Shown here piece by piece: positions 1-64,000 of a DNA stretch of 64,000 nt. The DNA comes from Hymenobacter sp. 15J16-1T3B (lineage in GTDB: Bacteria; Bacteroidota; Bacteroidia; Cytophagales; Hymenobacteraceae): NCBI RefSeq assembly GCF_020711235.1, contig NZ_JAJFAV010000006.1, positions 248,001-312,000 of the forward strand. The letters are read 5' to 3'. Position 1 is the stretch's first letter. Each line of letters starts with the position of its first letter. The notes beneath the pieces were generated by a model. It saw nothing but the letters and a program-made list of their open reading frames with translations, searched no databases and had not been told where the DNA came from. A program made the position numbers and the translations under genes.

Positions 1-476
1 AACAGGGGCTGGGGCCGGGGGGCGCGCTTGACGGCGTTGGGCGGCGGGGCCTGCCGGCGCACGTTGCGCAGGGCGCGGGCAATGGTCTGGTCGTTGGGGC
101 GGCCTTCGCGGATGGTCACGCCGGTGAGCTGCACGCTGGCGCGGTCCAGCTTCACCTGCACGATGAGCTGCGAGAGGCCGGTGTCGCCCAGGGGCAGGCG
201 GTAGGGCTGAAAGCCCACGGCCCGGAATTCCAGCGTATCGGTGCTGTTGACTTTGATGTCGAAGTCGCCCTGCTCGTCGGCCACCACGCCGCGGCGGGTG
301 CTCAGGTTGATGACGCTGGCGCCGGGGATGGGCTTGCGCGTCTGCCGCTCGCTCACCGAGCCGGTTACGCGCACCAGGCGCTTTTGGGCGGCGGCGGGCA
401 GGGCCAGCAGCAGGCTCAGCAACAGCACGGCCCCGCCGCTCCCCATAGTCTTAAAACGAATCAAACAGGCAATCAT
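1..476 (-). CDS. Secreted protein with carboxypeptidase-regulatory-like N-terminal domain (3' part outside window)
   Basis: Only the N-terminal part is present; the gene runs off the left edge. After a hydrophobic signal segment ending LLLALPAAAQ comes a beta-sandwich of the CarboxypepD_reg-like type: VRVTGSVSERQTRKPIPGASV, then a GxF-type turn (EQGDFDIKV), then DTLEFRAVGFQPYRLPL. This domain usually sits at the N-terminus of TonB-dependent receptors or DUF5686-like outer-membrane proteins in Bacteroidota; which applies here cannot be seen. Two in-frame ATGs are possible, at 476 and 446. I chose 476 because it adds an Arg/Lys-containing n-region to the signal peptide, though its first ten codons are atypical. 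A near-consensus -7 element lies at 503-510. Confidence 0.65.
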   Translation of the reverse strand, partial: MIACLIRFKTMGSGGAVLLLSLLLALPAAAQKRLVRVTGSVSERQTRKPIPGASVINLSTRRGVVADEQGDFDIKVNSTDTLEFRAVGFQPYRLPLGDTGLSQLIVQVKLDRASVQLTGVTIREGRPNDQTIARALRNVRRQAPPPNAVKRAPRPQPL

Positions 477-502
477 GCAGCGCAACAACACCAAAACCGG
501 GT

Positions 503-510
503 GCAAAGTA
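503..510 (-). promoter_or_regulatory. Near-consensus Bacteroidota -7 element for the gene ending the left edge
   Basis: On the minus strand the sequence reads TACTTTGC, one base shorter than TAnnTTTG. It lies about 27 nt upstream of the ATG at 476 and just downstream of the terminator of the preceding gene. Confidence 0.35.
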
Positions 511-537
511 GGCAAGCCCCGGCGCAAGGAGACAAAA

Positions 538-571
538 AAAGACCGCAGCGGTTGTCAGCCGTGCGGTCTTT
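538..571 (-). terminator. Rho-independent terminator of the Thr/Ser-rich lipoprotein gene
   Basis: A 10-bp stem (AAAGACCGCA / TGCGGTCTTT, arms 538-547 and 562-571) is followed on the minus strand by a run of T. It lies 41 nt after the stop of the gene at 612-1310. Confidence 0.8.
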
Positions 572-611
572 CCGGGAAAATCATCGACTAACGCGCCGAA
601 ACACTCGGCGT

Positions 612-1310
612 TTAGTCCCCGGCTTTGGTTTTCACCTTGCCGTTGTCTTTTACCTTCAGCTTGTTGCCGGCGGCGTCTTTGATCTTGGCTTTTTCAACGG
701 CCATGCCCGTACCGGCTGCCGCCGAGCTGGTTTCCTCGGTCGTGGTAGTCGTGGTGGTCGAGTTCATGTCCGACGACATCGAGCCGTCGGTGCCCGTGGA
801 GGCGTCGCCGCTCATCGAACCGTCCGAGCTCATGCTGGAACCGTCCGACATGCTATTGGGCGCAGTCATGTAGCGGTCCTCCATGTATTCGTCGCGGCTG
901 CTCTCGTAGGTCGAGTATTGGGCCGGGTCGGTAAACACCGATTTCAGCTCCGTGTCGGTATCCGAATACACGCTGCGCATGGCGGCAGCCATGCCGGTCG
1001 TGTCGTTGGCGTATTGGTTGTGCAGCTCCCCGAGGCGCTTCGAGCGGTTGTAGTAGGCCGTGCGCACCTTGGCGCGGGTGGCCTCGTCGAGCTTCATTTT
1101 GGTGGCCATGTCGCCCGCAATGCGGTCGGCGCGGCTGTTGTAGTCGGCATCCGAATACCCGCCCATGGCGGCACTGCCCGAGCCAGCGGCGTCGGTCGAG
1201 GTGGTCGTGGTAGTTTCGGTCGTCGTGGCCGTATCGGCCGATTTATCCTGCGAGCAAGATGCCATCGTGAGCACACCGGCGCACGAGAGCAACATGAGGT
1301 ACTTTTTCAT
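612..1310 (-). CDS. Low-complexity Thr/Ser/Met-rich lipoprotein
   Basis: A 232-residue predicted lipoprotein. The N-terminus MKKYLMLLSCAGVLTMASC carries a type II signal peptide with a lipobox-like MASC. Residues about 25-45 are a Thr-rich linker. The middle (about 50-145) is charged and probably helical, with DYNSRADRIAGDMATKMKLDE and tyrosine-rich segments. Residues 150-190 are Ser/Met/Gly/Asp-rich repeats (SDGSMS-type), followed by a second Thr run. The C-terminus is Lys-rich (KIKDAAGNKLKVKDNGKVK). I do not recognise a named family. The protein is probably exposed or periplasmic on the envelope. A terminator follows directly. Confidence 0.7.
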   Translation of the reverse strand: MKKYLMLLSCAGVLTMASCSQDKSADTATTTETTTTTSTDAAGSGSAAMGGYSDADYNSRADRIAGDMATKMKLDEATRAKVRTAYYNRSKRLGELHNQYANDTTGMAAAMRSVYSDTDTELKSVFTDPAQYSTYESSRDEYMEDRYMTAPNSMSDGSSMSSDGSMSGDASTGTDGSMSSDMNSTTTTTTTEETSSAAAGTGMAVEKAKIKDAAGNKLKVKDNGKVKTKAGD

Positions 1311-1424
1311 GGGAAATGACGGTGTCTTGGGAGAAGTCAGAAACAGAACAGGACAAAACCCGGAGGAATTGTCCTGTCGCCTTGTACGCCGCCCTCGCGG
1401 AATCGTTACATACTGCCGTGGTTA

Positions 1425-2660
1425 TCAGCCCCGCCGCAGTTCAAACACCGTTATTTCGGGCAAAAAGCCCACCCGCCCGGGGTAGCCGATAAAGCCCAGC
1501 CCGGTGTTGACGTAGAGGTACTGCTTGCCGCGCTGGTAGAGGCCCGCCCACTGCTTGTACACGTATTGCACCGGGCTCCACTTCATCCACGGCAGGTTCA
1601 CGCCGAACTGCATGCCGTGGGTGTGGCCCGAAAGGGTCAGGTCGATGTCGGGGTACTCATGCACCTGCCCGTCCCAGTGCGAAGGGTCGTGCGAGAGCAG
1701 AATCTTGAAGGGCGCCGCCGGGTCGGCGGCGGCGTGGGTTTTCGGGAGGTTGCCGTACTGCGCAAAGCCGCGGGCGCCCCAGTTCTGCACGCCCAGGATG
1801 CTGATTTTCTCGCCGCCGCGCTCCACGGTGCGGGCCTCGTCGAGCAGCAGCTCCCAGCCGATTTGGGCGTGGTTGCGCTTGAGGCGGGCCAGGTTGTCGG
1901 CCTTGGCCGCGGGGCTGTCCCACTGCACGTAGTCGGCGTAGTCGTGGTTGCCGAGAATGGAGTAGATGGGCAGCTGGGATTTGATGCCGGCCAGCGTGTC
2001 GATGTGCTCTTCCACCTCGTGGGCGTAGTTATTGACCAAGTCGCCGGTCATGAAGACCAGGTCGGCGCCCTGCTTATTGATCAGCTCCACGGCGCGCTGC
2101 AGCGGCTCTTTCGACTGAAACGAGCCAGTGTGCAGGTCGGAAATCTGCAGCAGCTTGAAGCCGTCGAAGGAAGCGGGCAGGTTGGGGAAGCGCAGCACCA
2201 CGCGCTTGACGGTGTAGTCGGTACCGCCCTTCACCATGCCCCAGAGCAAGGACACGAAGGGCACCGCGCCGGCCACCAGGGCCGCTTTGCTCAGAAATTC
2301 GGAGCGGGAAATGGAGCGGCCCGCGTTGCCGGCCGGCGAAGAGCCCAGTTGCAGGGCCCAGCGGCCCAGGCGCACCACGTCTTCGAGCAGCAGGGGAATG
2401 ACCACGACCAACTTGGCAGCCACCATGGCCAGCAGCAGGCCGCCGAAGTAGGATTTGTAGGAGGCGTGCTCCCGGCGCGAGTTCATGGCCCAGATGCCCA
2501 GGCCCCAGATTACGACCGTCAGCACCCAGTACAGGGCCGTGACGAGGCGGCGCGTATTCGGCTCGGCGTGCTGCACCATGGTGCGCACGGCCTGAAAACC
2601 ATACCATTCGCCGAATACGACGAAGGCCAAAAACAGAAACGGAAACAAGCTTCGAGACAT
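1425..2660 (-). CDS. Membrane-anchored calcineurin-like metallophosphoesterase
   Basis: A 411-residue protein. The N-terminal part has three to four hydrophobic helices (about 5-25, 40-60, 72-92, 125-142). The C-terminal domain has the full metallophosphoesterase motif set: ISDLHTG (about 173-179), TGDLV (205-209), GNHDY (237-241), LLSHDP (321-326) and SGHTHG (344-349). This matches the YkuE/YaeI-like group of membrane-associated phosphodiesterases, some of which act on lipid-type substrates. The substrate cannot be read from the sequence. It is divergently arranged with radC across 114 bp. Confidence 0.88.
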   Translation of the reverse strand: MSRSLFPFLFLAFVVFGEWYGFQAVRTMVQHAEPNTRRLVTALYWVLTVVIWGLGIWAMNSRREHASYKSYFGGLLLAMVAAKLVVVIPLLLEDVVRLGRWALQLGSSPAGNAGRSISRSEFLSKAALVAGAVPFVSLLWGMVKGGTDYTVKRVVLRFPNLPASFDGFKLLQISDLHTGSFQSKEPLQRAVELINKQGADLVFMTGDLVNNYAHEVEEHIDTLAGIKSQLPIYSILGNHDYADYVQWDSPAAKADNLARLKRNHAQIGWELLLDEARTVERGGEKISILGVQNWGARGFAQYGNLPKTHAAADPAAPFKILLSHDPSHWDGQVHEYPDIDLTLSGHTHGMQFGVNLPWMKWSPVQYVYKQWAGLYQRGKQYLYVNTGLGFIGYPGRVGFLPEITVFELRRG

Positions 2661-2774
2661 AGGTAGGGGGCAAACCGGCCGAGGGGCGTTTGGTTACGGC
2701 CGCAGGGCTGCGCGGGTAGACGCACGAGCCGGAATTTTACTTTACTTGATACGCCATAACAATTCCAGTGCCCT

Positions 2775-3518
2775 ATGAATTCGTTTGACATCCTGGCGGA
2801 GGAAGAGACCCCGCGCAGCGCCTACCAAGTGCCGCAAAGCTTCAGCATCAAGAGCTGGGCCGAGGAGGACCGCCCGCGCGAAAAATTGCTGCTCAAGGGC
2901 CGCGCCGCCCTTTCCGACGCCGAATTGATGGCCATTCTGCTCGGCTCGGGCACTACTAAGCTCTCGGCCGTCGACGTGGCCAAGCTCATCCTGGCCGCCA
3001 CCGGCAACGACCTCAACGAGCTGGCCAAGCTGTCAGTGAAAGAGCTGATGCGCCACAAAGGCATCGGCGAGGCCAAGGCCATAACCATCGTGGCGGCGCT
3101 GGAGCTGGGCCGGCGGCGCAAGGAAACGGCCGCCTCGGAGCGCGTCACCATCACCTGCTCCACCGACATCTACAACCTAATCCGGCCCCACCTGCAGGAC
3201 TTGCCCCACGAGGAGTTCTGGGTGATTATGCTCAACCGGGCCAACGTGGTGATGCGGCAGGAGAAAATCAGCAGCGGCGGCGTGGCCGGCACCGTGGCCG
3301 ACCCAAAGATGATTTTTAAGCAGGCCCTGGAAAAGCTGGCCAGCAGCATCATCCTCGTCCACAACCACCCCAGCGGCAACCGCCAGCCCTCCGCCGCCGA
3401 CATCCTGCTCACCAAAAAGCTCAAGGAAGCCGGCGGTTTCCTCGACCTGCCTGTGCTCGACCACCTCATTTACACCGACCGCGGCTACTACAGCTTCGCG
3501 GACGAGAATATTTTATAG
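2775..3518 (+). CDS. radC: RadC family JAB/MPN-domain protein
   Basis: A 247-residue RadC/YeeS-family protein. It has the typical N-terminal KSWAEEDRPREKLLLKGRAA segment, a helix-hairpin-helix-like KGIGEAKA (95-102), and the JAMM metal-binding motif HNHPSGNRQPSAAD (196-209) with both histidines, the serine and the aspartate. RadC was linked to DNA repair on old genetic evidence; its biochemical role is unsettled, although the metal site is intact here. The ATG at 2775 gives about 20 extra residues before the conserved core. A GIY-YIG-bearing repeat element begins 33 bp after the stop. Confidence 0.93.
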   Translation: MNSFDILAEEETPRSAYQVPQSFSIKSWAEEDRPREKLLLKGRAALSDAELMAILLGSGTTKLSAVDVAKLILAATGNDLNELAKLSVKELMRHKGIGEAKAITIVAALELGRRRKETAASERVTITCSTDIYNLIRPHLQDLPHEEFWVIMLNRANVVMRQEKISSGGVAGTVADPKMIFKQALEKLASSIILVHNHPSGNRQPSAADILLTKKLKEAGGFLDLPVLDHLIYTDRGYYSFADENIL

Positions 3519-3551
3519 GGGCGAGGACGCAAGCTGGCGGTGAACCCCGCT

Positions 3552-3992
3552 GTCATTGCGAGGAGGCACGACGAAGCAATCCTTCCCCTCGTGGCACGAC
3601 GGTACGAGAAGCACTAACCGAAATAATTATGCACCTCTATTACGTTTATATCCTCACGAATCAGAATCACACCGTGCTCTACACCGGCGTCACTAACGAC
3701 CTAACCCGCCGGGTAGCCGAGCATCGAACAGGCCAGCACAAAAGCTTTACTAAACGCTACAACGTCAATAAGCTCGTCCACTTCGAGAAATACCCAGATG
3801 CAAAAGCAGCCATTGCGCGGGAAAAGCAACTGAAGGCTGGTTCACGGCAGAAGAAGCTGGACGCGGTGAATGCAGTGAATCCCGATTGGTCGGAGTTGCT
3901 GCTGGTATAGCTTGGGGAGTTTTCGGTTAGTGGTTGTTGTGTCGTTGTGCCTTGGGAGGAAGGATTGCTTCGTCGTGCCTCCTCGCAATGAC
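3552..3992. repeat. 441-bp inverted-repeat element enclosing a GIY-YIG gene (subfamily C)
   Basis: The left arm is 3552-3623 and the right arm 3921-3992, both 72 nt. The outer 35 nt (from GTCATTGCGAGGAGG to CAATCCTTCC) are a perfect inverted match. The inner 37 nt match at 27 positions, including the inner ends CACTAACCGAAA / TTTCGGTTAGTG. Total identity is 62/72 without gaps. The arms sit 5 bp before the start codon and 10 bp after the stop of the only gene inside. No target-site duplication is evident. A gene-less relative with shared arm blocks lies at 36978-37158. Confidence 0.9.
3629..3910 (+). CDS. Single-domain GIY-YIG endonuclease (YhbQ/UPF0213-like)
   Basis: A 93-residue protein made only of a GIY-YIG nuclease domain. 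YVYILT (5-10) is the GIY equivalent and LYTGVT (17-22) the YIG equivalent. It also has the conserved arginine in DLTRRVAEH (24-32), the glutamate in AIAREKQLK, and a C-terminal asparagine (NPDW). The enzyme class cleaves DNA using one metal ion. Family members are common stand-alone proteins in Bacteroidota with no settled function. The gene is tightly flanked by 72-nt inverted repeats, so it may act on those sequences; this is inference. Codon use is more AT-rich than in neighbouring genes (AAT, ACT, AAA are frequent). Confidence 0.88.
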   Translation: MHLYYVYILTNQNHTVLYTGVTNDLTRRVAEHRTGQHKSFTKRYNVNKLVHFEKYPDAKAAIAREKQLKAGSRQKKLDAVNAVNPDWSELLLV

Positions 3993-4030
3993 TGCTTTCT
4001 GAACCGTCCGGCTGCCACCCGAACCGGCGC

Positions 4031-4038
4031 TACCTTTG
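4031..4038 (+). promoter_or_regulatory. Consensus -7 element (TACCTTTG) directly before the DUF1684 gene
   Basis: TACCTTTG matches TAnnTTTG exactly. Only four bases separate it from the ATG at 4043, which suggests a leaderless or nearly leaderless transcript. Confidence 0.6.
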
Positions 4039-4042
4039 CGGC

Positions 4043-4666
4043 ATGGCTTCCCTTTCTGCTTCCAAAATCCTGCTCGGTCTCGGCTTGGTGTTCGTCGTTG
4101 GCTACGTGGCTACCGATTTGGTATTCAACGACGATCAGTACCTCTACAAGCTCAAGCAGGAGCGGAAGCAGAAAAACGAGCAGTTCCGCGGCCACCGCAC
4201 CTCGCCCTTGCCCGAGGAGCTGCACGAAAACTTCGACAGCCTGCGCTACTACCCGCCCCAGGCCCTATGGCGCATCACGGCCACGCTGCAGCGCCTGCCC
4301 CCCGGCGACACGCTCAGCCTGCCGCTGACCCAGGGCGGGGCCGATAAGTACACCCGCTTCGGCCGGGCCTCCTTCGACTGGCAGGGGCACAAGCAGACGG
4401 TGACCTTGCTGCGGCGCGTGAGCAAGACCGACCCGACGCTGTTCGTCCCCTTTACCGACAAAACCAACGGCCGCGGCTCCTACGGCGGCGGCCGCTACCT
4501 CGACGTGGAAACGCCCGGCGACAACGACCAGCAGGTCACGCTCGACTTCAACCGCACTTACAACCCCTACTGCGCCTACGGCGGCAACTTCTCCTGCCCC
4601 ATGCCGCCCAAGGAAAACTGGCTGACCATCGACGTGCCGGCGGGGGAGAAGAGCTACAAGGAGTAA
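4043..4666 (+). CDS. DUF1684 domain protein, N-terminally membrane-anchored
   Basis: A 207-residue protein. A hydrophobic N-terminal helix (about 8-25, ILLGLGLVFVVGYVATDLVF) probably acts as an uncleaved anchor or signal. The C-terminal half has the DUF1684 signature: LFVPFTDKTNGRGSYGGGRY, then LDFNRTYNPYCAYGG, CPMPPKENWL and VPAGEK. The cysteines in YCAY and FSCPMPP are family-typical. The function of DUF1684 is unknown; members are often extracytoplasmic in Bacteroidota. The ATG at 4043 fits the start of the hydrophobic helix and lies just after a consensus -7 element. Confidence 0.85.
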   Translation: MASLSASKILLGLGLVFVVGYVATDLVFNDDQYLYKLKQERKQKNEQFRGHRTSPLPEELHENFDSLRYYPPQALWRITATLQRLPPGDTLSLPLTQGGADKYTRFGRASFDWQGHKQTVTLLRRVSKTDPTLFVPFTDKTNGRGSYGGGRYLDVETPGDNDQQVTLDFNRTYNPYCAYGGNFSCPMPPKENWLTIDVPAGEKSYKE

Positions 4667-4713
4667 GCACCAGCGCCCCGCCTTGCCCGTGCCGCGCACG
4701 GCGGCTAACTATT

Positions 4714-4721
4714 TACCTTTG
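4714..4721 (+). promoter_or_regulatory. Consensus -7 element (TACCTTTG) of pheT
   Basis: TACCTTTG followed by CC lies 58 nt upstream of the pheT ATG, which gives a leader of about 50 nt. No convincing TTG at the usual spacing was found. Confidence 0.55.
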
Positions 4722-4779
4722 CCCTTTCGCTGTCGTTGCCGGCCTTGGTCTGACAACTGACCCCCGACCACTGACTACT

Positions 4780-7218
4780 ATGAAGATTTCCCTCGACTGG
4801 CTCCGCACGCTCTTCCCCACCGATAAGTCGCCCGCCGAAATTTCGGCCCTGCTCACCAGCTCCGGCCTCGAAGTAGAAGGCCTGGAGGAGCTGGAAAGCG
4901 TGCCCGGCGGCCTGCAGGGCGTGGTGCTGGGCACGGTGCTCACCCGCGACAAGCACCCCGACGCCGACAAGCTGAGCCTGACCACCGTGGACGTGGGCGA
5001 CGGTACCATCCGCCACATCGTCTGCGGCGCACCCAACGTGGCCGCCGGCCAGCGCGTGGTAGTGGCCCTGGAAGGCGCCACCCTGCACCCCAGCAGCGGG
5101 GAGCCGTTCAAAATCAAGAAGTCGAAAATCCGCGGCGCCGCCTCCGAAGGCATGCTCTGCGCCGAGGACGAAATCGGTCTTGGGGCCTCGCACGCCGGCA
5201 TCATGGTGCTGGATACCGACCTGCCCAACGGCACGCCCGCAGCCCAGTACTTCGGGCTGACCTCGGACCACATCATCGAAATTGGCCTGACGCCCAACCG
5301 CGCCGACGCCGCCTCGCACTTCGGCGTGGCCCGCGACCTACGCGCCCTGCTGCGCCAGCCCGTGCAGCTGCCCGACGTAAGCGGCTTCCACGCGCCGAGC
5401 GAAGTGCCGGCCGGCAATATCTCGGTGGAAATCGAGGACGCCGAGGGCTGCCCGCGCTACGCCGGCCTGCTGCTGGAAGGCGTGCAGGTGGGCCCGTCGC
5501 CGGAATGGCTGCAGCGCCGCCTGCGCAGCATCGGCCTTTCGCCCATCAACAACGTGGTGGACGTGACCAACTTCGTGCTGCACGAGCTGGGCCAGCCCCT
5601 GCACGCCTTCGACGCCGATAAAATCGGCAATGGGGGCATCCGCGTGCGCCGCGCCGGGGCAGGGGAGAAGCTCACCACCCTCGACGGCACCGAACGCACG
5701 CTCAAAGCCGAAGACCTCGTCATTGCCGATGCTACCGGGCAGGCACTGGCGCTGGCCGGCGTGTTCGGCGGCAAAACCTCGGGCGTGACGGAGGGCAGCA
5801 CCCGCGTGTTCCTAGAAAGCGCCTACTTCGAGCCCGCCGTGGCCCGCAAAACCGCCCAGAACCACCAGCTCAAAACCGACGCCTCCTTCCGCTTCGAGCG
5901 CGGCACCGACCCGCACATGGTGCCCCTGGCCCTGAAGCGCGCCGCCCTGCTGCTGCAGGACGTAGCCGGCGCCCGCGTGGCCGCCCCGGTGGTCGACGTA
6001 TACCCGCGCCACATCGAGCACACCGCGGTGCGCCTGCTGCTGCCGCGGGTGGAGAAGCTCATCGGCCATTACATTGCGCCGGACCGCATCCGCCAGATCC
6101 TCACTGACCTCGACATCCTCATCACCGAGGAAGGCACTACCGAAACCGGCCAGGCCGAGTGGCTGGTGTCGGTGCCGCCCTACCGCGTCGACGTGACCCG
6201 CGAAGCCGACGTGGTGGAGGAAATCCTGCGCATCTACGGCTACGACCACGTGCCGCTGCGCACCTTCAACGCCGCCGCCTTCCTCGCGAAGTTCCCGAGC
6301 CCCGACCCCGAGCTGCTGCGCCGCGACGTGGCCCAGCTGCTCAGCGGCCAAGGCTACTCGGAAATCATCACGAACTCGCTGGTCAACTCCCGCTACTTCG
6401 AGACGCCCGAGCAGCCCGCCGCCGACCTGGTGCGTGTGCTCAACTACAACTCGGCCGACCTCGACGTGATGCGGCCCACGCTGCTGCACTCGGGCCTGGA
6501 AATCATCCGCTACAACGTCAACCGCCGCCAGCGCGACCTGAAGCTCTACGAGTTTGGCCGCAGCTACCACCGCCAAGAGGACGGCAGCTACAAGGAAAAG
6601 CCCACGCTGGCCGTCTACCTGACCGGCTACGTGCAGGCCGAAAGCTGGCAGCAGAAAGATGAGAAAACCGCCTACCACCACCTCGCCGGCGCGGTGCTGC
6701 AGGTGTTGCGCAGCTTGGGTTTCACGCCCTCGGGCCAGCAGCCGGTGCAGCACCAGTACCTGAACGGTGGCCTCACGTTGCTGCTCAACAACCAGCCCGT
6801 GGTGCACCTCGGCGCCGTGTCGCCGAAAGTGCTCAAGCAGATGGACATCAGCCAGCCGGTGTGGTACGCCGAGCTGGACTGGCAGTGGTTGCTGCGCAAG
6901 TACCGCGGCGCCCTCACCGCCCAGGAGCTGCCCAAGTTCCCGGAAGTTCGCCGCGACCTGTCGCTGGTGGTCGACCAGGCCGTGACCTTCGACCAACTGC
7001 GCCAGATTGCCACCAAGGCCGAGCGCAAACTGCTGCGCGAGGTGAACGTGTTCGACGTGTACCAGGGCGAAAACCTGGGGGCCGGCAAGAAATCCTACTC
7101 GCTGAGCTTCCTGCTGCAAGACCCAACGCAGACGCTCACCGACCAAGCCATCGACCAGGTCATGCAGAAGCTCATGGCCCAGTTCGAGCAGCAGGCCGGC
7201 GCAGTCATCCGCAAGTAG
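4780..7218 (+). CDS. pheT: Phenylalanyl-tRNA synthetase beta subunit
   Basis: At 812 residues, this is the usual length for bacterial PheT. MKISLDWLRTLFP opens the protein. An EMAP/OB-type tRNA-binding domain covers about 40-150 (GVVLGTVLTRDKHPDADKLSLTTVDVG). The B3/4 editing domain follows (about 210-385, with NNVVDVTNFVLHELGQPLHAFD), then B5 (about 405-490), the catalytic-like core, and a C-terminal FDX-ACB anticodon-binding domain (about 718-810, FPEVRRDLSLVVD). With PheS it charges tRNA-Phe; pheS is not in this window, which is common in Bacteroidota. It is the first gene of a conserved set followed by a coiled-coil protein, zapA and rny. Confidence 0.97.
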   Translation: MKISLDWLRTLFPTDKSPAEISALLTSSGLEVEGLEELESVPGGLQGVVLGTVLTRDKHPDADKLSLTTVDVGDGTIRHIVCGAPNVAAGQRVVVALEGATLHPSSGEPFKIKKSKIRGAASEGMLCAEDEIGLGASHAGIMVLDTDLPNGTPAAQYFGLTSDHIIEIGLTPNRADAASHFGVARDLRALLRQPVQLPDVSGFHAPSEVPAGNISVEIEDAEGCPRYAGLLLEGVQVGPSPEWLQRRLRSIGLSPINNVVDVTNFVLHELGQPLHAFDADKIGNGGIRVRRAGAGEKLTTLDGTERTLKAEDLVIADATGQALALAGVFGGKTSGVTEGSTRVFLESAYFEPAVARKTAQNHQLKTDASFRFERGTDPHMVPLALKRAALLLQDVAGARVAAPVVDVYPRHIEHTAVRLLLPRVEKLIGHYIAPDRIRQILTDLDILITEEGTTETGQAEWLVSVPPYRVDVTREADVVEEILRIYGYDHVPLRTFNAAAFLAKFPSPDPELLRRDVAQLLSGQGYSEIITNSLVNSRYFETPEQPAADLVRVLNYNSADLDVMRPTLLHSGLEIIRYNVNRRQRDLKLYEFGRSYHRQEDGSYKEKPTLAVYLTGYVQAESWQQKDEKTAYHHLAGAVLQVLRSLGFTPSGQQPVQHQYLNGGLTLLLNNQPVVHLGAVSPKVLKQMDISQPVWYAELDWQWLLRKYRGALTAQELPKFPEVRRDLSLVVDQAVTFDQLRQIATKAERKLLREVNVFDVYQGENLGAGKKSYSLSFLLQDPTQTLTDQAIDQVMQKLMAQFEQQAGAVIRK

Positions 7219-7256
7219 AGGCGTATACTGGCGTTTCTGCTGGCGAAGAGTACCAG

Positions 7257-7293
7257 ACCCTGTCGGGCCCGCCGGGGCTTGGCAGGGTTTTTC
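7257..7293 (+). terminator. Probable terminator of pheT
   Basis: ACCCTG (7257-7262) pairs with CAGGGT (7283-7288), with an inner GC-rich GCCC/GGGC pairing, and is followed by a short T run. It lies about 40 nt after the pheT stop. Confidence 0.55.
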
Positions 7294-7314
7294 GCTTCTG
7301 CGCCGTGTAATTCG

Positions 7315-7322
7315 TTACTTTG
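7315..7322 (+). promoter_or_regulatory. Near-consensus -7 element before the coiled-coil/zapA genes
   Basis: TTACTTTG followed by CC has the TTTG core, with the TA shifted by one base. It lies 19 nt before the ATG at 7342 and just after the pheT terminator, so the coiled-coil gene and zapA probably have their own promoter. Confidence 0.4.
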
Positions 7323-7341
7323 CCCTACAATTTCCCTGACT

Positions 7342-7638
7342 ATGGCCTCACCGCAACAGCTTGCCCAACTGGACCGCATGGAGCGGCAGGTTACCACGTT
7401 AGTGGCTGCCTATCAGCAGGTGCGCGAGGAGCTGGCCGATGCCCACACCACCATTCAGCAGCTGCAGGCCGAAGTACGCGACCGGGACCGGCAGCTGCGG
7501 GAGCACCAGAACCAGGAAAATATTGTTAAACTTGCTAATACCATAGCCGCCGAACCGGCTACCGCAACCGAGCTGAAACAACGTCTCAACGAATACATCC
7601 GCGAACTAGATAAGTGCCTTGCCTATTTGAGGGAATAA
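7342..7638 (+). CDS. Small coiled-coil protein next to zapA (ZapB-like position)
   Basis: A 98-residue protein, almost entirely predicted coiled coil: heptad-rich LDRMERQVTTLVAAYQQVREE and IQQLQAEVRDRDRQLREHQNQE. The C-terminal segment LKQRLNEYIRELDKCLAYLRE is again helical. It has no signal peptide. Proteins of this kind lie directly before zapA in many Bacteroidota and may be division accessory proteins, but sequence alone does not show that. The start at 7342 was preferred because the near-consensus -7 element lies between it and any upstream in-frame start. The next gene, zapA, begins 46 bp downstream. Confidence 0.8.
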   Translation: MASPQQLAQLDRMERQVTTLVAAYQQVREELADAHTTIQQLQAEVRDRDRQLREHQNQENIVKLANTIAAEPATATELKQRLNEYIRELDKCLAYLRE

Positions 7639-7684
7639 CCTGCACCACCGCACCGACCCCACCCGAAACGCCTCTCGCCCGACC

Positions 7685-7975
7685 GTGACCGAACTCTCCA
7701 TCAAAATCCGCATTGCCGACCGTGACTACCCCCTGCGGGTGTCGCCGCAGGAAGAGGAGCGCCTCCGCCTGGCGGGCCGCCTCCTGAACGAGCGGATCAA
7801 GGAATTTCGCGAGCAGTACGGCATCCAGGACAAACAGGACCTGCTGGCCATGATTGCGTTGACCACCCTGGCCGACCGCATGAAAGCCTCCAAGGAAAAG
7901 GACGGTACCGACGCCGCGCTGACCGAACGCCTCGCCAGGCTCGATCAGCTGCTCTCGTCGGTGGTACTCGCCTGA
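7685..7975 (+). CDS. zapA: Cell division protein ZapA
   Basis: A 96-residue protein with GTG start. The N-terminal beta-hairpin segment LSIKIRIADRDYPLRVSPQEEERLRLAGRLLNERI is typical of ZapA. A C-terminal helix follows (DKQDLLAMIALTTLADRMKA) and ends in a leucine-rich coiled coil. ZapA bundles FtsZ filaments at the division site. Length and architecture fit. The gene lies between the coiled-coil protein and rny, a conserved Bacteroidota order. It is likely co-transcribed with the coiled-coil gene (46 bp gap). Confidence 0.88.
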   Translation: MTELSIKIRIADRDYPLRVSPQEEERLRLAGRLLNERIKEFREQYGIQDKQDLLAMIALTTLADRMKASKEKDGTDAALTERLARLDQLLSSVVLA

Positions 7976-7980
7976 CAATA

Positions 7981-8185
7981 GCATAGGTACTTGGTAGTGA
8001 GTGCCGAGTAGTCACGATTTGGGCCCGCGCCCCAGGCCAATAACTCTCCCTGGCCGTCTGACTTGCTCGCCGCTTGCTGCTGACTAACCCGAAAGGACCC
8101 TTGGGCAGACGGCCCGGTCCGGAAACCTGCCGTTGCGGCAGCTCTGAGTCGACGCAGGCTATGGTGCTTGTTCCATCCTCCCCCA
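7981..8185 (+). ncRNA. Candidate structured RNA between zapA and rny, possibly 6S RNA
   Basis: The 223-bp zapA-rny gap contains no open frame and has strong pairing. GGCCGTCTG (8052-8060) pairs perfectly with CAGACGGCC (8106-8114). A CTGCCG/CGGCAG hairpin sits at about 8127-8141. GTGA/TCAC (7997-8000 with 8012-8015) and CATAG/CTATG (7982-7986 with 8159-8163) could close a larger fold. In proteobacteria 6S RNA (ssrS) lies next to zapA, and a 6S gene in this Bacteroidota gap would have the right size. No family signature could be verified by eye, so the identity is a synteny-based inference. Confidence 0.4.
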
Positions 8186-8198
8186 ACATCACCATACC

Positions 8199-9863
8199 AT
8201 GCCCGAAATAATATACATCGTGCTGGCCGCGGTTGTCGCCCTTGCCGTGGGCTTCTTCCTGGGCCGGCAGATGGCCGGTAAAGCCCGGCAGGACGTTGAA
8301 GCGCAGGCCCAAGGGCGCGCGGCTGAACTCTTGCAGGAAGCCGAAGCCAAGGCCAACCGCATCCGCGAGGAGCGCATTCAGCAGGCCAAAGACAAGGCCC
8401 GCCAGGTGCGCAACGAATCCGAGCAGGAAATCCGCCGCCTCCGCCAGGAGGCCGACCAGGATCTGGCCCAGCGCCGCGAAGTCGTGGTGCAGCAGGAAGC
8501 CAGCGTGAAGCAGCTCACCCAAGCCTCGCAGCGCCAGCTGGAGCAGGTGCAGCGCAAGGAGAAAGAGCTCGACACGCTGCGCGAGAAGGTCTCCAACGAA
8601 GCCCAGCGCCAGCAGGAGAAATTCGAAGCCCAGGAAGAAAAGCGCCGCCTGCACCACGAGCAGCTGGCTGCCCAGCTGCGCGAAGACCAGGAAGCCGCCG
8701 AAGCCCTGCGCCACCAGCTGCAGCAGCAGCTCGAAACCATTGCCGGCCTGACCGCCGCCGAAGCCCGCGAGCAGCTCGTGGAGTCGCTCAAGAACGAAGC
8801 CCAGATTCAGGCCTCCAGCTTCATCAAGGACACCGTGGCCCAGGCCCGCCTCACGGCCACCAAGGACGCGAAGAAGGTGGTGCTCGAAACCATTCAGCGC
8901 ACCGCCGCCGAGCACGCCATCGAAAACTGCGTGTCGGTGTTTAACATCGAATCCGACGACGTCAAGGGCAAAATCATCGGTCGGGAAGGCCGCAACATCC
9001 GCGCCCTGGAAGCCGCTACCGGCGTCGAAATCATCGTCGACGACACGCCCGAGGCCATCATCATCTCGGGCTTCGACCCGGTGCGCCGCGAAATTGCCCG
9101 CCTCTCCCTGCACCTGCTGGTGAAGGACGGCCGCATTCACCCGGCCCGCATTGAGGAAATCGTGGCCAAGACGCGCAAGAACATCGAGGAGGAAATCGTC
9201 GAAATTGGCGAGCGGACCATTGTCGACCTCGGCATCCACGGCTTGCACCCCGAGCTGATCAAGATGGTGGGCCGCATGCGCTTCCGCTCGTCGTACGGGC
9301 AGAACCTGCTGCAGCACTCGCGCGAAGTGGCCAACCTCTGCGCCACCATGGCCGCCGAGCTGGGCCTGAACGTGAAGCACGCCAAGCGCGCCGGGCTGCT
9401 GCACGACATCGGCAAGGTTAGCGCCGAGGAGCCCGAGCTGCCCCACGCCATCCTGGGCATGGAGCTGGCCAAGAAGTACAAGGAGCACCCGGACGTGGTC
9501 AACGCCATCGGCGCCCACCACGACGAGATGGAAATGACGGCCCTGATTTCGCCCATCATCCAGGCCTGCGACGCCATCAGCGGCTCGCGCCCCGGCGCCC
9601 GCCGCGAGATGATGGAAAGCTACATCAAGCGCCTCAAGCAGCTGGAAGAAACCGCCAACGCCTTCAAAGGTGTGAACCAGTGCTACGCCATTCAGGCCGG
9701 CCGCGAGCTGCGCGTCATCGTGGATGCTGATAACGTGACCGACGACCGCGCCCAGGAGCTGTCCAGCGAGATTTCGCAGAAAATCGAGAAGGAAATGCAG
9801 TACCCCGGCCAGATCAAGGTGACGGTGATTCGCGAAATGCGCGCTGTAGCCTACGCCAAGTAA
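8199..9863 (+). CDS. rny: Ribonuclease Y
   Basis: A 554-residue protein with full RNase Y architecture. An N-terminal transmembrane helix (about 3-21, [19 protein letters not shown]) is followed by a long Gln/Glu/Arg-rich coiled coil (about 25-240). A KH domain begins [19 protein letters not shown] (about 252). The HD domain carries the metal-binding LLHDIGKV (about 402-409) and AHHDEMEM. It is a membrane-anchored endoribonuclease that starts mRNA decay. The ATG at 8199 directly precedes the membrane helix. It is convergent with the next gene, with a strong palindrome between them. Confidence 0.97.
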
Positions 9864-9886
9864 GGCTCGGTTCAAACCCAAACAGA

Positions 9887-9920
9887 CCGGCCCGCCGCAA
9901 CAACTGTTGCGGCGGGCCGG
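9887..9920. terminator. Bidirectional palindromic terminator after rny
   Basis: A perfect 16-bp GC-rich stem (arms 9887-9902 and 9905-9920) with a 2-nt loop lies between the convergent genes rny and 9927-10610. It has no long T run on either side. Confidence 0.65.
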
Positions 9921-9926
9921 CTTGCG

Positions 9927-10610
9927 TTAAGGCTGCCCGCAGCCCAGCTGCCCCAGCACCGTCGGCGACTTGATATAGCCCGGCTCCACCGGCTGGCCGC
10001 CCAGCAGCCGTTGCGCCGCCTGCGCCGGCGTGGCCCAGGCCGCCGATTCACGCAGCGCCACGTCGATGCGCCGGCGCCAGGTAGCGTGGGCCTCGGGCTG
10101 CTTGTCGATATAGCGGGCACGGGTGTAGGCATCGACTTGCTGGTGATACCAGGCACAGGCTTGGTTGGCCACTGGCACGTAGTAGATGTACGCGGTGCCG
10201 TAGGCGTGGCTGCTATCCTGCAGCTGCTGCAGGGTGCGTCGGGCTTGCCGGGCCGCCAACTCGGCCAGATCGAAGAGGATGCGCTCCTGGGCCAGCGCGG
10301 CCGTGTCGGTGGTGAGCGTGGCCGATTGATCCTTCAGCCAGATGGCCGCGAAATACGCTTGCTCCAGCTTGGGGCCCCGGTCGCGCCGCTTGGCGGGTAC
10401 GTCGAGCACGGAGCCGAGGCTGACCCGCGTGTCGGTGCGCAGCCCGGCTTTTTGCTCCAATTCACGAAGCTTAGCCGTGGGCGGGGCCTGAAAATCCGTA
10501 GCCAGCACCGGCTGCCGGGGCTGCCAGGCCTTGCGGGTGGGCGTTTCGAGCGGGGGAACCTGCGCCCCGGCCCACCGGGCGCACAGCAGCAACAAAAGGA
10601 GGTAACGCAT
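9927..10610 (-). CDS. Secreted protein of unknown function
   Basis: A 227-residue protein. The start at 10610 gives a clean signal peptide MRYLLLLLLCARWAGAQ with cleavage after AGA. The mature part is mainly helical and rich in Gln, Ala and Arg (ERILFDLAELAARQARRTLQQLQD). It contains aromatic stretches such as YGTAYIYYVPVANQACAWYHQQ and ends LGQLGCGQP. Two cysteines, in NQACAW and LGCGQP, could form a disulfide. No family is recognised. The upstream in-frame extension is Arg/Pro/His-rich and does not look coding, so it was left out. The protein is probably periplasmic. Confidence 0.65.
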   Translation of the reverse strand: MRYLLLLLLCARWAGAQVPPLETPTRKAWQPRQPVLATDFQAPPTAKLRELEQKAGLRTDTRVSLGSVLDVPAKRRDRGPKLEQAYFAAIWLKDQSATLTTDTAALAQERILFDLAELAARQARRTLQQLQDSSHAYGTAYIYYVPVANQACAWYHQQVDAYTRARYIDKQPEAHATWRRRIDVALRESAAWATPAQAAQRLLGGQPVEPGYIKSPTVLGQLGCGQP

Positions 10611-10995
10611 AGAACAAGGCTGGTGGAATGCAGGGAGAAGATGCAGCCTCTGCGCAAACTCCACACGCCTCGCTCCAAGCATGCCGCCGGCAAGTGGACG
10701 GCACGGCCGCGGTAGATGGGGATGGAACAGCCCGGCCCGCTGCACCTGCAGTTGCGGCCATGCGCGTCGTCGCCGCTGCTGCCCGGCTCGCGGGTGCACG
10801 CCGGCTAGGGCAACTCGATGAGAAACCTGGAAACAATAACGTCAGGAGTGCTCAAGTATAAAGCCGCTCCAAACGACTGAAAACGCGTATAAGTTGGGTT
10901 GCGGATTCAGTCATAAAGTCTGATAACGGCAACGCATCGATTGAACGGGGAAGTCCAGGAGCCGATGTTTGTCACGTCCTCTAACCCCTCCACCG
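10611..10995. other. 385-bp divergent intergenic region without a recognised element
   Basis: This stretch separates the divergent genes at 9927-10610 and 10996-11787. It contains no convincing open frame, no consensus TAnnTTTG element, no strong hairpin and none of the GTCAT...ATGAC repeats. The last 120 bp are more AT-rich than the surroundings and are the likely place for promoters. Confidence 0.5.
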
Positions 10996-11787
10996 ATGAA
11001 GCGTTTTCTATTCCCGTTTGGCTGTGCCCTGGGCCTGCTTGCCTCCCTGCTCAGCAGTTGCTCCGTGTACGCCCCCATGCAGCCCACCGTATCCACCATC
11101 CGGCACAAGGGCGAAACGGAAATCAGCGCCAGCATCCAGCCCAATGGCCGGGTTGAGGCCGGCGTGGTGCACTCGCCCATTGCCAACGTGCTCGTATCCG
11201 GGGCCGCCACGTTTCGGCCCAAAACCAACGATTCCAGCTCCCTGAACACTCGGCAGTGGGAGCTAGGCCTGGGCACCTATCGGGCCGTGGGGCCGCACTG
11301 GCTGTTTACCGGCTTGACGGGCGGCGGCTTTGCTACCACCCACAAATCCATCATGACCAAGGAGCTGGAAGTCTTTCCATTGGGCGTGCGCAACGAGCGG
11401 TACCAGTACGACGCGCGCTACGGCAAGCTGTTCGGGCAGCTCAACGCCTCGTACGCCTTCCGCGGCGGCGAGGTGGGAGCCGCTTACCGCCTGACCTACC
11501 TGCACTTCCGCGACCTGACCTGGCAGTACAACGGCTACGCTACGCCCATTCCGGTGAAGACCATGCTGCGCCACGAGCCCCAGCTGTTTTGCCGCGTCAA
11601 CCTCGACCGGCAGCAACCCACCCGCTGGCAGCTGCAGGCTGCCGTGGGCATGTCGCTGGGCCGGGCCACTGCCGCGCCGGAGTACCTCAACGAACCAACC
11701 TGGCAAGAGACTACGCGCCTGCGGCTGCCGGCACCTACGGCCAGCTTGGGCGTGGTATTCCGGCCGGGCAAGCGCGCGGGGAAGTAA
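10996..11787 (+). CDS. Lipoprotein of the C-x-V-Y family (copy 1)
   Basis: A 263-residue predicted lipoprotein. The signal MKRFLFPFGCALGLLASLLSSC ends in lipobox LSSC, followed by SVYAPMQPTVSTIRHKGE. The mature region alternates short beta strands with Gly/Ala turns (EISASIQPNGRVEAGVVHSPIANVLVSGAA) and ends PTASLGVVFRPGKRAGK, which suggests a small beta-barrel-like fold. Copies 2 (12570-13346) and 3 (21845-22579) share the SVY/TVY start after the cysteine, the KGE or RGRNQAE step, and the A-YSP/HSP-rich strand. The ATG at 10996 directly precedes the signal peptide. Function unknown. Confidence 0.75.
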   Translation: MKRFLFPFGCALGLLASLLSSCSVYAPMQPTVSTIRHKGETEISASIQPNGRVEAGVVHSPIANVLVSGAATFRPKTNDSSSLNTRQWELGLGTYRAVGPHWLFTGLTGGGFATTHKSIMTKELEVFPLGVRNERYQYDARYGKLFGQLNASYAFRGGEVGAAYRLTYLHFRDLTWQYNGYATPIPVKTMLRHEPQLFCRVNLDRQQPTRWQLQAAVGMSLGRATAAPEYLNEPTWQETTRLRLPAPTASLGVVFRPGKRAGK

Positions 11788-11858
11788 CTCAGCGGAACAC
11801 GCAATAGGGTTAGTTAGAGCAATACTTCGTATCCACTACCGGATCCAGCGCTGAGTTA
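11785..11858. repeat. Small inverted repeat after copy 1 of the C-x-V-Y lipoprotein gene
   Basis: TAACTCAGCG (11785-11794) is the exact reverse complement of CGCTGAGTTA (11849-11858), with a 54-nt spacer. The left arm covers the stop codon. It may help transcription end, but there is no T run. Confidence 0.4.
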
Positions 11859-11891
11859 TCAGGTATAGCTAGCGGAATAATTACTGTGCGA

Positions 11892-11925
11892 AAAGCCCGT
11901 CGTTACGCACGTAGCGGCGGGCTTT
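11892..11925 (-). terminator. Rho-independent terminator of the gene at 11939-12430
   Basis: An 11-bp stem with one mismatch (AAAGCCCG... / ...CGGGCTTT, arms 11892-11902 and 11915-11925) ends in TTTT on the minus strand. Confidence 0.7.
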
Positions 11926-11938
11926 GGTGCTAATCGGG

Positions 11939-12430
11939 CTACCAGCGCCAGCCCAGCAGCACGCGCCCCGTCAGCTGCCAGCGCGTGGAAAAGGCCCACG
12001 GGTCGTAGGAGGGCGGGTCGACGAATAGCCGCGGCGACAAAGCCGCGCCCAGCAGCCAGCGGCCCTGCGGCGGCTGGTAGCGGTAGCCGGCCAGCGGCGT
12101 CAGGTACAGCACCTTGTCGGTGTCGGCCTGGCGGTAGTGGCGCACGGCCGGTGTCAGACCCGCGCCTAGTTCGGCGTGGTGGGCGCCGGCGCCCGTCAGC
12201 ACGGCCGCGCCCAGCGGTACCGACAGCTCGTCGCCGGTCAGGCCCAGGCCGGCGCTGAGTAGGTAGCTGGCCCGCGGGCGCTGCCAGCAAATTCGTTCGT
12301 AGCCCAGGGAGTAGTGCGGGCTGTTGCCGCCCACGGCCAGGTACAGAGCCTGGCGGCGTGGGGGCACCAGCGGCTGCTGCGCCGCCGCCGAACCGGCCAG
12401 CAGCCAGAAAAGTATCCACAAACGTTGCAT
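11939..12430 (-). CDS. Secreted protein of unknown function
   Basis: A 163-residue protein. The signal peptide MQRLWILFWLLAGSAAAQQ has a likely cleavage after SAAA. The mature part is beta-rich with alternating hydrophobic strands: ALYLAVGGNSPHYSLGYER, SYLLSAGLGLTGDELSVPLGAAVLTGAGAHHAELGAGL and WQLTGRVLLGWRW. The terminal aromatic WRW suggests a small outer-membrane barrel. The start at 12430 was chosen over an upstream in-frame ATG because it begins the signal peptide. It is divergent from copy 2 of the C-x-V-Y lipoprotein family, 139 bp away, and may be functionally linked. No named family recognised. Confidence 0.7.
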   Translation of the reverse strand: MQRLWILFWLLAGSAAAQQPLVPPRRQALYLAVGGNSPHYSLGYERICWQRPRASYLLSAGLGLTGDELSVPLGAAVLTGAGAHHAELGAGLTPAVRHYRQADTDKVLYLTPLAGYRYQPPQGRWLLGAALSPRLFVDPPSYDPWAFSTRWQLTGRVLLGWRW

Positions 12431-12511
12431 AGGCCCCCAGAACGATGGTTCGGCTCGCAAATAATCATTCGGGCGCCGGATAGCAAGCTTTGGGGCCCGC
12501 CTACGCGCTGC

Positions 12512-12540
12512 TTGCCGCCGGCTGTTAACGGGTATATTGC
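12512..12540 (+). promoter_or_regulatory. Possible promoter of C-x-V-Y lipoprotein copy 2
   Basis: TTG (12512-12514) lies 18 nt before TATATTGC (12533-12540), one T short of the TAnnTTTG consensus. The leader to the ATG at 12570 would be about 25 nt. Confidence 0.4.
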
Positions 12541-12569
12541 CGGCACCGCGTATCAGTACCTATTAAATT

Positions 12570-13346
12570 ATGGGCTTTGTTCGATTCGCCTTGGCGGCCG
12601 CCGTCATAAGCCTGACGGGCTGTACCGTGTACGCGCCCATGCAAGGCGCGGCCCCGTTGATTCGCGGGCGCAACCAGGCCGAACTGACGGCTTCCACCTA
12701 CTTCAACAGCCGCTGGGAAGCCTCGGCGGCCTACTCGCCGCTGCGCTACGTGCTGCTGCGCGGCGCCGTGGGCCGGGGCCGCAGCGGCGGCAGCGCCAAC
12801 GACACCGTTTATTTCCGTTCGCGGCAATACGAAGCGGCCGCGGGCGGCTACTGGCCGATCAACCAGACATTCGTGGCGGGCGGCCTGCTGGGCTACGGCC
12901 GGGCGCACACAGCCCGCGGCTTCTCGAATCGGGGCCTGCCGTTTGCCTACCACCGGCTGTACCGATACGAGGCGGCTTACCACCGCACCTTTGCCGAGCT
13001 CTACGCCTTCGCCGACAGCGAATGGGCGCGGGCCGGATTCGCCTACCGCCTCAACCGCGTGCAGTTCGATGCCTTCGCCAGCGGCGGGCGTCCCCTGCCC
13101 TTAAGCCGCACCCTGCGCCACGAGCTCATGAGCTTCGTGGGCCTGCACGGTCCGGCGGGCACGCGCTGGCGCGGCGTAGGGCTGCAGCTGGCCATGGGCT
13201 TGTCGGTAGTGCCCACCTCGCAAGCCGCCGCCAGCGGCCAGGGCTACGACGAGTACCTGCCCCGCCGAAACCAACTCTACTCGACGCTCACCCTGCAACT
13301 GTTTCCGCACTATTGGGTTACGCACCCACAAGCAATTCGCGAATAG
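12570..13346 (+). CDS. Lipoprotein of the C-x-V-Y family (copy 2)
   Basis: A 258-residue predicted lipoprotein. The signal MGFVRFALAAAVISLTGC (lipobox LTGC) is followed by TVYAPMQGAAPLIRGRNQ, very close to copy 1 at 10996-11787 (SVYAPMQPTVSTIRHKGE). Then comes AELTASTYFNSRWEASAAYSPLRYVLLRGAVGRG, which aligns in spirit with the matching strand of copy 1. Tyrosine-rich strands dominate the rest (FAYHRLYRYEAAYHRTFAELYAF). The two copies flank the unrelated gene at 11939-12430. This looks like a lineage-specific surface or periplasmic lipoprotein family; its role is unknown. Confidence 0.78.
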   Translation: MGFVRFALAAAVISLTGCTVYAPMQGAAPLIRGRNQAELTASTYFNSRWEASAAYSPLRYVLLRGAVGRGRSGGSANDTVYFRSRQYEAAAGGYWPINQTFVAGGLLGYGRAHTARGFSNRGLPFAYHRLYRYEAAYHRTFAELYAFADSEWARAGFAYRLNRVQFDAFASGGRPLPLSRTLRHELMSFVGLHGPAGTRWRGVGLQLAMGLSVVPTSQAAASGQGYDEYLPRRNQLYSTLTLQLFPHYWVTHPQAIRE

Positions 13347-13433
13347 CCCAGGTTTTGCCCGGTTCCGCCGGCCGATAAGCGCCTGCAGCCCCGGGCCGCC
13401 ACCGCGGCTTAACTGGTCGTGGGCACAACGGCC

Positions 13434-14936
13434 CTAGGGCACGTCCTGGGCCCAGTGTTGCGCGGCCCGCACCGCCCGCTGCCACTGCGCCACGCCCGCA
13501 TCGACGGCAGCACGGTCGGCCTGCGGCGTAAAGGTAGTGTCGGCCGGGTTCAGCGCCTGGATTTCGTCGAGGCCGCTCCAGTAGCCTACCGCCAAGCCGG
13601 CTAGGTAGGCCGCGCCCAGGGCGGTGGTTTCGAGCAGGCGCGGGCGCAGCACCCGGGTGCCCAGCACGTCGGCCTGAAACTGCATCAGCAGCTCGTTGGC
13701 CGCGGCCCCGCCGTCCACGCGCAGCTCGGCCACGGGCAGTCCCGCGTCGGCCTCCATGGCCCGCAGCACGTCCAGGGTTTGGTAGGCAATGGCTTCGACG
13801 GCGGCGCGGGCCACGTGGGCGGCGGTGCTGGCGCGCGTCAGGCCGAAGAGGGTGCCGCGGGCGTGCGGGTTCCAGTGCGGGGCACCCAGGCCCGCAAAAG
13901 CCGGCACGAAACACACCCCGCCGCTGTCGGGCACCTGCCGGGCCAGCGCCTCCACCTCGGCCGAGGTGCGGATGATGCCCAGCTGGTCGCGCAGCCACTG
14001 CACCACGGCGCCGCCCATGAAGATGCTGCCTTCCAGCGCGTACTGGGTCTGGTTGCCCAGTTGCCAGGCTATGGTCGTCAGCAAGTTGTGCTGCGAGGCC
14101 CGCGGCTCGGCGCCGATGTTCATCAGCATGAAACAGCCCGTGCCGTAGGTGTTCTTGACCATGCCCGGGGCCAGGCACTGCTGCCCGAACAGGGCCGCCT
14201 GCTGGTCGCCGGCCACGCCCGCCAGCGGAATTTTGGAGGCAAACACGGTGGTTTTCGTTTCGCCGTACACCTCGCTGGACGCGCGCACCGCCGGCAGCAT
14301 GCTGCGCGGAATGTCGAACAGGGCCAGCAGCTCGTCGTCCCACTGCCGCCGGTGAATGTCGAAGAGCAGGGTTCGGGCGGCGTTGGTCACGTCGGTCACG
14401 TGCAGGCCGCCCTGGGTGAAGTTCCAGATCAGCCAACTGTCGACGGTGCCGAAAGCCAGCTCGCCGGCCGCGGCCTGCTGCCGGGCCCCGGGCACGTGGT
14501 CGAGAATCCAGCGCACCTTGCTGGCCGAGAAGTAGGCGTCGAGCAGCAAGCCGGTTTTCCGCCGGATTAGCGGCTCGTGCCCGGCAGTGCGCAGCTCCTC
14601 GCAGTAGGCGGCCGTGCGGCGGTCCTGCCACACGATGGCGTTGTAGACGGGCCGGCCGGTGCGGCGGTGCCACACGATGGTGGTTTCGCGCTGGTTGGTG
14701 ATGCCAATGGCGGCAATGCTGCGGCCGTTTAGCCCGGCCTTCACCGTGGCCTCGGCCGCCACGCCCGCCTGCGTGGCCCAGATTTCCAGCGGGTCGTGCT
14801 CCACCCAGCCCGGCCGCGGAAACAGCTGGGCAAACTCCTTTTGCGCCTGCGCCACCGGCCGGCCCTGTTGGTCGAAGAGAATGGCGCGGGAGCTGGTCGT
14901 GCCTTGGTCGAGGGCGAGGATGTAGTACTGGGACAT
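13434..14936 (-). CDS. glpK: Glycerol kinase
   Basis: A 500-residue FGGY-family kinase of normal GlpK length. It opens [22 protein letters not shown] (phosphate-binding loop), then [21 protein letters not shown] and [10 protein letters not shown], the classical glycerol-binding signatures. [13 protein letters not shown] and [13 protein letters not shown] follow, with the C-terminal [20 protein letters not shown] ATPase motif. It phosphorylates glycerol to glycerol 3-phosphate in the cytosol, the substrate of the neighbouring glpD. The ATG at 14936 matches the family start; the upstream in-frame extension is not coding-like. No glpF transporter gene is adjacent. A hairpin separates it from glpD, so it may have its own promoter. 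Confidence 0.96.
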
Positions 14937-15050
14937 GGTGGGCAGGGAAAAGGTGGGCAGTAAAGGAAGCCGCTTGGCCAAAACCGGGTGGCGCAACAAG
15001 GCGGCAGCTCGAAAGCTAGCGGCCTAAAGGGGAGAAGCCAGAAAAAGAAC

Positions 15051-15233
15051 GTTATCCGGAGCAGAGCGAAGAATCTTCCGCAAACCCAGCCCCGGCGCTG
15101 ATACCAGCAAGCAGACGTTGCAGCCAAAAACGAAAAAGCGTAGCCTCAACGCCAGGCGTTAGTGGCGGCGCTTTTTAGTTGGTGTGGGGTGTGAGGAGGG
15201 TTCTTCGCTGCGCGTACGCCAAATGAGGATGAC
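15051..15233. repeat. Decayed intergenic inverted-repeat element, subfamily A
   Basis: The left end GTTATCCGGAGCAGAGCGAA and the right end GGTTCTTCGCTGCGCG...GAGGATGAC are degenerate versions of the arms of the element at 61409-61592. The right arm carries a small insertion. The central hairpin (AGCGTAGCCTCAACGCC / GGCGTTAGTGGCGGCGCT) resembles the core AGCGCAGCCACCA / TGGTGGCTGCGCT of the other two subfamily A copies. Confidence 0.6.
15133..15176 (-). terminator. Terminator-like hairpin downstream of glpD
   Basis: AAAAAGCG (15133-15140) pairs with CGCTTTTT (15169-15176), with an inner perfect AACGCC/GGCGTT pair. Both flanks give a T run, so it can act on either strand. It sits 77 nt after the glpD stop. 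Confidence 0.65.
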
Positions 15234-15252
15234 AGACGATTTCAGATGGGCC

Positions 15253-16839
15253 TTACAGCTGGTACTGCCGCGCCAGCGCGGTAAACGCGGCTACCTGCGC
15301 GCGTTGCCAGGCTTCGTCGCGTCCCAGCTCGGCGGCCAGCAGCGCGGCCACCACCGGCGCGGCGCGCACGGCCGCGGCCGCGTCGAGAAAGAGCAGGCGT
15401 ACCCGGCGAGCCAGCACATCCTCCACCGTGCGGGCCAGCTCGTAGCGCGCCGCCCACACCACCTCGGCCCGGCTGAATTCGGCCTCCGGCACCAGCGGCT
15501 GGCTCAGCTCCGGATGCTCCTGCACGAGTTGCTGCAGGGCCGGCAGGTCGCTGCCGTACACGTGCAGGTGGCTGCCGAAGTCGGTGGTGGGCTGGGCGCC
15601 GTGAATGGGCATCTGGGCCGTCTGGCTGGGGCCGGCGGCTAGCCGCCCGAGCTGCACGGCGCGGTCCACCACGTCCTGGCCCATGCGGCGGTAGGTGGTC
15701 CACTTGCCCCCGGTGATGGTGATGAGGCCCGCGGGGGAGACGCTGATTTTGTGGCTGCGCGAAATTTCCTTGGTTTGGTTCGCGCCCTTGGTGGGGGCAG
15801 CCAGGGGGCGCAGGCCGGCAAACACGCTGCGCACGTCGGCGCGCCGGGGCGGCCGGACCAGGTAGCGGCCGGCCGTGCGCAGGATAAACTCAATTTCGGC
15901 CTCCAAGGCCTGCGGCTCCGCGCTGACGGCGTCCAGGGGCGTGTCGGTGGTGCCGAGCACCACGCGCCCGTGCCAGGGCACGGCAAAGAGGACGCGGCCG
16001 TCGTCGGTGCGCGGAATCATCAGCGCGTCGCCGCCCGGCAAAAAGGCCTGGTCGACCACCAGGTGCACGCCCTGGCTGGGCCGCAGCAGCGGGCGGGCGG
16101 CGGGCTCGTCCAGCCGCCGCAGCTCGTCGACGAAGATGCCGGTGGCGTTGACCACGGCCCGCGCCCGCAGCTCGTAGCGGCGGCCGGTTTCTTGGTCGGT
16201 GGCCTGCACCCCGCTGATGCGGCCCTGCGCGTCCTTCAGCAGCCCGTCCACCGCGGCGTGGTTGAGCACCGTGCCGCCGTGCTCGATGGCCGTTTGGGCC
16301 AGGTTCACGGCCAGGCGGGCGTCGTCGAACTGCCCGTCGTGATAGAGCACGCCGCCGCGCAGGCCGGTGGGGCGCAGGTTGCCGAGGCGGCGCAGCGTTT
16401 CGGCCGCGTCCAGCAGCACCGAAGCGCCCAAGCTCAGGCGGCCGGCCAGCAGGTCGTAGAGCTTCAGACCCAGGGTGTAAAACGGGCCGGTCCACCACGC
16501 GTAGCTCGGAATAACAAAGCGTTGGTTGCTGACCAGGTGCGGGGCGTTGCGTAGCAGCAGGCCCCGCTCGCGCAGGGCCTCGCGCACCAGCGCCACGTCG
16601 CCCTGGGCCAGGTAGCGCACCCCGCCGTGCACCAGCTTGGTGCTGCGGCTGCTGGTGCCCTTGGCAAAATCGTCGCGCTCCAGCAACAGGGTGCGCAGCC
16701 CGCGGCTCAGGGCGTCGAGGGCCGCGCCCAGGCCGGTAGCGCCCCCGCCGATGACGATTAAGTCCCAGTCGGGCTGGGCGGTAAGCTGCTGCAACAGGGT
16801 TTCGCGGCGAAACGCGGAGGGCGGAGGAGGAGCGGGCAT
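15253..16839 (-). CDS. glpD: Glycerol-3-phosphate dehydrogenase (FAD-dependent, aerobic type)
   Basis: A 528-residue GlpD/GlpA-family flavoprotein. The FAD-binding Rossmann motif is DLIVIGGGATGLGAALDALSRG (about 26-47), followed by LLERDDFAKGTSSRSTKLVHGGVRYL, a family hallmark. Further motifs include GVHLVVDQAFLPGGDALMIPRTDDGRVLFAVPW, LGTTDTPLD, and a C-terminal GGKWTTYRRMGQDVVD with the DAO_C domain. It oxidises glycerol 3-phosphate to dihydroxyacetone phosphate and passes electrons to quinone at the membrane. It lies upstream of glpK on the same strand, so together they form a glycerol catabolism locus. Confidence 0.95.
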   Translation of the reverse strand: MPAPPPPSAFRRETLLQQLTAQPDWDLIVIGGGATGLGAALDALSRGLRTLLLERDDFAKGTSSRSTKLVHGGVRYLAQGDVALVREALRERGLLLRNAPHLVSNQRFVIPSYAWWTGPFYTLGLKLYDLLAGRLSLGASVLLDAAETLRRLGNLRPTGLRGGVLYHDGQFDDARLAVNLAQTAIEHGGTVLNHAAVDGLLKDAQGRISGVQATDQETGRRYELRARAVVNATGIFVDELRRLDEPAARPLLRPSQGVHLVVDQAFLPGGDALMIPRTDDGRVLFAVPWHGRVVLGTTDTPLDAVSAEPQALEAEIEFILRTAGRYLVRPPRRADVRSVFAGLRPLAAPTKGANQTKEISRSHKISVSPAGLITITGGKWTTYRRMGQDVVDRAVQLGRLAAGPSQTAQMPIHGAQPTTDFGSHLHVYGSDLPALQQLVQEHPELSQPLVPEAEFSRAEVVWAARYELARTVEDVLARRVRLLFLDAAAAVRAAPVVAALLAAELGRDEAWQRAQVAAFTALARQYQL

Positions 16840-16910
16840 GGCAACGGGGCGGTGGACGGCGCAGGCGTGCCATCGGGGCTACAACGGCAAAACCTCATCC
16901 GCGGCTGCCC

Positions 16911-17702
16911 TCAGCGGCCCAGCGCCAGCCCGATGCGCAAATTCAGGCGCAGACGAAACGCCAGCTGCTCGAGGCTGGCCGGCGGGTCGGGGGTGAGCAG
17001 GAAGGGAATGCCGAGGTTGAAATCGACGAAGCCGTAGGGGCCAAGGCGGCGCTGCAGGCCGTACTGCAGCATGGCCGTGGCCCGCGCCACCTGCCCCGAC
17101 TCGTAGTAGTTGTAGAACGGCGAGAGGTTGGAGAAACGCCCGAAGCCCGCGCCCACGCCCAGCCCGATGTAGTTGGCGGAGAAGTTGCTGGCGCTTTTGC
17201 CCTTGCGGATGCGCTGGTTGAGGTTGTAGTAGTAGCGGCCGGCCACCTGCACGCGGCCGGTCAGCACGGTGCGCATTTTCCGGGCCAGCGAGTCGCGGTA
17301 GTAGCGAAACACGTCCGGGCTGACTTCGCCCAGCACCGACCACTCCGTGCCGATTTTTCGCTCGTAGGCCAGGTGCACGCCGTAGCGCACCCGGAAATAC
17401 GAGCCCTCGTTGTCAAAGCCGAAGCCGAAGTTGTTCAGCCCCAGCTTCCACAGCTGCCGCTCCTCCACCTGCAGGCGGGTGAGGCGGGTGTAGGCGTTTT
17501 GCGGCGCGCCCACGGGCGGGCCCAGGGGGGCGGGCATGGTTTCTTCGTCGTAGCTGATGCGCGAGGAGTCGGCGGCGGGCTTGGTTTGGGCCTGTGCGGC
17601 CGCGCTACCCAGCAGCAAGAGCAGCAACAACAAGGCGCCCCGCGCGCGCACGGCGGGGCGGCGGGAAGGCAGTAGGGCGCGGAAAAGCGGGAGCGAGGTC
17701 AT
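16911..17702 (-). CDS. Outer-membrane beta-barrel-like protein, last gene of the ECF sigma operon
   Basis: A 263-residue protein. The signal region is Arg-rich and then very hydrophobic (GALLLLLLLLGSAAAQAQ). The mature part is beta-rich with alternating aromatics: LGLNNFGFGFDNEGSYFRVRYGVHLAYERKIG, VQVAGRYYYNLNQRIRKGKS and SNFSANYIGLGVGAGFGRFSNLSPFYNYYE. It ends FRLRLNLRIGLALGR. No exact family is recognised. Its ATG (17700-17702) overlaps the stop of the upstream gene by four bases (ATGA), so it is very likely translated as part of the sigma operon and may be part of the envelope response that the sigma factor controls. Confidence 0.72.
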   Translation of the reverse strand: MTSLPLFRALLPSRRPAVRARGALLLLLLLLGSAAAQAQTKPAADSSRISYDEETMPAPLGPPVGAPQNAYTRLTRLQVEERQLWKLGLNNFGFGFDNEGSYFRVRYGVHLAYERKIGTEWSVLGEVSPDVFRYYRDSLARKMRTVLTGRVQVAGRYYYNLNQRIRKGKSASNFSANYIGLGVGAGFGRFSNLSPFYNYYESGQVARATAMLQYGLQRRLGPYGFVDFNLGIPFLLTPDPPASLEQLAFRLRLNLRIGLALGR

Positions 17703-18640
17703 CGTTTGATGAGGAGCGGGGTGGCTTGCAGGGTAACCGGGGCCAGGGACGTCACGGCCCGAATCAGCGGCAGCCGGTGGCCGGAGTTGGTGCGCAAGGT
17801 CTGTTGGTTGCCGGTTTTGCGCACCTGCCCGCTCAGCGCGGGCGGCACCGTCAGAGTGCTGCGGCTGGTGCTCAGCACGTAGTCGAACTGGTCGGGGTGG
17901 GCCACGGTCAGCTTCACTTCGGTCTGTTCGGCGTCGATAGTGGCCGAGCGCAGCTCCGCGGTGGGCTCCAGCGTCACGCTACCGAAGCGGTTGCGGATGG
18001 CATAGCTGCCGCCCGCGGCCTGCAGGGTCACGGCCGAGCGGTCGGCGTTGCAGCTCAGGGCCAAGTTGGTGTTCGTGCCGTTGATGTCGGCCAGGCGCAC
18101 GGTGGCCAGCAGGCTGCCGCGCAAATCTTGCAGCGTCACCTGCCCGAAATCCTGCTCCAGCTGCTGCCGGCCCGCCAGGCCCGTGAGCGTGGTGTGGCCG
18201 TAGGCATTCACGATTTCGATGGCGTTGTCGGCGGGCATGAGCACGGTGTACTCGGCGCGCAGGTCGCTCTGCACGGCCGGGGCGCCGGGCGTCACGGCAA
18301 AGTAATTGACCAGCTCGATGAGCGTGCCCGTTTTCTCGATCTGGTAGCGGGCCACCGGCAGGTCGCGCTCGGCCACTTCGCGCTCGGGGTGGCGGGCCAC
18401 CAAGCGCAGCACCACGCGCAGGCTGGGCTTGTCCCAGGCCTGCACCCGCAGGGTGGCTTTTTCGGCCCGGATGCGCACCAGGGTGCTCACCGGGCAGGCC
18501 AGCGTCTGCTCCACGGTGCGGGCCACCACCTGCACTTTCACCTGGGCGCGGGCGCTGCCGAGCAGGCCCACCAGCAAGCACAGCGTCAGCAGCCAGGCCC
18601 CGAGCCCGGCGCCGCGCGCTGCCCGAATGAGGCTCCTCAT
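17699..18640 (-). CDS. Secreted DUF4097-like / adhesin-type beta-helix protein
   Basis: A 313-residue protein. The signal peptide AWLLTLCLLVGLLGSARAQ is followed by repeated short beta strands with a right-handed-helix look: LIELVNYFAVTPG, IEIVNAYGHTTLTGLAGRQQLEQDFGQVTLQDLRGSLLATVRLADINGTNTNLALSCNADRSAVTLQAAGGSYAIRNRFGSVTLEPTAELRSATI. This resembles DUF4097 or head-GIN type domains, which often sit beside ECF sigma/anti-sigma pairs. The ATG at 18640 overlaps the anti-sigma-like stop (ATGA), and its own stop overlaps the next start. Likely periplasmic. The family assignment is by fold-like pattern only. Confidence 0.72.
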   Translation of the reverse strand: MRSLIRAARGAGLGAWLLTLCLLVGLLGSARAQVKVQVVARTVEQTLACPVSTLVRIRAEKATLRVQAWDKPSLRVVLRLVARHPEREVAERDLPVARYQIEKTGTLIELVNYFAVTPGAPAVQSDLRAEYTVLMPADNAIEIVNAYGHTTLTGLAGRQQLEQDFGQVTLQDLRGSLLATVRLADINGTNTNLALSCNADRSAVTLQAAGGSYAIRNRFGSVTLEPTAELRSATIDAEQTEVKLTVAHPDQFDYVLSTSRSTLTVPPALSGQVRKTGNQQTLRTNSGHRLPLIRAVTSLAPVTLQATPLLIKR

Positions 18641-19458
18641 GAGATAAGCAGCTGAATCAGCTCGCGGGTAACGGTGGCCTTTTGCGTGGTCACGCGGGCC
18701 TGGTCTTGCTCCAGCTTGGGCGAGGGGCCGAAGCGCTTGGCCGCCTGCTGCAGGCGCTGCTCCTCGGCTTCCAGCTCGGCCAGCTGGGTGCGCAGCTCCT
18801 GAAACTCGCTGGTCTGGCATACGGTGGGCAGAGAAGTGCAGTGCGCGTCGATGAAGGCCACGCCCTGGGCCTGCAGCGGGTCGAAGGCCGTGCCGGCGAA
18901 GGCGGCGGTAGCGGCTTGGTCGGCCGGCAGTACTTCCTCGCCGTAGCTGATGGTTTCGGTCGCGGCGCTGGCCGCCGGGGCCGCCGTGCTGGTGCGCACC
19001 GCCACCGCGGGCGTCGTCGTGGGTAGCGGGCGCTGCCACCACACCACGGCCAGCACCAACACCGCGGCCGCGGCCGATGCGGCCCAGTGCCAGGGCTGCG
19101 TGAGCCAGCGGTGCGTAACGCCGGGCGGCGGCAGCAGCGGGGCCGGCGTGGGCAGCTGCTCGGCCGCCGGGGCGGCGTGCAGGGGCACGATGTCGGCGTC
19201 CGCGGCCGGGTGCAGGCTGAGCGGCGCCGGCGCGGCGGCTTCGTGGTCGAGGCGGCCCACGATGACGGCCCACAGGTCGTCGTCGGGCTCGTGGGCGGGC
19301 AGTTCGGGCAAGGCGCGGCGCACGGCCGCGTCAGTATCGATGAGCGAGCTGATGCGGCCCCACAGGGCATCGTCGGGCTCGTGGCGGGGCAGGTCGTGCA
19401 GAGCCCGCCGCAGGTTGTCCCGGCCGGGTTCGGCGGGCAGTTCGGGGAAGTGGCTCAT
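18637..19458 (-). CDS. Single-pass membrane protein, probable anti-sigma factor
   Basis: A 273-residue protein encoded directly after an ECF sigma gene with a 4-nt ATGA overlap. The N-terminal cytosolic part contains a duplicated motif: LHDLPRHEPDDALWGRISSLID (about 19-40) and LPELPAHEPDDDLWAVIVGRLD (about 50-71). One transmembrane helix follows (about 125-140, WAASAAAAVLVLAVVW). The periplasmic part has two cysteines (AHCTSLPTVCQTSEFQ) and a coiled coil (ELRTQLAELEAEEQRLQQAAKRFG). No zinc anti-sigma HxxxCxxC motif is present, so it is not the classical ZAS type. Role inferred from gene order and topology. Confidence 0.75.
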   Translation of the reverse strand: MSHFPELPAEPGRDNLRRALHDLPRHEPDDALWGRISSLIDTDAAVRRALPELPAHEPDDDLWAVIVGRLDHEAAAPAPLSLHPAADADIVPLHAAPAAEQLPTPAPLLPPPGVTHRWLTQPWHWAASAAAAVLVLAVVWWQRPLPTTTPAVAVRTSTAAPAASAATETISYGEEVLPADQAATAAFAGTAFDPLQAQGVAFIDAHCTSLPTVCQTSEFQELRTQLAELEAEEQRLQQAAKRFGPSPKLEQDQARVTTQKATVTRELIQLLIS

Positions 19459-20039
19459 GCGTACAAATGGTGGAGTTTTACTTGCAGCATCTTCTTGGCG
19501 TGGAAGAGCTGCGACTTGCTAGTGCCCTCCGAAATGCCGAGCATTTCGGCGACTTCGCGGTGCATGTAGCCCTCGACTTCGATCAGGCAGAACACCGCCC
19601 GGTAGCCGGCCGGTAGCTCGCCGATGGCTTTTTCGAGGGCTTCGCCCGTAAGGTTGTCGTGCCAAGCCACCAAGGGCTCGGGGTGCCGCTCCTGGTCGTA
19701 GACCTCCATGCGCTGCTCGCGGCGCAGCACCTTCAGCGCGCTGCGCACCACGATGGTCTTGATCCAGCTGCCCAAAGACGATTCGCCCCGGAAGCTCTCA
19801 ATCTGCCGAAACACGTCGACAAAGGCTTCCTGCAGCGCGTCCTGGGCCAGGTCCCGGTCGCGCAGGATGCGCAGGGCCGAGGAAAACATGGCCGATTTGT
19901 AACGCTGGTACAGGCGGTACTGCGAGGCGCGGTCCTGCGCCCGGCAGCCAGCCAGCAGCAGTTGTTCTTCGGAGGGGGCGTCGGAGGCGGGCAAGGGAAT
20001 CACGGCGGACGGGCTTTGATGGAAAGTGAGGTCCGCCAC
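19455..20039 (-). CDS. ECF-type RNA polymerase sigma factor
   Basis: A 194-residue ECF (sigma-70 group 4) factor. Region 2 is about 50-115, with YKSAMFSSALRILRDRDLAQDALQEAFVDVFRQIESFRGESSLGSWIKTIVVR. Region 4, about 135-190, has the helix-turn-helix MHREVAEMLGISEGTSKSQLFHAKKML. The first gene of a four-gene operon with ATGA overlaps throughout. The start used is a GTG at 20037-20039, only two bases after a near-consensus -7 element (AACCTTTG); the mRNA would be leaderless. A GTG at 20003 (IPLPASD) is an alternative. Target genes are unknown. Confidence 0.93.
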   Translation of the reverse strand: MADLTFHQSPSAVIPLPASDAPSEEQLLLAGCRAQDRASQYRLYQRYKSAMFSSALRILRDRDLAQDALQEAFVDVFRQIESFRGESSLGSWIKTIVVRSALKVLRREQRMEVYDQERHPEPLVAWHDNLTGEALEKAIGELPAGYRAVFCLIEVEGYMHREVAEMLGISEGTSKSQLFHAKKMLQVKLHHLYA

Positions 20040-20041
20040 CG

Positions 20042-20049
20042 CAAAGGTT
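20042..20049 (-). promoter_or_regulatory. Near-consensus -7 element of the ECF sigma operon
   Basis: The minus strand reads AACCTTTGCGG immediately before the GTG start, differing from TAnnTTTG only at the first base. Confidence 0.4.
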
Positions 20050-20135
20050 GGTTGCCCGGCAAAAAAATGATATCACATCATCGGGGGACACGGCTTGGCG
20101 CAGAACTGGCAACCTAAGCAGTCGGCCAAAGAACG

Positions 20136-20311
20136 GTCATCTTGAGCCAAAGGCGAAGGACCTTTCTCGCGCCCTGCACGAACTGATAAGCGCAGCCACC
20201 AATGCCCTAAGGGTGGTGGCTGCGCTCATGGATTATCAGAACGTCAGCACTTCGTTGGCAGCGGCGGCGAAGTGTGCGAAGAAGGGCCTTCGCGCTGTTG
20301 CTCAGGATGAC
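20136..20311. repeat. Intergenic inverted-repeat element, subfamily A
   Basis: A 176-bp element. The left end GTCATCTTGAGCCAAAGGCGAAGGACC mirrors the right end GGGCCTTCGCGCTG...CTCAGGATGAC. A central perfect hairpin is formed by AGCGCAGCCACCA and TGGTGGCTGCGCT. The same core and ends occur at 61409-61592. It lies between the sigma operon and a flavoprotein gene and holds no gene. Confidence 0.75.
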
Positions 20312-20326
20312 GAGCTTATTTTGCAG

Positions 20327-21733
20327 CTATTGCTTCGGCGCCCGCAGTTTGGCAAACACGTTGTTGAGCGCCTCGGCCCAGGTGGGGTGGGCCAGCACCA
20401 TGTTCTGCAGCTGCTGGTACTTCAGCCGCCCGGCCATGGCAATCTGCAGCATCGACATGATTTCGCCGCCCTGCTCGCTGAGCACGGCCGCGCCCAGCAA
20501 CCGGTCGTCCTCGCCCACCAGCACTTTCAGAAACCCCGCGGTGGCGTTGGTTTCGCGGGCCCGCCCGATGTGCAGCACCGGCAGCTTGCCCACGCGGTAG
20601 GCCACGCCCCGGGCCGCGGCTTCCTTTTCCGACAGCCCCACGCGCCCGAGCTGGGGCTCCGTGAACACCACGTAGGGCACGGGCCGCCCAGTCGTGGTGC
20701 GCTGCCGGCCGTGCAGCAGTTGGTCGCGCACGATGCGGTAGTCGTCGTAGCTGATGTGGGTGAACTGCGGCCCACCCTTCACGTCGCCGAGCGCGTACAC
20801 GCCGCGCACGCCGGTGCGCAGCTGCGCGTCAGCCCGGATATAGCCTTTTTCGTCGGTTTCGATGCCGGCCAGATCGAGCCCGAGCGAGGCGGTGTTGGGC
20901 TGCCGGCCCACGGCCACCAGCAGGTGCGAGCCGCGCAGGCGCCGCTCCCCGCCGCGGGCGTCCACGGTGAGCGTGAGGACGCCGTCGGCCCCGCGCGACA
21001 CCCGCCGGGCCCGCGCGCCAAGCACGAATTCGATGCCTTCGGCCTCCAGCAGCCGCTGCAATTCCAGCTGCACGTCCTCGTCCTCGCGGCTCAGCAGGTG
21101 CGGTTGGGCGTCGACGATGGTGACGCGGCTGCCGAAGCGGCGGTACATCTGCCCGAACTCCACGCCGATGTAGCTGGCGCCGAGGATGAGCAGGTGCTCG
21201 GGCAGCTCCGGCAAATCCAGCAGGCCTTCGTTGGTCAGCGCGCCCACGTCGTGAATGCCCTCGAGCTCTGGCCAAGCCGCGACGGTGCCAACGTTGATGA
21301 AGATGAGCGGGGCCGTCAGCCGCCGGGCCTCGATTTCGTGGGTGGGCGTGAACATGAGGGTGCGCGGCCCCACAAACGCGGCGTGTCCGTGCAGCACCGT
21401 GATGCCGGCGTGTTCCTGCGTGAGGTTTTTGCGAATACCTTCGCGGTGCAACGCCAGCAGCTCGTTTTTCCGGCCGATGACGGCGGGCATGTCGACTTCG
21501 GGCGCGGCCACGCGCAGGCCCAGCTCGCCGGCCGTGCGGATGGCGTGGGCGCGGTGCGCGGCCGTCAGCAGCGTCTTGGTGGGCGAGCAGCCGTAGTTGA
21601 TGCACGAGCCCCCGAGGTGGCGGCTTTCGACGAGGGCCACGCGGCGGCCGGCGTCGGCCAGGGCATACGCCAGCGGGTTGCCGGCCTGGCCCGAGCCGAT
21701 GATGATAGCGTCGAAACGCTGGGATTCAGTCAT
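20327..21733 (-). CDS. FAD-dependent pyridine nucleotide-disulfide oxidoreductase (class I)
   Basis: A 468-residue flavoprotein. FAD-binding DAIIIGSGQAGNPLAYALADAG (8-29) comes first, then the redox-active disulfide GGSCINYGCSPTK (C44, C49). NAD(P)-binding LLILGASYIGVEFGQMYRRFGSRVTIVD follows, then the second FAD motif VYALGDVKGGPQFTH, and the dimerisation domain with the catalytic VLAHPTWAEALNN histidine. It resembles mercuric-reductase-like / RclA-type enzymes more than lipoamide dehydrogenase: no lipoyl partner genes are nearby and the SCINYGC form is not the dihydrolipoamide-type. Substrate unknown. The ATG at 21733 matches the family start. Confidence 0.88.
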   Translation of the reverse strand: MTESQRFDAIIIGSGQAGNPLAYALADAGRRVALVESRHLGGSCINYGCSPTKTLLTAAHRAHAIRTAGELGLRVAAPEVDMPAVIGRKNELLALHREGIRKNLTQEHAGITVLHGHAAFVGPRTLMFTPTHEIEARRLTAPLIFINVGTVAAWPELEGIHDVGALTNEGLLDLPELPEHLLILGASYIGVEFGQMYRRFGSRVTIVDAQPHLLSREDEDVQLELQRLLEAEGIEFVLGARARRVSRGADGVLTLTVDARGGERRLRGSHLLVAVGRQPNTASLGLDLAGIETDEKGYIRADAQLRTGVRGVYALGDVKGGPQFTHISYDDYRIVRDQLLHGRQRTTTGRPVPYVVFTEPQLGRVGLSEKEAAARGVAYRVGKLPVLHIGRARETNATAGFLKVLVGEDDRLLGAAVLSEQGGEIMSMLQIAMAGRLKYQQLQNMVLAHPTWAEALNNVFAKLRAPKQ

Positions 21734-21844
21734 ATTGGGGTGTGGTTGGGCCGGCGGTGCCCACATGGGCACTTGCAGCCCCGGCCCTTCATACAACGAA
21801 ACGCCGCTTGGGGCGTTGCTTACCCGTCTCATTCGCAGATTTAC

Positions 21845-22579
21845 ATGGCCCTCCGACGCTTGATGCCCCTGGGCGCGCTGCCGCTGCTGAGCAGTTGCGC
21901 GTCCGTTTACTTCCCGCCGCCCGCCGCCGCGCCCATGCTCACCCAGAAGGGCGAGTTCAGCGGGGGGCTGCACACCAACTGGAAAGCCAACGTCTCGGCC
22001 CAGGGCGCCTACGCCGTGGGCGAGCATATCGGGCTGATCGGCACGGCTTCGTTTCTGCACAACAACGGCAAACGCAAGCTCTACGAGCAGGACTTCGGCG
22101 AGCTAGGCGTGGGCTACCACACCCGCTTCGGCGACGCGCAAAGCCGCATTTTGGAAGTGTACGCCGGTGCGGGCTTCGGCCACGGCAAGCGCGTGGAGCG
22201 CAACCGCAGCGCCGACGTGACGCAAACCGTGGAGGCGCGCATGGAGAAGTACTTCGCGCAGGTGAACTACACCAAGAAGAAGCGCGAGGAATTCGACTTC
22301 CTGGGCCGCACCTGGCAGTTTCGCTACGGCGCGGCCCTGCGCCTGAGCTACGTCAACACGCCCGAGCTGATTCTGAACGGGCAGCGCATTCCCGGCGAGG
22401 ACAATATCTTTTTCGAGCCCGTCAGCTACACCCGTATTGGCCTCATCGGTCCGCTGAAGTTTCAGGCCATGAGCGGCTGGAACTTCGGCCTGAAAAACCG
22501 TAAGTACCTCACCGCCGGCAATTCCGTGTTCAGCATGGGCCTGATCATCAACGTGGGCGGCGACGGAAAAGGGGAGTAG
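21845..22579 (+). CDS. Lipoprotein of the C-x-V-Y family (copy 3)
   Basis: A 244-residue predicted lipoprotein. The signal MALRRLMPLGALPLLSSC has lipobox LSSC; then ASVYFPPPAAAPMLTQKGEFSGGLHTNWKANVSAQGAYAVGEHIGL. This matches copies 1 and 2 in the SVY motif after the cysteine, in the P-x-L-x-x-KGE step and in the length of the following strands. The rest is beta-rich (ELGVGYHTRFGDAQSRILEVYAGAGFGHG, FGLKNRKYLTAGNSVFSMGLIINVGG), as expected of a barrel-like outer-membrane protein. The start was set at the ATG before the signal peptide; the long upstream open frame overlaps the opposite-strand flavoprotein and is not coding. Confidence 0.78.
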   Translation: MALRRLMPLGALPLLSSCASVYFPPPAAAPMLTQKGEFSGGLHTNWKANVSAQGAYAVGEHIGLIGTASFLHNNGKRKLYEQDFGELGVGYHTRFGDAQSRILEVYAGAGFGHGKRVERNRSADVTQTVEARMEKYFAQVNYTKKKREEFDFLGRTWQFRYGAALRLSYVNTPELILNGQRIPGEDNIFFEPVSYTRIGLIGPLKFQAMSGWNFGLKNRKYLTAGNSVFSMGLIINVGGDGKGE

Positions 22580-22602
22580 GGCCCGGGCTTCCGTAGTCGA
22601 GT

Positions 22603-22660
22603 GCCCTCCGAAAAGCAACGGCCTTCGCAATACTGCGGAGGCCGTTGCTTTTCGGAGGGC
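22603..22660. terminator. Bidirectional terminator between convergent genes
   Basis: A perfect 22-bp inverted repeat (arms 22603-22624 and 22639-22660) lies between copy 3 of the lipoprotein family and the SBBP protein. It contains internal AAAA/TTTT blocks and would work on both strands. Confidence 0.75.
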
Positions 22661-22671
22661 AGCGGATTTGA

Positions 22672-24405
22672 TCAGCGAACCAAGAAGTGCCGGCTTGGAA
22701 GAGGCAACGTTGCTTGGCCTTGCGCGTCGAGGGCGTAGGGCTGCACCAGGTAAAGGCCGCTCGCCAAGCCCTGGGTGGGCAGCTCCCCGGCCGACTGCCC
22801 CTGCTGGGCGCGCAGCCCGACAGAGCGAATAAAGCGCCCCGCCGCATCAAACAAGCGTACCTCGATCCGCTGCACGTGCGGCGGCAGGCCCGTAACGGCC
22901 AGTTGCGTGGGCGCGCCGGCCGCCGCCGGGCTGGGGAAAAGCACGGTTTGTACCGCCCGTAGCGGCTCCCCGTGGCGGTTGGCCAAGGGACTTGTCGTAA
23001 TCCGGGCCACAAAGCCCATGTTACGCCCTCTGCGCGAGTTGACCAGCTTGATGGAGGAAAAGCTGGCCGTGTCGCCGAGGAAATAGCCCGTCACATAAGT
23101 ATTGCCCGCCGCATCGACGCTGAGGTTGCCCACGTTATCGGCACTACTGCTGCCGGCGCTGCAGCTCCACTGCCAATTGCCGGCGGCGTCCAGCTTCGAT
23201 ACGAACAAGTCGCCCCCGCCTTTTTGCGTCAGGGCGGTGGGGCCAAACGTGCCGGGCCCGCTGAAGTACCCGGCCACGTACACGTTGTTGTTGGTGTCGA
23301 GCGTCAGGGCGCTGCCCGCGTCCGAGTTGATGCTGCCCCCGCTGCGGGCCCAGAGCCAGTTGCCGGCCGCGTCGAGCTTGGCCACAAACGCGTCGATGTA
23401 CCCGATCGAAGGCGGCGTGAGGGAGCCAAACGCGGCGGCTGGGCTCACATACCCCGTTACGTATACATTGTTGCTGTGGTCAGTGGCAATGCTAAAGCCG
23501 CCGTCGTCGTCGGGGCTACCTGCGCTTCTGACCCACTGCCAGTTGCCGGTCGCGTCGAGCTTGGCTACGAAGATGTCGGACCCGCCGGCGCTGCTCAGGC
23601 TAAGCGCGCCGAAGCTTGCGGTGGCCTGAAAGGTGCCGGCCACGTAGACGTTGCTGTTCCCGTCGATGGCAATGCCGCCCGAAAAGTCATTCACTGATAG
23701 GGAACCCGCGCTGCGGGCCCAGAGCCAGTTGCCGGCCGCGTCGATTTTGGCCACGTAGACGTCCGCCGTGGAGCGGGTGTTGGCCAGTGTGATGCCGCCA
23801 AAGCTGGCGGAAGTGTAGAAGCTTCCACTCAGGTACGCGTTGCCCGCGCCGTCCAGGGCCAGGCGGCCACCAGCCGTGCTGCCGTCGACAAACTCGATGT
23901 TGCGCGCCCACAGCCAGTTGCCGTTGGTATCCAGCTTGGCCACGTAGCCCCCATCGAAGCCGTTATTACTGATGGTGATGGTGCCAAACGTAATGGAAGA
24001 GCTTAGGTAAATGCCCGTGCAGTAAATGTTGCCGCTGGCATCCACCGCTATGCCGCTGCCCAGGCCACCAGCCGAAGCCGTGTTGACCCACAGCGCGTTG
24101 CCGCGGCTGTCGAGCTTGGCCACGTACACGCTGCCGCCGGGGCTGCTGACTGTAAAAGAACCGAAAGTGACCGTTCCGATAAAGTTGCCGGTGATGTAGA
24201 GGTTACCCTGCGCATCGGCGGCCGACGCGTACACCACGCTGTTTTGGCTGCCGGTGGCGGCGCTGTGGACGCCCTGCCGGACGGCCAAGTCGAAAACGGG
24301 TGTTTGGGCTTGGGCTGGGGGAAGTTGGCCCAGGACCGCCGCAAAAAACAGCGGTAGCCAGGTAGTGGACAGCAAAAATTTGAACAGGCGTAACAATGGG
24401 TTCAT
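22672..24405 (-). CDS. SBBP-repeat beta-propeller protein with T9SS C-terminal domain
   Basis: A 577-residue secreted protein. A signal peptide (LPLFFAAVLGQLPPAQAQ) leads into about seven repeats of roughly 70 residues, each with a pattern like D-AGN-Y-TG-F-GT-FG and closing VAKLDAAGNWLWARS. These are SBBP (beta-propeller) repeats. The C-terminal about 95 residues (VLFPSPAAAGAPTQLAVTGLPPHVQRIEVRLFDAAGRFI ... GLYLVQPYALDAQGQ) form a type A sorting domain for type IX secretion, so the protein is likely exported across the outer membrane and attached or released. Ligand unknown. Confidence 0.85.
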   Translation of the reverse strand: MNPLLRLFKFLLSTTWLPLFFAAVLGQLPPAQAQTPVFDLAVRQGVHSAATGSQNSVVYASAADAQGNLYITGNFIGTVTFGSFTVSSPGGSVYVAKLDSRGNALWVNTASAGGLGSGIAVDASGNIYCTGIYLSSSITFGTITISNNGFDGGYVAKLDTNGNWLWARNIEFVDGSTAGGRLALDGAGNAYLSGSFYTSASFGGITLANTRSTADVYVAKIDAAGNWLWARSAGSLSVNDFSGGIAIDGNSNVYVAGTFQATASFGALSLSSAGGSDIFVAKLDATGNWQWVRSAGSPDDDGGFSIATDHSNNVYVTGYVSPAAAFGSLTPPSIGYIDAFVAKLDAAGNWLWARSGGSINSDAGSALTLDTNNNVYVAGYFSGPGTFGPTALTQKGGGDLFVSKLDAAGNWQWSCSAGSSSADNVGNLSVDAAGNTYVTGYFLGDTASFSSIKLVNSRRGRNMGFVARITTSPLANRHGEPLRAVQTVLFPSPAAAGAPTQLAVTGLPPHVQRIEVRLFDAAGRFIRSVGLRAQQGQSAGELPTQGLASGLYLVQPYALDAQGQATLPLPSRHFLVR

Positions 24406-24528
24406 CTAACAAGCGAAAAGGGAAAACGAAGACGCAATACCGCGCGGCACCAGCGAGGCGCTGATAAGAGCCAAAATGTGGGTTCTAAGCTACGCCGGCG
24501 CCGGTAGGCGCACAACCCATTCGACCAC

Positions 24529-24563
24529 AAAAAAGCCCCGGCCTGCAACAGGTCGGGGCTTTT
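24529..24563 (-). terminator. Rho-independent terminator of sucD
   Basis: AAAAGCCCCG...CGGGGCTTTT, 14-bp stem with one G-U, 3-nt loop, then a run of T on the minus strand. It sits 25 nt after the sucD stop. Confidence 0.85.
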
Positions 24564-24587
24564 CGCCGCTAAGGGAGCGGGTCTGGC

Positions 24588-25481
24588 TTAGGCGCCTACT
24601 TTCTCGCCGTTGAGCACGCGCAGCATGGTGTCGCCGATTTCGGCCGGCGAATCCACCACGTGGATGCCGCACTCGCGCATGATGGCCATTTTAGCGGCGG
24701 CCGTGTCGTCGGCGCCGCCGACGATGGCACCGGCGTGACCCATGCGGCGGCCGGGAGGGGCCGTCTGGCCGGCGATGAAGCCGACTACGGGTTTCTTGTT
24801 GCCGGTTGCTTTGATCCAGCGGGCGGCTTCGGCTTCCATGCCGCCGCCGATTTCGCCGATCATCACGATGCCCTCGGTTTCGGGGTCGTTCATGAGCAGT
24901 TCCACGGCTTCCTTGGTGGTGGTGCCGATGATGGGGTCACCGCCGATGCCGATGGCCGTGGTCTGGCCCAGGCCGGCCTTGGTCAGCTGGTCCACCGCCT
25001 CATAGGTCAGCGTGCCCGACTTCGACACGATGCCGATTTTGCCCTTGGAGAAGATAAAGCCGGGCATGATGCCCACTTTGCACTCGCCGGCCGTCATCAC
25101 GCCGGGGCAGTTCGGGCCGATCATGCGCAGGCCGTCGCGGCCTTTCAGGTATTCCTTCACCGCAATCATGTCCTTGGTCGGAATGCCTTCGGTGATGGTC
25201 ACGATAACCTTGATGCCGGCGTCGGCGGCCTCCATGATGGCGTCGGCGGCAAAAGCCGGGGGCACGAAGATGATGCTGGTGTCGGCGCCGGCTTCGCGTA
25301 CGGCGTCGGCTACGGTGTTGAATACGGGCCGGCCCAGGTGGGTCTGGCCGCCTTTGCCGGGCGTCACGCCGCCAACGACGTTGGTGCCGTAGTCAATCAT
25401 CTGCTGGGCGTGAAACGAGCCTTCGGAGCCCGTGAAGCCCTGCACAATCACTTTCGAGTCCTTATTGACCAGTACGCTCAT
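24588..25481 (-). CDS. sucD: Succinate-CoA ligase alpha subunit
   Basis: A 297-residue protein of standard length. It has an N-terminal CoA-binding Rossmann domain ([36 protein letters not shown]). The phosphohistidine loop [12 protein letters not shown] carries the catalytic His at about 249, and [21 protein letters not shown] and [13 protein letters not shown] are family blocks. With SucC it makes ATP or GTP in the TCA cycle. sucC is not in this window, as is common in Bacteroidota. The ATG at 25481 matches the family ([18 protein letters not shown]); the in-frame upstream extension lies across the promoter and was rejected. Confidence 0.97.
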
Positions 25482-25538
25482 GTGGGAAGTGAGTGAAGAT
25501 ATTTCAGGTGGTACGGCCCGCCTACGGCGAGCCGGCGG

Positions 25539-25546
25539 CAAAGGTA
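25539..25546 (-). promoter_or_regulatory. Consensus -7 element (TACCTTTG) of sucD
   Basis: The minus strand reads TACCTTTGCCG, a full TAnnTTTG match, 57 nt before the sucD ATG. Confidence 0.6.
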
Positions 25547-25743
25547 GGCTTTTCGGCGGGCGGGGAAATGGGGCAGGGGTGAAATTGTGAATTCGGGGAG
25601 GAGCGCCGGCACCCGACGGGGCCATGGCCACCCCATCAGCAGGCACTGAGCCGCCGAGTCGGCAGCGAATGGAAGCCCGAGCGGTGGCCGGCCGGGCGTG
25701 CGCCGCCCCGAACCGCCGCCGAACGACCGCGCGGTTTGGGCCG

Positions 25744-25771
25744 TTGCCGAACGAGCGTTTTCCTACCTTTG
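25744..25771 (+). promoter_or_regulatory. Promoter of the cysteine synthase gene
   Basis: TTG (25744-25746), a 17-nt spacer, then TACCTTTG (25764-25771) fits the Bacteroidota -33/-7 pattern exactly. It fixes the start at 25793, 21 nt downstream, and excludes the longer in-frame start. Confidence 0.7.
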
Positions 25772-25792
25772 TGGTTTCCCAATCTCCCTCCC

Positions 25793-26773
25793 ATGTACCT
25801 CAACAACATCGTCGAAGCCATCGGCAACACGCCGCTGGTGAAGCTCAATAACGTCACGAAAGGCATTCCCGGCACCATCCTGGCCAAGGTCGAATACTTC
25901 AACCCCGGCAACTCGGTGAAGGACCGCATGGCCATCCGCATGATCGAGGACGCGGAAAAGGCCGGCATCATCAAGCCCGGCGGCACCATCATCGAGGGCA
26001 CCAGCGGCAACACCGGCATGGGCCTCGCGCTGGCCGCCATTGCCAAGGGCTACAAGTGCATCTTCACGATGTCGGACAAGCAGAGCAAGGAAAAGCAGGA
26101 CATTCTGCGCGCCGTCGGCGCCGAGGTTATCGTGTGCCCCACCAACGTGGCCCCCGACGACCCCCGCTCGTACTACTCGGTGGCCCGCAAGCTGAACCAG
26201 GAAATTCCGAACTCCCTCTACCCAAACCAGTACGACAACCTCTCCAACACCGCCGCCCACTACGAGGGCACCGGCCCCGAGCTGTGGCAGCAGACGGACG
26301 GCCGCATCACGCACTTCGCGGCGGGCGTGGGCACGGGTGGCACCATCTGCGGCACCAGCAAGTACCTGAAGGAGCAGAACCCGAACCTGTTCACCCTGGG
26401 CCTGGACACCTACGGCTCGGTCTTTAAGAAATATAAGGAAACCGGTATTTTCGACGAAAACGAAATCTACCCCTACAAGACCGAGGGCATCGGCGAGGAC
26501 ATCCTGCCGAAGAACGTGGACTTCGACCTCATCGACCTGTTCCTGAAAGTGGGCGACAAGGAAGCGGCCCTGATGACGCGCCGTTTGGCCAAGGAAGAAG
26601 GCCTGTTTGTGGGCTGGTCGTGCGGCTCGGCCGTTCACGGCGCCCTGGAGTACGCCAAGCAGCACCTCAAAGAAGACGACACGATGGTCATCCTGCTGCC
26701 CGACCACGGCACGCGCTACCTCGGCAAAGTCTACAACGACGAGTGGATGCGCGAGCAAGGCTGGTTGGATTAA
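25793..26773 (+). CDS. PLP-dependent cysteine synthase family protein (CysK/CysM/CBS type)
   Basis: A 326-residue fold-type II PLP enzyme. [14 protein letters not shown] carries the PLP lysine K43, [10 protein letters not shown] (68-77) binds substrate carboxylate, and [10 protein letters not shown] (178-187) binds the PLP phosphate; SCGS near the C-terminus is also conserved. Family members make cysteine from O-acetylserine and sulfide, or cystathionine from homocysteine and serine; the CBS domain of cystathionine beta-synthase is missing. The exact reaction cannot be decided from the sequence. The start at 25793 ([16 protein letters not shown]) matches the family and the promoter. Confidence 0.92.
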
Positions 26774-26843
26774 TTTCAGTAACTTAGTAGTCCCGACTGC
26801 AAGGCGTGGCCGGAAGACCTATTCACTTACCCAGGCCAACTTC

Positions 26844-27260
26844 ATGTCTCGCAAGCTGAACCAAGTCGTCCTGATTGACGATAACGAAACCACGAGTTTC
26901 CTGAACAACCGGCTGTTGCAGCGGCTGGACCTGGCGGAGCACATCCTCTCGTTCACTAACGCCGAGCAGGCCTTCTACCAGCTCTGGAGCCCGCAGGCCA
27001 TTGCCGCGGCGCAGGTGCCCGAGCTGGTGTTCGTCGACCTGAAAATGCCCGGCATGGACGGCTTCGAGTTCCTGAACCAATACAGCCGACTGGCCCCCGA
27101 AGTGCGCGAAAAGACCGTCATGGCCGTGCTCACTACTTCCATGCACTCGGCCGACACCTCGCGCGTGGCCCAGTACGAAGGCGTGGAATACCTGGCCAAG
27201 CCGCTCACGGAAGAAAAAATGCAGAAGCTGCTGGACAAGCGCTTCTCGCTGGCCAATTAA
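26844..27260 (+). CDS. Single-domain response regulator (receiver only)
   Basis: A 138-residue protein made of one REC domain: VVLIDDNETT (acidic pocket DD), then ELVFVDLKMPGMDGFEF with the phosphoacceptor aspartate in VDLK, the conserved T/S in AVLTTSMH, and the lysine in YLAKPLTEEKM. No output domain. CheY-like proteins of this type pass phosphate to other partners. No histidine kinase gene is nearby. The start at 26844 (MSRKLNQVVLIDDN) gives the usual length before the first aspartates. It is 70 bp downstream of the cysteine synthase gene and ends in a strong terminator. Confidence 0.9.
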   Translation: MSRKLNQVVLIDDNETTSFLNNRLLQRLDLAEHILSFTNAEQAFYQLWSPQAIAAAQVPELVFVDLKMPGMDGFEFLNQYSRLAPEVREKTVMAVLTTSMHSADTSRVAQYEGVEYLAKPLTEEKMQKLLDKRFSLAN

Positions 27261-27283
27261 GGATCGGCAACTACTAACAAGAA

Positions 27284-27315
27284 GGGCCGCCCGGTTTGCC
27301 GGGCGGCCCTTTTTT
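27284..27315 (+). terminator. Rho-independent terminator of the response regulator gene
   Basis: GGGCCGCCCGG (27284-27294), TTTG loop, CCGGGCGGCCC (27299-27309), followed by TTTTTT. Confidence 0.9.
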
Positions 27316-27335
27316 ATTGCCTGCAAAACAGGCCC

Positions 27336-27511
27336 GTCATGCCGAGCGAAGTCGAGGCATCTCGCGGGCTAAAAATGCCTGCGCATGATTGAGCAAGCAT
27401 TTTTAGCCCGCAGAGAGCACAGCACAAACGCAGAAGGCGCTGAGCTGTTTTGGCGCCGCTGATTATTACCCGATGCCCGCACGCGAGATGCCTCGACCAG
27501 CTCGACATGAC
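27336..27511. repeat. Intergenic inverted-repeat element, subfamily B (with inner hairpin)
   Basis: A 176-bp element. The left end GTCATGCCGAGCGAAGTCGAGGCATCTCGCG matches, reversed and with few changes, the right end CGCGAGATGCCTCGACCAGC...CGACATGAC. An inner perfect 15-bp hairpin (GCGGGCTAAAAATGC at 27364-27378, GCATTTTTAGCCCGC at 27397-27411) is nested inside. Related elements: 35936-36045 and 54527-54629. Confidence 0.75.
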
Positions 27512-27546
27512 GCCCAGGAGTTTGCCTTGTGCCTGGCCACTCAGCG

Positions 27547-29211
27547 CTACGCCAGCACCGACACAAACTCGAATTTTTCGCCGTCGAACAAGCCTTTGTC
27601 GCTGAGCTTGAGGGCCGGAATGACCAGCAGGGCCATAAACGAGAGGGTCATGAATGGGGCACCGAGCGGGCTGCCGAGCCGCTTGGCTAGCTGGTCGACG
27701 GCGGTGTAGGCTTCGGCCACGGCGTAACCTTCCCCGGCCGACATCAGGCCCGCCACCGGCAAAGGCAGCAGCAGCTCCTCGCCGTTGTCGCCCACGGCGG
27801 CCAGGCCGCCTTTGGCTTCGATGACGAGGTTGACGGCGCGGGCCAGGGCCTCGTCGGAGCAGCCCACGGCGGTGATGTTGTGCGAATCGTGGCCCACGCT
27901 GCTGGCCAAGGCGCCACGCTGCAGCCCAAAGCCGCGGATAAAGCCCACGGCGGGCGCCGCACCGGCTTCGTAGCGGTTCACCACGGTCAGCTTGAGCACG
28001 TCATTGGCCCCGTCGGGCACGAGCTGACCGTTTTGCACCGGCACCGAAGCCGGGTCGGCGGCGGTGATGAGCTGGCCGTCGTAGCAGCGGATGGCGCGCA
28101 CCGTGGCCGCCGTGACCGTGGCGTCGGGGGCGGGCAGGGCAAAGTCCTGGGGCTGCACCCGGCGGGCGTGGAAGTTGTTGGGCGCTTGGTGCTCGGCCGT
28201 CGGGAGCAGGGTTTGCCCGTTTTCAGCCACTAGCTCGCCGCGCAGGTAGGTTTGCTGCACCCGGAAGTCCCGCAGGTTGTCGACCACAATAAAATCGGCC
28301 GCGTCGCCCTCGCGCAGCTGGCCCACGTCGAGCCGGTAGTGGGCCACCGGGTTGAGGCAAGCGGCTTGCAGCACCTTCCACACGTCGATGCCGCGCGCCA
28401 CGGCCCGGCGCACCAGCGCGTCGATGTGGCCGAGCAGCAGCGAATCGGGGTGTTTGTCATCGGAGCAGAACATGATGTGGCCGGCGTGCTCGTGGAGCAA
28501 ATCCACCAGCGCCTCGAAGTTGCGGGCCGCCGAGCCTTCCCGGATGAGAATGTGCATGCCGGCGGCCAGCTTGTCGAGGGCCTCGTCGGCGGTGAAGCAC
28601 TCGTGGTCGGTGCTCAGGCCGGCGGCGGCGTAGCGGCGGGCGTCGTCGCCGCGCAGGCCGGGGGCGTGGCCGTCGGCGGGGCGGCCGTACTGCCGGGCCA
28701 GCGCGATTTTGCGCAGCACGTCCGCGTCGCCGTGGAGCACGCCGGGCCAGTTCATCATTTCGGCCAGGTAGCCGATTTCGGGCCGCTGAAACAGCTGCTC
28801 GATGTCGTCGGCGGTGATGGTGGCGCCGGCCGTTTCGAAGATGGTAGCCGGCACGCAGGAAGGCGCTCCGAAGCAGAAGTGAAACGGCGACTGGCGGGCG
28901 TTGTCGAGCATAAACTCCACGCCGGCCACGCCCAGCACGTTGCCAATTTCGTGCGGATCCGACACGGTGGCCACCGTGCCGTGCACCACCGCCAAGCGGG
29001 CAAACTCGGCCGGCACCAGCAGGGAGCTTTCCACGTGCACGTGGGCGTCGACGAAGCCCGGCAGGGCGTAGGGCAGGGCGTGGTCGGCTTCGGGGGCGGG
29101 TGCGTAGTCGATGCCAGCCACGCGGCCGGCGGCGACGCGGATGGTGGCCGGGCGCACCGAGCGGGCGGGAATGTCGACGACGTTGGCGCGCAGGGAAAAT
29201 TCAGCGGACAT
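27547..29211 (-). CDS. ade: Adenine deaminase
   Basis: A 554-residue amidohydrolase-superfamily enzyme of normal adenine deaminase length. The metal ligands start with DAHVHVESS (H57, H59), then VADPHEIGNV-type TVSDPHEIGNVLG, DGHAPGL, STDHECFT and FCSDDKHPDSL, the classical adenine deaminase blocks. The C-terminal domain has GLQRGALASSVGHDSHNITAVG. It converts adenine to hypoxanthine in purine salvage. The ATG at 29211 fits the family N-terminus. A subfamily B repeat element lies 35 bp past its stop. It is divergent from the small lipoprotein gene at 29301. Confidence 0.96.
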   Translation of the reverse strand: MSAEFSLRANVVDIPARSVRPATIRVAAGRVAGIDYAPAPEADHALPYALPGFVDAHVHVESSLLVPAEFARLAVVHGTVATVSDPHEIGNVLGVAGVEFMLDNARQSPFHFCFGAPSCVPATIFETAGATITADDIEQLFQRPEIGYLAEMMNWPGVLHGDADVLRKIALARQYGRPADGHAPGLRGDDARRYAAAGLSTDHECFTADEALDKLAAGMHILIREGSAARNFEALVDLLHEHAGHIMFCSDDKHPDSLLLGHIDALVRRAVARGIDVWKVLQAACLNPVAHYRLDVGQLREGDAADFIVVDNLRDFRVQQTYLRGELVAENGQTLLPTAEHQAPNNFHARRVQPQDFALPAPDATVTAATVRAIRCYDGQLITAADPASVPVQNGQLVPDGANDVLKLTVVNRYEAGAAPAVGFIRGFGLQRGALASSVGHDSHNITAVGCSDEALARAVNLVIEAKGGLAAVGDNGEELLLPLPVAGLMSAGEGYAVAEAYTAVDQLAKRLGSPLGAPFMTLSFMALLVIPALKLSDKGLFDGEKFEFVSVLA

Positions 29212-29273
29212 AAAGCGGGAATGGGGAGCTAAAAGCAGGTACGGCCGCGTTAGAGCAGCCGGGCAAAGAAGGT

Positions 29274-29281
29274 TATCTTTG
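29274..29281 (+). promoter_or_regulatory. Consensus -7 element (TATCTTTG) of the 53-residue lipoprotein gene
   Basis: TATCTTTGG matches TAnnTTTG and lies 20 nt before the GTG start at 29301, giving a very short leader. Confidence 0.6.
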
Positions 29282-29300
29282 GCCTAAATTCCAGTTATCG

Positions 29301-29462
29301 GTGAAAAAGACGCTGACCCTGCTGCTCACGGTGCTCACGCTGGCCGCCTCGGTGCCCGGCCTCACCAGCTGCGCCCGCCGCACCCCCCAGCAGAAAAAAA
29401 CCGCTTCCTATAAGCGCAAAGCCCGCGGCGGCCACGTGCCCTGCCCCTGCGACAGTCACTAA
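29301..29462 (+). CDS. Very small lipoprotein with C-terminal CPC motif, GTG start
   Basis: A 53-residue protein translated from GTG. The signal VKKTLTLLLTVLTLAASVPGLTSC has Lys-Lys, a long hydrophobic core and lipobox LTSC. The short mature part is Arg/Lys-rich (RRTPQQKKTASYKRKARG) and ends GGHVPCPCDSH, so it has a Cys-Pro-Cys and a terminal histidine that could bind metal. It is supported by a consensus -7 element upstream and strongly GC-rich third positions. No named family recognised. It lies between the ade promoter region and the triplicated secreted proteins. Confidence 0.75.
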   Translation: MKKTLTLLLTVLTLAASVPGLTSCARRTPQQKKTASYKRKARGGHVPCPCDSH

Positions 29463-29645
29463 GACGGCCTAACCCGCCCGCGGACTTAATCTGCTGAGCC
29501 GGCGCCGCGCTGGATTGTAAGCTGCCGGGCTTGTTGTAAATTGCCAGGAACCGTCGGGCGCAACCGGCCCGCCGGGCGTTGTTATTACCGGTCTTTCGGG
29601 CGGCTCGGACGCAAGCTGCTCCGCACCTCTATTCCGCTTGCGCGT

Positions 29646-30302
29646 ATGTCAACACCGCTACTTGCTCGCCTGCTCGGCCGCCCGGGGCTGCTGACGGCGC
29701 TTGCCCTGGCCCTGAGCACCTGCTGCCAGGCGCAGGTGGGGCTGCTGATCGGGGCGGCCACCGCTGCCTTCGACGACAAATTTTACCGGGCTGGCCCGGG
29801 CAGCTACCAGCTGAACGGGGCGCCCTGGCAGCCGCACGCGGAGCTGCGCGTGTCCAACTCCGGCATGGTCGTGGGCAAGGGCAAGGCCACGCAGCGCTAC
29901 TGGCTCGATAAATTCAGTCAAGTGGTCATCAGCGCCGACTCCTTTGCGGTGGTCGGCAACGCGCGCATGGGCAAGGCCCTAAAGCCCGTCGACGGGCCGC
30001 TGCTGGGCCAGCGCGTGTGGCGGCAGCCGCAGGTGGAGCTGTTCGACTTCCGGGCCTTGGGCGGCCCGCTGCCCCTGCTGCGCTTCCCCGACCAAACGGC
30101 CCTGGTGCTGCCCCGCCGCTGCCGCGACTACTGCGACGTGATGCTGCTACTAGTGGGCGACCACCCCGCCCTGGCCGAGCAGCTGCGCCAAGGCGCTTTC
30201 GACGCGAGCCACACCCGCCAGATCCTGAGCACTTACCTGGCCTGGAAACCCGCTGGCTTCGATACCAAAGCTCTGTCGGCGGCCGCGCCGGCGGCTAAAT
30301 AA
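29646..30302 (+). CDS. Secreted protein of tandem family, copy 1
   Basis: A 218-residue protein. Signal LLTALALALSTCCQAQ (cleavage likely after CQA). The mature part shares its layout with the next two genes: GPGSYQLNGAPWQPHAELRV, then a V-x-S-A-D-S-F-A-V-V strand, GQRVWRQPQVELFDFRALGGPLPLLRFPDQTALVLP, and MLLLVGDHPALAEQLRQGAFDASHTRQILSTYLAWKPAGFDT. The start at 29646 (MSTPLLARLLGRPG) begins the signal peptide. Function unknown; the conserved V-G-D and Y-L-x-W-K-P blocks define the family. Likely periplasmic, first of a three-gene array. Confidence 0.75.
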   Translation: MSTPLLARLLGRPGLLTALALALSTCCQAQVGLLIGAATAAFDDKFYRAGPGSYQLNGAPWQPHAELRVSNSGMVVGKGKATQRYWLDKFSQVVISADSFAVVGNARMGKALKPVDGPLLGQRVWRQPQVELFDFRALGGPLPLLRFPDQTALVLPRRCRDYCDVMLLLVGDHPALAEQLRQGAFDASHTRQILSTYLAWKPAGFDTKALSAAAPAAK

Positions 30303-30372
30303 TCAGCCTGACCAGTCCTGCCCAACAGCCGTGCGAGGCGTTTTTCCTGCTTTTTTCACTCCCTCCCTTTAT

Positions 30373-31035
30373 ATGCGTCAAGTACTACGCCCCGTTCTAT
30401 CCCTGTTGCTCGTGCTGGGCCTGAGCTCGGCCGCTCAAGCCCAAGTGGGCCTGATTATGGCCGCCGCCCGGCTCGGGGTGGCCGCTGCCACCTTGGCCGC
30501 CGCCGACCCGCAGTACAGCTGCAAAGGCCCCGGCAGCTACCAGCTGAATGCCGCGGAATGGCAGCCGGCTCCCATTCTGGTAACCAACGGCAACCTCACG
30601 GCCGGCAAAGGCAAAGAAGCCAAGCAGTTCGGCCTCGACGAAGTACGGCAGGTAGTGGTGCGCACCGATACGTTCGTGGTGGTGCGCAACGTGAAGTTTC
30701 CGGGTGCTAACGCCATTTCGGCGGCCCCCACGCTTGGCCGGCGCGTGTGGCGCCACGCGCAGGTGGAGCTGTTCAACTACTACGCGGCCGCCGGCGCCCT
30801 GCCCATGCTCCGTTTCCCCGACGGCAAGGTGCTGGTGCTGCCCCTCAAGCCCAAGGAGTACCGCGCCGCCATGCTCAAGCTCGTCGGCGACCAGCCCAAG
30901 CTGGCCGAGCAGCTGCGCGGCAACGAACTGGAGCCCGTGCACACCCGCCTGATCCTCGACACCTACCTGCGCTGGAAGCCCTCCGGCTTCGATACCACGG
31001 CCAGCTTCGCCGCCGGCAACGAACCCAGCAAGTAA
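30373..31035 (+). CDS. Secreted protein of tandem family, copy 2
   Basis: A 220-residue protein. Signal MRQVLRPVLSLLLVLGLSSAAQAQ. It aligns with copy 1 through GPGSYQLNAAEWQPAPILV, VRTDTFVVVRNV, GRRVWRHAQVELFNYYAAAGALPMLRFPDGKVLVLP, MLKLVGDQPKLAEQLRGNELEPVHTRLILDTYLRWKPSGFDT. More conserved with copy 1 than with copy 3, so probably the latest duplication. Single cysteine near YSCKGPGSYQL. It lies 70 bp after copy 1 and 11 bp before copy 3, consistent with co-transcription. Function unknown. Confidence 0.77.
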   Translation: MRQVLRPVLSLLLVLGLSSAAQAQVGLIMAAARLGVAAATLAAADPQYSCKGPGSYQLNAAEWQPAPILVTNGNLTAGKGKEAKQFGLDEVRQVVVRTDTFVVVRNVKFPGANAISAAPTLGRRVWRHAQVELFNYYAAAGALPMLRFPDGKVLVLPLKPKEYRAAMLKLVGDQPKLAEQLRGNELEPVHTRLILDTYLRWKPSGFDTTASFAAGNEPSK

Positions 31036-31046
31036 CTACCCTTCCG

Positions 31047-31670
31047 ATGTCTATGCTAACGCGTAGCCTGCTGCTAGCCGCGGCCGCCGGGCTGCTGAGC
31101 CTGCCGGCCCTGGCCCAAGTGCCGGGCATGATGACCACCGTGCCCCGGCTCCACCTCGTGCGCAACCACCGCCCCGGCTCCTTTCAGCTCGCCGACGGCC
31201 GCTGGCAGGCCGCCGAGCTGTATTACGAAGGCGGCGAGTGGCTGAGCGTGCGCCAGCCCGGCGTGGACGGCCGGCGCGAGTACCTGCCCCAGGACGTGCC
31301 GCGCTTCGTCATCAAGGCCGATACCTTCGGCGTGGTGCAGGGCTACGGGCCGGCCGATCGACAGGGCGGGGCCGGGGTCTTTGGCCAGGAGCTCTACCGC
31401 ACGCCCTACCACGCGCTGTTCAGCTACCGCGAAGCCGAGGGCGACAACATGAGCCTGACGCTTCTGCAGCCGCTGGGCGGCGCGGCGGTGAGCATTCCGC
31501 AGGGCCGCAAGAGCTTCACCAACGTCATGCTGCCGATTTTCGGTGACTGTCCGGAGGTGGCCGAGGGCATTCGGCGGGGCCGGTTCGGGCCTCAGCACGT
31601 CAAGCGCATGATGGCCCTGTATGCCCAGTGGAAGCGCACGGCCGGCGCGGCCGCCCCGCCCCGGGGCTGA
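31047..31670 (+). CDS. Secreted protein of tandem family, copy 3 (divergent)
   Basis: A 207-residue protein, more diverged than copies 1 and 2. Signal MSMLTRSLLLAAAAGLLSLPALAQ. The same layout is visible in weaker form: NHRPGSFQLADGRWQAAELYYEGG, FVIKADTFGVVQGYG, FGQELYRTPYHALFSYREAEGDNMSLTLLQPLGG, and MLPIFGDCPEVAEGIRRGRFGPQHVKRMMALYAQWKR. The H-x-R-x-I-L and WKP endings of copies 1 and 2 are changed. The start codon is 11 bp after the stop of copy 2. Function unknown. Confidence 0.75.
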   Translation: MSMLTRSLLLAAAAGLLSLPALAQVPGMMTTVPRLHLVRNHRPGSFQLADGRWQAAELYYEGGEWLSVRQPGVDGRREYLPQDVPRFVIKADTFGVVQGYGPADRQGGAGVFGQELYRTPYHALFSYREAEGDNMSLTLLQPLGGAAVSIPQGRKSFTNVMLPIFGDCPEVAEGIRRGRFGPQHVKRMMALYAQWKRTAGAAAPPRG

Positions 31671-31750
31671 GCCGGCGGCCGCTCCGACGGCCAACAATGC
31701 GGCGGCGGTGTTACCTTGGGGGCCACCCCGCCGCTTTTCGGCCTTTGCTT

Positions 31751-32143
31751 ATGCCCGACGAACACCCCTTAGCCCACCTGCAGCAAGCCGCCGAAGCCGT
31801 GCGGCAGCAGCTGCAGGTCGATGACTTCAACGAGGCCGGCGTGCAGCGCCTGGCCGCGTTTATCGAGGAGCAGCGCCCCCTGCTCTCCCGCGACAACGTG
31901 CAGGGCGTGGTCCTGGCCCTGGGCGCGTTTTTGGGGCAGTGCCTGGTGCAGGCGTACCAGGGCGAGTGGGCCTCCGGGCCCGACGGCACCACCGGCGTCG
32001 GTTTCCTAGGCACGCGCTTCTTCAACCCCTTCTACCGCGTCATGCTGCAGTTCGATAACGGGCTGCAGGACTCGGTGGCCGATTTCTACGCTTCCATCCC
32101 GGCGCGGCTGGCCGAACCGCCGCCCAAGCGGAGCTGGATCTGA
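31751..32143 (+). CDS. Small cytosolic protein, paralog pair (copy A)
   Basis: A 130-residue protein without signal peptide or membrane helix. The N-terminus is helical (LQQAAEAVRQQLQVDDFNEAGVQRLAAFIEEQRPLL). The conserved block LALGAFLGQCLVQAYQGEWASG...GVGFLGTRFFNPFYRVMLQFDNGLQDSVADFYASIPARLAEPP is shared with the gene at 32331-32756. No named family was recognised; the FLG-C-L/I and YRV/EHV...G-L-x-x-S-V positions would define it. The ATG at 31751 starts a good reading frame; the upstream in-frame extension overlaps copy 3 in another frame. A terminator follows 58 nt after the stop. Confidence 0.72.
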   Translation: MPDEHPLAHLQQAAEAVRQQLQVDDFNEAGVQRLAAFIEEQRPLLSRDNVQGVVLALGAFLGQCLVQAYQGEWASGPDGTTGVGFLGTRFFNPFYRVMLQFDNGLQDSVADFYASIPARLAEPPPKRSWI

Positions 32144-32200
32144 AGAAAACACGCAAGATTGAAATTGGACTTTCTTCAAAATATCTTATTTGATTCTCAT

Positions 32201-32226
32201 AAAAAGCCCCGCGTGGGCTTTTTTTA
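32201..32226 (+). terminator. Rho-independent terminator after copy A
   Basis: AAAAAGCCC (32201-32209) and GGGCTTTTT (32215-32223) form a 9-bp stem with a 5-nt loop and continuing T run. Confidence 0.85.
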
Positions 32227-32330
32227 TTGCCTGTTCTCAGGCATCCTGGCTAAAATTTTGTAACTACGTAATCAACCCAGCCGGGGTTAGCCTTTCTTTC
32301 GTTCCTTCAATTTCTCCACCACCTATTGCC

Positions 32331-32756
32331 ATGGAAGAGCTGCGCGCCGCCGCTGAAGCCGTTCGGCAACAACTCAACGTCCCCGCCTTTGACGAAGCCG
32401 CTGTGCGGGTCCTGACTGATTTTATTGAAACCCAGCGCGAAGCCCTGGGTTCTGTGGATAGGCCCAACGTTATCAACGCGTTAGGCTGCTTTCTGGGGGA
32501 GTGCATCATCCGCACCTTCGGCGGGAGCTGGCAGTCCAACCCGGCCGGGGTGATGGGTATCCAGCTCGGAGACCATACCTTTGTGCGGCCGTTCGAGCAT
32601 GTGGACCGCCAATTGACGCACGGACTCACCGAATCGGTGGTCGGGTTTTACCAGTCGGTACCCGAGCGCCTGGCTTCGGCCCCGCCCGCCCGTCGGTTGA
32701 CGTGGATTCCGCTGCCGCTTCCCGCGACGACGGCCCGCCGACCGCTCAATAGATGA
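32331..32756 (+). CDS. Small cytosolic protein, paralog pair (copy B), overlapping cmk
   Basis: A 141-residue protein, clear paralog of copy A: LRAAAEAVRQQLNVPAFDEAAVRVLTDFIETQREAL, then NVINALGCFLGECIIRTFGGSWQSNPAGVMGIQLGDHTFVRPFEHVDRQLTHGLTESVVGFYQSVPERLA. Function not recognised. The stop codon overlaps the cmk ATG by four bases (ATGA), which implies translational coupling to cytidylate kinase. The start at 32331 lies after the copy A terminator; an upstream in-frame start at 32190 would cross that terminator and was rejected. Confidence 0.75.
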   Translation: MEELRAAAEAVRQQLNVPAFDEAAVRVLTDFIETQREALGSVDRPNVINALGCFLGECIIRTFGGSWQSNPAGVMGIQLGDHTFVRPFEHVDRQLTHGLTESVVGFYQSVPERLASAPPARRLTWIPLPLPATTARRPLNR

Positions 32757-33457
32757 AAAATATCGTCATAGCCATCGACGGCTACTCTTCCTGCGGCAAA
32801 AGCACCACGGCGAAGGCCGTTGCCGCCGAACTTGGCTATGCTTACATCGACACCGGGGCCATGTACCGCGGCGTCACCCTGTACTTGCTCGAGCACAACA
32901 TCAGCTTCGAGGACTTGCCGCGGGTGGAGGAAGCCCTGCACCAGATGCAGATTACCTTCAAACGCAACCGCCGCTCCGGCCGCAATGAACTCTGCCTCGA
33001 CGGCAGCATCCGCGAGGACGAAATCCGGCAAATGCGCATTTCCAACGCCGTGAGCGAGGTGTCGGTCATCCCGGCCGTGCGCCACGCGATGGTGCGCCAG
33101 CAGCAGCGCATGGCCCGCAAGCGCGGCGTGGTGATGGACGGCCGCGACATCGGCACCACCGTGTTTCCGGACGCGGAAGTGAAAATCTTCATGACTGCCG
33201 ACGTGTACACCCGCGCCATGCGCCGCCAGGTAGAACTGGCCGCCAAGGGCGAGGAAGTGTCCCTGGACGACATTGTGCAGAACCTGCAGAAGCGCGACTA
33301 CCTCGACTCGACCCGCGCCGAAAGTCCGCTGCGCCGCGCCGCCGACGCGGTGCTGCTCGACACCTCGCACATCACCCTCGACGAACAGGTGGATTTCGTG
33401 CTGGAGCGCGTGTCCTCGGTGCTCGTCGACGGGCTGCGCGCGGCCGAAAACGGCTAA
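32753..33457 (+). CDS. cmk: Cytidylate kinase
   Basis: A 234-residue P-loop kinase. The P-loop is IAIDGYSSCGKSTTAK (K16), the CMP-binding strand has YIDTGAMYRGVTLY, and VVMDGRDIGTTVFPDAEVKIFMTADVYTRAMRRQVELAAKGEEVSLDD is the typical CMP kinase block, with the LID arginines in RDYLDSTRAESPLRRAADAV. It phosphorylates CMP and dCMP. Its start overlaps the stop of the unknown paralog before it by four bases. Confidence 0.96.
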   Translation: MKNIVIAIDGYSSCGKSTTAKAVAAELGYAYIDTGAMYRGVTLYLLEHNISFEDLPRVEEALHQMQITFKRNRRSGRNELCLDGSIREDEIRQMRISNAVSEVSVIPAVRHAMVRQQQRMARKRGVVMDGRDIGTTVFPDAEVKIFMTADVYTRAMRRQVELAAKGEEVSLDDIVQNLQKRDYLDSTRAESPLRRAADAVLLDTSHITLDEQVDFVLERVSSVLVDGLRAAENG

Positions 33458-33462
33458 CCCCC

Positions 33463-34254
33463 GTGGGACTGTGGACGTGGTTAGCTGGACTGTTCGCGGG
33501 CAAACGGCCGGTCGGGCCGCGGCCAGTAAGCCCGCGGCCCCTACAACCAACAGTCGACGCAGCGGAGTACCGGGCCTGGCGCGAAGCCAACCGCCGACCG
33601 TACTGGCTGCCGCTGCTTCGCGAAGGGCAAACACCCGAAAACCCCAACCACTTCGGCGGTACTCCTGACCTAGCGCCGGACGAAACCTGGCCCCGCTGCA
33701 CCTACTGCGGCGCGACGATGCCCCTGTTTCTGCAGCTCGACCTGGCCACGCTGCCTGCCGGCGCGCCCGGACGCGCGGAAGTAGGGGCGGAGTTGGTGCA
33801 GCTGTTCGGCTGTACCGACTGCGGAGCGCCGCTGTCCGAGGACGGCTCGGCCGTGGCGCGCCTGCTGCCGGCGCGGCCGCGGGCTATGGCCGCAATGTCC
33901 TTTGAGACCTGCCTGTTGCCGCCGCGCAGCATCGAGGGCTGGCAGGCCGGCAGCCAGCGGCCGGGCAGCTGGGAGTGGGATGAGGCCCGCGGCCTGTTGT
34001 CGGACGACGACGCAGACGACGAGGACTTTGTGGTACGCAACAACAAGGACGTGGACATGCTCGGCGGCTGGCCCAGCTGGGTGCAGTACCCCGACTATCC
34101 GCCGTGCCCGGTGTGCCAGCAGCCCATGCGGCTGCTATTGCAAATTGCGTCGAATCAAGGGCTGGATTTTATGTTCAGCGACGTGGGAACTGCGTATCTG
34201 TTGTATTGTTCTCATCATTCTGACCAGCTACACTTTTCCTGGCAGTCTACCTGA
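33463..34254 (+). CDS. DUF1963-like (YwqG-type) protein with CxxC motifs
   Basis: A 263-residue protein with a GTG start five bases after the cmk stop. The block HFGGTPDLAPDETWPRCTYCGATMPLFLQLDLATLP resembles the DUF1963/YwqG pattern (GG-P-L...WP-C). Three CxxC motifs (CTYC, CTDC, CPVC) could bind zinc. The C-terminal half has MLGGWPSWVQYPDYPPCPVCQQPMRLLLQIASNQGLDFMFSDVGTAYLLYC, again YwqG-like. Function unknown. The 5-bp gap to cmk suggests co-transcription. The near-C-terminal segment is less GC-biased. Confidence 0.75.
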   Translation: MGLWTWLAGLFAGKRPVGPRPVSPRPLQPTVDAAEYRAWREANRRPYWLPLLREGQTPENPNHFGGTPDLAPDETWPRCTYCGATMPLFLQLDLATLPAGAPGRAEVGAELVQLFGCTDCGAPLSEDGSAVARLLPARPRAMAAMSFETCLLPPRSIEGWQAGSQRPGSWEWDEARGLLSDDDADDEDFVVRNNKDVDMLGGWPSWVQYPDYPPCPVCQQPMRLLLQIASNQGLDFMFSDVGTAYLLYCSHHSDQLHFSWQST

Positions 34255-34286
34255 GCCGGCGCGGTGGTTGGCACCGGTCTTTTTCC

Positions 34287-34294
34287 GAACTTTG
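34287..34294 (+). promoter_or_regulatory. Near-consensus -7 element of ispH
   Basis: GAACTTTGC differs from TAnnTTTG at the first base only. It is 6 nt before the ispH ATG, so the transcript would be nearly leaderless. Confidence 0.35.
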
Positions 34295-34300
34295 CAGCAC

Positions 34301-35188
34301 ATGAACGTCACCATCGATAAGAATTCCGGGTACTGTTTCGGCGTCGAGTACGCCATCCAGATGGCGGAGGACGAGTTGCAGGACTCGGCCGAGCTGTATT
34401 GCCTGGGCGACATCGTGCACAACCGCATGGAGGTGGAGCGCCTGCACCAGCAGGGCCTGCGCATCATCGACCGGGACCAGCTGCGCCAGCTGCACGACTG
34501 CAAGGTGCTGATCCGGGCCCACGGCGAGCCGCCGGAAACCTACCAGCTGGCCCTGCAAAACAACATTGAACTCATCGATGCCTCCTGCCCGGTGGTGCTC
34601 AAGCTGCAGAACCGCGTCAAGCACGCCTTCGATGCGACGACGCGCCAGGACGGGCAAATCGTCATCTACGGGCAGCCCGGCCACGCCGAGGTAGCGGGCC
34701 TGACGGGCCAGACCGGCAACCGCGCCATCATCGTGATGACCGAGCAGGACCTGGACCAGATTGACTTCCGCCGGCCGGTGACCTTGTTTAGCCAGACCAC
34801 CAAGAGCACCGCGGGCTTTTACCGCATGAAGCAGCTCATCGAGGAGCGCATTGCCGCCGTCGAGGGCGACCTAGCCGCGTTTGACGCCAACGATTCTATC
34901 TGCCGGCAGGTGTCGAACCGGGAGCCGCAGCTGCGCAAATTCGCGGTGGAGCACGACGTCATCGTGTTCGTGAGCGGGCGCAAAAGCTCCAACGGCAAGG
35001 CCCTGTTTCAGGTGGTGAACCAAACCAACCCGCGCAGCTACTTCGTGGAAAACGAGCAGGAGCTGCTGGACGAATGGTTCGAAGGTGCCGCCTCGGTGGG
35101 CATTTGCGGCGCCACCAGCACGCCCATGTGGCTGATGCAGCGCGTGTCGGACCGCATCAGTGAAATTGGCGCGGCCGTGGCGCTGTAG
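34301..35188 (+). CDS. ispH: 4-hydroxy-3-methylbut-2-enyl diphosphate reductase
   Basis: A 295-residue IspH (LytB). The three iron-sulfur cysteines are C12 (SGYCFGV), C96 (DASCPVV) and C201 (SICRQVSNR). Substrate-binding motifs are visible as DIVHNRMEV (H40), RAHGEPP (H74), GQPGHAEV, QTTKST and GRKSSNGKALF, plus GATSTPMW. It makes IPP and DMAPP in the last step of the MEP isoprenoid pathway. The ATG at 34301 matches the family start (MNVTIDKNSGYCFGV). A terminator-like hairpin follows about 130 nt downstream. Confidence 0.97.
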   Translation: MNVTIDKNSGYCFGVEYAIQMAEDELQDSAELYCLGDIVHNRMEVERLHQQGLRIIDRDQLRQLHDCKVLIRAHGEPPETYQLALQNNIELIDASCPVVLKLQNRVKHAFDATTRQDGQIVIYGQPGHAEVAGLTGQTGNRAIIVMTEQDLDQIDFRRPVTLFSQTTKSTAGFYRMKQLIEERIAAVEGDLAAFDANDSICRQVSNREPQLRKFAVEHDVIVFVSGRKSSNGKALFQVVNQTNPRSYFVENEQELLDEWFEGAASVGICGATSTPMWLMQRVSDRISEIGAAVAL

Positions 35189-35315
35189 CAAGCCTTGTAG
35201 CGCGAACCAGCGGCGGACGCGGGTACGCGCCGCTTCGCAGACTGTGGCTGCCGGCCGCGTGACGCGGTACCGATAACCGTTCAACGATGCGCGCGGCAGC
35301 GCTGCGCTATACATT

Positions 35316-35340
35316 CGCCTGGCTTCGGCCGGGCGTTTTT
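35316..35340 (+). terminator. Rho-independent terminator of ispH, abutting the next gene
   Basis: CGCCTGGC, a TTCG tetraloop, GCCGGGCG (one G-U pair), then TTTTT (35336-35340). The ATG at 35343 begins three bases later. Confidence 0.8.
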
Positions 35341-35351
35341 GCATGCGGACT

Positions 35352-35894
35352 ATGATCAAAAAGATACTCGGCTATTTCCTGCGCGGCCTGCTGATTTTGG
35401 CGCCCATTGCGCTGACGACCTACATCCTCTTCGCCTTTTTCCACTGGCTCGACGCCATTTTTGACATCAACGGCGTGCCCGGCCTGGGCTTGGGCCTGAT
35501 GGTGGTGCTGCTGACGGTGCTCGGCTTTATCGGCTCGCAGGTGCGGCCGTTCATCGTGCTCGGGGAGCGGATTCTGAACCGCCTGCCCGTGGTCAACATC
35601 CTCTACAGCAGCATCAAGGACATCTTCGATGCCCTGTTGGGCGAGGAACAGAAGTTCAACTGCCCGGTGCTGGTAAAGGTGTTTGCCGGCACGGAGTGCT
35701 ACAAAATCGGTTTCGTGACCCACGACACCATGCAGGCCATGCACCGCCCCGACCTGACGGCCGTGTACTTCCCCGACTCCTACAACTTCTCGGGCGAGCT
35801 GCTGCTGGTACCCCGCGAAAACGTGACTTTCCTCGATCTGCCCAGCGCTCAGGTGATGAAGTTCGTGGTGTCGGGCGGCGTGGCGAAGCTGTAG
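35352..35894 (+). CDS. DUF502 family membrane protein
   Basis: A 180-residue protein with two transmembrane helices near the N-terminus (about 5-32, GYFLRGLLILAPIALTTYILFAFF; about 48-70, LGLGLMVVLLTVLGFIGSQV). Conserved DUF502 blocks follow: PVVNILYSSIKDIFDALLG, FNCPVLVKVFAGTECYKIGFVT, VYFPDSYNFSGELLLVPRENVTFLDLPSAQVMKFVVSGG. DUF502 function is unknown; in plants a related protein (COV1) affects vascular patterning. An alternative ATG at 35343 lies right on the ispH terminator, so I prefer 35352 (MIKKILGYF). Confidence 0.85.
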   Translation: MIKKILGYFLRGLLILAPIALTTYILFAFFHWLDAIFDINGVPGLGLGLMVVLLTVLGFIGSQVRPFIVLGERILNRLPVVNILYSSIKDIFDALLGEEQKFNCPVLVKVFAGTECYKIGFVTHDTMQAMHRPDLTAVYFPDSYNFSGELLLVPRENVTFLDLPSAQVMKFVVSGGVAKL

Positions 35895-35935
35895 AGGTTG
35901 CGTAGAAGTAGCTAAGCGAAAGACTAACCCGGAAC

Positions 35936-36045
35936 GTCATGTCGAGCTTGTCGAGACATCTCGCGTGCTGACTTCAGATAGCAAAATCCTCGTTCAACGA
36001 GCAGATTACTGTCCAGCGGGATTCCTCGGCTGCGCTCGGAATGAC
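35936..36045. repeat. Intergenic inverted-repeat element, subfamily B (short form)
   Basis: A 110-bp element: left end GTCATGTCGAGCTTGTCGAGACATCTCGCG, right end CAGCGGGATTCCTCGGCTGCGCTCGGAATGAC. The arms match each other only partly but each matches those of 27336-27511 and 54527-54629. No gene inside. Confidence 0.65.
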
Positions 36046-36080
36046 GTGCTGTTTACCCCTATTTCATCCGACAGCGTACG

Positions 36081-36110
36081 CACCTAATCACCTAATCACC
36101 TAATCACCTA
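36081..36110. repeat. Octamer tandem repeat just upstream of a start codon
   Basis: Three complete copies of CACCTAAT (36081-36104) plus six bases of a fourth lie directly before the ATG at 36115. Copy number changes would alter spacing in the translation start region. Confidence 0.85.
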
Positions 36111-36114
36111 CAGC

Positions 36115-36930
36115 ATGTTCGTCGAATCGGGCCGTACCCGGCTGCATTACCAGGTGTATGGGCGCGGGCCGCTGCCGGTGCTGGCGTTTCACGGCTACGG
36201 GCAGAACGAAAGCCACTGGCGCCACGTGGCTGCCTTGCTGGGCGAGCGGGTGACGGTGTACGCCTTCGACTTGTTCTACCACGGCCGCAGCCGCCTGGCC
36301 AAGGCCGATGCGCCCATCCGCAAAAAGCGTCTGGCAGAGCTGCTGACGCAGTTTCTAATGGAGCAGGGCATCGATGCCTTCGGGCTAATGGCGTTCAGCA
36401 TGGGCGCCAAGTTTGCCCTGACCCTGCTGGAAGCCTTGCCCGAGCGGGTGGCCCACCTCTGGCTGGTGGCGCCCGACGGCATCCGCACGCAGTTCTGGTA
36501 TTCGCTGGCCACCTATCCGCCGTGGATGCGCGGGGTACTGGGCCGGGCCGTGCTGCGCCCCCAGCGTCTGCTCAACCTCATCGATGCCCTGGGCCAGCGC
36601 CGCCTCGTCGATACAGGACTGGTGCGGTTTGCCCAGTGGCAGCTCGACAGCCGCGAAAAGCGCCTGCGCGTGTACCGGAGCTGGACGGGCTTCCGACACC
36701 TCACCTTCGATACCCGGCGGCTGGCGCAGCTGCTGAACCGGCAGCCCACGTCCGTCACCTTTTTCCTGGGCAAGCACGACCGGGTGATTCCGCACGCCGG
36801 CCTGCGCGAGTTCATCGGCTCGTTGCGCCAGGCCCACACCGTGCTGCTCGACGCCGGCCACGGCGGCCTGCTCTACGACGTAGCCAGCTACCTGCGCCGC
36901 CACCCCGACGAGTTGCGCTGGGCCGCGTGA
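36115..36930 (+). CDS. Alpha/beta hydrolase
   Basis: A 271-residue alpha/beta hydrolase. The oxyanion region is LAFHGYGQNESHW (23-35), the nucleophile elbow LMAFSMGAKF has Ser95 but Ala at the first Gly position of the usual GxSxG. Acid KHDRVIP and histidine AGHGGLLYD complete the catalytic triad. Substrate unknown. The start at 36115 (MFVESGRTRLHYQVYG) is right behind the octamer repeat; no Shine-Dalgarno is seen. It has no obvious operon partner. Confidence 0.88.
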   Translation: MFVESGRTRLHYQVYGRGPLPVLAFHGYGQNESHWRHVAALLGERVTVYAFDLFYHGRSRLAKADAPIRKKRLAELLTQFLMEQGIDAFGLMAFSMGAKFALTLLEALPERVAHLWLVAPDGIRTQFWYSLATYPPWMRGVLGRAVLRPQRLLNLIDALGQRRLVDTGLVRFAQWQLDSREKRLRVYRSWTGFRHLTFDTRRLAQLLNRQPTSVTFFLGKHDRVIPHAGLREFIGSLRQAHTVLLDAGHGGLLYDVASYLRRHPDELRWAA

Positions 36931-36977
36931 GCCCATTCCGCCAACGCGGCGTGGGTAGCAAAAGGACTCGTTCCGCC

Positions 36978-37158
36978 GTCATGGCGAGCGAAGCGCAGCA
37001 ATCGTTCTTCTCGTGGCACCACGACCCACTAGCAGAAACCTAAAACGGCCCCGCCTGACACTGGAGTTACCGGTTTCGCGTGGGGCCGTTTTAGGTTGGT
37101 GGGTATGTCAGCGTTTCTGCTGCTAGCGGAACGATTGCCGCGCTTCGCTCGCCATGAC
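36978..37158. repeat. Gene-less inverted-repeat element, subfamily C (relative of the GIY-YIG element)
   Basis: A 181-bp element. Left GTCATGGCGAGCGAAGCGC-AGCAATCGTTC, right reverse complement nearly the same (one change). Inner arms CCTAAAACGGCCCC (37039-37052) and GGGGCCGTTTTAGG (37082-37095) are a perfect 14-bp stem. Left arm blocks GTCAT-GCGAG, AGCAATC-TTC and CTCGTGGCAC-ACGA are also present in the left arm of the GIY-YIG element at 3552-3992. Confidence 0.75.
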
Positions 37159-37191
37159 TTCCAGTGCTACCGATACGGGGTGAACCGCGGC

Positions 37192-37758
37192 TTATTTCTC
37201 CGCCTGCCCGCTTAGCTCCTGCTCGTAGAGCCGGTAGGTGTCTTCGTCGAAAGCCACCAGGACGACCGTTTCGGGCAGCGCGTGGGCGGCCAGAAACGTC
37301 TGCACCGTGTGCACGGCAATGGCGGCGGCTTGGGCTTTGGGGTAGCCGTAGATGCCGGTGCTGATGCCGGGGAAGGCCACGCTGCGCAGCTCGTGCTCGG
37401 CGGCCAGCTGCAGGGAGTGGCGGTAGCAGTCGGCCAGCAGCTCCGGCTCGTGCTTATGCCCGCCGTTCCACACGGGCCCGACGGTATGGATGACGTGGCG
37501 CGCCGGCAGCCGCCCACCGGGGGTGATGACGGCCTGCCCGGTGGGTAGGCCCTTGCCGTAGTGCCCGGCCCGCAGGCGGCGGCACGCCTCCAGAATGGCC
37601 GGGCCGCCGGCGCGGTGAATGGCCCCGTCGACGCCCCCGCCGCCGAGCAATGAGGAGTTGGCGGCGTTGACGATGGCGTCGGTGTCGAGCCTGGTGATGT
37701 CGGCCTGGGCCAGCAGAATGCGGCCGAAGGCGCGGCGGGCGGAGTAGGGCAAAGGCAT
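37192..37758 (-). CDS. Macrodomain protein, O-acetyl-ADP-ribose deacetylase type (MacroD/YmdB-like)
   Basis: A 188-residue protein consisting of one macrodomain. ADP-ribose binding motifs are [34 protein letters not shown] and [39 protein letters not shown] is family typical. Members hydrolyse O-acetyl-ADP-ribose or remove ADP-ribose from proteins or nucleic acids. The start at 37758 ([21 protein letters not shown]) was chosen over an upstream in-frame ATG because the latter adds a Leu/Phe-rich stretch without conservation pattern. It is flanked by a repeat element and a 299-bp gap. Confidence 0.9.
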
Positions 37759-38002
37759 GAGGAAAGAAAAAGGCAGGTGAAGGGTAGCAAGTCGGCGCAA
37801 GACCGTTCGGCACGTTGCGCTTGCGCCGGGCCTGATTCAGCTTACGCGAGTTGGGCGGGCGTGATGCGGTCCGGCGCATTCCTCAGCATGGCAGCGCCTC
37901 CCCAGCTCCGCAATGAAGAGCAAAGCCGAGTGGAGCTGTTGCAGCTCATCGGGCTTATTAGACGGTTCGGCCCCGCAAGGTTGCCGTTCGGGCATGGTTT
38001 TG

Positions 38003-38033
38003 TTGGCGCCGCTGCGGGCCCCGCGTAAGTTTG
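38003..38033 (+). promoter_or_regulatory. Promoter of the first 2TM gene
   Basis: TTG (38003-38005), 20-nt spacer, TAAGTTTG (38026-38033). This fits the Bacteroidota consensus and rules out a start inside it, leaving the ATG at 38058. Confidence 0.65.
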
Positions 38034-38057
38034 ACTCAACCTAACCGCCTGACCACC

Positions 38058-38354
38058 ATGCAAACGCCCACGACCTCCGACTCCTACCTCTGGCGCCTCG
38101 CCCGCACCCGCGCCCACTTCAAAGGCCAACTGCTGCGCTACGTGTTGGTGTGCGCTCTGCTCTGGTCGATTTGGTACCTCACCGGTCACCACTACCACGG
38201 CGGCGGCATGCCCTGGCCGGCCTGGATAACGCTGTTCTGGGGCTTGGGCCTGGCTACCCGCGGCCTGACCTGCTACGGCCTCTGGGGCACCGAGTCGTGG
38301 ACGGAGCGCGAATACCAAAACCTGGTGCGCGAGCAGCAAGCCCAGCAGCGCTAA
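38058..38354 (+). CDS. 2TM-domain protein (copy 1)
   Basis: A 98-residue protein with two transmembrane helices (about 32-52, LLRYVLVCALLWSIWYLTG; about 59-80, PWPAWITLFWGLGLATRGLTCYG), flanked by charged segments LWRLARTRAHFKGQ and ESWTEREYQNLVREQQ. This is the Bacteroidota 2TM domain, also found at the N-terminus of some histidine kinases. Function unknown. The similar protein 40 bp downstream is a tandem paralog. Confidence 0.85.
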   Translation: MQTPTTSDSYLWRLARTRAHFKGQLLRYVLVCALLWSIWYLTGHHYHGGGMPWPAWITLFWGLGLATRGLTCYGLWGTESWTEREYQNLVREQQAQQR

Positions 38355-38394
38355 CCGCCGCCCCAATCCCAACCACCCTTAGCTCTTCTTCGCC

Positions 38395-38700
38395 ATGCAA
38401 CCCCTCGACCGTGACCCCCAACTCTGGCGCGTCGCCCGCGCCCGGGCCAAGTTCAAATCCCACCTCGTTACCTACCTGCTGGTCAACGCGCTGCTGTGGG
38501 CCATCTGGTACTTCACCGACGGCGCGGTGCACTACCGTCGCCACGGCTTCGACGTGCCCTGGCCGGTGTGGTCGACGCTGTTCTGGGGCCTGGGCGTGGC
38601 CGTTCAGGGCCTGAGCACCTACGGCTTCGTGAGCCAGCACAGCTGGTCGGAGCGCGAGTACCAACGCCTGCTGCGCGACCGAGACGCCGGCCGCCTGTAA
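38395..38700 (+). CDS. 2TM-domain protein (copy 2)
   Basis: A 101-residue paralog of the preceding gene: LWRVARARAKFKSHLVTYLLVNALLWAIWYFTDG, VPWPVWSTLFWGLGVAVQGLSTYGFVSQHSWSEREYQRLLRDRDAG. The second helix and the WSEREYQ motif are almost the same as in copy 1. Likely co-transcribed with it. Function unknown; the pair may form a small membrane complex, but nothing in the sequence shows this. Confidence 0.87.
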   Translation: MQPLDRDPQLWRVARARAKFKSHLVTYLLVNALLWAIWYFTDGAVHYRRHGFDVPWPVWSTLFWGLGVAVQGLSTYGFVSQHSWSEREYQRLLRDRDAGRL

Positions 38701-38897
38701 CCCCCGCCGCCCCAGGCGGCCCGCCCAACCGTACCCCGGCCCGTCGTTTTGCGCCCCCGTGCAAAACGACGGGCCGGGGTGTTAACGGGGCTACCCGCGG
38801 CGGTTTCCGGGCCGGCACCCGCGGCCGGCGGGGCAGTCTGAAAAAAATCCCCGGCCGGCTGCCGGCCCTCTGGCGGCCGTGCCCGTATTTTGCCCTT

Positions 38898-39377
38898 GTG
38901 AAAAAGGCTTCCACCCGCCGCCCTCCGAAGCGCATTGTCGGCCGCCGCGAGCTGGTCGACTTCCCGCAGTTTCAGCTGCTGGGCGTGGAAGCCAAGGTCG
39001 ACACGGGCGCCTTTACCGGTGCCATCCACTGCTCCGACATTCACGTGGACACGCTGCCGGACGGGCGGCCCCTGCTCCGCGTGCTGCTGCTCGACGCCGA
39101 CCACCCCGCCTTTCATGGGCGCGCGCTGCAGTTCGCCGAGTTTTCGCTGCGCGACATCCGCTCCTCCAACGGCGACGTGCAGGAGCGCTACGTCATTCGG
39201 GCGGTGATTCGGCTGTTCGGCGAAGACTACGAAACCGAGTTTTCGCTTTCCGACCGCTCCGACATGAAGTACCCCGTACTGATCGGGCGGCAGTTGCTGC
39301 GCCGCGCCCGGCTCGTGGTGGACGTGGCCCGCCGCAACCTCTCGTACCGCAGCCAGCACCGCCCCACGCCGGACTGA
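38898..39377 (+). CDS. RimB-like / ATP-dependent zinc protease family (retropepsin-like)
   Basis: A 159-residue protein from a GTG start (VKKASTRRPPKRIVGRRELVDFP). It has the RimB/retropepsin-like core: LLGVEAKVDTGAFTGAIHCSDIHV with the D-T-G-A catalytic-type motif, RYVIRAVIRLFGEDYETEFSLSDRSDMKYPVLIGRQLLRR. Known family members lie beside rimK and are annotated as ATP-dependent zinc proteases; RimB is proposed to act with RimK in glutamate-tail handling. The GTG choice matches the start of similar proteins; a longer upstream frame overlaps GC-rich noncoding DNA. 48 bp from rimK. Confidence 0.85.
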   Translation: MKKASTRRPPKRIVGRRELVDFPQFQLLGVEAKVDTGAFTGAIHCSDIHVDTLPDGRPLLRVLLLDADHPAFHGRALQFAEFSLRDIRSSNGDVQERYVIRAVIRLFGEDYETEFSLSDRSDMKYPVLIGRQLLRRARLVVDVARRNLSYRSQHRPTPD

Positions 39378-39425
39378 GCGCCGCGCCCGGTTATCTTCCT
39401 CCTCCCGTATCTTCTCCCTGCCCAT

Positions 39426-40382
39426 ATGAAGCTGGCGATTCTCTCGCGTGAGCCCTCCCTCTATTCCACCAAACGCCTGGTGGAGGCCGCCGAGCTGCGC
39501 GGCCACCAAGTCGAGGTCATCGACCACCTGCTCTGCAACTTGGTGCTCGAAAAAAGCACGCCCGGCATCATTTACGAAGGCCGCCGCCTCACCGATTTCG
39601 ACGCCATCATCCCGCGCATTGGCGCCTCCGTCACGTTCTACGGCACGGCCGTGGTGCGCCAGTTCGAGATGATGAAGGTGCGCACGGCCGTCGACAGCCA
39701 GGCCATCGTGCGCTCCAGGGACAAGCTGCGCTCCATGCAGATTCTGGCTCGCGCCGGCGTGGGCATGCCCAAAACGGCCTTTACCAACTACTCCGACGAG
39801 GTGCCCGAAATGATCCGGCAGGTGGGCGGGGCCCCGGTCATCATCAAGCTGCTGGAGGGCACCCAGGGCCTGGGCGTGGTGCTGGCCGAGACGGAAAAAG
39901 CCGCTCAATCCGTTATCGAAGCCTTCCACAACCTCAAGGCCCGCATCATCGTGCAGGAGTTTATTGCCGAGAGCAAGGGCGCCGATCTGCGCGCCTTCGT
40001 GGTCAACGGCGAGGTGGTGGGCGCCATGAAGCGGCAGGGCAAGGAAGGCGAGTTCCGCTCGAACCTGCACCGCGGCGGCACCGGCAAGCTGGTCAAGCTC
40101 ACCCGGGCCGAAAAAGCGGCCGCCTTGCTGGCCACCAAGGCCCTGGGCCTCGGCATTGCCGGCGTCGACATGCTACAGAGCAAGCGCGGGCCGCTGGTGC
40201 TGGAAGTGAATTCCTCGCCCGGCCTGGAGGGCATCGAAAAAGCCACCGGCCTCGACATTGCCGGCAAAATCATCGAATACACGGCCGAGCTGGCTTCCAA
40301 GAGGAAAACCAAGAAGAAGCCCAGCGCTAAGTCGGCTGCCAAGCTGCTGCCCGACACGCAGTCGGACGAGCAGCACCTGTAG
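39426..40382 (+). CDS. rimK: RimK family ATP-grasp ligase
   Basis: A 318-residue ATP-grasp enzyme close to RimK (ribosomal protein S6 alpha-L-glutamate ligase) in size and motifs: [65 protein letters not shown] (ATP-binding), [51 protein letters not shown]. RimK adds glutamates to the S6 C-terminus in some bacteria; Bacteroidota copies may modify other targets. The C-terminal tail is Lys-rich. It follows the RimB-like gene and is followed, after an inserted lipoprotein gene, by an AstE-like gene. Confidence 0.92.
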
Positions 40383-40444
40383 GCCCGCGCGGGTTACGTC
40401 GGCAGCCGGCGGCGCATCAACGGGCAGGACCAACCGCTTGCCGT

Positions 40445-41278
40445 ATGCGCCCGTTTGCCTGCTTCCGCTTTGTGCTTGGGCTGCTGCCCGTCCTGACCGG
40501 CTGCGACGACCTAGGCACTTTCGATACCTACCACTTCGTCAACGCTCCGGCGGGCCGCCGGCTGAACCTGGCGCGCCTGCTGGGCGAAGCGCCCACGCTG
40601 GTATCGGCCACCGATACCGTAGCACTGCGGGTACGTTTCGAGCGCGGCACGCGCACCAGCCTGGTGCTCGATGCCGGCAGCGGCGACACGCTGCTGCGCG
40701 GCTGGGTGACGCGCGACCGGGGCCTGTACTACTTCACCGCGCCGCTGCGCGACTCCACGTACTGGGTGCACGCCTGGCGCCACGCCCCCGGCACGGTGCA
40801 GGGCCTGCTGGACAACGCCGCCCAGATGCTCACCCTGCGGGCGGCGGCCGATGCGGGCCGGCTGCCCGCGGCCCTGGTGCAACCTGTGCTGCGCGCCGAC
40901 ACGCTGTTAACCAAGCGCCTGCGCTACGACGCGGCGTTGCTGCGGCCGGTGTTCCGGACCCTGGTCGACAGCTGCCGGAGCTACCGCCTCCAGCCGGTGG
41001 CGCAGAGGCCGGCTCCAGCGGCCCGCCCGGCCGCGCTGCTCGGCGAGGTGTACCCCAACCCGGCGCCCGCCGGCGGCTCGTGCAGCGTGCGCACCAACAC
41101 CAGCGGCGAGGTGGGCTACGCCCTGCTGGACGCCCGCGGCCGGTGCCTGCGGCGCGGGCGGCAGCGCGGGACGCCGTTTGCCGTGCCGCTGAACGAGGTG
41201 CCGCCCGGCGTCTACGTGCTGCACCTCAGCGAGCAGCCCCGCGGCCGTACCACCAGCTGCCGCCTAGTGGTGGAATAA
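40445..41278 (+). CDS. Lipoprotein with a T9SS-type C-terminal domain
   Basis: A 277-residue protein. N-terminus MRPFACFRFVLGLLPVLTGC has a type II signal with lipobox LTGC, followed by DDLGTFDTYHFVNAPAG. The C-terminal about 80 residues (GEVYPNPAPAGGSCSVRTNTSGEVGYALLDARGRCLRRGR ... VPPGVYVLHLSEQPRG) carry the T9SS type A hallmark (YPNP, then GVYVLHL). Having both a lipobox and a T9SS domain is odd, because T9SS substrates normally have type I signals. The gene lies between rimK and the AstE-like gene, breaking up a set that is contiguous in many relatives. Function unknown. Confidence 0.75.
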   Translation: MRPFACFRFVLGLLPVLTGCDDLGTFDTYHFVNAPAGRRLNLARLLGEAPTLVSATDTVALRVRFERGTRTSLVLDAGSGDTLLRGWVTRDRGLYYFTAPLRDSTYWVHAWRHAPGTVQGLLDNAAQMLTLRAAADAGRLPAALVQPVLRADTLLTKRLRYDAALLRPVFRTLVDSCRSYRLQPVAQRPAPAARPAALLGEVYPNPAPAGGSCSVRTNTSGEVGYALLDARGRCLRRGRQRGTPFAVPLNEVPPGVYVLHLSEQPRGRTTSCRLVVE

Positions 41279-41371
41279 GGCCTGGCCGGCAAACTGCGGA
41301 TTTATCGAGAACTTAAAGGCCGCCGAACCCCGCCGGGGCCGGCGGCTTTCCCGCTTTCTACCGCTCCGCCT

Positions 41372-42364
41372 TTGTCCGACACGCCTACCGTCCCGCACCA
41401 CGGCCCCGCCGACTTCCTGCTCAACGGCCTCGTCATCCGCCCCGGCGAGCAGGTGCTCACCCGCCTGATCATCTCCAAGCTGCCCTCCGGCACCGTCATC
41501 GACGTGCCGGTGCACGTGTTCCGAAGCGCCGAGCCTGGCCCCACGGTGCTGCTGATGGCCGGCATGCACGGCGACGAGGTCAACGGCATCGAAACCATCC
41601 GGCGCATGATCCGGCGCGGGCAGCTGCAGCGGCCGCTGCGGGGCAGCATCATTGCCATTCCCATCCTGAACATCTACGGCTTCCTGAATTTCTCGCGCGA
41701 GGTGCCCGACGGCAAGGACGTGAACCGCTCGTTTCCCGGCTCCCCGCGCGGCTCGGTGGCCAGCCGGGTGGCCCACCGCTTCATGCGCGAAATCATGCCC
41801 CTGGTAGATTACGGCATTGATTTTCACACTGGCGGGGCGGCCCGCTCCAACCACCCGCAGGTGCGCTGCCTGCTCGGCGTCGATGCGGAAACCGACGCGC
41901 TGGCGGCCGCTTTTGCCGCACCCTTTACCCTGCACGCCGAGCTGCGGCCCGGCTCCCTGCGCGAAGCGGCCATGCGCCAGGGCCGCCGCATCATCGTGTA
42001 CGAAACCGGGGAGTCGCTGCGGCTCGACGAACACGGAATCGAGCTGGCCTCGGCCGGCACCTTTCGGTTTCTGAAGCACCTGGGCATGCTGGCCGAGGCG
42101 CCCCCGCCCGCGCAGGCTACCGTGGTGTGCCGCCGCCACACTTGGTTGCGCGCCAAGTACTCCGGCCTGTTTCGTACCAGCCTCAAAACCGGGCAATTCC
42201 TAGAGAAAGGCCAGGAGTACGGCATCGTGGCCGACCCCTACGGCGAAATGGCCGTGCGCCTGGAGTCGCCCATCAGCGGCTACATCATCGGGCTGAACCA
42301 TATGCCCGTTGTCAACCAGGGCGACGCGCTGCTGCACGTGGCCGTGGAGGTGAGCCCGGCTTAG
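41372..42364 (+). CDS. Succinylglutamate desuccinylase / aspartoacylase family zinc hydrolase
   Basis: A 330-residue AstE/AspA-like zinc carboxypeptidase fold. Zinc motif AGMHGDEVNGIET (about 56-68, H and E), substrate arginines in FSREVPDGKDVNRSFPGSPRG, and the zinc histidine DFHTGG near 151. C-terminal domain ISGYIIGLNHMPVVNQGDALLHV. These hydrolases often sit next to RimK and RimB in Bacteroidota, where they may trim glutamate-like products. The start is a TTG at 41372 because no ATG or GTG gives the conserved N-terminus; this is less certain. Confidence 0.85.
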   Translation: MSDTPTVPHHGPADFLLNGLVIRPGEQVLTRLIISKLPSGTVIDVPVHVFRSAEPGPTVLLMAGMHGDEVNGIETIRRMIRRGQLQRPLRGSIIAIPILNIYGFLNFSREVPDGKDVNRSFPGSPRGSVASRVAHRFMREIMPLVDYGIDFHTGGAARSNHPQVRCLLGVDAETDALAAAFAAPFTLHAELRPGSLREAAMRQGRRIIVYETGESLRLDEHGIELASAGTFRFLKHLGMLAEAPPPAQATVVCRRHTWLRAKYSGLFRTSLKTGQFLEKGQEYGIVADPYGEMAVRLESPISGYIIGLNHMPVVNQGDALLHVAVEVSPA

Positions 42365-42523
42365 GCCCCTGGCTGCGAAATAGGTGGGGGACGGTGGAGA
42401 AGCCCGGCCCCGCTAATAGTACGCCCTCCATCAGCGGCTTGCCGGGTTGCGCCGGTTCGCGCGCAACAGTCAGCTGCTGCCCGGCCGGGCCAACACCCTG
42501 AATCGATAACCGCTTTATTCCAG

Positions 42524-45031
42524 ATGCTTATGACCAACAATTACCATCCCTTCAACGCAACGTGGGGCCCGACAAACCGCCGGTGGGTGCTGCTGAGCCT
42601 GCTGCTGGCGCTGCTCATGGCCGTCCCCGCCCGAGCGCAAGCCCCGGCCCCGGCCCTGCAGGTAGCGGCCGGGGGCGGCCATTCACTGAGCTTGCACGCC
42701 GACGGCACGCTCTGGGCCTGGGGCGACAACGCCATGGGCCAAGCCGGCACCGGACCCGTGGCCACGCAGCATTTCAGCCCCGTGCAGGTGGCCGCCGCGG
42801 CTAGCTGGCGCAGCATCAGCGCGGGCAACAGCCACACCGTAGCCATCCGCGCCGACGGCACGCTCTGGGCCTGGGGCGACAACTACGCGGGCCAGCTCGG
42901 CGACGGCACCACCACCAGCCGCTCGACGCCGGTGCAAATCGGGACGGCCGCGAACTGGCAAAGCGTCAGCGCGGGCGGTAGCTTTACGCTAGCTGTGCAA
43001 CAGGACGGGACCTTGTGGGCCTGGGGGCAGAATACGGACGGGCAGCTGGGCGACGGCACGACCACCCGCCGCCTTGCCCCCGTGCAAATCGGGACGAGCG
43101 CGGCTTGGCGCAGCGTCAGCGCGGGCTACACCCATTCGCTGGCCGTGCGCACCGATGGCACGCTGTGGAGCTGGGGCTACAACGCCTTTGGCCAACTCGG
43201 CGACGGCACCACCACCGACCGGCCGACGCCGGCGCAGGTGGGCAGCGCCGCGAACTGGCAAGCGGCCAGCGCCGGCGGCACCCACTCCGTGGCCCTGCGC
43301 ACCGACGGCTCGCTGTGGCTCTGGGGCAGCAACGGAAGCGGTCAGCTCGCCAACGCCACGCCGGCGGGGCAGTTGGTGCTGGTGCCGGTGCGCCTAGGCG
43401 GAACCACGTCGACCTGGCGCAGCGCCGCCGCTGGGGCCTTCTTCACCGTGGCCGTGCATACCAACGGCACGGTGTGGGACTGGGGCACTACCGGAGTGGC
43501 GTGGATGGGCACCCCGTTTGGCAACGCCTACGCGGCCGGGCAAATCGGCACGAATGCCACCTGGCAGAGCGTCAGTGCGGGCTACGCGCACGCCGTGGCC
43601 GTGCGCCAGGACGGCAGCGTGTGGGCCTGGGGCAGCAACTACAACGGGCAGATAGCGCGCACCGCCCGGTCGCAGTACGCTTCGTTTTCCCCGACGCAGG
43701 TCGGGACGGATACGAACTGGCAGCGCGCCAGCGCCGGCCAGCAGTACACCGCCGCCGTGCGCACCGATGGCACCTTGTGGACCTGGGGCAGCAACTTCTA
43801 CGGGCAACTGGGCGGCCCCTCCACCACCGGGCTGCCCGGCCCGCAGCAAGTGGGCACAACGACCACATGGCAGCGCGCCGACGCGGGCCTGGGGCACGTC
43901 ATGGCCCTGCAGCAAAGCGGCACGCTGTGGACTTGGGGGCGCAACTCGGACGGACAGCTTGCCGACGGCACCACCATCCAACGCGACACGCCCGCGCAGG
44001 TGGGCACCGCCACTTGGCAAAGCGCGAGCGGCAGCCCGAGCCACACCGTAGCCGTGCAGACCGATGGCACGTTGTGGGCCTGGGGCCGCAACACGGACGG
44101 GCAACTCGGCGACGGTACCACCACGCGACGCACCGCGCCGGTGCGCGTGGGCACGGCCGCTACCTGGCGCAGCGCCAGCGCGGGCTACACCCACACCGTG
44201 GCCGTGCGCACCGACGGCACCCTGTGGACCTGGGGCAGCAACACCGTCGGGCAGCTGGGCGACGGCACCACCATTTCGCGCAACAGCCCGGTGCAAATCG
44301 GCACCGGCGCCCAGTGGCAAAGCGCCAGTGCCAGCAAGGACTTCACCGTAGCCCTGCGCCAAGACGGCACCCTGTGGGCTTGGGGGCATAACCTGTACGG
44401 GCAACTCGGCGACGGCACCACCACTGCCCGCACTACCCCCGTGCAAATCGGCACGGCCACCACCTGGCAGAGCATCAGCACGGGCGAAACCTTTGCGCTG
44501 GCCCTGCGCCAAGACGGCACGCTCTGGGCTTGGGGCCGCAACAACTACGGGCAGTTGGGCGACGGCACGACGACCAACCAACCGAACCCCGTGCAAGTCG
44601 GGGTAGGCGCGGCGTGGCGTAGCGTCGGGGCGGGCACTACGCACACCGTGGCCGTACGCCAAGACGGCACGCTCTGGGCCTGGGGCGAAAACAACTACAG
44701 CCAGCTGGGGTACCCCGACGTGTTTGAGCAGCCGCAGCAGGTCTTGCCGAACACCCCGTTGGCCGCCGCGGCCGCCGTGGCCGAAGCGGGCTTTGCCGTG
44801 TACCCCACGCAGCTGGCGGCCGGGCAGCTATTGCACTACCAGCTCAGCCCCTCGGCCGCCCCCGGCGCCGAGCTGACGGTGTACTCGCTCACCGGCCGGC
44901 GCGTGGCCGCGCACCGGCTCCCGGCCGCCGCGGGCACCGTGGCGGTGGGGCAGTGGCCGGCCGGCTGGTACCTGGCCCGCCTGCGCTACCCCGACGGCCG
45001 CACCGCCACCAGCCGCCTGCTGATCCAATAA
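42524..45031 (+). CDS. RCC1-type beta-propeller repeat protein with T9SS C-terminal domain
   Basis: An 835-residue secreted protein. After the signal LLALLMAVPARAQ come 14 repeats of about 50 residues, each with the RCC1 pattern D-G-T-L-W-A-W-G-x-N-x-x-G-Q-L-G-D-G-T (for example DGTLWAWGDN, DGTLWTWGSN), spaced by S-A-G-x-T-H-T-V-A-V-R. The repeats are far more alike than usual between paralogous blades, which indicates recent internal amplification. The C-terminal about 90 residues (AGFAVYPTQLAAGQLLHYQLSPSAAPGAELTVYSLTGRRVAAHRLPAAAGTVAVGQWPAGWYLARLRYPDGRT) are a T9SS type A sorting domain. Probably exported to the cell surface or medium; partner unknown. Confidence 0.88.
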   Translation: MLMTNNYHPFNATWGPTNRRWVLLSLLLALLMAVPARAQAPAPALQVAAGGGHSLSLHADGTLWAWGDNAMGQAGTGPVATQHFSPVQVAAAASWRSISAGNSHTVAIRADGTLWAWGDNYAGQLGDGTTTSRSTPVQIGTAANWQSVSAGGSFTLAVQQDGTLWAWGQNTDGQLGDGTTTRRLAPVQIGTSAAWRSVSAGYTHSLAVRTDGTLWSWGYNAFGQLGDGTTTDRPTPAQVGSAANWQAASAGGTHSVALRTDGSLWLWGSNGSGQLANATPAGQLVLVPVRLGGTTSTWRSAAAGAFFTVAVHTNGTVWDWGTTGVAWMGTPFGNAYAAGQIGTNATWQSVSAGYAHAVAVRQDGSVWAWGSNYNGQIARTARSQYASFSPTQVGTDTNWQRASAGQQYTAAVRTDGTLWTWGSNFYGQLGGPSTTGLPGPQQVGTTTTWQRADAGLGHVMALQQSGTLWTWGRNSDGQLADGTTIQRDTPAQVGTATWQSASGSPSHTVAVQTDGTLWAWGRNTDGQLGDGTTTRRTAPVRVGTAATWRSASAGYTHTVAVRTDGTLWTWGSNTVGQLGDGTTISRNSPVQIGTGAQWQSASASKDFTVALRQDGTLWAWGHNLYGQLGDGTTTARTTPVQIGTATTWQSISTGETFALALRQDGTLWAWGRNNYGQLGDGTTTNQPNPVQVGVGAAWRSVGAGTTHTVAVRQDGTLWAWGENNYSQLGYPDVFEQPQQVLPNTPLAAAAAVAEAGFAVYPTQLAAGQLLHYQLSPSAAPGAELTVYSLTGRRVAAHRLPAAAGTVAVGQWPAGWYLARLRYPDGRTATSRLLIQ

Positions 45032-45043
45032 CGCCCCCAGCGC

Positions 45044-45073
45044 AGCGCCCCGGCCAATACTGGTCGGGGCGCT
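45044..45073. terminator. Bidirectional terminator between the RCC1 and S9 peptidase genes
   Basis: AGCGCCCCGGCCA (45044-45056), ATAC loop, TGGTCGGGGCGCT (45061-45073), a 13-bp stem with one G-U pair between convergent genes. Confidence 0.7.
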
Positions 45074-45098
45074 GTTTATTACGGCACCTGGCCGGCCG

Positions 45099-47006
45099 TC
45101 AGTTCACCGGCTGCAGGTACTTGTTGAGGAAGTTCAGGGTCGACTCGTAAGCCCGCTGCTCGTTGGCGCGCTTGGCAAAGCCGTGGCCCTCGTCCTCGAA
45201 CACCACGTACTCCACGGCCCCGCCCTTTTTCTTCACCGCCGCCACGATGTCGTCCGATTCAGGCCGGATGACGCGCGGGTCGTTGGCGCCTTGAATCACC
45301 AGCAAGGGCCGCTCAATCTTGTCGGCGTGAAACAGGGGCGAGGTGGCTTTCAGGCGCTCCAGCTCCGTGGTTGGGTCGCCAATTTCCTGGTACAGCGCCT
45401 GCCGCTGCGACTCCCAATAAGGCGGAATGCTCTGCAGGGTGCGCACCCAGTTCGAGACGCCGAAAATGTCGACGCCGGCCGCGAAGCGCTGCGGGGCGAA
45501 GGCCAGGGCCGCCAGCGTCATGTAGCCGCCGTAGGAGCCGCCCAAGATGGCCACCCGCGTGGTGTCGACGTAGCCCAGCGAGGCGAGGTACTTTTTGGCC
45601 GCCAGGCAGTCCCAGAGCGGTTCGCGGCCGTGCTTCCGGTCATCGGCGGCGAAAAACGTCTTGCCGTAGCCCGAGGAGCCGCGGTTGTTCACGCGCAAGA
45701 CCACGTAGCCGTTGTTGGCCAAGTACTGGCTCAGCGCGTTGTACGTCGGCACCGACTGCCCGCCGGGGCCGCCGTGCACTTCCACCACCGCGGGCAGCTT
45801 CGCCTTGCCCGGCTTGGCGCCCAGCGGGGTGTAGAGCAGGGCCGGAATGTCCAATCCGTCGAAGCTTTTGTAGCGGATGGTTTTGGAATCGACCAGGTCG
45901 TCGGCGCTGATGGCGGGGTTGAGCGTCTGCGTCAGGCGGGTGGTGCGCCGGGTGGCGAAGTTGTAGACGTAGAGGTCCGAGGGCGACCGGTCGCCGTTGA
46001 CGTAGTAGGCCAGCCGCATGTCGGAAGGGGAGAAGCTCACCCCGGTGATGGTGCCGCTGGGCGGGGCCGGCAGCTCCACCGGCCGCCCCGACACCGCGTC
46101 GTAGAGGCGGATGCTGGTGCGCCCGTCCTCGTTGAACATGGTAATGCGGTACTGCCCGGTGCGCGAAAAGTCGGTGTAAACCACGTCCCACTTGGCTTGC
46201 TCCACCGATTGGCGCGGGCCACCGGCCAGCGGGTAGCGCACCACGTAGTTGAACTCGCTGCCCTCGTCGGTGGTGGCGTAGAGGTACTGATTGCTCGGGT
46301 CGAAGGCCATCGGGTCGTTGCGCACGCTGCCCTGGTGGGAGCTCACCGACTTCAGCGCCTTGGTGGCCACGTTGTAGAGGTACACGTCCGAGTCGAGCGA
46401 GGTGGCCGATTTTTGCAGGGCCACCCACCGCTCGTCGTCCGACACGGCGGCGGGTTCGAAGCCCTGCTCGTTCCGAAACAGCAAGGTGCGCTGCAGGGAA
46501 GGCACCTCGTAGCGGTACACGTCCAAGTACTTCGGGTCGCGCTCATTCGTGAGTGCGTAAAACGCCTTGTTGTCGCGGCGCCAAGCCAGAAACTCGGCCC
46601 GCAGCTTGGGGCCCGGCGTCAGGTCGCGCTCCGCGCCGTCGGCCTCGCGCAAGTACAGGTGAAAGTTCTCGTCGCCGCCTTGGTCGTGGCGGTAGAGGAT
46701 GCGGCCGTCGGGCAGGTAGCTGACGGCGTAGAAGCTTTCCTTGGTGGAGGTGCTCAGCGGCGTAGCCGGGCCGCCCTCCGCCGGCACGGTGTAGAGGTTG
46801 AACACGCCGGTTTGGTTCGAGGAAAACAGCACCTGCTCCTCGTCGGGCGAAAACGCCCGGCCGCTCAGGCGCGTGGTGCTCATGAATTGCTCGATGGTGT
46901 AGCGCTTGGGCGGCGCCGGGGCCGCGGCGCGCTTCTTTTGCTGGGCCGGGGCCGCCAGGGCCAGCAGCAATCCGCCGGCAGCCAGCAGGGAGGAGAGGTG
47001 TTTCAT
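45099..47006 (-). CDS. S9 family serine peptidase (prolyl oligopeptidase / DPP-IV type)
   Basis: A 635-residue exported peptidase. Signal [22 protein letters not shown]. The N-terminal half is a WD40-like beta-propeller ([39 protein letters not shown]). The C-terminal alpha/beta-hydrolase domain has [11 protein letters not shown] with Ser491, acid [11 protein letters not shown], and histidine [17 protein letters not shown] and [15 protein letters not shown] are family typical. It probably cuts dipeptides or acylated residues from peptides in the periplasm. Start at 47006 before the signal; transcript orientation divergent from the OmpH gene. Confidence 0.93.
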
Positions 47007-47248
47007 GGGGTCGGGGTTGTGGAAAAAAGGGGCTGGGATGGGGCGCGGCGGCGGTCGGGGAATGAGCCACCGCAGGCTTGAATTAATATAGAAAATATTG
47101 CCTATAGTTCAATCGACGGACGGCAAGCGGCCGGTGATACGGACGGAGCTGCGGATGAATGACGCGGCCGCCGCACACACCGGGCGTGCGCGACTCCGCC
47201 CGGTGTGGCTCTTGCGGGCTGTCTGGCACCTAATTCACCAATTCGGCG

Positions 47249-47256
47249 CATCTTTG
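47249..47256 (+). promoter_or_regulatory. Near-consensus -7 element of the OmpH/Skp gene
   Basis: CATCTTTGCC differs from TAnnTTTG only in the first base and lies 45 nt before the ATG at 47302. Confidence 0.35.
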
Positions 47257-47301
47257 CCGGATAAGGCCACGCTAGGTCCGTTTTGGCCGCGTTCTGTTCG
47301 C

Positions 47302-47994
47302 ATGAAAAATTCCCCGCTTCAACTCGCCCTCAACGTCGTTCTGCTGCTCGCCGTCGGGGTGCTGTTCTATTTGCACTTCGCCAGCAAGCCCGCCGCCCCG
47401 GCCCCGGCTGCCGCCACCACGGCCACCCCGCCGCCCATGACCGCCCCCGACTCGGCCGCCCAAGAAGCCAACGAGGCTCCGGCCGCCGACGCCAAGCCCG
47501 CCGCGCCTGCCCCGGCCGCCGTGGAAGACAACGTGCGCAAAGTAGCCTACGTGGAATCGACCAAGCTGCTCGACAGCTACAAAGGGCTGCAGGACGCGCG
47601 CCGGGCCTTCGAGAAAAAAGCCGCCGTGTGGGAGCAGAAGCACCGCACCGCCGTGCAAAGCCTGCAAAACGCGGTGCAGAGCTACCAGAAAATGGCCCCG
47701 AGCATGACCGACGAGCAGCGCGCCACCGCCGAGGGCCGCCTGCAGCAGCAGGAGCAGCAAGTGGCCCAGCAGCAGCAACAGCTGCAACAGCAGGCCCAGC
47801 AGGAGGAAGCCAAGATGACCGAATCGGTGCTGACCAAGGTCAACAAGCTGCTGGAAGTCTACGGCAAGGAAAATAACTACGACCTGATCCTGGTGGCCGG
47901 CGGCGGCAGCATTGCCTACGCCCGCCAAGGCCTGAACATCACCGACATCGTGCTCAAGCGCCTAAACGCGGATTACGCCGCCGGCCGCAAATAA
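47302..47994 (+). CDS. OmpH/Skp family periplasmic chaperone
   Basis: A 230-residue protein. The N-terminal hydrophobic helix (LALNVVLLLAVGVLFYLHF) is followed by an Ala/Pro-rich linker (about 32-72). The Skp-like part begins VRKVAYVESTKLLDSYKGLQDARRAFEKKAAVWEQKHR, continues with a glutamine-rich coiled coil (QQQEQQVAQQQQQLQQQAQQEEAKM) and ends YGKENNYDLILVAGGGSIAYARQGLNITDIVLKRLNADYAAG, the C-terminal OmpH block. Skp holds unfolded outer-membrane proteins. The start at 47302 (MKNSPLQ) puts the Lys before the hydrophobic helix. Confidence 0.88.
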   Translation: MKNSPLQLALNVVLLLAVGVLFYLHFASKPAAPAPAAATTATPPPMTAPDSAAQEANEAPAADAKPAAPAPAAVEDNVRKVAYVESTKLLDSYKGLQDARRAFEKKAAVWEQKHRTAVQSLQNAVQSYQKMAPSMTDEQRATAEGRLQQQEQQVAQQQQQLQQQAQQEEAKMTESVLTKVNKLLEVYGKENNYDLILVAGGGSIAYARQGLNITDIVLKRLNADYAAGRK

Positions 47995-48027
47995 CCCGCA
48001 ATAAGCCGCGCGCCCCGCGCGTTCTGA

Positions 48028-48065
48028 CCCCGCCGCCTGCATTCGGGCGGCGGGGTTTTATTTTT
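48028..48065 (+). terminator. Rho-independent terminator of the OmpH/Skp gene
   Basis: CCCCGCCGCC (48028-48037) pairs with GGCGGCGGGG (48046-48055), followed by TTTTATTTTTT. Confidence 0.9.
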
Positions 48066-48219
48066 TCTGCTGATTATCCAACCAAACGGCCGCCAGTTGG
48101 CTCTTGCCGACAGAGGCGGCTTTGGCCGGCCAGCACCCGGTTTGCTGCGCGTTGCGGCGGACAACCGGGGGTAGCTGGCCGGGATTCTGCCTGCTTCCGC
48201 TCCCCCAATTTCCCCTTCT

Positions 48220-50640
48220 ATGCATTCCTTTTTACGTGCTGGCGTGCTGGCGGCCGGGCTCGGCAGCGTGCCCGCCGCGGTGGCCGTAGCCCAACAGCCC
48301 GCCCCGGCCCGCGTCACCTTTAGCGGCTACGTGCGCGACGCCCAAACCGGCGAAAACCTCATCGGCGTGGCGGTGGTGCACCCGGCGTCGGGCCAGGGCA
48401 CGGCCACCAACACCTACGGGTTTTTCTCGCTTACGCTGCCGGCCACCGGCGACACCACCCGCCTGCTGACCTCCTACCTGGGCTACCAGCGCCAGCTGCG
48501 CCCGGTGCGCCTCGACAAGAGCCAGCAGCTCGACATCCGCTTGCAGCCGGCCAGCAGCGAGCTGCAGGGGGTGGAAATCGTGGGCACGCGCGAGGAGCAG
48601 ATTGCGCGCACCACCCGCATGGGCACCATGAACATCCCGATCAGCCAGATCAAGGCCGTGCCGGCGCTGTTCGGCGAACGGGACGTGCTGAAGGTGCTGC
48701 AGCTGCTGCCCGGCGTGCAGAGCGGGGGCGAGGGGCAGAACGGCCTCTACGTGCGCGGCGGCTCACCCGACCAGAACCTGATTCTGCTCGACGGCACGCC
48801 CGTCTACAACGCCTCCCACCTGTTCGGCTTCTTCTCGGTGTTCAACGCCGACGCGCTCAACAACGTGGAGCTGGTGAAGGGCGGCTTTCCGGCCCGCTAC
48901 GGCGGCCGCCTCTCCTCGGTGCTCGACATGACCATGAAGGAGGGCAACATGCAGGAGTTTCACGGCGAGGGCGGCATCGGGCTGATTGCCTCCCGCGTGA
49001 CGCTGGAAGGCCCCATCAAGAAAGACACAGCCTCCTTCATCATCTCGGCCCGCCGCACCTACATCGACGTGCTGGCTCGCCCGCTCATCAGCCTGGCCAT
49101 GGCCTCCCAGGGCGTGCCGTCGGACGAGCGGCCCACCATCGGCTACTTTTTCCACGACCTGAACGCCAAGGTGAACTGGAAGCTCGGCCCACGCGACCGG
49201 CTGTACCTGAGCGCCTACACCGGCCGCGACAAGTTTTACGCCCGCATCAAGAGCAAGTACGGCGAGGAAGGGGAGTACTTCCGCGAGAAGGACGGGCTGG
49301 GCTGGGGCAACCTGACCTCGGCCCTGCGCTGGAACCACGTCATCAACAACCAGCTGTTCGTCAACACCCACCTCACGTTCAGCCGCTACCAGTTCGACGT
49401 GGGCATCGAGAACGAGCAGCGGCGCATCGACAACGGCACGCCGCGCACCGACAAATTCTCGCTGCTCTACCTCTCCAACATCCGCGACTGGACGCTGAAG
49501 TCGGACTTCGACTACGTGCCCTTGCCCGACCACTACATCCGCTTCGGCGGGCAGTACATCTGGCACCAGTTCCGGCCCGGCGCGGCCCAGGCAAAGTCGA
49601 ACAACCCCGACGACAACATCAACTTTAAAATCGGCTCGCGCACCCAGGCCCAGGAAGCCAGCCTCTACGCCGAGGACGACTACAAGGTGACGGACCGGCT
49701 CAAGGTCAACGGCGGGTTGCGCCTCAACGGCTTTTTGGTGCGCGGCCAGCTGTACCCGTCCATCGAGCCGCGCGTGGCCGCCCGCTATTTGCTCACCGAG
49801 GACTGGTCGTTGAAAGCCTCCTACGCCCGCACCACGCAGTACATTCACCTGCTGGCCAACTCGGGCATCGGCCTGCCCACCGACCTGTGGGTGCCCGCCA
49901 CGCCCAAGGTCAAGCCCCAAAAAGCCCAACAAGTGGCTCTGGGCGCGGCCCGCAACGTGCGCTTCCGGGACGCAGACTACGAGCTGAGCCTGGAAACCTA
50001 CTACAAGCCCATGAAGCGGCTCATCGAGTACCGCGAGGGCGCCAGCTTCCTGGGCACCACCGATAGCAACTGGGAAGACAAAGTGACCAGCGGGCAAGGC
50101 TGGGCCTACGGGGCGGAGGTATTCGTGCAGAAGAAAACCGGCCGCACCACCGGCTGGGTGGGCTACACCCTGGCCTGGAGCCGCCGCCGCTTCTCTGAGC
50201 TGAACCAGGGCCGGATTTACCCCTACAAGTACGACCGGCGCCACGACGCGACGCTGGTGGTCATTCACCAATTGTCGCCCACGCTGCGGCTCTCGGGTAC
50301 CTTCGTGTACGGCACCGGCAACGCCGTTACGCTCTCGCGCGGCACCTACACGCTCGGGCCGAACTTCGGCACCTTCGACGACTACGGCCCGCGCAACTCC
50401 TACCGCATGCGCGCCTACCAGCGCCTCGACCTGGATTTGAGCCAGACCAAGAAGAAGAAATGGGGCGAAATCGTAAACAGTTTCTCCGTCTACAACGCCT
50501 ACAACCGCCACAACCCCTACTTCCTCTACTTCCAGCCGGGCTACGAAAACATGTTTACGGGGCAGATGCAAAAGCCGAGCTACCGCCAGATCAGCCTGTT
50601 TCCCATCCTGCCCTCCTTCAGCAAGAGCTTCCGCTTCTAG
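48220..50640 (+). CDS. TonB-dependent receptor with carboxypeptidase-regulatory-like domain
   Basis: An 806-residue outer-membrane receptor. Signal AGLGSVPAAVAVAQQ; then CarboxypepD_reg-like FSGYVRDAQTGENLIGVAVVHPASGQGTATNTYGFFSLTLP (about 25-110). The plug region starts SELQGVEIVGTREEQIARTT and has LQLLPGVQSGGEGQNGLYVRGGSPDQNLILLDGTPVYNASHLFGFFSVFNADALNNVELVKGGFPARYGGRLSSVLDM. The rest is a beta-barrel ending in aromatic strands (ISLFPILPSFSKSFRF). It binds a nutrient or other ligand at the surface with TonB energy. It is 12 bp upstream of a DUF4249 gene, a usual partner. Confidence 0.95.
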   Translation: MHSFLRAGVLAAGLGSVPAAVAVAQQPAPARVTFSGYVRDAQTGENLIGVAVVHPASGQGTATNTYGFFSLTLPATGDTTRLLTSYLGYQRQLRPVRLDKSQQLDIRLQPASSELQGVEIVGTREEQIARTTRMGTMNIPISQIKAVPALFGERDVLKVLQLLPGVQSGGEGQNGLYVRGGSPDQNLILLDGTPVYNASHLFGFFSVFNADALNNVELVKGGFPARYGGRLSSVLDMTMKEGNMQEFHGEGGIGLIASRVTLEGPIKKDTASFIISARRTYIDVLARPLISLAMASQGVPSDERPTIGYFFHDLNAKVNWKLGPRDRLYLSAYTGRDKFYARIKSKYGEEGEYFREKDGLGWGNLTSALRWNHVINNQLFVNTHLTFSRYQFDVGIENEQRRIDNGTPRTDKFSLLYLSNIRDWTLKSDFDYVPLPDHYIRFGGQYIWHQFRPGAAQAKSNNPDDNINFKIGSRTQAQEASLYAEDDYKVTDRLKVNGGLRLNGFLVRGQLYPSIEPRVAARYLLTEDWSLKASYARTTQYIHLLANSGIGLPTDLWVPATPKVKPQKAQQVALGAARNVRFRDADYELSLETYYKPMKRLIEYREGASFLGTTDSNWEDKVTSGQGWAYGAEVFVQKKTGRTTGWVGYTLAWSRRRFSELNQGRIYPYKYDRRHDATLVVIHQLSPTLRLSGTFVYGTGNAVTLSRGTYTLGPNFGTFDDYGPRNSYRMRAYQRLDLDLSQTKKKKWGEIVNSFSVYNAYNRHNPYFLYFQPGYENMFTGQMQKPSYRQISLFPILPSFSKSFRF

Positions 50641-50652
50641 TCCGCATCTGCT

Positions 50653-51630
50653 ATGCCCTTCCTTCAGCCCGATTTCCGGCGGAACCTGCTGCCCCTGGCG
50701 CTGCTGCCAGCCCTGCTCACCGCCTGCGACACGGCCATCGACGTACCCGAGCCCGCCCACACGCCCCGCGTGGCCATGGTCCTCACCCTCGACAACCTGG
50801 CCCCGGCCGACTCGCTCATGCGGGCCAGCTACCTCGGCCGCCAGCCCTTCGTGAGCCTGAGCCAGCGCCTCTACCTGCTGCACCCGCCCGAGGGCCGCGC
50901 CGACGCTACTATGGAAGTGCGCGACGCGGGCGGCGCGGTGGTGGAGCGCTACCGGCAGGTGGTAATGCCGCCGCCCTTCCCGGGCGCGCCGGACTACAAC
51001 CAGGGCGTGTACCGGCCCACGCTGCGCTACCAGTTTCGGCCGGGCCAGACGTACACCGTGCGCACCGCGGTGCCGGGCACCGAGCCGGCCGAAAGTCAGC
51101 TGACCTTGCCCGTGCCCGTGCCCGTGGAGGTGACCAAAACGCCGCTGAGCAGCTCCGGTTCGGGCCAGAGCCGGGCCCGCCTGACCGTGGCCTTCGACGA
51201 CCCGGCCGGCAGCAACGACTACTACCTCGTGACGGCCCAGGTGGTGGACGCCAGCGGGCAGCGGGTGGGCTATATCAACCTCAGCGACGAGGAAGGCTCG
51301 GGCCTGACCGTGCCCGCCTACCGCCTCTCGGATCCGCAGTCGGCCTACGAGCTGTACCCCTTCAGCGACGCCAACGTGAACGGGCAGCGCATCAGCTTCT
51401 CGGCCAACGTCTCGTACGGCAGCGGCTCCATCGGCGGGCGGCCGGCGCAGCTGCAGGTCACGCTCACCCGCCTCACCCGCGACCTGTACCTCTTCTACAA
51501 CAGCTACGTGCAGTACAGCAACAACGACGGCAACCCCTTTGCCGAGCCCACCCCGCTGTACTCCAACGTGACGCCCGGCTTCGGCATCTTCGGCGGCGCC
51601 GCCGACAGCTGGGTGCGCCTGCCCCTGTAG
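50653..51630 (+). CDS. DUF4249 domain lipoprotein, partner of the TonB receptor
   Basis: A 325-residue predicted lipoprotein. Signal LLPLALLPALLTAC (lipobox LTAC). DUF4249 pattern: CDTAIDVPEPAHTPRVAMVLTLDNLAPADSLMRASYLGRQPF, with later strands AVPGTEPAESQLTLPVPVPVEVTKTPLSSSGSGQSRARLTVAFDDPAGSNDYYLV. DUF4249 proteins sit beside TonB-dependent receptors in Bacteroidota and are believed to help capture the ligand; the mechanism is not known. It starts 12 bp after the receptor gene, so they are co-transcribed. Confidence 0.92.
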   Translation: MPFLQPDFRRNLLPLALLPALLTACDTAIDVPEPAHTPRVAMVLTLDNLAPADSLMRASYLGRQPFVSLSQRLYLLHPPEGRADATMEVRDAGGAVVERYRQVVMPPPFPGAPDYNQGVYRPTLRYQFRPGQTYTVRTAVPGTEPAESQLTLPVPVPVEVTKTPLSSSGSGQSRARLTVAFDDPAGSNDYYLVTAQVVDASGQRVGYINLSDEEGSGLTVPAYRLSDPQSAYELYPFSDANVNGQRISFSANVSYGSGSIGGRPAQLQVTLTRLTRDLYLFYNSYVQYSNNDGNPFAEPTPLYSNVTPGFGIFGGAADSWVRLPL

Positions 51631-51725
51631 GCCGGGTTCGACATTCGGCGGGCCCGGCATTAAACTTGCGAGGGGGTGTTGCGTCTAACTACGCAGAACC
51701 AACCCGCGCTCCGGCGCTTTGTCAT

Positions 51726-51965
51726 ATGCCTAATCTGTTGAAAACCTTCGTGCTGGCCGGAGCAGTGGCCGTCGGCAGCCTGCTGACCAGTTGCGTGTCT
51801 TCCGGCTACGTGGTGGGCCCGCCGCCCCCGCCCGTCATCGTGCGGCCGGCGCCGGTTATCGTCACGCCGCGGCCGTATTACCGCGCCCGGCCTTACTACC
51901 GCCCGGCGCCGCGCCCCTACTACGGCCCGCGCTACTACGGGCACGGCCACGGCCGCCGCTGGTAA
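51726..51965 (+). CDS. Small Pro/Tyr/Arg-rich lipoprotein
   Basis: A 79-residue predicted lipoprotein. Signal LLKTFVLAGAVAVGSLLTSC (lipobox LTSC) followed by VSSGYVVGPPPPPVIVRPAPVIVTPRPYYRARPYYRPAPRPYYGPRYYGHGHGRRW. The mature part is a Pro/Tyr/Arg-rich low-complexity tail with a Gly-His end. It may be surface-exposed or bind metal, but this is only a composition-based guess. It lies 95 bp after the DUF4249 gene and is followed by a perfect palindromic terminator. Confidence 0.72.
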   Translation: MPNLLKTFVLAGAVAVGSLLTSCVSSGYVVGPPPPPVIVRPAPVIVTPRPYYRARPYYRPAPRPYYGPRYYGHGHGRRW

Positions 51966-51995
51966 GGCTCGGCCGCCCGTTTCGGGTAGGCTATT

Positions 51996-52042
51996 AAACG
52001 CACGAGGCCCCGCCGAATCATCCGGCGGGGCCTCGTGCGTTT
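51996..52042. terminator. Bidirectional terminator between convergent genes
   Basis: A perfect 20-bp inverted repeat (51996-52015 and 52023-52042) with AAA/TTT ends lies between the small lipoprotein gene and the barrel protein gene at 52062. Confidence 0.85.
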
Positions 52043-52061
52043 GGGGCTGGCAAGCGGCGGG

Positions 52062-52685
52062 TTAGAAGCTGAAGCGCACGCTCACGGCCGCGTCCTGGAA
52101 CACGGCGCTGTTGCCGCGGTACACGTCGAAGTACGGCTTGTAGTCGGCACTGATGACCAGCGGCAGGTCCGGAATTTTGTACTCCAGGCCGAGCACGAAG
52201 TCGGCGCCGAAGACGGGGTACACCTGGTCGTCGGTGTAATAAGCGTAGTAGTACCGGTCGTGCTTTTTGCGGCGGTACTCCACCAAGTAGTAGTAGCGGC
52301 CGCGGTAGGCGCCGGCGTGCAGGCCCGCGCCGAGGTACCACTGCAGATTTTTTACGTCGGGCAGAATGGTCCAGTGCTTTTCGAGCAGCAAGGTGAACCG
52401 GGCGCCGCGGCCGAGGTATTCAGTGGTGACGAGGCCTTCGACGGCCGCGCCCTTGCCGGGGTTGAAGAAGTGCTTCACCGTCAGGCCCGAGGCAAAGCCG
52501 CCCCCGCGCAGCCCGATGCCGGTGGTGTAGCCGGCGCTACCGCCCCCGCCGCCTTTGCTGCTACCACCGCCCTTGCTCCCGGACGACTTGCCGGACTTGG
52601 TGGTGGTTTTCTTGGTCTGCGCCGAAACTTGGCCTATTCCGAGGGCCAGCGTCAGTAGCAAGAGAAAGAGGAAAGACTTTTTCAT
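52062..52685 (-). CDS. Outer-membrane beta-barrel-like protein with Gly/Ser/Lys-rich N-terminus
   Basis: A 207-residue protein. Signal MKKSFLFLLLLTLALGIGQVSAQ, then a low-complexity linker TKKTTTKSGKSSGSKGGGSSKGGGGGSA. The rest is beta-rich with aromatic strands (GIGLRGGGFASGLTVKHFF, QWYLGAGLHAGAYRGRYYYLVEYRRKK, FGADFVLGLEYKIPDLPLVISADYKPYFDVY) and ends in F (AAVSVRFSF), typical of small outer-membrane barrels. The start at 52685 begins the signal peptide and lies after a consensus -7 element. Function unknown. Confidence 0.8.
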   Translation of the reverse strand: MKKSFLFLLLLTLALGIGQVSAQTKKTTTKSGKSSGSKGGGSSKGGGGGSAGYTTGIGLRGGGFASGLTVKHFFNPGKGAAVEGLVTTEYLGRGARFTLLLEKHWTILPDVKNLQWYLGAGLHAGAYRGRYYYLVEYRRKKHDRYYYAYYTDDQVYPVFGADFVLGLEYKIPDLPLVISADYKPYFDVYRGNSAVFQDAAVSVRFSF

Positions 52686-52737
52686 GGATGAATGCAAAAA
52701 ATGAGGCAGCAAGCTTGTTTTCGGAGTTGTCAGACGC

Positions 52738-52745
52738 CAAACTTA
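52738..52745 (-). promoter_or_regulatory. Consensus -7 element (TAAGTTTG) of the barrel protein gene
   Basis: The minus strand reads TAAGTTTGG, matching TAnnTTTG, 52 nt before the ATG at 52685. Confidence 0.55.
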
Positions 52746-52761
52746 CGGATTCAAGTGCAAT

Positions 52762-53451
52762 TCAGGCCGAAGGCGAGATGCCCGCCTGAATTTCATCGGA
52801 CAAATGCACGCGCACGCCGCCGCCGTCCTGGTAAGCGGCGTTGAGCATGGCCTGCGCCACGGCCTGCGCCGGCACGGCCCGGTAGCGCCGCAGCGGCCCG
52901 CGCAGCAGCGGGTTCACCAGCCGCAGCAGCACCGCCCCGATTTGTTCGCCCAGGCGCTTTTCGGGGCGCGGGCCCAGCAGCAGGGAAGGCCGGAAGATGT
53001 GCACGGCCCGAAACGGGGCTTGGCGCACGGCCGCTTCCATGTCGCCCTTCACGCGGTTGTAGTAGAAGGAGGAATGCGCATCGGCGCCCATGGCCGAGAC
53101 GACCATGAACTGGGCGGCGAAGTTGGCGGCCGTCAGGGCGGCCAGCTTCACCACGTAGAGGTAATCGACCTGGTAAAACGCCTCTTTCGAGCCGGCCTGC
53201 CGCATGGTGGTACCCAAGCAGCAGAACACGTCGTCGGCAATGAGGCGCAGGCGGTGGTCTTCGAGGTGGGCGAAATCGACGGTGTGCTGCACCAGCAAGG
53301 GGTGCAGCAGCGGCAGCGGCCGGCGCCCCACGCTGATGACTTTGGCGTAGCGGCCGCAATTGAGCAGCAGCGGCAGCAGCTGGCTGCCCACCAGGCCGCT
53401 GGCGCCGGCAATGAGGGCGACTTTCTGGGGCCCGGGCGAAGTGGGGTCCAT
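52762..53451 (-). CDS. NAD(P)-binding atypical short-chain dehydrogenase (HTATIP2/TIP30-like)
   Basis: A 229-residue Rossmann protein. KVALIAGASGLVGSQLLPLLL (about 10-30) is the dinucleotide-binding motif. DDVFCCLGTTMRQAGSKEAFYQVDYLYVVKLAALTAANFAAQFMVVSAMGADAHSSFYYNRVKGDMEAAV has the TIP30-like order of S-x-M-G-A and Y-x3-K residues. C-terminal FRAVHIFRPSLLLGPRPEKRLGEQ is typical of the family. Substrate unknown. The start at 53451 (MDPTSPGPQKVALIAGASG) is the closest ATG before the motif. Confidence 0.85.
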   Translation of the reverse strand: MDPTSPGPQKVALIAGASGLVGSQLLPLLLNCGRYAKVISVGRRPLPLLHPLLVQHTVDFAHLEDHRLRLIADDVFCCLGTTMRQAGSKEAFYQVDYLYVVKLAALTAANFAAQFMVVSAMGADAHSSFYYNRVKGDMEAAVRQAPFRAVHIFRPSLLLGPRPEKRLGEQIGAVLLRLVNPLLRGPLRRYRAVPAQAVAQAMLNAAYQDGGGVRVHLSDEIQAGISPSA

Positions 53452-53564
53452 GTCTGGCAAACGGTCAGGGAAGAAGTTGACGGTTTCCCCAACGGGAGAA
53501 GCGCCCGAAAGTTTGGTTGAGCTGACTGGCCCCGGCGCAGCTCGGCCGCGGCCGAGCCGGCGCC

Positions 53565-54398
53565 TTACTCTTCGTCGTCGATGAGGCGCGTGCTGTCGGG
53601 GTGCAGCTCCACCTGCCCGCGGCGGTAGAGGGTGCCGAGGGCTTTCTTGAACACCTTTTTGCTCATGCCCACGCGGCGGTAAATTTCCTCCGGGTCGGTT
53701 TTGTCGGTCAGCGGGAGCGTGCCGCCAGCTTTGCGCAGAAACAGCACCAGCTCGTCGGCGGCGGCTAGGGCTTCGCCGTAGCCCTGGCGCTGCAGGCTCA
53801 CGTCCACTTTGCCGTCTTCGCGCACCTGGCGCACGTAGCCGGTCAGCTGGTCGCCGATGCTGAGCGGGCGAAACACCTCGTTGCGGAACAGCAGGCCCTG
53901 GTAGCGCCCGTCGACGAGCACGGCGTAGCCCAGCTCGCTCTGGCCGGCCACCAGCAGCGGCACCGCGTCGCCGGGCTCCAGCAGCGGGTTGCGGTCGGTA
54001 AATTTCTCCCACTTGGCGGTGGTCACCAGGCGGTCGGAGGTTTCGTCGAGGTAGATGTAGACCAGCACCAAGTCGCCCACGTTCACGCGCTTGGGCTGGT
54101 TGCGCAGGGGCAGCAGCAGGTCTTTGGGCAGGCCCCAGTCGAGGAAGGCGCCCAGGGAGCTGGCGGACGTGACCTTGAGCACGGCAAACTCGTTGACCTT
54201 GGCCAGCGGCGTTTCGGTGGTGGCCACGAGGCGGTCCTCCGAGTCGCGGTACACGAAGGCGCGCAGCACGTCGCCTACGCGCACGCCGGCCGGCACGTAG
54301 CGGTCGGGCATGAGAATGTCGCCGTCGTCGCTGGTCAGGTAGATACCGAATTCGACGAAGCGGGCTACTTCCAGGTCGTTATAGTCGCCAAGGTTCAT
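53565..54398 (-). CDS. CvfB-like S1-domain RNA-binding protein
   Basis: A 277-residue protein similar in layout to CvfB. Repeated S1-like segments: GIYLTSDDGDILMPDRYVPAGVRVGDVLRAFVYRDSEDRLVATTETP, SLGAFLDWGLPKDLLLPLRNQPKRVNVGDLVLVYIYLDETSDRLVTT, and GYAVLVDGRYQGLLFRNEVFRPLSIGDQLTGYVRQVREDGKVDVSLQRQG. A C-terminal winged-helix-like part EEIYRRVGMSKKVFKKALGTLYRRGQVELHPDSTRLI follows. CvfB family proteins affect virulence-type gene expression in Staphylococcus; here only RNA binding can be inferred. Confidence 0.9.
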   Translation of the reverse strand: MNLGDYNDLEVARFVEFGIYLTSDDGDILMPDRYVPAGVRVGDVLRAFVYRDSEDRLVATTETPLAKVNEFAVLKVTSASSLGAFLDWGLPKDLLLPLRNQPKRVNVGDLVLVYIYLDETSDRLVTTAKWEKFTDRNPLLEPGDAVPLLVAGQSELGYAVLVDGRYQGLLFRNEVFRPLSIGDQLTGYVRQVREDGKVDVSLQRQGYGEALAAADELVLFLRKAGGTLPLTDKTDPEEIYRRVGMSKKVFKKALGTLYRRGQVELHPDSTRLIDDEE

Positions 54399-54454
54399 GG
54401 GCAGGGGAGGGGCAATTATCGAAGAGCAACGCGGCTCTGCGGCTTACGCCGTTG

Positions 54455-54462
54455 CAAAGGTG
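54455..54462 (-). promoter_or_regulatory. Near-consensus -7 element of the CvfB-like gene
   Basis: The minus strand reads CACCTTTGC, one mismatch to TAnnTTTG, about 56 nt before the ATG at 54398. Confidence 0.35.
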
Positions 54463-54526
54463 GGAGTTTGGGCGTTGAGGAGGGCGAGAGGCGGGGAGTT
54501 TATGGGAGAAACCCGTCAAAAAGGTC

Positions 54527-54629
54527 GTCCTGTCGAGCGCAGTCGAGACGTCTCGCGGGCTGATGTGGGATAGTGACGCAACGATTGATATTACTATCCA
54601 GCGAGATGTCTCGACAAGCTCGACATGAC
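54527..54629. repeat. Intergenic inverted-repeat element, subfamily B (short form)
   Basis: A 103-bp element: left GTCCTGTCGAGCGCAGTCGAGACGTCTCGCG, right GCGAGATGTCTCGACAAGCTCGACATGAC; arms mirror each other with a few changes. Same family as 27336-27511 and 35936-36045. Confidence 0.75.
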
Positions 54630-54676
54630 GTTCTTGTTAACTCACAACTTCACCATTTCACAACTTCACCACTGGC

Positions 54677-56578
54677 TTACAGCCCAGAGTCGTAGCGCAC
54701 GATGCTGGGCTGGCCGAAGCTGAAGTCGTTGAAGCGGTAGATGGTGCGCGAGGTCTGGTACAAGCGGGTGCCGCGGCCGTCGTCGATGCCCTGGGGGTAG
54801 AAGCCGAACAGCAGCTGAATGGTGTTGATGGCCAGGTACTCGTTGCGCAGGCGCACGCCCATGCCGAAGCCGGTGTAGGGTTTGCCCTGGAAGGGCGAGG
54901 GGCGGCCGTTGGTGCTCAGCCAGGCCGCATCCACCCAGGCAATGCCGGCCACGCGGAAGCCCAGAAACGACACCGGCGTGAACACGTTGGCCTCGTAGTT
55001 GAGCACGAAGCGCGAGGTGCCGCGCAGAATGCCGTCGTCGCTCATGCCGCGCAGGCCCCGGTCGCCGGCAATGCTGAGCACCAGGTTGGGGGGCTGCCGG
55101 CCGATGCCGATAATGCTGCGGTTCCAGAAGAAGTGGCGCCACTGCCAGTTGCCGGTGTGGTAGAGGCGGGTGAAAGCCAGGATTTCGCTGGAAAAGGCGC
55201 CCTCCTGCCAGCCGCCGTAGCGGTAAAAGCGGCCGTACTCGCCGTTGACGTACAAGTAGCCGTGCAGGGGGTTGAAGCCGGCCAGGGCCACGCGCCCGGC
55301 GAAATAGGAGCGGCCGCCGGTGGGGTTCACGTCGTAGCCGCTGGTGAAGGTGAGCAGGGAGCCCGTGGGCACGTCCTCGGTGCGGCCGAAGCCGAAGAGG
55401 TAGCGGTCCTTGTAGTAGCGGCGCACGCTGTAGCCTAGGCTGAACAGGGCCGTGTTGCTGCTCTGAAACGTGGGGTCGGGGCGGCGGTAGTAGTCGGTGC
55501 GGATGGCGCGGGTGGCCACGATGACGCGCGCCGGGTTTTCGTAGCCCAAATCGTAGGAGCGGGGCTGGAAAGCGCGGCCCACCCAGGCGTCGGCCACGGT
55601 GTAGCCCATCGGGTCGAACTCCGGAATTGTGCCGTCCTCGGGGAAGGTGCGCTGAATGCCCTGGTTGAAGCGCGTCACGTTCAGGGCGTAGGCGTAGCGC
55701 GTGTTTACCGACACGAAGCCGCGGTACAAAGAGGCGCCGGCTTCCTCGTACTGCCACTGGTTGCGGTAGCGGGCCTGCACGCCCAGGTAGTTGCGCAGCG
55801 GCACGGTGTAGCTGCCCTCGTACTGCCAGCCCTGCGGGTTGGAGAGGCCGTAGTCGAGGCGGTTGCGGAAGTCGTGGCCGCGGGCCAGGAAGTTCTTGTC
55901 GCGCAGCGTGAGCAGGCCCGCGCCCACGTCGCGGATCTGCAAGCCGCCGCTGATGCTGAACACGTCCTTGGTGATGACCTTGATGTCGACGCTGTCCTTG
56001 GTAGAGGTTTTTTCGTTGACCACCACCCGCGCGTCGAGGATAAAGTTAGTCTGGCGCAGCAGACGCTCGGTTTCGGCCAAGGACTGGGGCTTCAGCTCCT
56101 CGCCGGGCCGAAACAGCAGCAGCTTGCGAATCTTGCGCCGGGCCGTCTTGATGTGCAGCGCGTTGCCGCCCTTTTCCAGGATGTTGCGCGGCACCCGGGT
56201 CGAGTCGTTGATGTTGAAGCCGAACGCGTCGAGCGTCTTCACGTCGACGCGGCGTACCACTTTGTAGTTGTGCCGGTCGTACTGCCGGTCGAGCAGGGTC
56301 GCGTCGAGGCCGCCCTGTTCCTCGCGGCGCTCGGTGAAGTTGAAGAGCACCGAAGCGGCCTTGCCCAGAATGGTTTTGCGCTTGGTGTAGGCCTTGAGTC
56401 CGCCGAGGAAGCGCTGCTGGTCGAAGCCCCGGCGCAGGGAGTCGACGGGCGCGGTGGCGGGGCGGCGCACGGTGTCGCGCACGGCGGGTTGCTGCTGGGC
56501 TACGGCCGCGCCGGCCGGGGCCAGGGCCAGCACCGGAACGAGTACGAATAGAAAGTAGCGCGGCAAACGGGTAAGCAC
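54677..56578 (-). CDS. BamA/TamA-like outer-membrane protein
   Basis: A 633-residue protein. Signal FLFVLVPVLALAPAGAAVAQQ. The N-terminal third has POTRA-like segments (RRVDVKTLDAFGFNINDS, IRKLLLFRPGEELKPQSLAETERLLRQTNFILDARVVVNEKTSTKDSVDIKVITKDVFS). The C-terminal part is a large beta-barrel (GGLQIRDVGAGLLTLRDKNFLARGHDFRNRLDYGLSNPQGWQYEGSYTVPLRNYLGVQARYRNQWQYEE), of the surface-antigen (Bac_surface_Ag) type. Relation to BamA or TamA is by pattern; a general outer-membrane assembly role is inferred, but a dedicated function is also possible. Confidence 0.8.
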   Translation of the reverse strand: MLTRLPRYFLFVLVPVLALAPAGAAVAQQQPAVRDTVRRPATAPVDSLRRGFDQQRFLGGLKAYTKRKTILGKAASVLFNFTERREEQGGLDATLLDRQYDRHNYKVVRRVDVKTLDAFGFNINDSTRVPRNILEKGGNALHIKTARRKIRKLLLFRPGEELKPQSLAETERLLRQTNFILDARVVVNEKTSTKDSVDIKVITKDVFSISGGLQIRDVGAGLLTLRDKNFLARGHDFRNRLDYGLSNPQGWQYEGSYTVPLRNYLGVQARYRNQWQYEEAGASLYRGFVSVNTRYAYALNVTRFNQGIQRTFPEDGTIPEFDPMGYTVADAWVGRAFQPRSYDLGYENPARVIVATRAIRTDYYRRPDPTFQSSNTALFSLGYSVRRYYKDRYLFGFGRTEDVPTGSLLTFTSGYDVNPTGGRSYFAGRVALAGFNPLHGYLYVNGEYGRFYRYGGWQEGAFSSEILAFTRLYHTGNWQWRHFFWNRSIIGIGRQPPNLVLSIAGDRGLRGMSDDGILRGTSRFVLNYEANVFTPVSFLGFRVAGIAWVDAAWLSTNGRPSPFQGKPYTGFGMGVRLRNEYLAINTIQLLFGFYPQGIDDGRGTRLYQTSRTIYRFNDFSFGQPSIVRYDSGL

Positions 56579-56761
56579 AGGAATCAGACACCGCCCGGGC
56601 CCCGGGCGTTGCCAACGAAGATACGAAACGCCGCGCCGGGCGGGTTGCGTCGCGTATTAGGCTGAGGTTGTGTCTAAAAAAATTAGTCCCAAAAATTCTG
56701 GAACTGAGTTGCGCAATGAGGCGTTTTTCTGGTTCTTTACAACCCGAAGCGCAGCCCGCAG

Positions 56762-58087
56762 ATGAACGAGCGAATCATAGAAAAGCTAAGCATTTTGGCC
56801 GACGCCGCCAAGTACGATGCCTCGTGTTCGAGCAGCGGCGGCAAGCGCAAAAACGAGAACAAAGGCTTGGGCAACGCCGAGGGCATGGGCATCTGCCACT
56901 CCTACACCGAGGACGGCCGCTGCGTCTCGTTGCTGAAGATTCTGCTCACCAACCACTGCATTTTTGACTGCGCCTACTGCGTCTCGCGCAAGTCCAACGA
57001 CGTGAAGCGCGCCGCCTTCACGGTGGAGGAAGTGGTGGACCTGACCATGAACTTCTACCGCCGCAACTACATCGAGGGCCTGTTTTTGAGCAGCGGCATT
57101 TTCTCCTCGCCCGACTACACTATGGAGCGGCTGGTGCGCATCTGCAAAAAGCTGCGCACCGAGGAGAAGTTCAACGGCTACATCCACCTCAAAACCATTC
57201 CCGGCGCTTCGGAAGAGCTCATCAAGGAAGCCGGCCTCTACGCCGACCGCCTGAGCGTCAACATCGAGCTGCCCTCGGAGCTGAGCCTGACCACGCTGGC
57301 CCCCGAGAAAAACTACGAGGAGATTCTGACGCCCATGAGTCAGATTCAGCAGAACGTGGCCCAGAACCGCGAGGAGCGGGAGCTGTTCAAGAAAGCCCCG
57401 CAGTTTGCCCCCGCCGGCCAGACTACCCAGCTCGTCGTCGGCGCCTCCCCCGAAACCGACCACCAGATCATCCAGCTCGCCGACGGCCTCTATAAAGGCT
57501 ACGGCCTCAAGCGCGTGTACTACTCCGGCTACGTGCCCGTGTCGGGTGACCAGCGCCTGCCCCAGGTGGTGCAGCCCCCGCTGATGCGCGAGCACCGCCT
57601 CTACCAGTCCGACTGGCTGATGCGCTTCTACGGCTTCGACGCCAACGAAATCCTCGACCCGGCGCACCCCCACCTCGACCTGGAAATCGACCCCAAGCTG
57701 GCCTGGGCCCTGCGCCACCGTCACGTGTTTCCCGTCGATGTGAATACGGCCGACTACGAGCTGATTCTGCGCGTGCCGGGCATCGGCATGAAGTCGGCCA
57801 AGCGCATCGTGGCCGCCCGCCGCTTCGCCCCGCTCACCCTCGACCACCTGCACAAGTTCGGCGTGGTGCTGCGCCGGGCGCGCTACTTTATCACCTGCCG
57901 CGGCATGGCCCTGGAAAAGCGCGAGTACGACGAGCAGACCGTGCGCCGCAAAATCCTCTACGGCGACGGGCAAACCCGCTCGGCCCTGGTCAAGCGCCAG
58001 CTCGACCTCTTCGCGCCGGAGCCCACCATCGTCACCGCCCCCGACCTCGTTTCGCCCCAGCTCGACCTATTCCGCCAAGCGGGCTAA
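56762..58087 (+). CDS. Putative DNA modification/repair radical SAM protein
   Basis: A 441-residue radical SAM protein. The cluster motif is LTNHCIFDCAYC, with C66, C70 and C73 (CxxxCxxC). FLSSGIFSSPDYTMERLVRICKKLR and VYYSGYVPVSGDQRLPQ are conserved in the family of putative DNA repair radical SAM proteins. The C-terminal helix-hairpin-helix (LILRVPGIGMKSAKRIVAARRF, about 330-360) fits DNA binding. This family normally pairs with a DUF4130 protein; here that partner lies at 59461-60411 after two other genes. The substrate is unknown. A small unknown gene starts 42 bp downstream. Confidence 0.9.
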   Translation: MNERIIEKLSILADAAKYDASCSSSGGKRKNENKGLGNAEGMGICHSYTEDGRCVSLLKILLTNHCIFDCAYCVSRKSNDVKRAAFTVEEVVDLTMNFYRRNYIEGLFLSSGIFSSPDYTMERLVRICKKLRTEEKFNGYIHLKTIPGASEELIKEAGLYADRLSVNIELPSELSLTTLAPEKNYEEILTPMSQIQQNVAQNREERELFKKAPQFAPAGQTTQLVVGASPETDHQIIQLADGLYKGYGLKRVYYSGYVPVSGDQRLPQVVQPPLMREHRLYQSDWLMRFYGFDANEILDPAHPHLDLEIDPKLAWALRHRHVFPVDVNTADYELILRVPGIGMKSAKRIVAARRFAPLTLDHLHKFGVVLRRARYFITCRGMALEKREYDEQTVRRKILYGDGQTRSALVKRQLDLFAPEPTIVTAPDLVSPQLDLFRQAG

Positions 58088-58129
58088 GCGCCGCTCAACC
58101 CTAGCCTCCTCTCTTCTCTCAACACTGCC

Positions 58130-58312
58130 ATGACTATTCTCGACCACCAGCAACCCGCGCTGCCCCTGGGCCCCACGCTCGACGAAGCCGACAAAGTGGC
58201 CCGGATGGCCTGCTGCTGCAAGCTCTCGGAGCTGCTGCCCATCGTGCGCCAGCAGCTGCAGGAGCGCCGCGCGCAGCTGGCCGCCCAGCAGCGCCCCGCC
58301 GAAGCTGCGTAA
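58130..58312 (+). CDS. Small uncharacterised protein after the radical SAM gene
   Basis: A 60-residue reading frame with good GC-rich codon use: MTILDHQQPALPLGPTLDEADKVARMACCCKLSELLPIVRQQLQERRAQLAAQQRPAEAA. It has three adjacent cysteines (ACCCKL) and a helical, glutamine-rich end. No signal peptide, no membrane helix. No family recognised. It is probably co-transcribed with the radical SAM gene 42 bp upstream; its reality rests on codon use and position only. Confidence 0.5.
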   Translation: MTILDHQQPALPLGPTLDEADKVARMACCCKLSELLPIVRQQLQERRAQLAAQQRPAEAA

Positions 58313-58368
58313 TACATTCGTAGCCGCCCAGTTGTATCGATCTGGCCTACGGGTAGCGTATAGGGCGG

Positions 58369-59262
58369 ATGCTTTATTCCCTCGAAGACCATTACGTCGA
58401 AACCAACGGCCTGCGCCTGCACGTGGTGCAGTGCGGCCCGCTTGATGGCCCGCTGGTCGTGCTGCTGCACGGCTTTCCGGAGTTCTGGTACGGGTGGCAC
58501 CGGCAGATTCCGGCGCTGGCCGCGGCCGGCTACCGCGTGTGGGCCCCCGACCAGCGCGGCTACAACCTCTCGGATAAGCCGCGGGCAGTCAACGCCTACG
58601 CCGTCGAGGAGCTGGTGGCCGACGTCATCGGGCTGCTGGACGCGGCGGGCCGGGAGCAGGCCTGCGTGGTCGGCCACGACTGGGGCGGCATTGTGGCCTG
58701 GCACTTGGCGGCGCGTCACCCCGCGCGGCTGCGGCGGGTGGCTATTCTGAACGTGCCCCACCCCACGGTATTCGGCCGCACGCTGCGGCGCAGTGGTCGG
58801 CAGCGGCGCAAAAGCTGGTACGCTCTCTTTTTTCAGCTTCCCTGGCTGCCCGAGCAGCTGGCCCGGCTGCGCAACTGGTGGGCCGGCCGCAAAAGCCTGA
58901 CCAGCACCAGCCGCCGCGGCACCTTCTCCGCCGACGATTTGCGCCGCTACCGCCTGGCCTGGAGCCAGCCCGGCGCCATGCGCAGCATGATCAACTGGTA
59001 CCGAGCCGCCGCCCGCCGGGGCCGTAGCAGCACGCAGCTCGGCCGCATCACGGTGCCGCTGCAGCTCATCTGGGGACGCCGCGACGCGTTTTTGGAAGCC
59101 CGCATGGCCGAGGAAAGCCAGAAATACTGCGACCAGGGCTGGCTGACGTACTTCGACAAAGCCACGCACTGGGTGCAGCACGAAGAAGGCACCCGCGTCA
59201 ACGAGTTGCTGCTGGAGTTTTTCGCGGAGGCTGGGCAAGGGCGTGGAAACTTCGAGGCGTAG
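58369..59262 (+). CDS. Epoxide hydrolase-like alpha/beta hydrolase
   Basis: A 297-residue alpha/beta hydrolase. LLHGFPEFWYGWHRQIPALAAAGYRVWAPDQRGYNLSD (33-69) is the epoxide-hydrolase-like HGFPEFWY block. The nucleophile elbow is VVGHDWGGIVAW with Asp104 instead of Ser, as in epoxide hydrolases and haloalkane dehalogenases. Cap domain between; acid LIWGRRDAFLEARMA and histidine KATHWVQHEEG complete the triad. Substrate unknown. It is inserted between the radical SAM gene and its DUF4130 partner. Confidence 0.88.
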   Translation: MLYSLEDHYVETNGLRLHVVQCGPLDGPLVVLLHGFPEFWYGWHRQIPALAAAGYRVWAPDQRGYNLSDKPRAVNAYAVEELVADVIGLLDAAGREQACVVGHDWGGIVAWHLAARHPARLRRVAILNVPHPTVFGRTLRRSGRQRRKSWYALFFQLPWLPEQLARLRNWWAGRKSLTSTSRRGTFSADDLRRYRLAWSQPGAMRSMINWYRAAARRGRSSTQLGRITVPLQLIWGRRDAFLEARMAEESQKYCDQGWLTYFDKATHWVQHEEGTRVNELLLEFFAEAGQGRGNFEA

Positions 59263-59460
59263 CAGTTGCCGCGTATAGCTTGCCGCTGACTAAGCGTTGT
59301 TGAGGCACGGATTGATCGAATATTGATGCGTTTTGGGTTAAAAATCAATGGATTTAAGCGCAGTAAGCTGGAGCGTATACCGCCCGCTTTTTGTTAGTCT
59401 ATCAGCCCAGGCGACTGGGTAGCTCCGCCGCTTGGAACTGGCTCCAGCCTTATCTTTTGC

Positions 59461-60411
59461 TTGTCTCTCTCGTTGAAAAAGCCGCGCATTACTTCCTTAC
59501 AACGCCGGGCGCCGGGGCTGCCGGCCCGGCCGGCCGTCACCTCGCTGCGGCCTGGCGGGGCGCTGCCGCCGAGCTTCGACGCGGCCGCCCGCTTCACCTA
59601 CGACGGCTCCTTCGATGGGCTGCTGACGGTGCTGCTCACCTGCTGGCAGACGCGCCGCTGGCCCGAGGCCATTGCGCTGGAAGGTGCCGCGCAGGGCGGT
59701 TTGTTCAGCGAAACGCACTTCGTGCCCACCGACGAAGCCCAGGCCCGGCGCGTGTGGGAGGGCCTGCTCAAGCACATGCCGGCCGAAGCGCGCACCAACC
59801 TTTACAAAACCTTCCTCTCGGAGCGCCCCGACCGGGAGTTGCTCATCTTCCGCTACGTGCAGCTGGCCATAGCGGCCGGCGGGCAGGACATCAGCGAGCA
59901 TTTCGCCGACGACACCGTGCGCACGGTGGCCGAAATCAACAAGCAGCTGTTTCGCGAAAAGCACCGCATGGAGGCCTTTGTGCGCTTCGAGCGGACCCAG
60001 GATGGGCTGTTTCACGCCAGCATCGAGCCCGACTTCGACGTGCTGCCGCTCATTGCCGAGCACTTCACCAAGCGCTACGCCGACCAGCGTTGGCTGATTT
60101 TCGACCGGCGGCGCCGCTACGGCCTTTACTACGACCTGCAGCGCACCGACGTGGTCAGCTTCGATGCGGCCGTGGACGCGGTGGCCAGCGACACCTCGGC
60201 CGTATCCGCCGCCGTGCTCGACGAGCGGGAGCCGCTGTTTCAGGTGCTCTGGCAGGCGTATTTCGACCACGTCAACATCCCCGAGCGCAAAAACGTGAAG
60301 CTGCACCGCCGCCACATGCCCAAGCGCTACTGGCGCTACCTCACCGAAAAGCAGCCCCGGGAACGGCAGTTTCGGCCCATTGCCAACAAGAACGGCGCCG
60401 CCCAGGGCTGA
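59461..60411 (+). CDS. DUF4130 putative DNA repair protein, partner of the radical SAM protein
   Basis: A 316-residue protein of the TIGR03915/DUF4130 type. Core: FTYDGSFDGLLTVLLTCWQTRRWPEAIA, THFVPTDEAQARRVWEGLLKHM, LFIFRYVQLAIAAGGQDISEHFADDTVRTVAEINKQLFREKHRMEAFVRFERTQDGLFHASIEPDFDVLPLIAEHFTKRYADQRWLIFDRRRRYGLYYDL. Such proteins are encoded next to the radical SAM protein of putative DNA repair; biochemistry is unknown. The first codon is TTG at 59461 or TTG at 59473; no ATG or GTG is available. The C-terminal HMPKRYWRYLTEKQPRERQFRP is Arg-rich, fitting nucleic acid binding. Confidence 0.85.
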   Translation: MSLSLKKPRITSLQRRAPGLPARPAVTSLRPGGALPPSFDAAARFTYDGSFDGLLTVLLTCWQTRRWPEAIALEGAAQGGLFSETHFVPTDEAQARRVWEGLLKHMPAEARTNLYKTFLSERPDRELLIFRYVQLAIAAGGQDISEHFADDTVRTVAEINKQLFREKHRMEAFVRFERTQDGLFHASIEPDFDVLPLIAEHFTKRYADQRWLIFDRRRRYGLYYDLQRTDVVSFDAAVDAVASDTSAVSAAVLDEREPLFQVLWQAYFDHVNIPERKNVKLHRRHMPKRYWRYLTEKQPRERQFRPIANKNGAAQG

Positions 60412-60432
60412 AGCGGGGCTGGACGTGCGGCG

Positions 60433-60473
60433 GGTTACGCGGCGCCCATGCGGCCGGTGGCCGCCGCGTAACC
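60433..60473. terminator. Palindrome between the DUF4130 gene and rfbD
   Basis: GGTTACGCGGCG (60433-60444) is the exact reverse complement of CGCCGCGTAACC (60462-60473). There is no T run, so terminator function is uncertain. Confidence 0.45.
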
Positions 60474-60521
60474 ATCGAAACGCGCTATTTTCGCGGCTGA
60501 TAAACGCGTAGGCGCTTCGAT

Positions 60522-61391
60522 ATGAGCAGCAGCATTCTGGTTTTTGGCGCCTCCGGGCAATTGGGGCAATGCTTGGCGCAGGTGGCGGCCGAGCGGAACA
60601 TGACGGACCGCTTGGTCATGCTGGCCGAAGAGCAGGCCAACATCCTGAACCCCGACGGCCTGCGGGCCGCGTTCGAGCAGCACCAGCCGCAATACTGCAT
60701 CAACTGCGCCGCTTATACGGCCGTCGACAAGGCCGAGGACGAGCTGGAGCTGGCCCGCCGCGTGAACCGCGACGGCGTGGAAAACCTGGCCCGGCTGTGC
60801 GCCGAGTTTGGTGCCACGCTGCTGCACGTCTCCACCGATTTCGTGTTTGCCGGCTCGGGCAACCAGCCCCTGCTCGAAACCGACGAAGCCGCGCCCATCA
60901 GCGCCTACGGCCTGACCAAGCTGGAAGGCGAGCAGGTGATTCCGGCCCATACGGACAAGTATTTCATTCTGCGAACCAGCTGGTTGTACTCCGAATTCGC
61001 CGGCAACTTCGTGAAGACCATGCTGCGCTTCGGCCGTGAGCGGGACGAAATGCGCGTCATCTGGGACCAGACGGGCACGCCCACCTACGCCATCGACCTG
61101 GCCACGGTGCTGCTGCACCTCATCGAAACGAACAACGCCAACTACGGCCTCTACCACTACAGCAACGAGGGCGTGACCTCGTGGTACGACTTCGCGGTGG
61201 CCATTTTCGAGCTGGCCGGGCTGCCCACGCGCGTAGTGCCCATCCGCACCGCCGAGTACCCGACCAAAGCCACGCGCCCACCTTACTCCGTGCTCGACAA
61301 GAGCAAGGCGAAAAGCCAGCTCGGTATCAGCATTCCGCACTGGCGCGTGAGCCTGCAGGCCTGCATGCGCCGCTTGAACCAGGAAGCCTGA
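60522..61391 (+). CDS. rfbD: dTDP-4-dehydrorhamnose reductase
   Basis: A 289-residue RmlD/RfbD-type reductase. N-terminal SILVFGASGQLGQCLAQVAAE (dinucleotide loop), NCAAYTAVDKAEDELELARRVNRDGVENLA, and VSTDFVFAG; catalytic SAYGLTKLEGE carries Y129 and K133. Late motifs TRVVPIRTAEYPTKATRPPYSVLDKSK are typical. It makes dTDP-L-rhamnose, a cell-surface sugar donor. rfbA, B and C are not in this window. Confidence 0.93.
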   Translation: MSSSILVFGASGQLGQCLAQVAAERNMTDRLVMLAEEQANILNPDGLRAAFEQHQPQYCINCAAYTAVDKAEDELELARRVNRDGVENLARLCAEFGATLLHVSTDFVFAGSGNQPLLETDEAAPISAYGLTKLEGEQVIPAHTDKYFILRTSWLYSEFAGNFVKTMLRFGRERDEMRVIWDQTGTPTYAIDLATVLLHLIETNNANYGLYHYSNEGVTSWYDFAVAIFELAGLPTRVVPIRTAEYPTKATRPPYSVLDKSKAKSQLGISIPHWRVSLQACMRRLNQEA

Positions 61392-61408
61392 GGCGGGAAT
61401 AAAAGCCC

Positions 61409-61592
61409 GTCATCCTGAGCAGAGCGAAGGACCTTTCTCGAACCCCTGCACCGCCGCTGCCTACAACGTGCCGGCGCTAATCGGGACAACGACAACAAGC
61501 GCAGCCACCACACCCGAACGATTGGCGTTGGTGGCTGCGCTTCTTGGTCGGTGCAGGGTTGGAGGAAGGTCCTTCGCTGCGCTCAGGATGAC
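61409..61592. repeat. Intergenic inverted-repeat element, subfamily A
   Basis: A 184-bp element. Left GTCATCCTGAGCAGAGCGAAGGACC, right GGTCCTTCGCTGCGCTCAGGATGAC, nearly perfect. Nested arms CCCTGCACCG / CGGTGCAGGG and a perfect AAGCGCAGCCACCA / TGGTGGCTGCGCTT core. The core and ends recur at 20136-20311 and, degenerated, at 15051-15233. Confidence 0.85.
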
Positions 61593-61607
61593 GGGCTTAT
61601 TTCCTTC

Positions 61608-62798
61608 TTATTCCTCTTTCGTTCGGCCGTAAAACCGGCTGGCCAAAAAGGCCAGGGCCACAAAGCCCAGGCCGGCGGCGCACACGCCGGGCCAGCGGCC
61701 GTGCGTCCAGGCCCAGCCGCCTACCAAGGAGCCCAGGGCCCCGCCGATGAAATAGGCCGTCATGTAGACGGTGTTGAGGCGGCTGCGGGCTTCGGGAATC
61801 AGGGCGAAGATGCGCGTCTGGTTGGCAATGTGGGTGGCCTGTACGCCCACGTCGAGCAGAATGACGCCCACCACCAGCGCGGCCAGGGCGGTGCTGCCCA
61901 AAAACAGGATGCCGTAGGCCAGTACCGCCAGCCCCACGCCGATGCGAATGGCGAAGTCGGAGCCGCGGGTATCGGCGGTGCGGCCGGCCAGGGGCGCGGC
62001 CAGGGCCCCGGCGGCCCCGATCAGGCCGAAAAAGCCCGCCACGTCGGCGCCGTAGTGGTAGGGCGGACCTTCGAGCAGGAAGACCAGCGTGGTCCAAAAC
62101 ACGCTGAAGCCGGCGAACATGAAGCCGCCGATCAGCGCGGAGCGGCGCAGCAGCGGCAGGGTGCGGGCCAGCGTGAACAGCGAAGACATCAGCGAGGCGT
62201 AGGAGCCGCTGAAGGCGGGCCGGTCGCGGGGCAGGCGCCAGGCCAGCACGCCGCCGAGCAGCACCATCACGGCCGCGCCGCCCCCGAACACCGTGCGCCA
62301 GCCCAGGTGTGCCCCCACGTAGCCGCTGACGGTGCGCGAGAGCAGAATGCCGATCAGCAAGCCGCTCATGATCTGGCCCACAATGCGGCCGCGGTCTTCG
62401 GCGGGGGCGAGGTGCGCGGCCATGGGAAGCAGCAGCTGCGGCACGGCCGAGCACACGCCGATGAGCAGGCTGGCCCCGAGCAGCACCCCGAACGAGGGCG
62501 CCCAAGCCGCCGCGGCCATGCACACGGCCGCACCGAGCTGCATCACCAGGATGAGGCCTTTGCGTTCGAGCTTGTCGCCGAGGGGCACCACCAGCAGCAT
62601 GCACAGCGTGTAGCCCACCTGCGTGACGGTGGCCACCAAGCTGGCCTGGCTTTCGGTTTTGCCGAAGGTGCGCCCGATTTCGCCCAGCAGAGGCTGGTTG
62701 TAGTAGATGTTGGCCACCACCAGGGCGCAGGTCAGCGACATTAGCCAGACCAAGGCGGGCGGCAGGGTAGGGGAAGCGTGAGAGGTTTCGTCGGCCAT
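61608..62798 (-). CDS. MFS transporter (YnfM/YgaY-like)
   Basis: A 396-residue major facilitator with about 12 transmembrane helices. The first helix starts LVWLMSLTCALVVANIYYNQPLLGEIG, a frequent N-terminus in drug-efflux MFS members; the MFS loop motif is PLGDKLERKG (about 72-81). AEDRGRIVGQIMSGLLIGILLSRTVSGYVGAHLGWR and a central cytosolic loop RLPRDRPAFSGS follow. Substrate unknown; export of small molecules is most likely. Repeat element immediately downstream. Confidence 0.9.
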   Translation of the reverse strand: MADETSHASPTLPPALVWLMSLTCALVVANIYYNQPLLGEIGRTFGKTESQASLVATVTQVGYTLCMLLVVPLGDKLERKGLILVMQLGAAVCMAAAAWAPSFGVLLGASLLIGVCSAVPQLLLPMAAHLAPAEDRGRIVGQIMSGLLIGILLSRTVSGYVGAHLGWRTVFGGGAAVMVLLGGVLAWRLPRDRPAFSGSYASLMSSLFTLARTLPLLRRSALIGGFMFAGFSVFWTTLVFLLEGPPYHYGADVAGFFGLIGAAGALAAPLAGRTADTRGSDFAIRIGVGLAVLAYGILFLGSTALAALVVGVILLDVGVQATHIANQTRIFALIPEARSRLNTVYMTAYFIGGALGSLVGGWAWTHGRWPGVCAAGLGFVALAFLASRFYGRTKEE

Positions 62799-62895
62799 GA
62801 AAATTGCCCGTACAGGGCAAGCAGTGCGTACGGCAAAACCGGCCGACAGGCCAATGGTTGTCGGACTTTACACGAAGCGAACAGAAGCGTTTGCG

Positions 62896-63522
62896 TCAGC
62901 GGGTGATGCGGTTCAGACGCAGGGTGCCGCGGAACGAGGTCCGGTATTGGTTGCGCACTTCGTACATGATGAGGCCTTCGCGTGGATTCCAGTAGGATTT
63001 GTCGCCGTCGGGGTGTTGCATGATATAAACCTTGAACTTTCCCATCGGCACGGTCAGGGTCGTGTCCGTGTTGATGACGTAGTTACGGCCTCTGATATGA
63101 CTGCCGCAGTAATACGTTGGCAACTCCTGATAGAGAAAGGGGGATTTAGGCGCGTAAATGTTCTCTGTCAGGCTAAAGCAGGAACCGAAGCCGCAACTGC
63201 TGCATATCTGTTCGTAAAGGGCGTTGGATTTGACGACCACATCGATGTCGTTGATTTCCCCGAAAAGAGGCGTGAGACTACCACTACTATTATTTGGCGC
63301 ATGCTCCCGAATGCGGTAGTCATCATCATCGCGGTTTATTTCCAGGTAGCGGCAGTCACGGATGGTATCCTGGAGGCCGTAAAAATCATAATACAGTCGG
63401 TTGCCGCCCCTGACCCACCCGAACGGCTTGTGGCTGCCGTCCTTGTTGCAAGCCGCGCAGCCAAACAGCAGAGCCATGGTGCAGAGTTGGGCGGTGAGCC
63501 CAGTTAATGTATTGACGGGCAT
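62896..63522 (-). CDS. Lineage-specific lipoprotein with lower GC
   Basis: A 208-residue predicted lipoprotein. N-terminus MPVNTLTGLTAQLCTMALLFGC with lipobox LFGC, followed by AACNKDGSHKPFGWVRGG. The mature part is Asp/Asn/Tyr-rich (RLYYDFYGLQDTIRDCRYLEINRDDDDYRIREHAPNNSSGS) with several cysteines (EQICSSCGFGSC, YYCGSH), possibly disulfide-bonded. Codon use includes more AT-ending codons than in neighbouring genes, which hints at a different origin. No family recognised. The start at 63522 was chosen at the signal; a longer upstream ATG adds a non-signal extension. Confidence 0.68.
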   Translation of the reverse strand: MPVNTLTGLTAQLCTMALLFGCAACNKDGSHKPFGWVRGGNRLYYDFYGLQDTIRDCRYLEINRDDDDYRIREHAPNNSSGSLTPLFGEINDIDVVVKSNALYEQICSSCGFGSCFSLTENIYAPKSPFLYQELPTYYCGSHIRGRNYVINTDTTLTVPMGKFKVYIMQHPDGDKSYWNPREGLIMYEVRNQYRTSFRGTLRLNRITR

Positions 63523-63713
63523 ATGGGTAGGAGTAAAGTCGTAACTAGAAATCCATATTACGCCCAACGCAATATCCCCTCATGCCAAAAGATGGCCCTA
63601 ATGGACTTTATCAGCTGGAGCGGGTAGATTCGAAAGACTGTTGATAACCCGCGGGCAACCCTTGTCCGCCCGGTTGCATCTGAGCCGTTCAGACGCTCTT
63701 ATCCGAACGGCTT

Positions 63714-64000
63714 ATGCAGTATTCCAAACTCAACAACCTCGCCGGCGGGCTCGTTTTTGCCGCCGCTCTGGCCACGTATTGCCTGACCCTGGAGCCCACG
63801 GTGAGCTTCTGGGACTGCGGCGAGTTCATTGCCAGCGCCGACAAGCTGCAAGTGCCGCACCCGCCCGGCGCGCCTACCTTTCTGCTGCTGGGGCGCTTGG
63901 CAAGCTTGCTGAGCTTCGGCGAGGCCAGCCGGGTGGCGGTGCTCGTCAATCTGCTCTCGGCCCTGAGCAGCGCCTGCACCGTGCTGCTGCTGTTCTGGAG
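63714..64000 (+). CDS. DUF2723 membrane glycosyltransferase-like protein (3' part outside window)
   Basis: Only the first 95 codons are present; the gene runs off the right edge. MQYSKLNNLAGGLVFAAALATYCLTLEPTVSFWDCGEFIASADKLQVPHPPGAPTFLLLGRLASLLSFGEASRVAVLVNLLSALSSACTVLLLFW shows a hydrophobic first helix, the E-P-T-V-S-F-W-D-C-G-E-F-I-A motif and H-P-P-G-A-P loop typical of DUF2723 proteins, thought to be GT-C-type protein O-mannosyltransferases in Bacteroidota. The donor and acceptor are unknown here. Confidence 0.88.
   Translation, partial: MQYSKLNNLAGGLVFAAALATYCLTLEPTVSFWDCGEFIASADKLQVPHPPGAPTFLLLGRLASLLSFGEASRVAVLVNLLSALSSACTVLLLFW

Follow-up and report, generated by a model that had tools for sequence, protein, structure and literature searches.

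The intergenic interval between an intact radC gene and an intact DUF1684 gene in Hymenobacter sp. 15J16-1T3B (6.33 Mb genome, 42 contigs) raises the question of why a small nuclease gene should lie between two inverted copies of a repeat, and whether gene and repeat belong together. The window, that is, the entire 64,000-nt stretch of DNA that was analysed, contains this cassette along with several related palindromes (Table 1). The sequence-only reading had described a GIY-YIG gene between 72-nt inverted arms, and the structure proved to be exactly that: the best arm core is 72 nt long and 86% identical, ends 5 nt before the gene and resumes 10 nt after it, and the outer 30-mer is the same on the left and right (0 expected in shuffled windows); the widest inverted arms, 3549-3623 and 3921-3995, span 75 nt at 85% complementarity. 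The arm begins with GTCAT, read in the window as TGTCAT, in which an unpaired TGTC tag is followed by a stem starting with AT (5 bp, ATTGC/GCAAT, with a long loop). The putative cognate arm is GTCATTGC..., and arms such as GTCATGTC... would be non-cognate.

Table 1. Positions of the nuclease cassette and of gene-less or lone GTCAT-type repeats in the window.
Feature	Position	Strand	Remarks
Left arm	3552..3623	+	72 nt; outer 30-mer 3552-3581 is a type-A GTCAT repeat
GIY-YIG nuclease gene	3629..3910	+	93 aa; residue 71 is Gly
Right arm, inverted copy	3921..3992	-	72 nt; outer 30-mer 3963-3992
Gene-less GTCAT pair, GTCATCTTGAG / GTCATCCTGAG types	20136..20311		
Gene-less GTCAT pair, GTCATGCCGAG / GTCATGTCGAG types	27336..27511		
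Gene-less GTCAT pair, GTCATGTCGAG / GTCATTCCGAG types	35936..36045		
Gene-less GTCATGGCGAG pair, long hairpin between	36978..37158		
Lone GTCATGTCGAG repeat	54598..54629	-	
Gene-less GTCATCCTGAG pair	61409..61592		

The gene product consists of a single domain that matches the GIY-YIG family (Pfam PF01541, E 7.6e-17, 61.8 bits), and the residues Y7, Y18, R28, E65 and N84, which we take to be the catalytic residues of GIY-YIG enzymes, are invariant among 14 proteins of the genus. The nearest named relative is from Hymenobacter gummosus (82% identity), and the closest solved relatives by sequence are the UPF0213 GIY-YIG proteins PDB 1zg2 (E 9.1e-9) and 1ywl (E 1.8e-6); we know of no link between UPF0213 proteins and repeats. 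A homing endonuclease was rejected because there is no interrupted gene, intron or intein and the cassette is intergenic, and a defence or phage gene was rejected because PADLOC and PHROGs gave no match at E 0.001. The open reading frames of the cassette include no transposase.

The gene-less GTCAT...ATGAC pairs elsewhere in the window had been assigned to the same family as the cassette, an assignment that stands for the general GTCAT pattern but not for the arm types, which differ from those of the focal cassette. Across the whole genome, the arm search proposed at the outset recovered the focal 30-mer at 19 sites with no more than 3 mismatches (two of them the cassette's own arms), and a looser type-A pattern, GTCATTGCGAG..GCAATC, at 64 sites; the reversed control for the former and the control for the latter each gave 0. 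At the gene-less loci L005, L008/L009 and L016, an inverted partner with no more than 9 mismatches starts 162-192 nt away, and more degenerate partners were recognised by eye at L012, L017, L019 and L020. Aligned by eye, the gene-less dimer and the cassette correspond over the stretch that starts at GTCAT and ends at ACCGAAA; the gene takes the place of a G+C-rich hairpin core. Besides the pairs in the window, many more mirrored dimers occur among the repeats listed, in a count that is not exhaustive. A type-A pair can also enclose something else: at L206 (G069:C7:189500-192500, locus 1191-1753), two arms 527 nt apart, with terminator-like hairpins on both sides, surround a small membrane-like ORF and no GIY-YIG gene.

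The same genome encodes a second small GIY-YIG protein (L002, identical to L036) between inverted 89-nt arms that are identical to each other and have a different sequence, GTCATGTCGAG...; the architecture is conserved while the repeat sequence has changed. The arms of this cassette (also L216, G000:C33 ~93000-94000) run past GTCAT into sequence resembling the type-A spacer, as if nested. Across 8 genomes of the genus, 23 nuclease matches were found, 15 or 16 of which have clear GTCAT arms by eye; no arm pair was seen at L029, L033, L034, L038, L041 and the fragment L045, and L042 is unscored.

For a broader survey, relatives were selected by protein alone (at least 533 confirmed, the best 80 named loci kept, many phyla). 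A flanking inverted pair scoring at least 12 is present at 43 of these 80 loci, compared with 16 of 1200 size-matched control intervals from the same loci, and a pair scoring at least 20 at 17/80 compared with 1/1200. The arms therefore do not surround unrelated genes at the same rate, controls being rarely armed; 37 of the 80 best named loci have no clear pair, none of them reaching a score of 12. Of a pooled set of 167 non-identical nuclease genes (genus, named-relative, plasmid-collection and phage-collection loci), 163 have flanks long enough to compare, and the 5-mer most often present in inverted orientation on the two sides is GTCAT (100/163 genes; runner-up CGAAG, 70). The tags on the two sides agree in at least 11 of 16 letters at 105 of 165 genes and in 238 of 820 mismatched-locus pairings, so that tag agreement alone exceeds this control, itself high, only about twofold.

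Type-specificity of the pairing was examined in a strict set of 74 genes with GTCAT and the same following triplet on both arms, 31 of 105 having been left out because the two arms differed, the tag was not GTCAT, the protein was short or the gene was a duplicate. On the protein tree, the triplet changes 17 times (mean of shuffles 45.4; 0 of 200 shuffles as low). Paralogues within one genome bear different arms, and where a genome holds genes with unlike triplets, the closest homologue from another genome shares the triplet in 34 of 36 cases (0.18 by chance). The reverse complement of AT plus the triplet lies within 37 nt in 115 of 154 arms, as against 3.0 expected with other triplets, although this test of an exact mirror is mostly failed by the CCT (5/22) and GCA (1/14) types. 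Such covariation of enzyme type and repeat type across many bacteria suggests that the enzyme acts on these repeats.

A candidate determinant of specificity is residue 71. At strict loci, Gly71 accompanies TGC (25) or CGC (1), and Trp71 accompanies CCT, GCT, GTC, TCC, GCA, GCC, CCC or TTC (47 in total), the exceptions being Arg71 in one gene piece at a TGC locus and Leu71 in a TCT gene. Among 85 out-of-sample genes, a TGC arm accompanies 11 of the 13 Gly71 genes that bear a tag and none of the 57 such Trp71 genes (p 3.6e-11); a further 3 Gly71 and 5 Trp71 genes are untagged, and 7 have another residue. When the second base after GTCAT is classed, the counts are 96 for Trp with pyrimidine, 38 for Gly with purine, 3 for Trp with purine and 1 for Gly with pyrimidine (setting aside 10 untagged genes, 6 ambiguous ones and 6 in which residue 71 is neither Gly nor Trp); L290, with Gly71 and GTT and GCA tags, violates the rule. 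Since the tree holds only 1 to 4 independent contrasts, descent alone may explain the link, and a repeatedly evolved change at residue 71 is not established. At one and the same genomic site, the arms are of the CCT type in L169 (G134) and of the GCT type in L180 (G093) and L202 (G137), and the nucleases have diverged, a possible natural switch of specificity.

The pairing also extends to whole genomes. A profile of the TGC-type protein (A2), the type to which the window's nuclease belongs, was run over 150 genomes of the family, with a cut of 130 bits chosen after a gap in scores from 131.6 to 116.1 bits was seen; 16 of the 18 listed loci above the cut were read (L278 and L280 left out), and all have Gly71. 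Within the same two genera (74 genomes), type-A repeats occur in 18/18 genomes with the TGC-type gene (median 34.5 copies) and in 33/56 without it (median 2), G005, whose decayed copy falls under the cut, being scored among the latter (Mann-Whitney p 7e-6, Fisher p 0.0008, kinship ignored). Type-B repeats, used as a control, are not clearly commoner in genomes with this gene (p 0.07). Six of the 16 genomes without any A1 match still carry type-A repeats. With 1 to 4 independent pairs, neither this genome-level test nor the residue-71 link is freed from common descent.

The comparison of strains proposed in the sequence-only reading showed cassettes at three sites that are missing in some congeners; the refuting case of an armless gene fixed at one syntenic place did not materialise. 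The radC-DUF1684 interval measures 524 bp in the window's genome (G000) and 576 bp in G003, both with the cassette, and without it 60 bp in G002 and 119-151 bp in G001, G004, G005 and G007 (G006 not assessable). Between the anti-sigma and vWA genes, G000 has a cassette, and the armless interval is 196 bp in G002 and 86 bp in G003, the five other congeners having no vWA neighbour in the stretch covered. At the DoxX site, the cassette is present in G003 (518 bp) and, by coordinates, in G006, and absent from G000 (112 bp) and G002 (211 bp); G004 and G001 have gene-less GTCAT pairs of other types there, and G005 and G007 are unplaced. Gain and loss at such variable sites appear indistinguishable from sequence, and no clear target-site duplication was seen by eye between filled and empty sites, which have diverged. 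In G005, the TGC cassette is flipped between its arms, with both flanks co-linear with G004 and G007; homologous recombination between the arms could explain this inversion without the nuclease. The site of the gene-less dimer L008 can be aligned over its full length in both G002 and G003, so that this dimer, rejected as a recent insertion, is uninformative on recent movement. Among 148 cross-genome pairs of cassettes with the same triplet, 38 share flanking genes and 110 share no flank; many cassettes have been inherited in place at one site across species, which counts against high mobility.

In other bacteria, tblastn matched 34 plasmid-collection and 11 phage-collection records. Eight plasmid-collection loci (some picked because their host is named in the survey of CGTC repeats discussed below) and one phage locus were examined. 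Homologues lie between CGTC-tagged palindromes in six proteobacterial records, from Neisseria gonorrhoeae, Azospirillum lipoferum, Sinorhizobium meliloti, Novosphingobium aromaticivorans, a Rhizobium and a Shinella (inverted-repeat scores 26-70), and the N. gonorrhoeae homologue (43.7% identity, on a chromosome-sized record) is flanked by CGTCATTCCCGCGCAGGCGGGAATCC repeats. The Planktothrix and Spirosoma loci have GTCAT repeats with weak pairing (score 12 each), and the one locus examined among the 11 phage records has no arms (score 8), the phage relatives of the nuclease being distant (37-40%). On the A. lipoferum plasmid AZO_p3, the nuclease gene and its repeats (L208) are located between sufB and sufC, within the suf gene cluster. 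The N. gonorrhoeae arm alone folds strongly (z -4.19), and five Bacteroidota arms do not; the arm of the window folds no better than shuffles, and a stable single-arm hairpin there was accordingly rejected on folding energy. A complete gene-less dimer forms one long hairpin (z -16). What the enzyme recognises as its unit may be this dimer or else a duplex site.

In the available part of their survey, Di Nocera et al. (2013; PMC3733652) list Neisseria (dRS3), A. lipoferum, S. meliloti and N. aromaticivorans among the hosts of CGTC-tagged REPs, together with the Rickettsia RPE-4/6 repeats, and report that transposase genes are not found in association with CGTC repeats, giving no enzyme partner; no mention of GIY-YIG was counted in that text. 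The arms described here resemble these elements in the (C/T)GTC tag, the stem starting with AT, the mirrored dimers, the intergenic location and the presence of the nuclease between repeats in the listed hosts, but differ in the stem, which in CGTC REPs has 8-9 bp with a loop of 4-5 nt (PMC3733652).

The cassette is best read, with a probability of roughly 0.68, as the gene of a site-specific GIY-YIG endonuclease lying within a dimer of mirrored copies of the very repeat that the nuclease targets. This repeat is an interrupted palindrome with a GTCAT tag and resembles CGTC-type REPs. The pairing of nuclease and repeat is well supported, and sequence comparison shows it together with its type-specificity, the presence or absence of cassettes at given sites and one inversion between arms, whereas we infer binding, cutting, a preference for single-stranded DNA and repair-driven spread. 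In the proposed mechanism, the nuclease would recognise GTC-AT-NNN...N'N'N'-AT, probably on a single-stranded or extruded repeat during replication, repair or DNA uptake, and would cut at the tag or close to it. Repair that uses the mirrored arm or a further copy as template would then copy, delete or flip segments between arms, keep the arms alike and couple enzyme type to repeat type. The gene-less dimers elsewhere would be the same kind of repeat minus the gene.

A small GIY-YIG protein has reportedly been tied to a genomic repeat before: a 2025 study in Nat Commun reportedly defined Ssn, a family of site-specific single-stranded nucleases with thousands of homologues that was first found in Neisseria meningitidis and whose repeat is said to be named NTS. 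The present nuclease is likewise a small single-domain protein tied to a many-copy repeat (64 type-A copies here), whereas the Bacteroidota repeats differ in sequence and form weaker single-arm hairpins, and the gene here is enclosed by a dimer of the repeat it is paired with, several such types existing in parallel in one genome. If the Ssn work already has cognate repeats flanking the genes, the pairing is known, and what would still be new are the nuclease described here, the arm families of the Bacteroidota, the sites found empty or inverted and the link to residue 71.

An Ssn-like enzyme might also recognise the repeat without mobilising it, cutting it in single-stranded DNA and thereby modulating uptake or recombination, with the repeats serving as marks or barriers that spread as a by-product or for another reason. 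The reported Ssn biochemistry in Neisseria, the N. gonorrhoeae homologue between its repeats and the many cassettes inherited in place fit such an account. It is less likely than the main reading, and against it stands that orthologous sites differ between genomes in the cassettes and gene-less pairs they hold. It is improbable that the nuclease gene is a passenger of repeats that serve as terminators or DNA structures and are spread by something else. Because gene and repeats would be inherited together, arms and protein would agree by common descent; the long hairpins of complete dimers, the type-A arms without the gene, the type-A pair around another ORF and the flanks shared in 38 of 148 pairs all suit this idea, against which stand same-type cassettes at different sites (the 110 pairs with no shared flank), the recurrence of the association in distant phyla whose repeats differ, and the enrichment of type-A, but not clearly type-B, arms in genomes with the TGC-type gene.

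The likeness to RAYT/REPIN systems lies in an enzyme gene flanked by a palindrome whose gene-less dimers fill the genome; the systems differ in the enzyme (GIY-YIG here, an HUH (Y1) tyrosine transposase there), in the tag (GTCAT and GTAG) and in the several enzyme-repeat types found side by side here, to judge from the portions of the RAYT papers available (PMC3116915; PMC8049555). RAYTs are described there as inherited at few copies, with repeats more numerous where the enzyme is present (PMC8049555). The sequence-only reading had proposed a REP/RAYT-like element with a different enzyme, an idea that largely holds up: the gene flanked by a dimer-forming repeat and the GIY-YIG enzyme are borne out, and movement by the nuclease stays a hypothesis. 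Its further proposal that the nuclease recognises or mobilises the palindromes is partly supported by the general and specific association, the covariation of types and the presence or absence of cassettes, but not as regards mobilisation: type-A arms persist in gene-less genomes, many cassettes keep one site across species, one arm pair encloses an unrelated ORF and a clear target-site duplication was not seen. That a RAYT-type (Y1) transposase moves the repeats in trans, with the GIY-YIG gene as cargo, is highly improbable: six of eight congeners do have Y1_Tnp genes (13 in total), but none was found in the window's genome or in G006, both rich in arms, and GTCAT occurs within 200 nt on either side of 0 of the 13, so that RAYT is disfavoured as the partner of the repeats. 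Publications linking GIY-YIG genes with REPs were not found in a literature search of partial coverage, which is weak evidence of absence.

With the nuclease-in-own-repeat reading, a tentative extension is that the dedicated enzymes that the CGTC-REP superfamily has so far lacked are, throughout bacteria, small GIY-YIG nucleases. Each would be encoded between mirrored copies of the repeat it acts on, as a REPIN-like system with an unrelated enzyme, and specificity would be set partly by residue 71 (Gly where the second base following GTCAT is a purine, Trp where it is a pyrimidine). Such REPs (dRS3, RPE and others) are widespread in bacteria, and the 2013 survey could name no enzyme for them (PMC3733652). 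If a nuclease is encoded within the repeat that it targets, and several specificities coexist in one genome, the upkeep and spread of repeats become directly testable; these genes would also provide a natural series of nucleases that are candidates for sequence-specific action, and residue 71 would be a candidate for setting their specificity.

Two further observations concern the architecture of other elements. Several Y1 transposase genes of the genus (L234, L235, L237, L239 and L242) are associated with long inverted repeats that are their own and lack GTCAT (scores 38-75), in a TIRYT-like arrangement. The arms at G105:C49:17337, G144:C23:28559 and G117:C11:1625677 contain a second short GCATTCTGCGCATCAAGCAG-like palindrome in the loop, possibly a repeat within a repeat.
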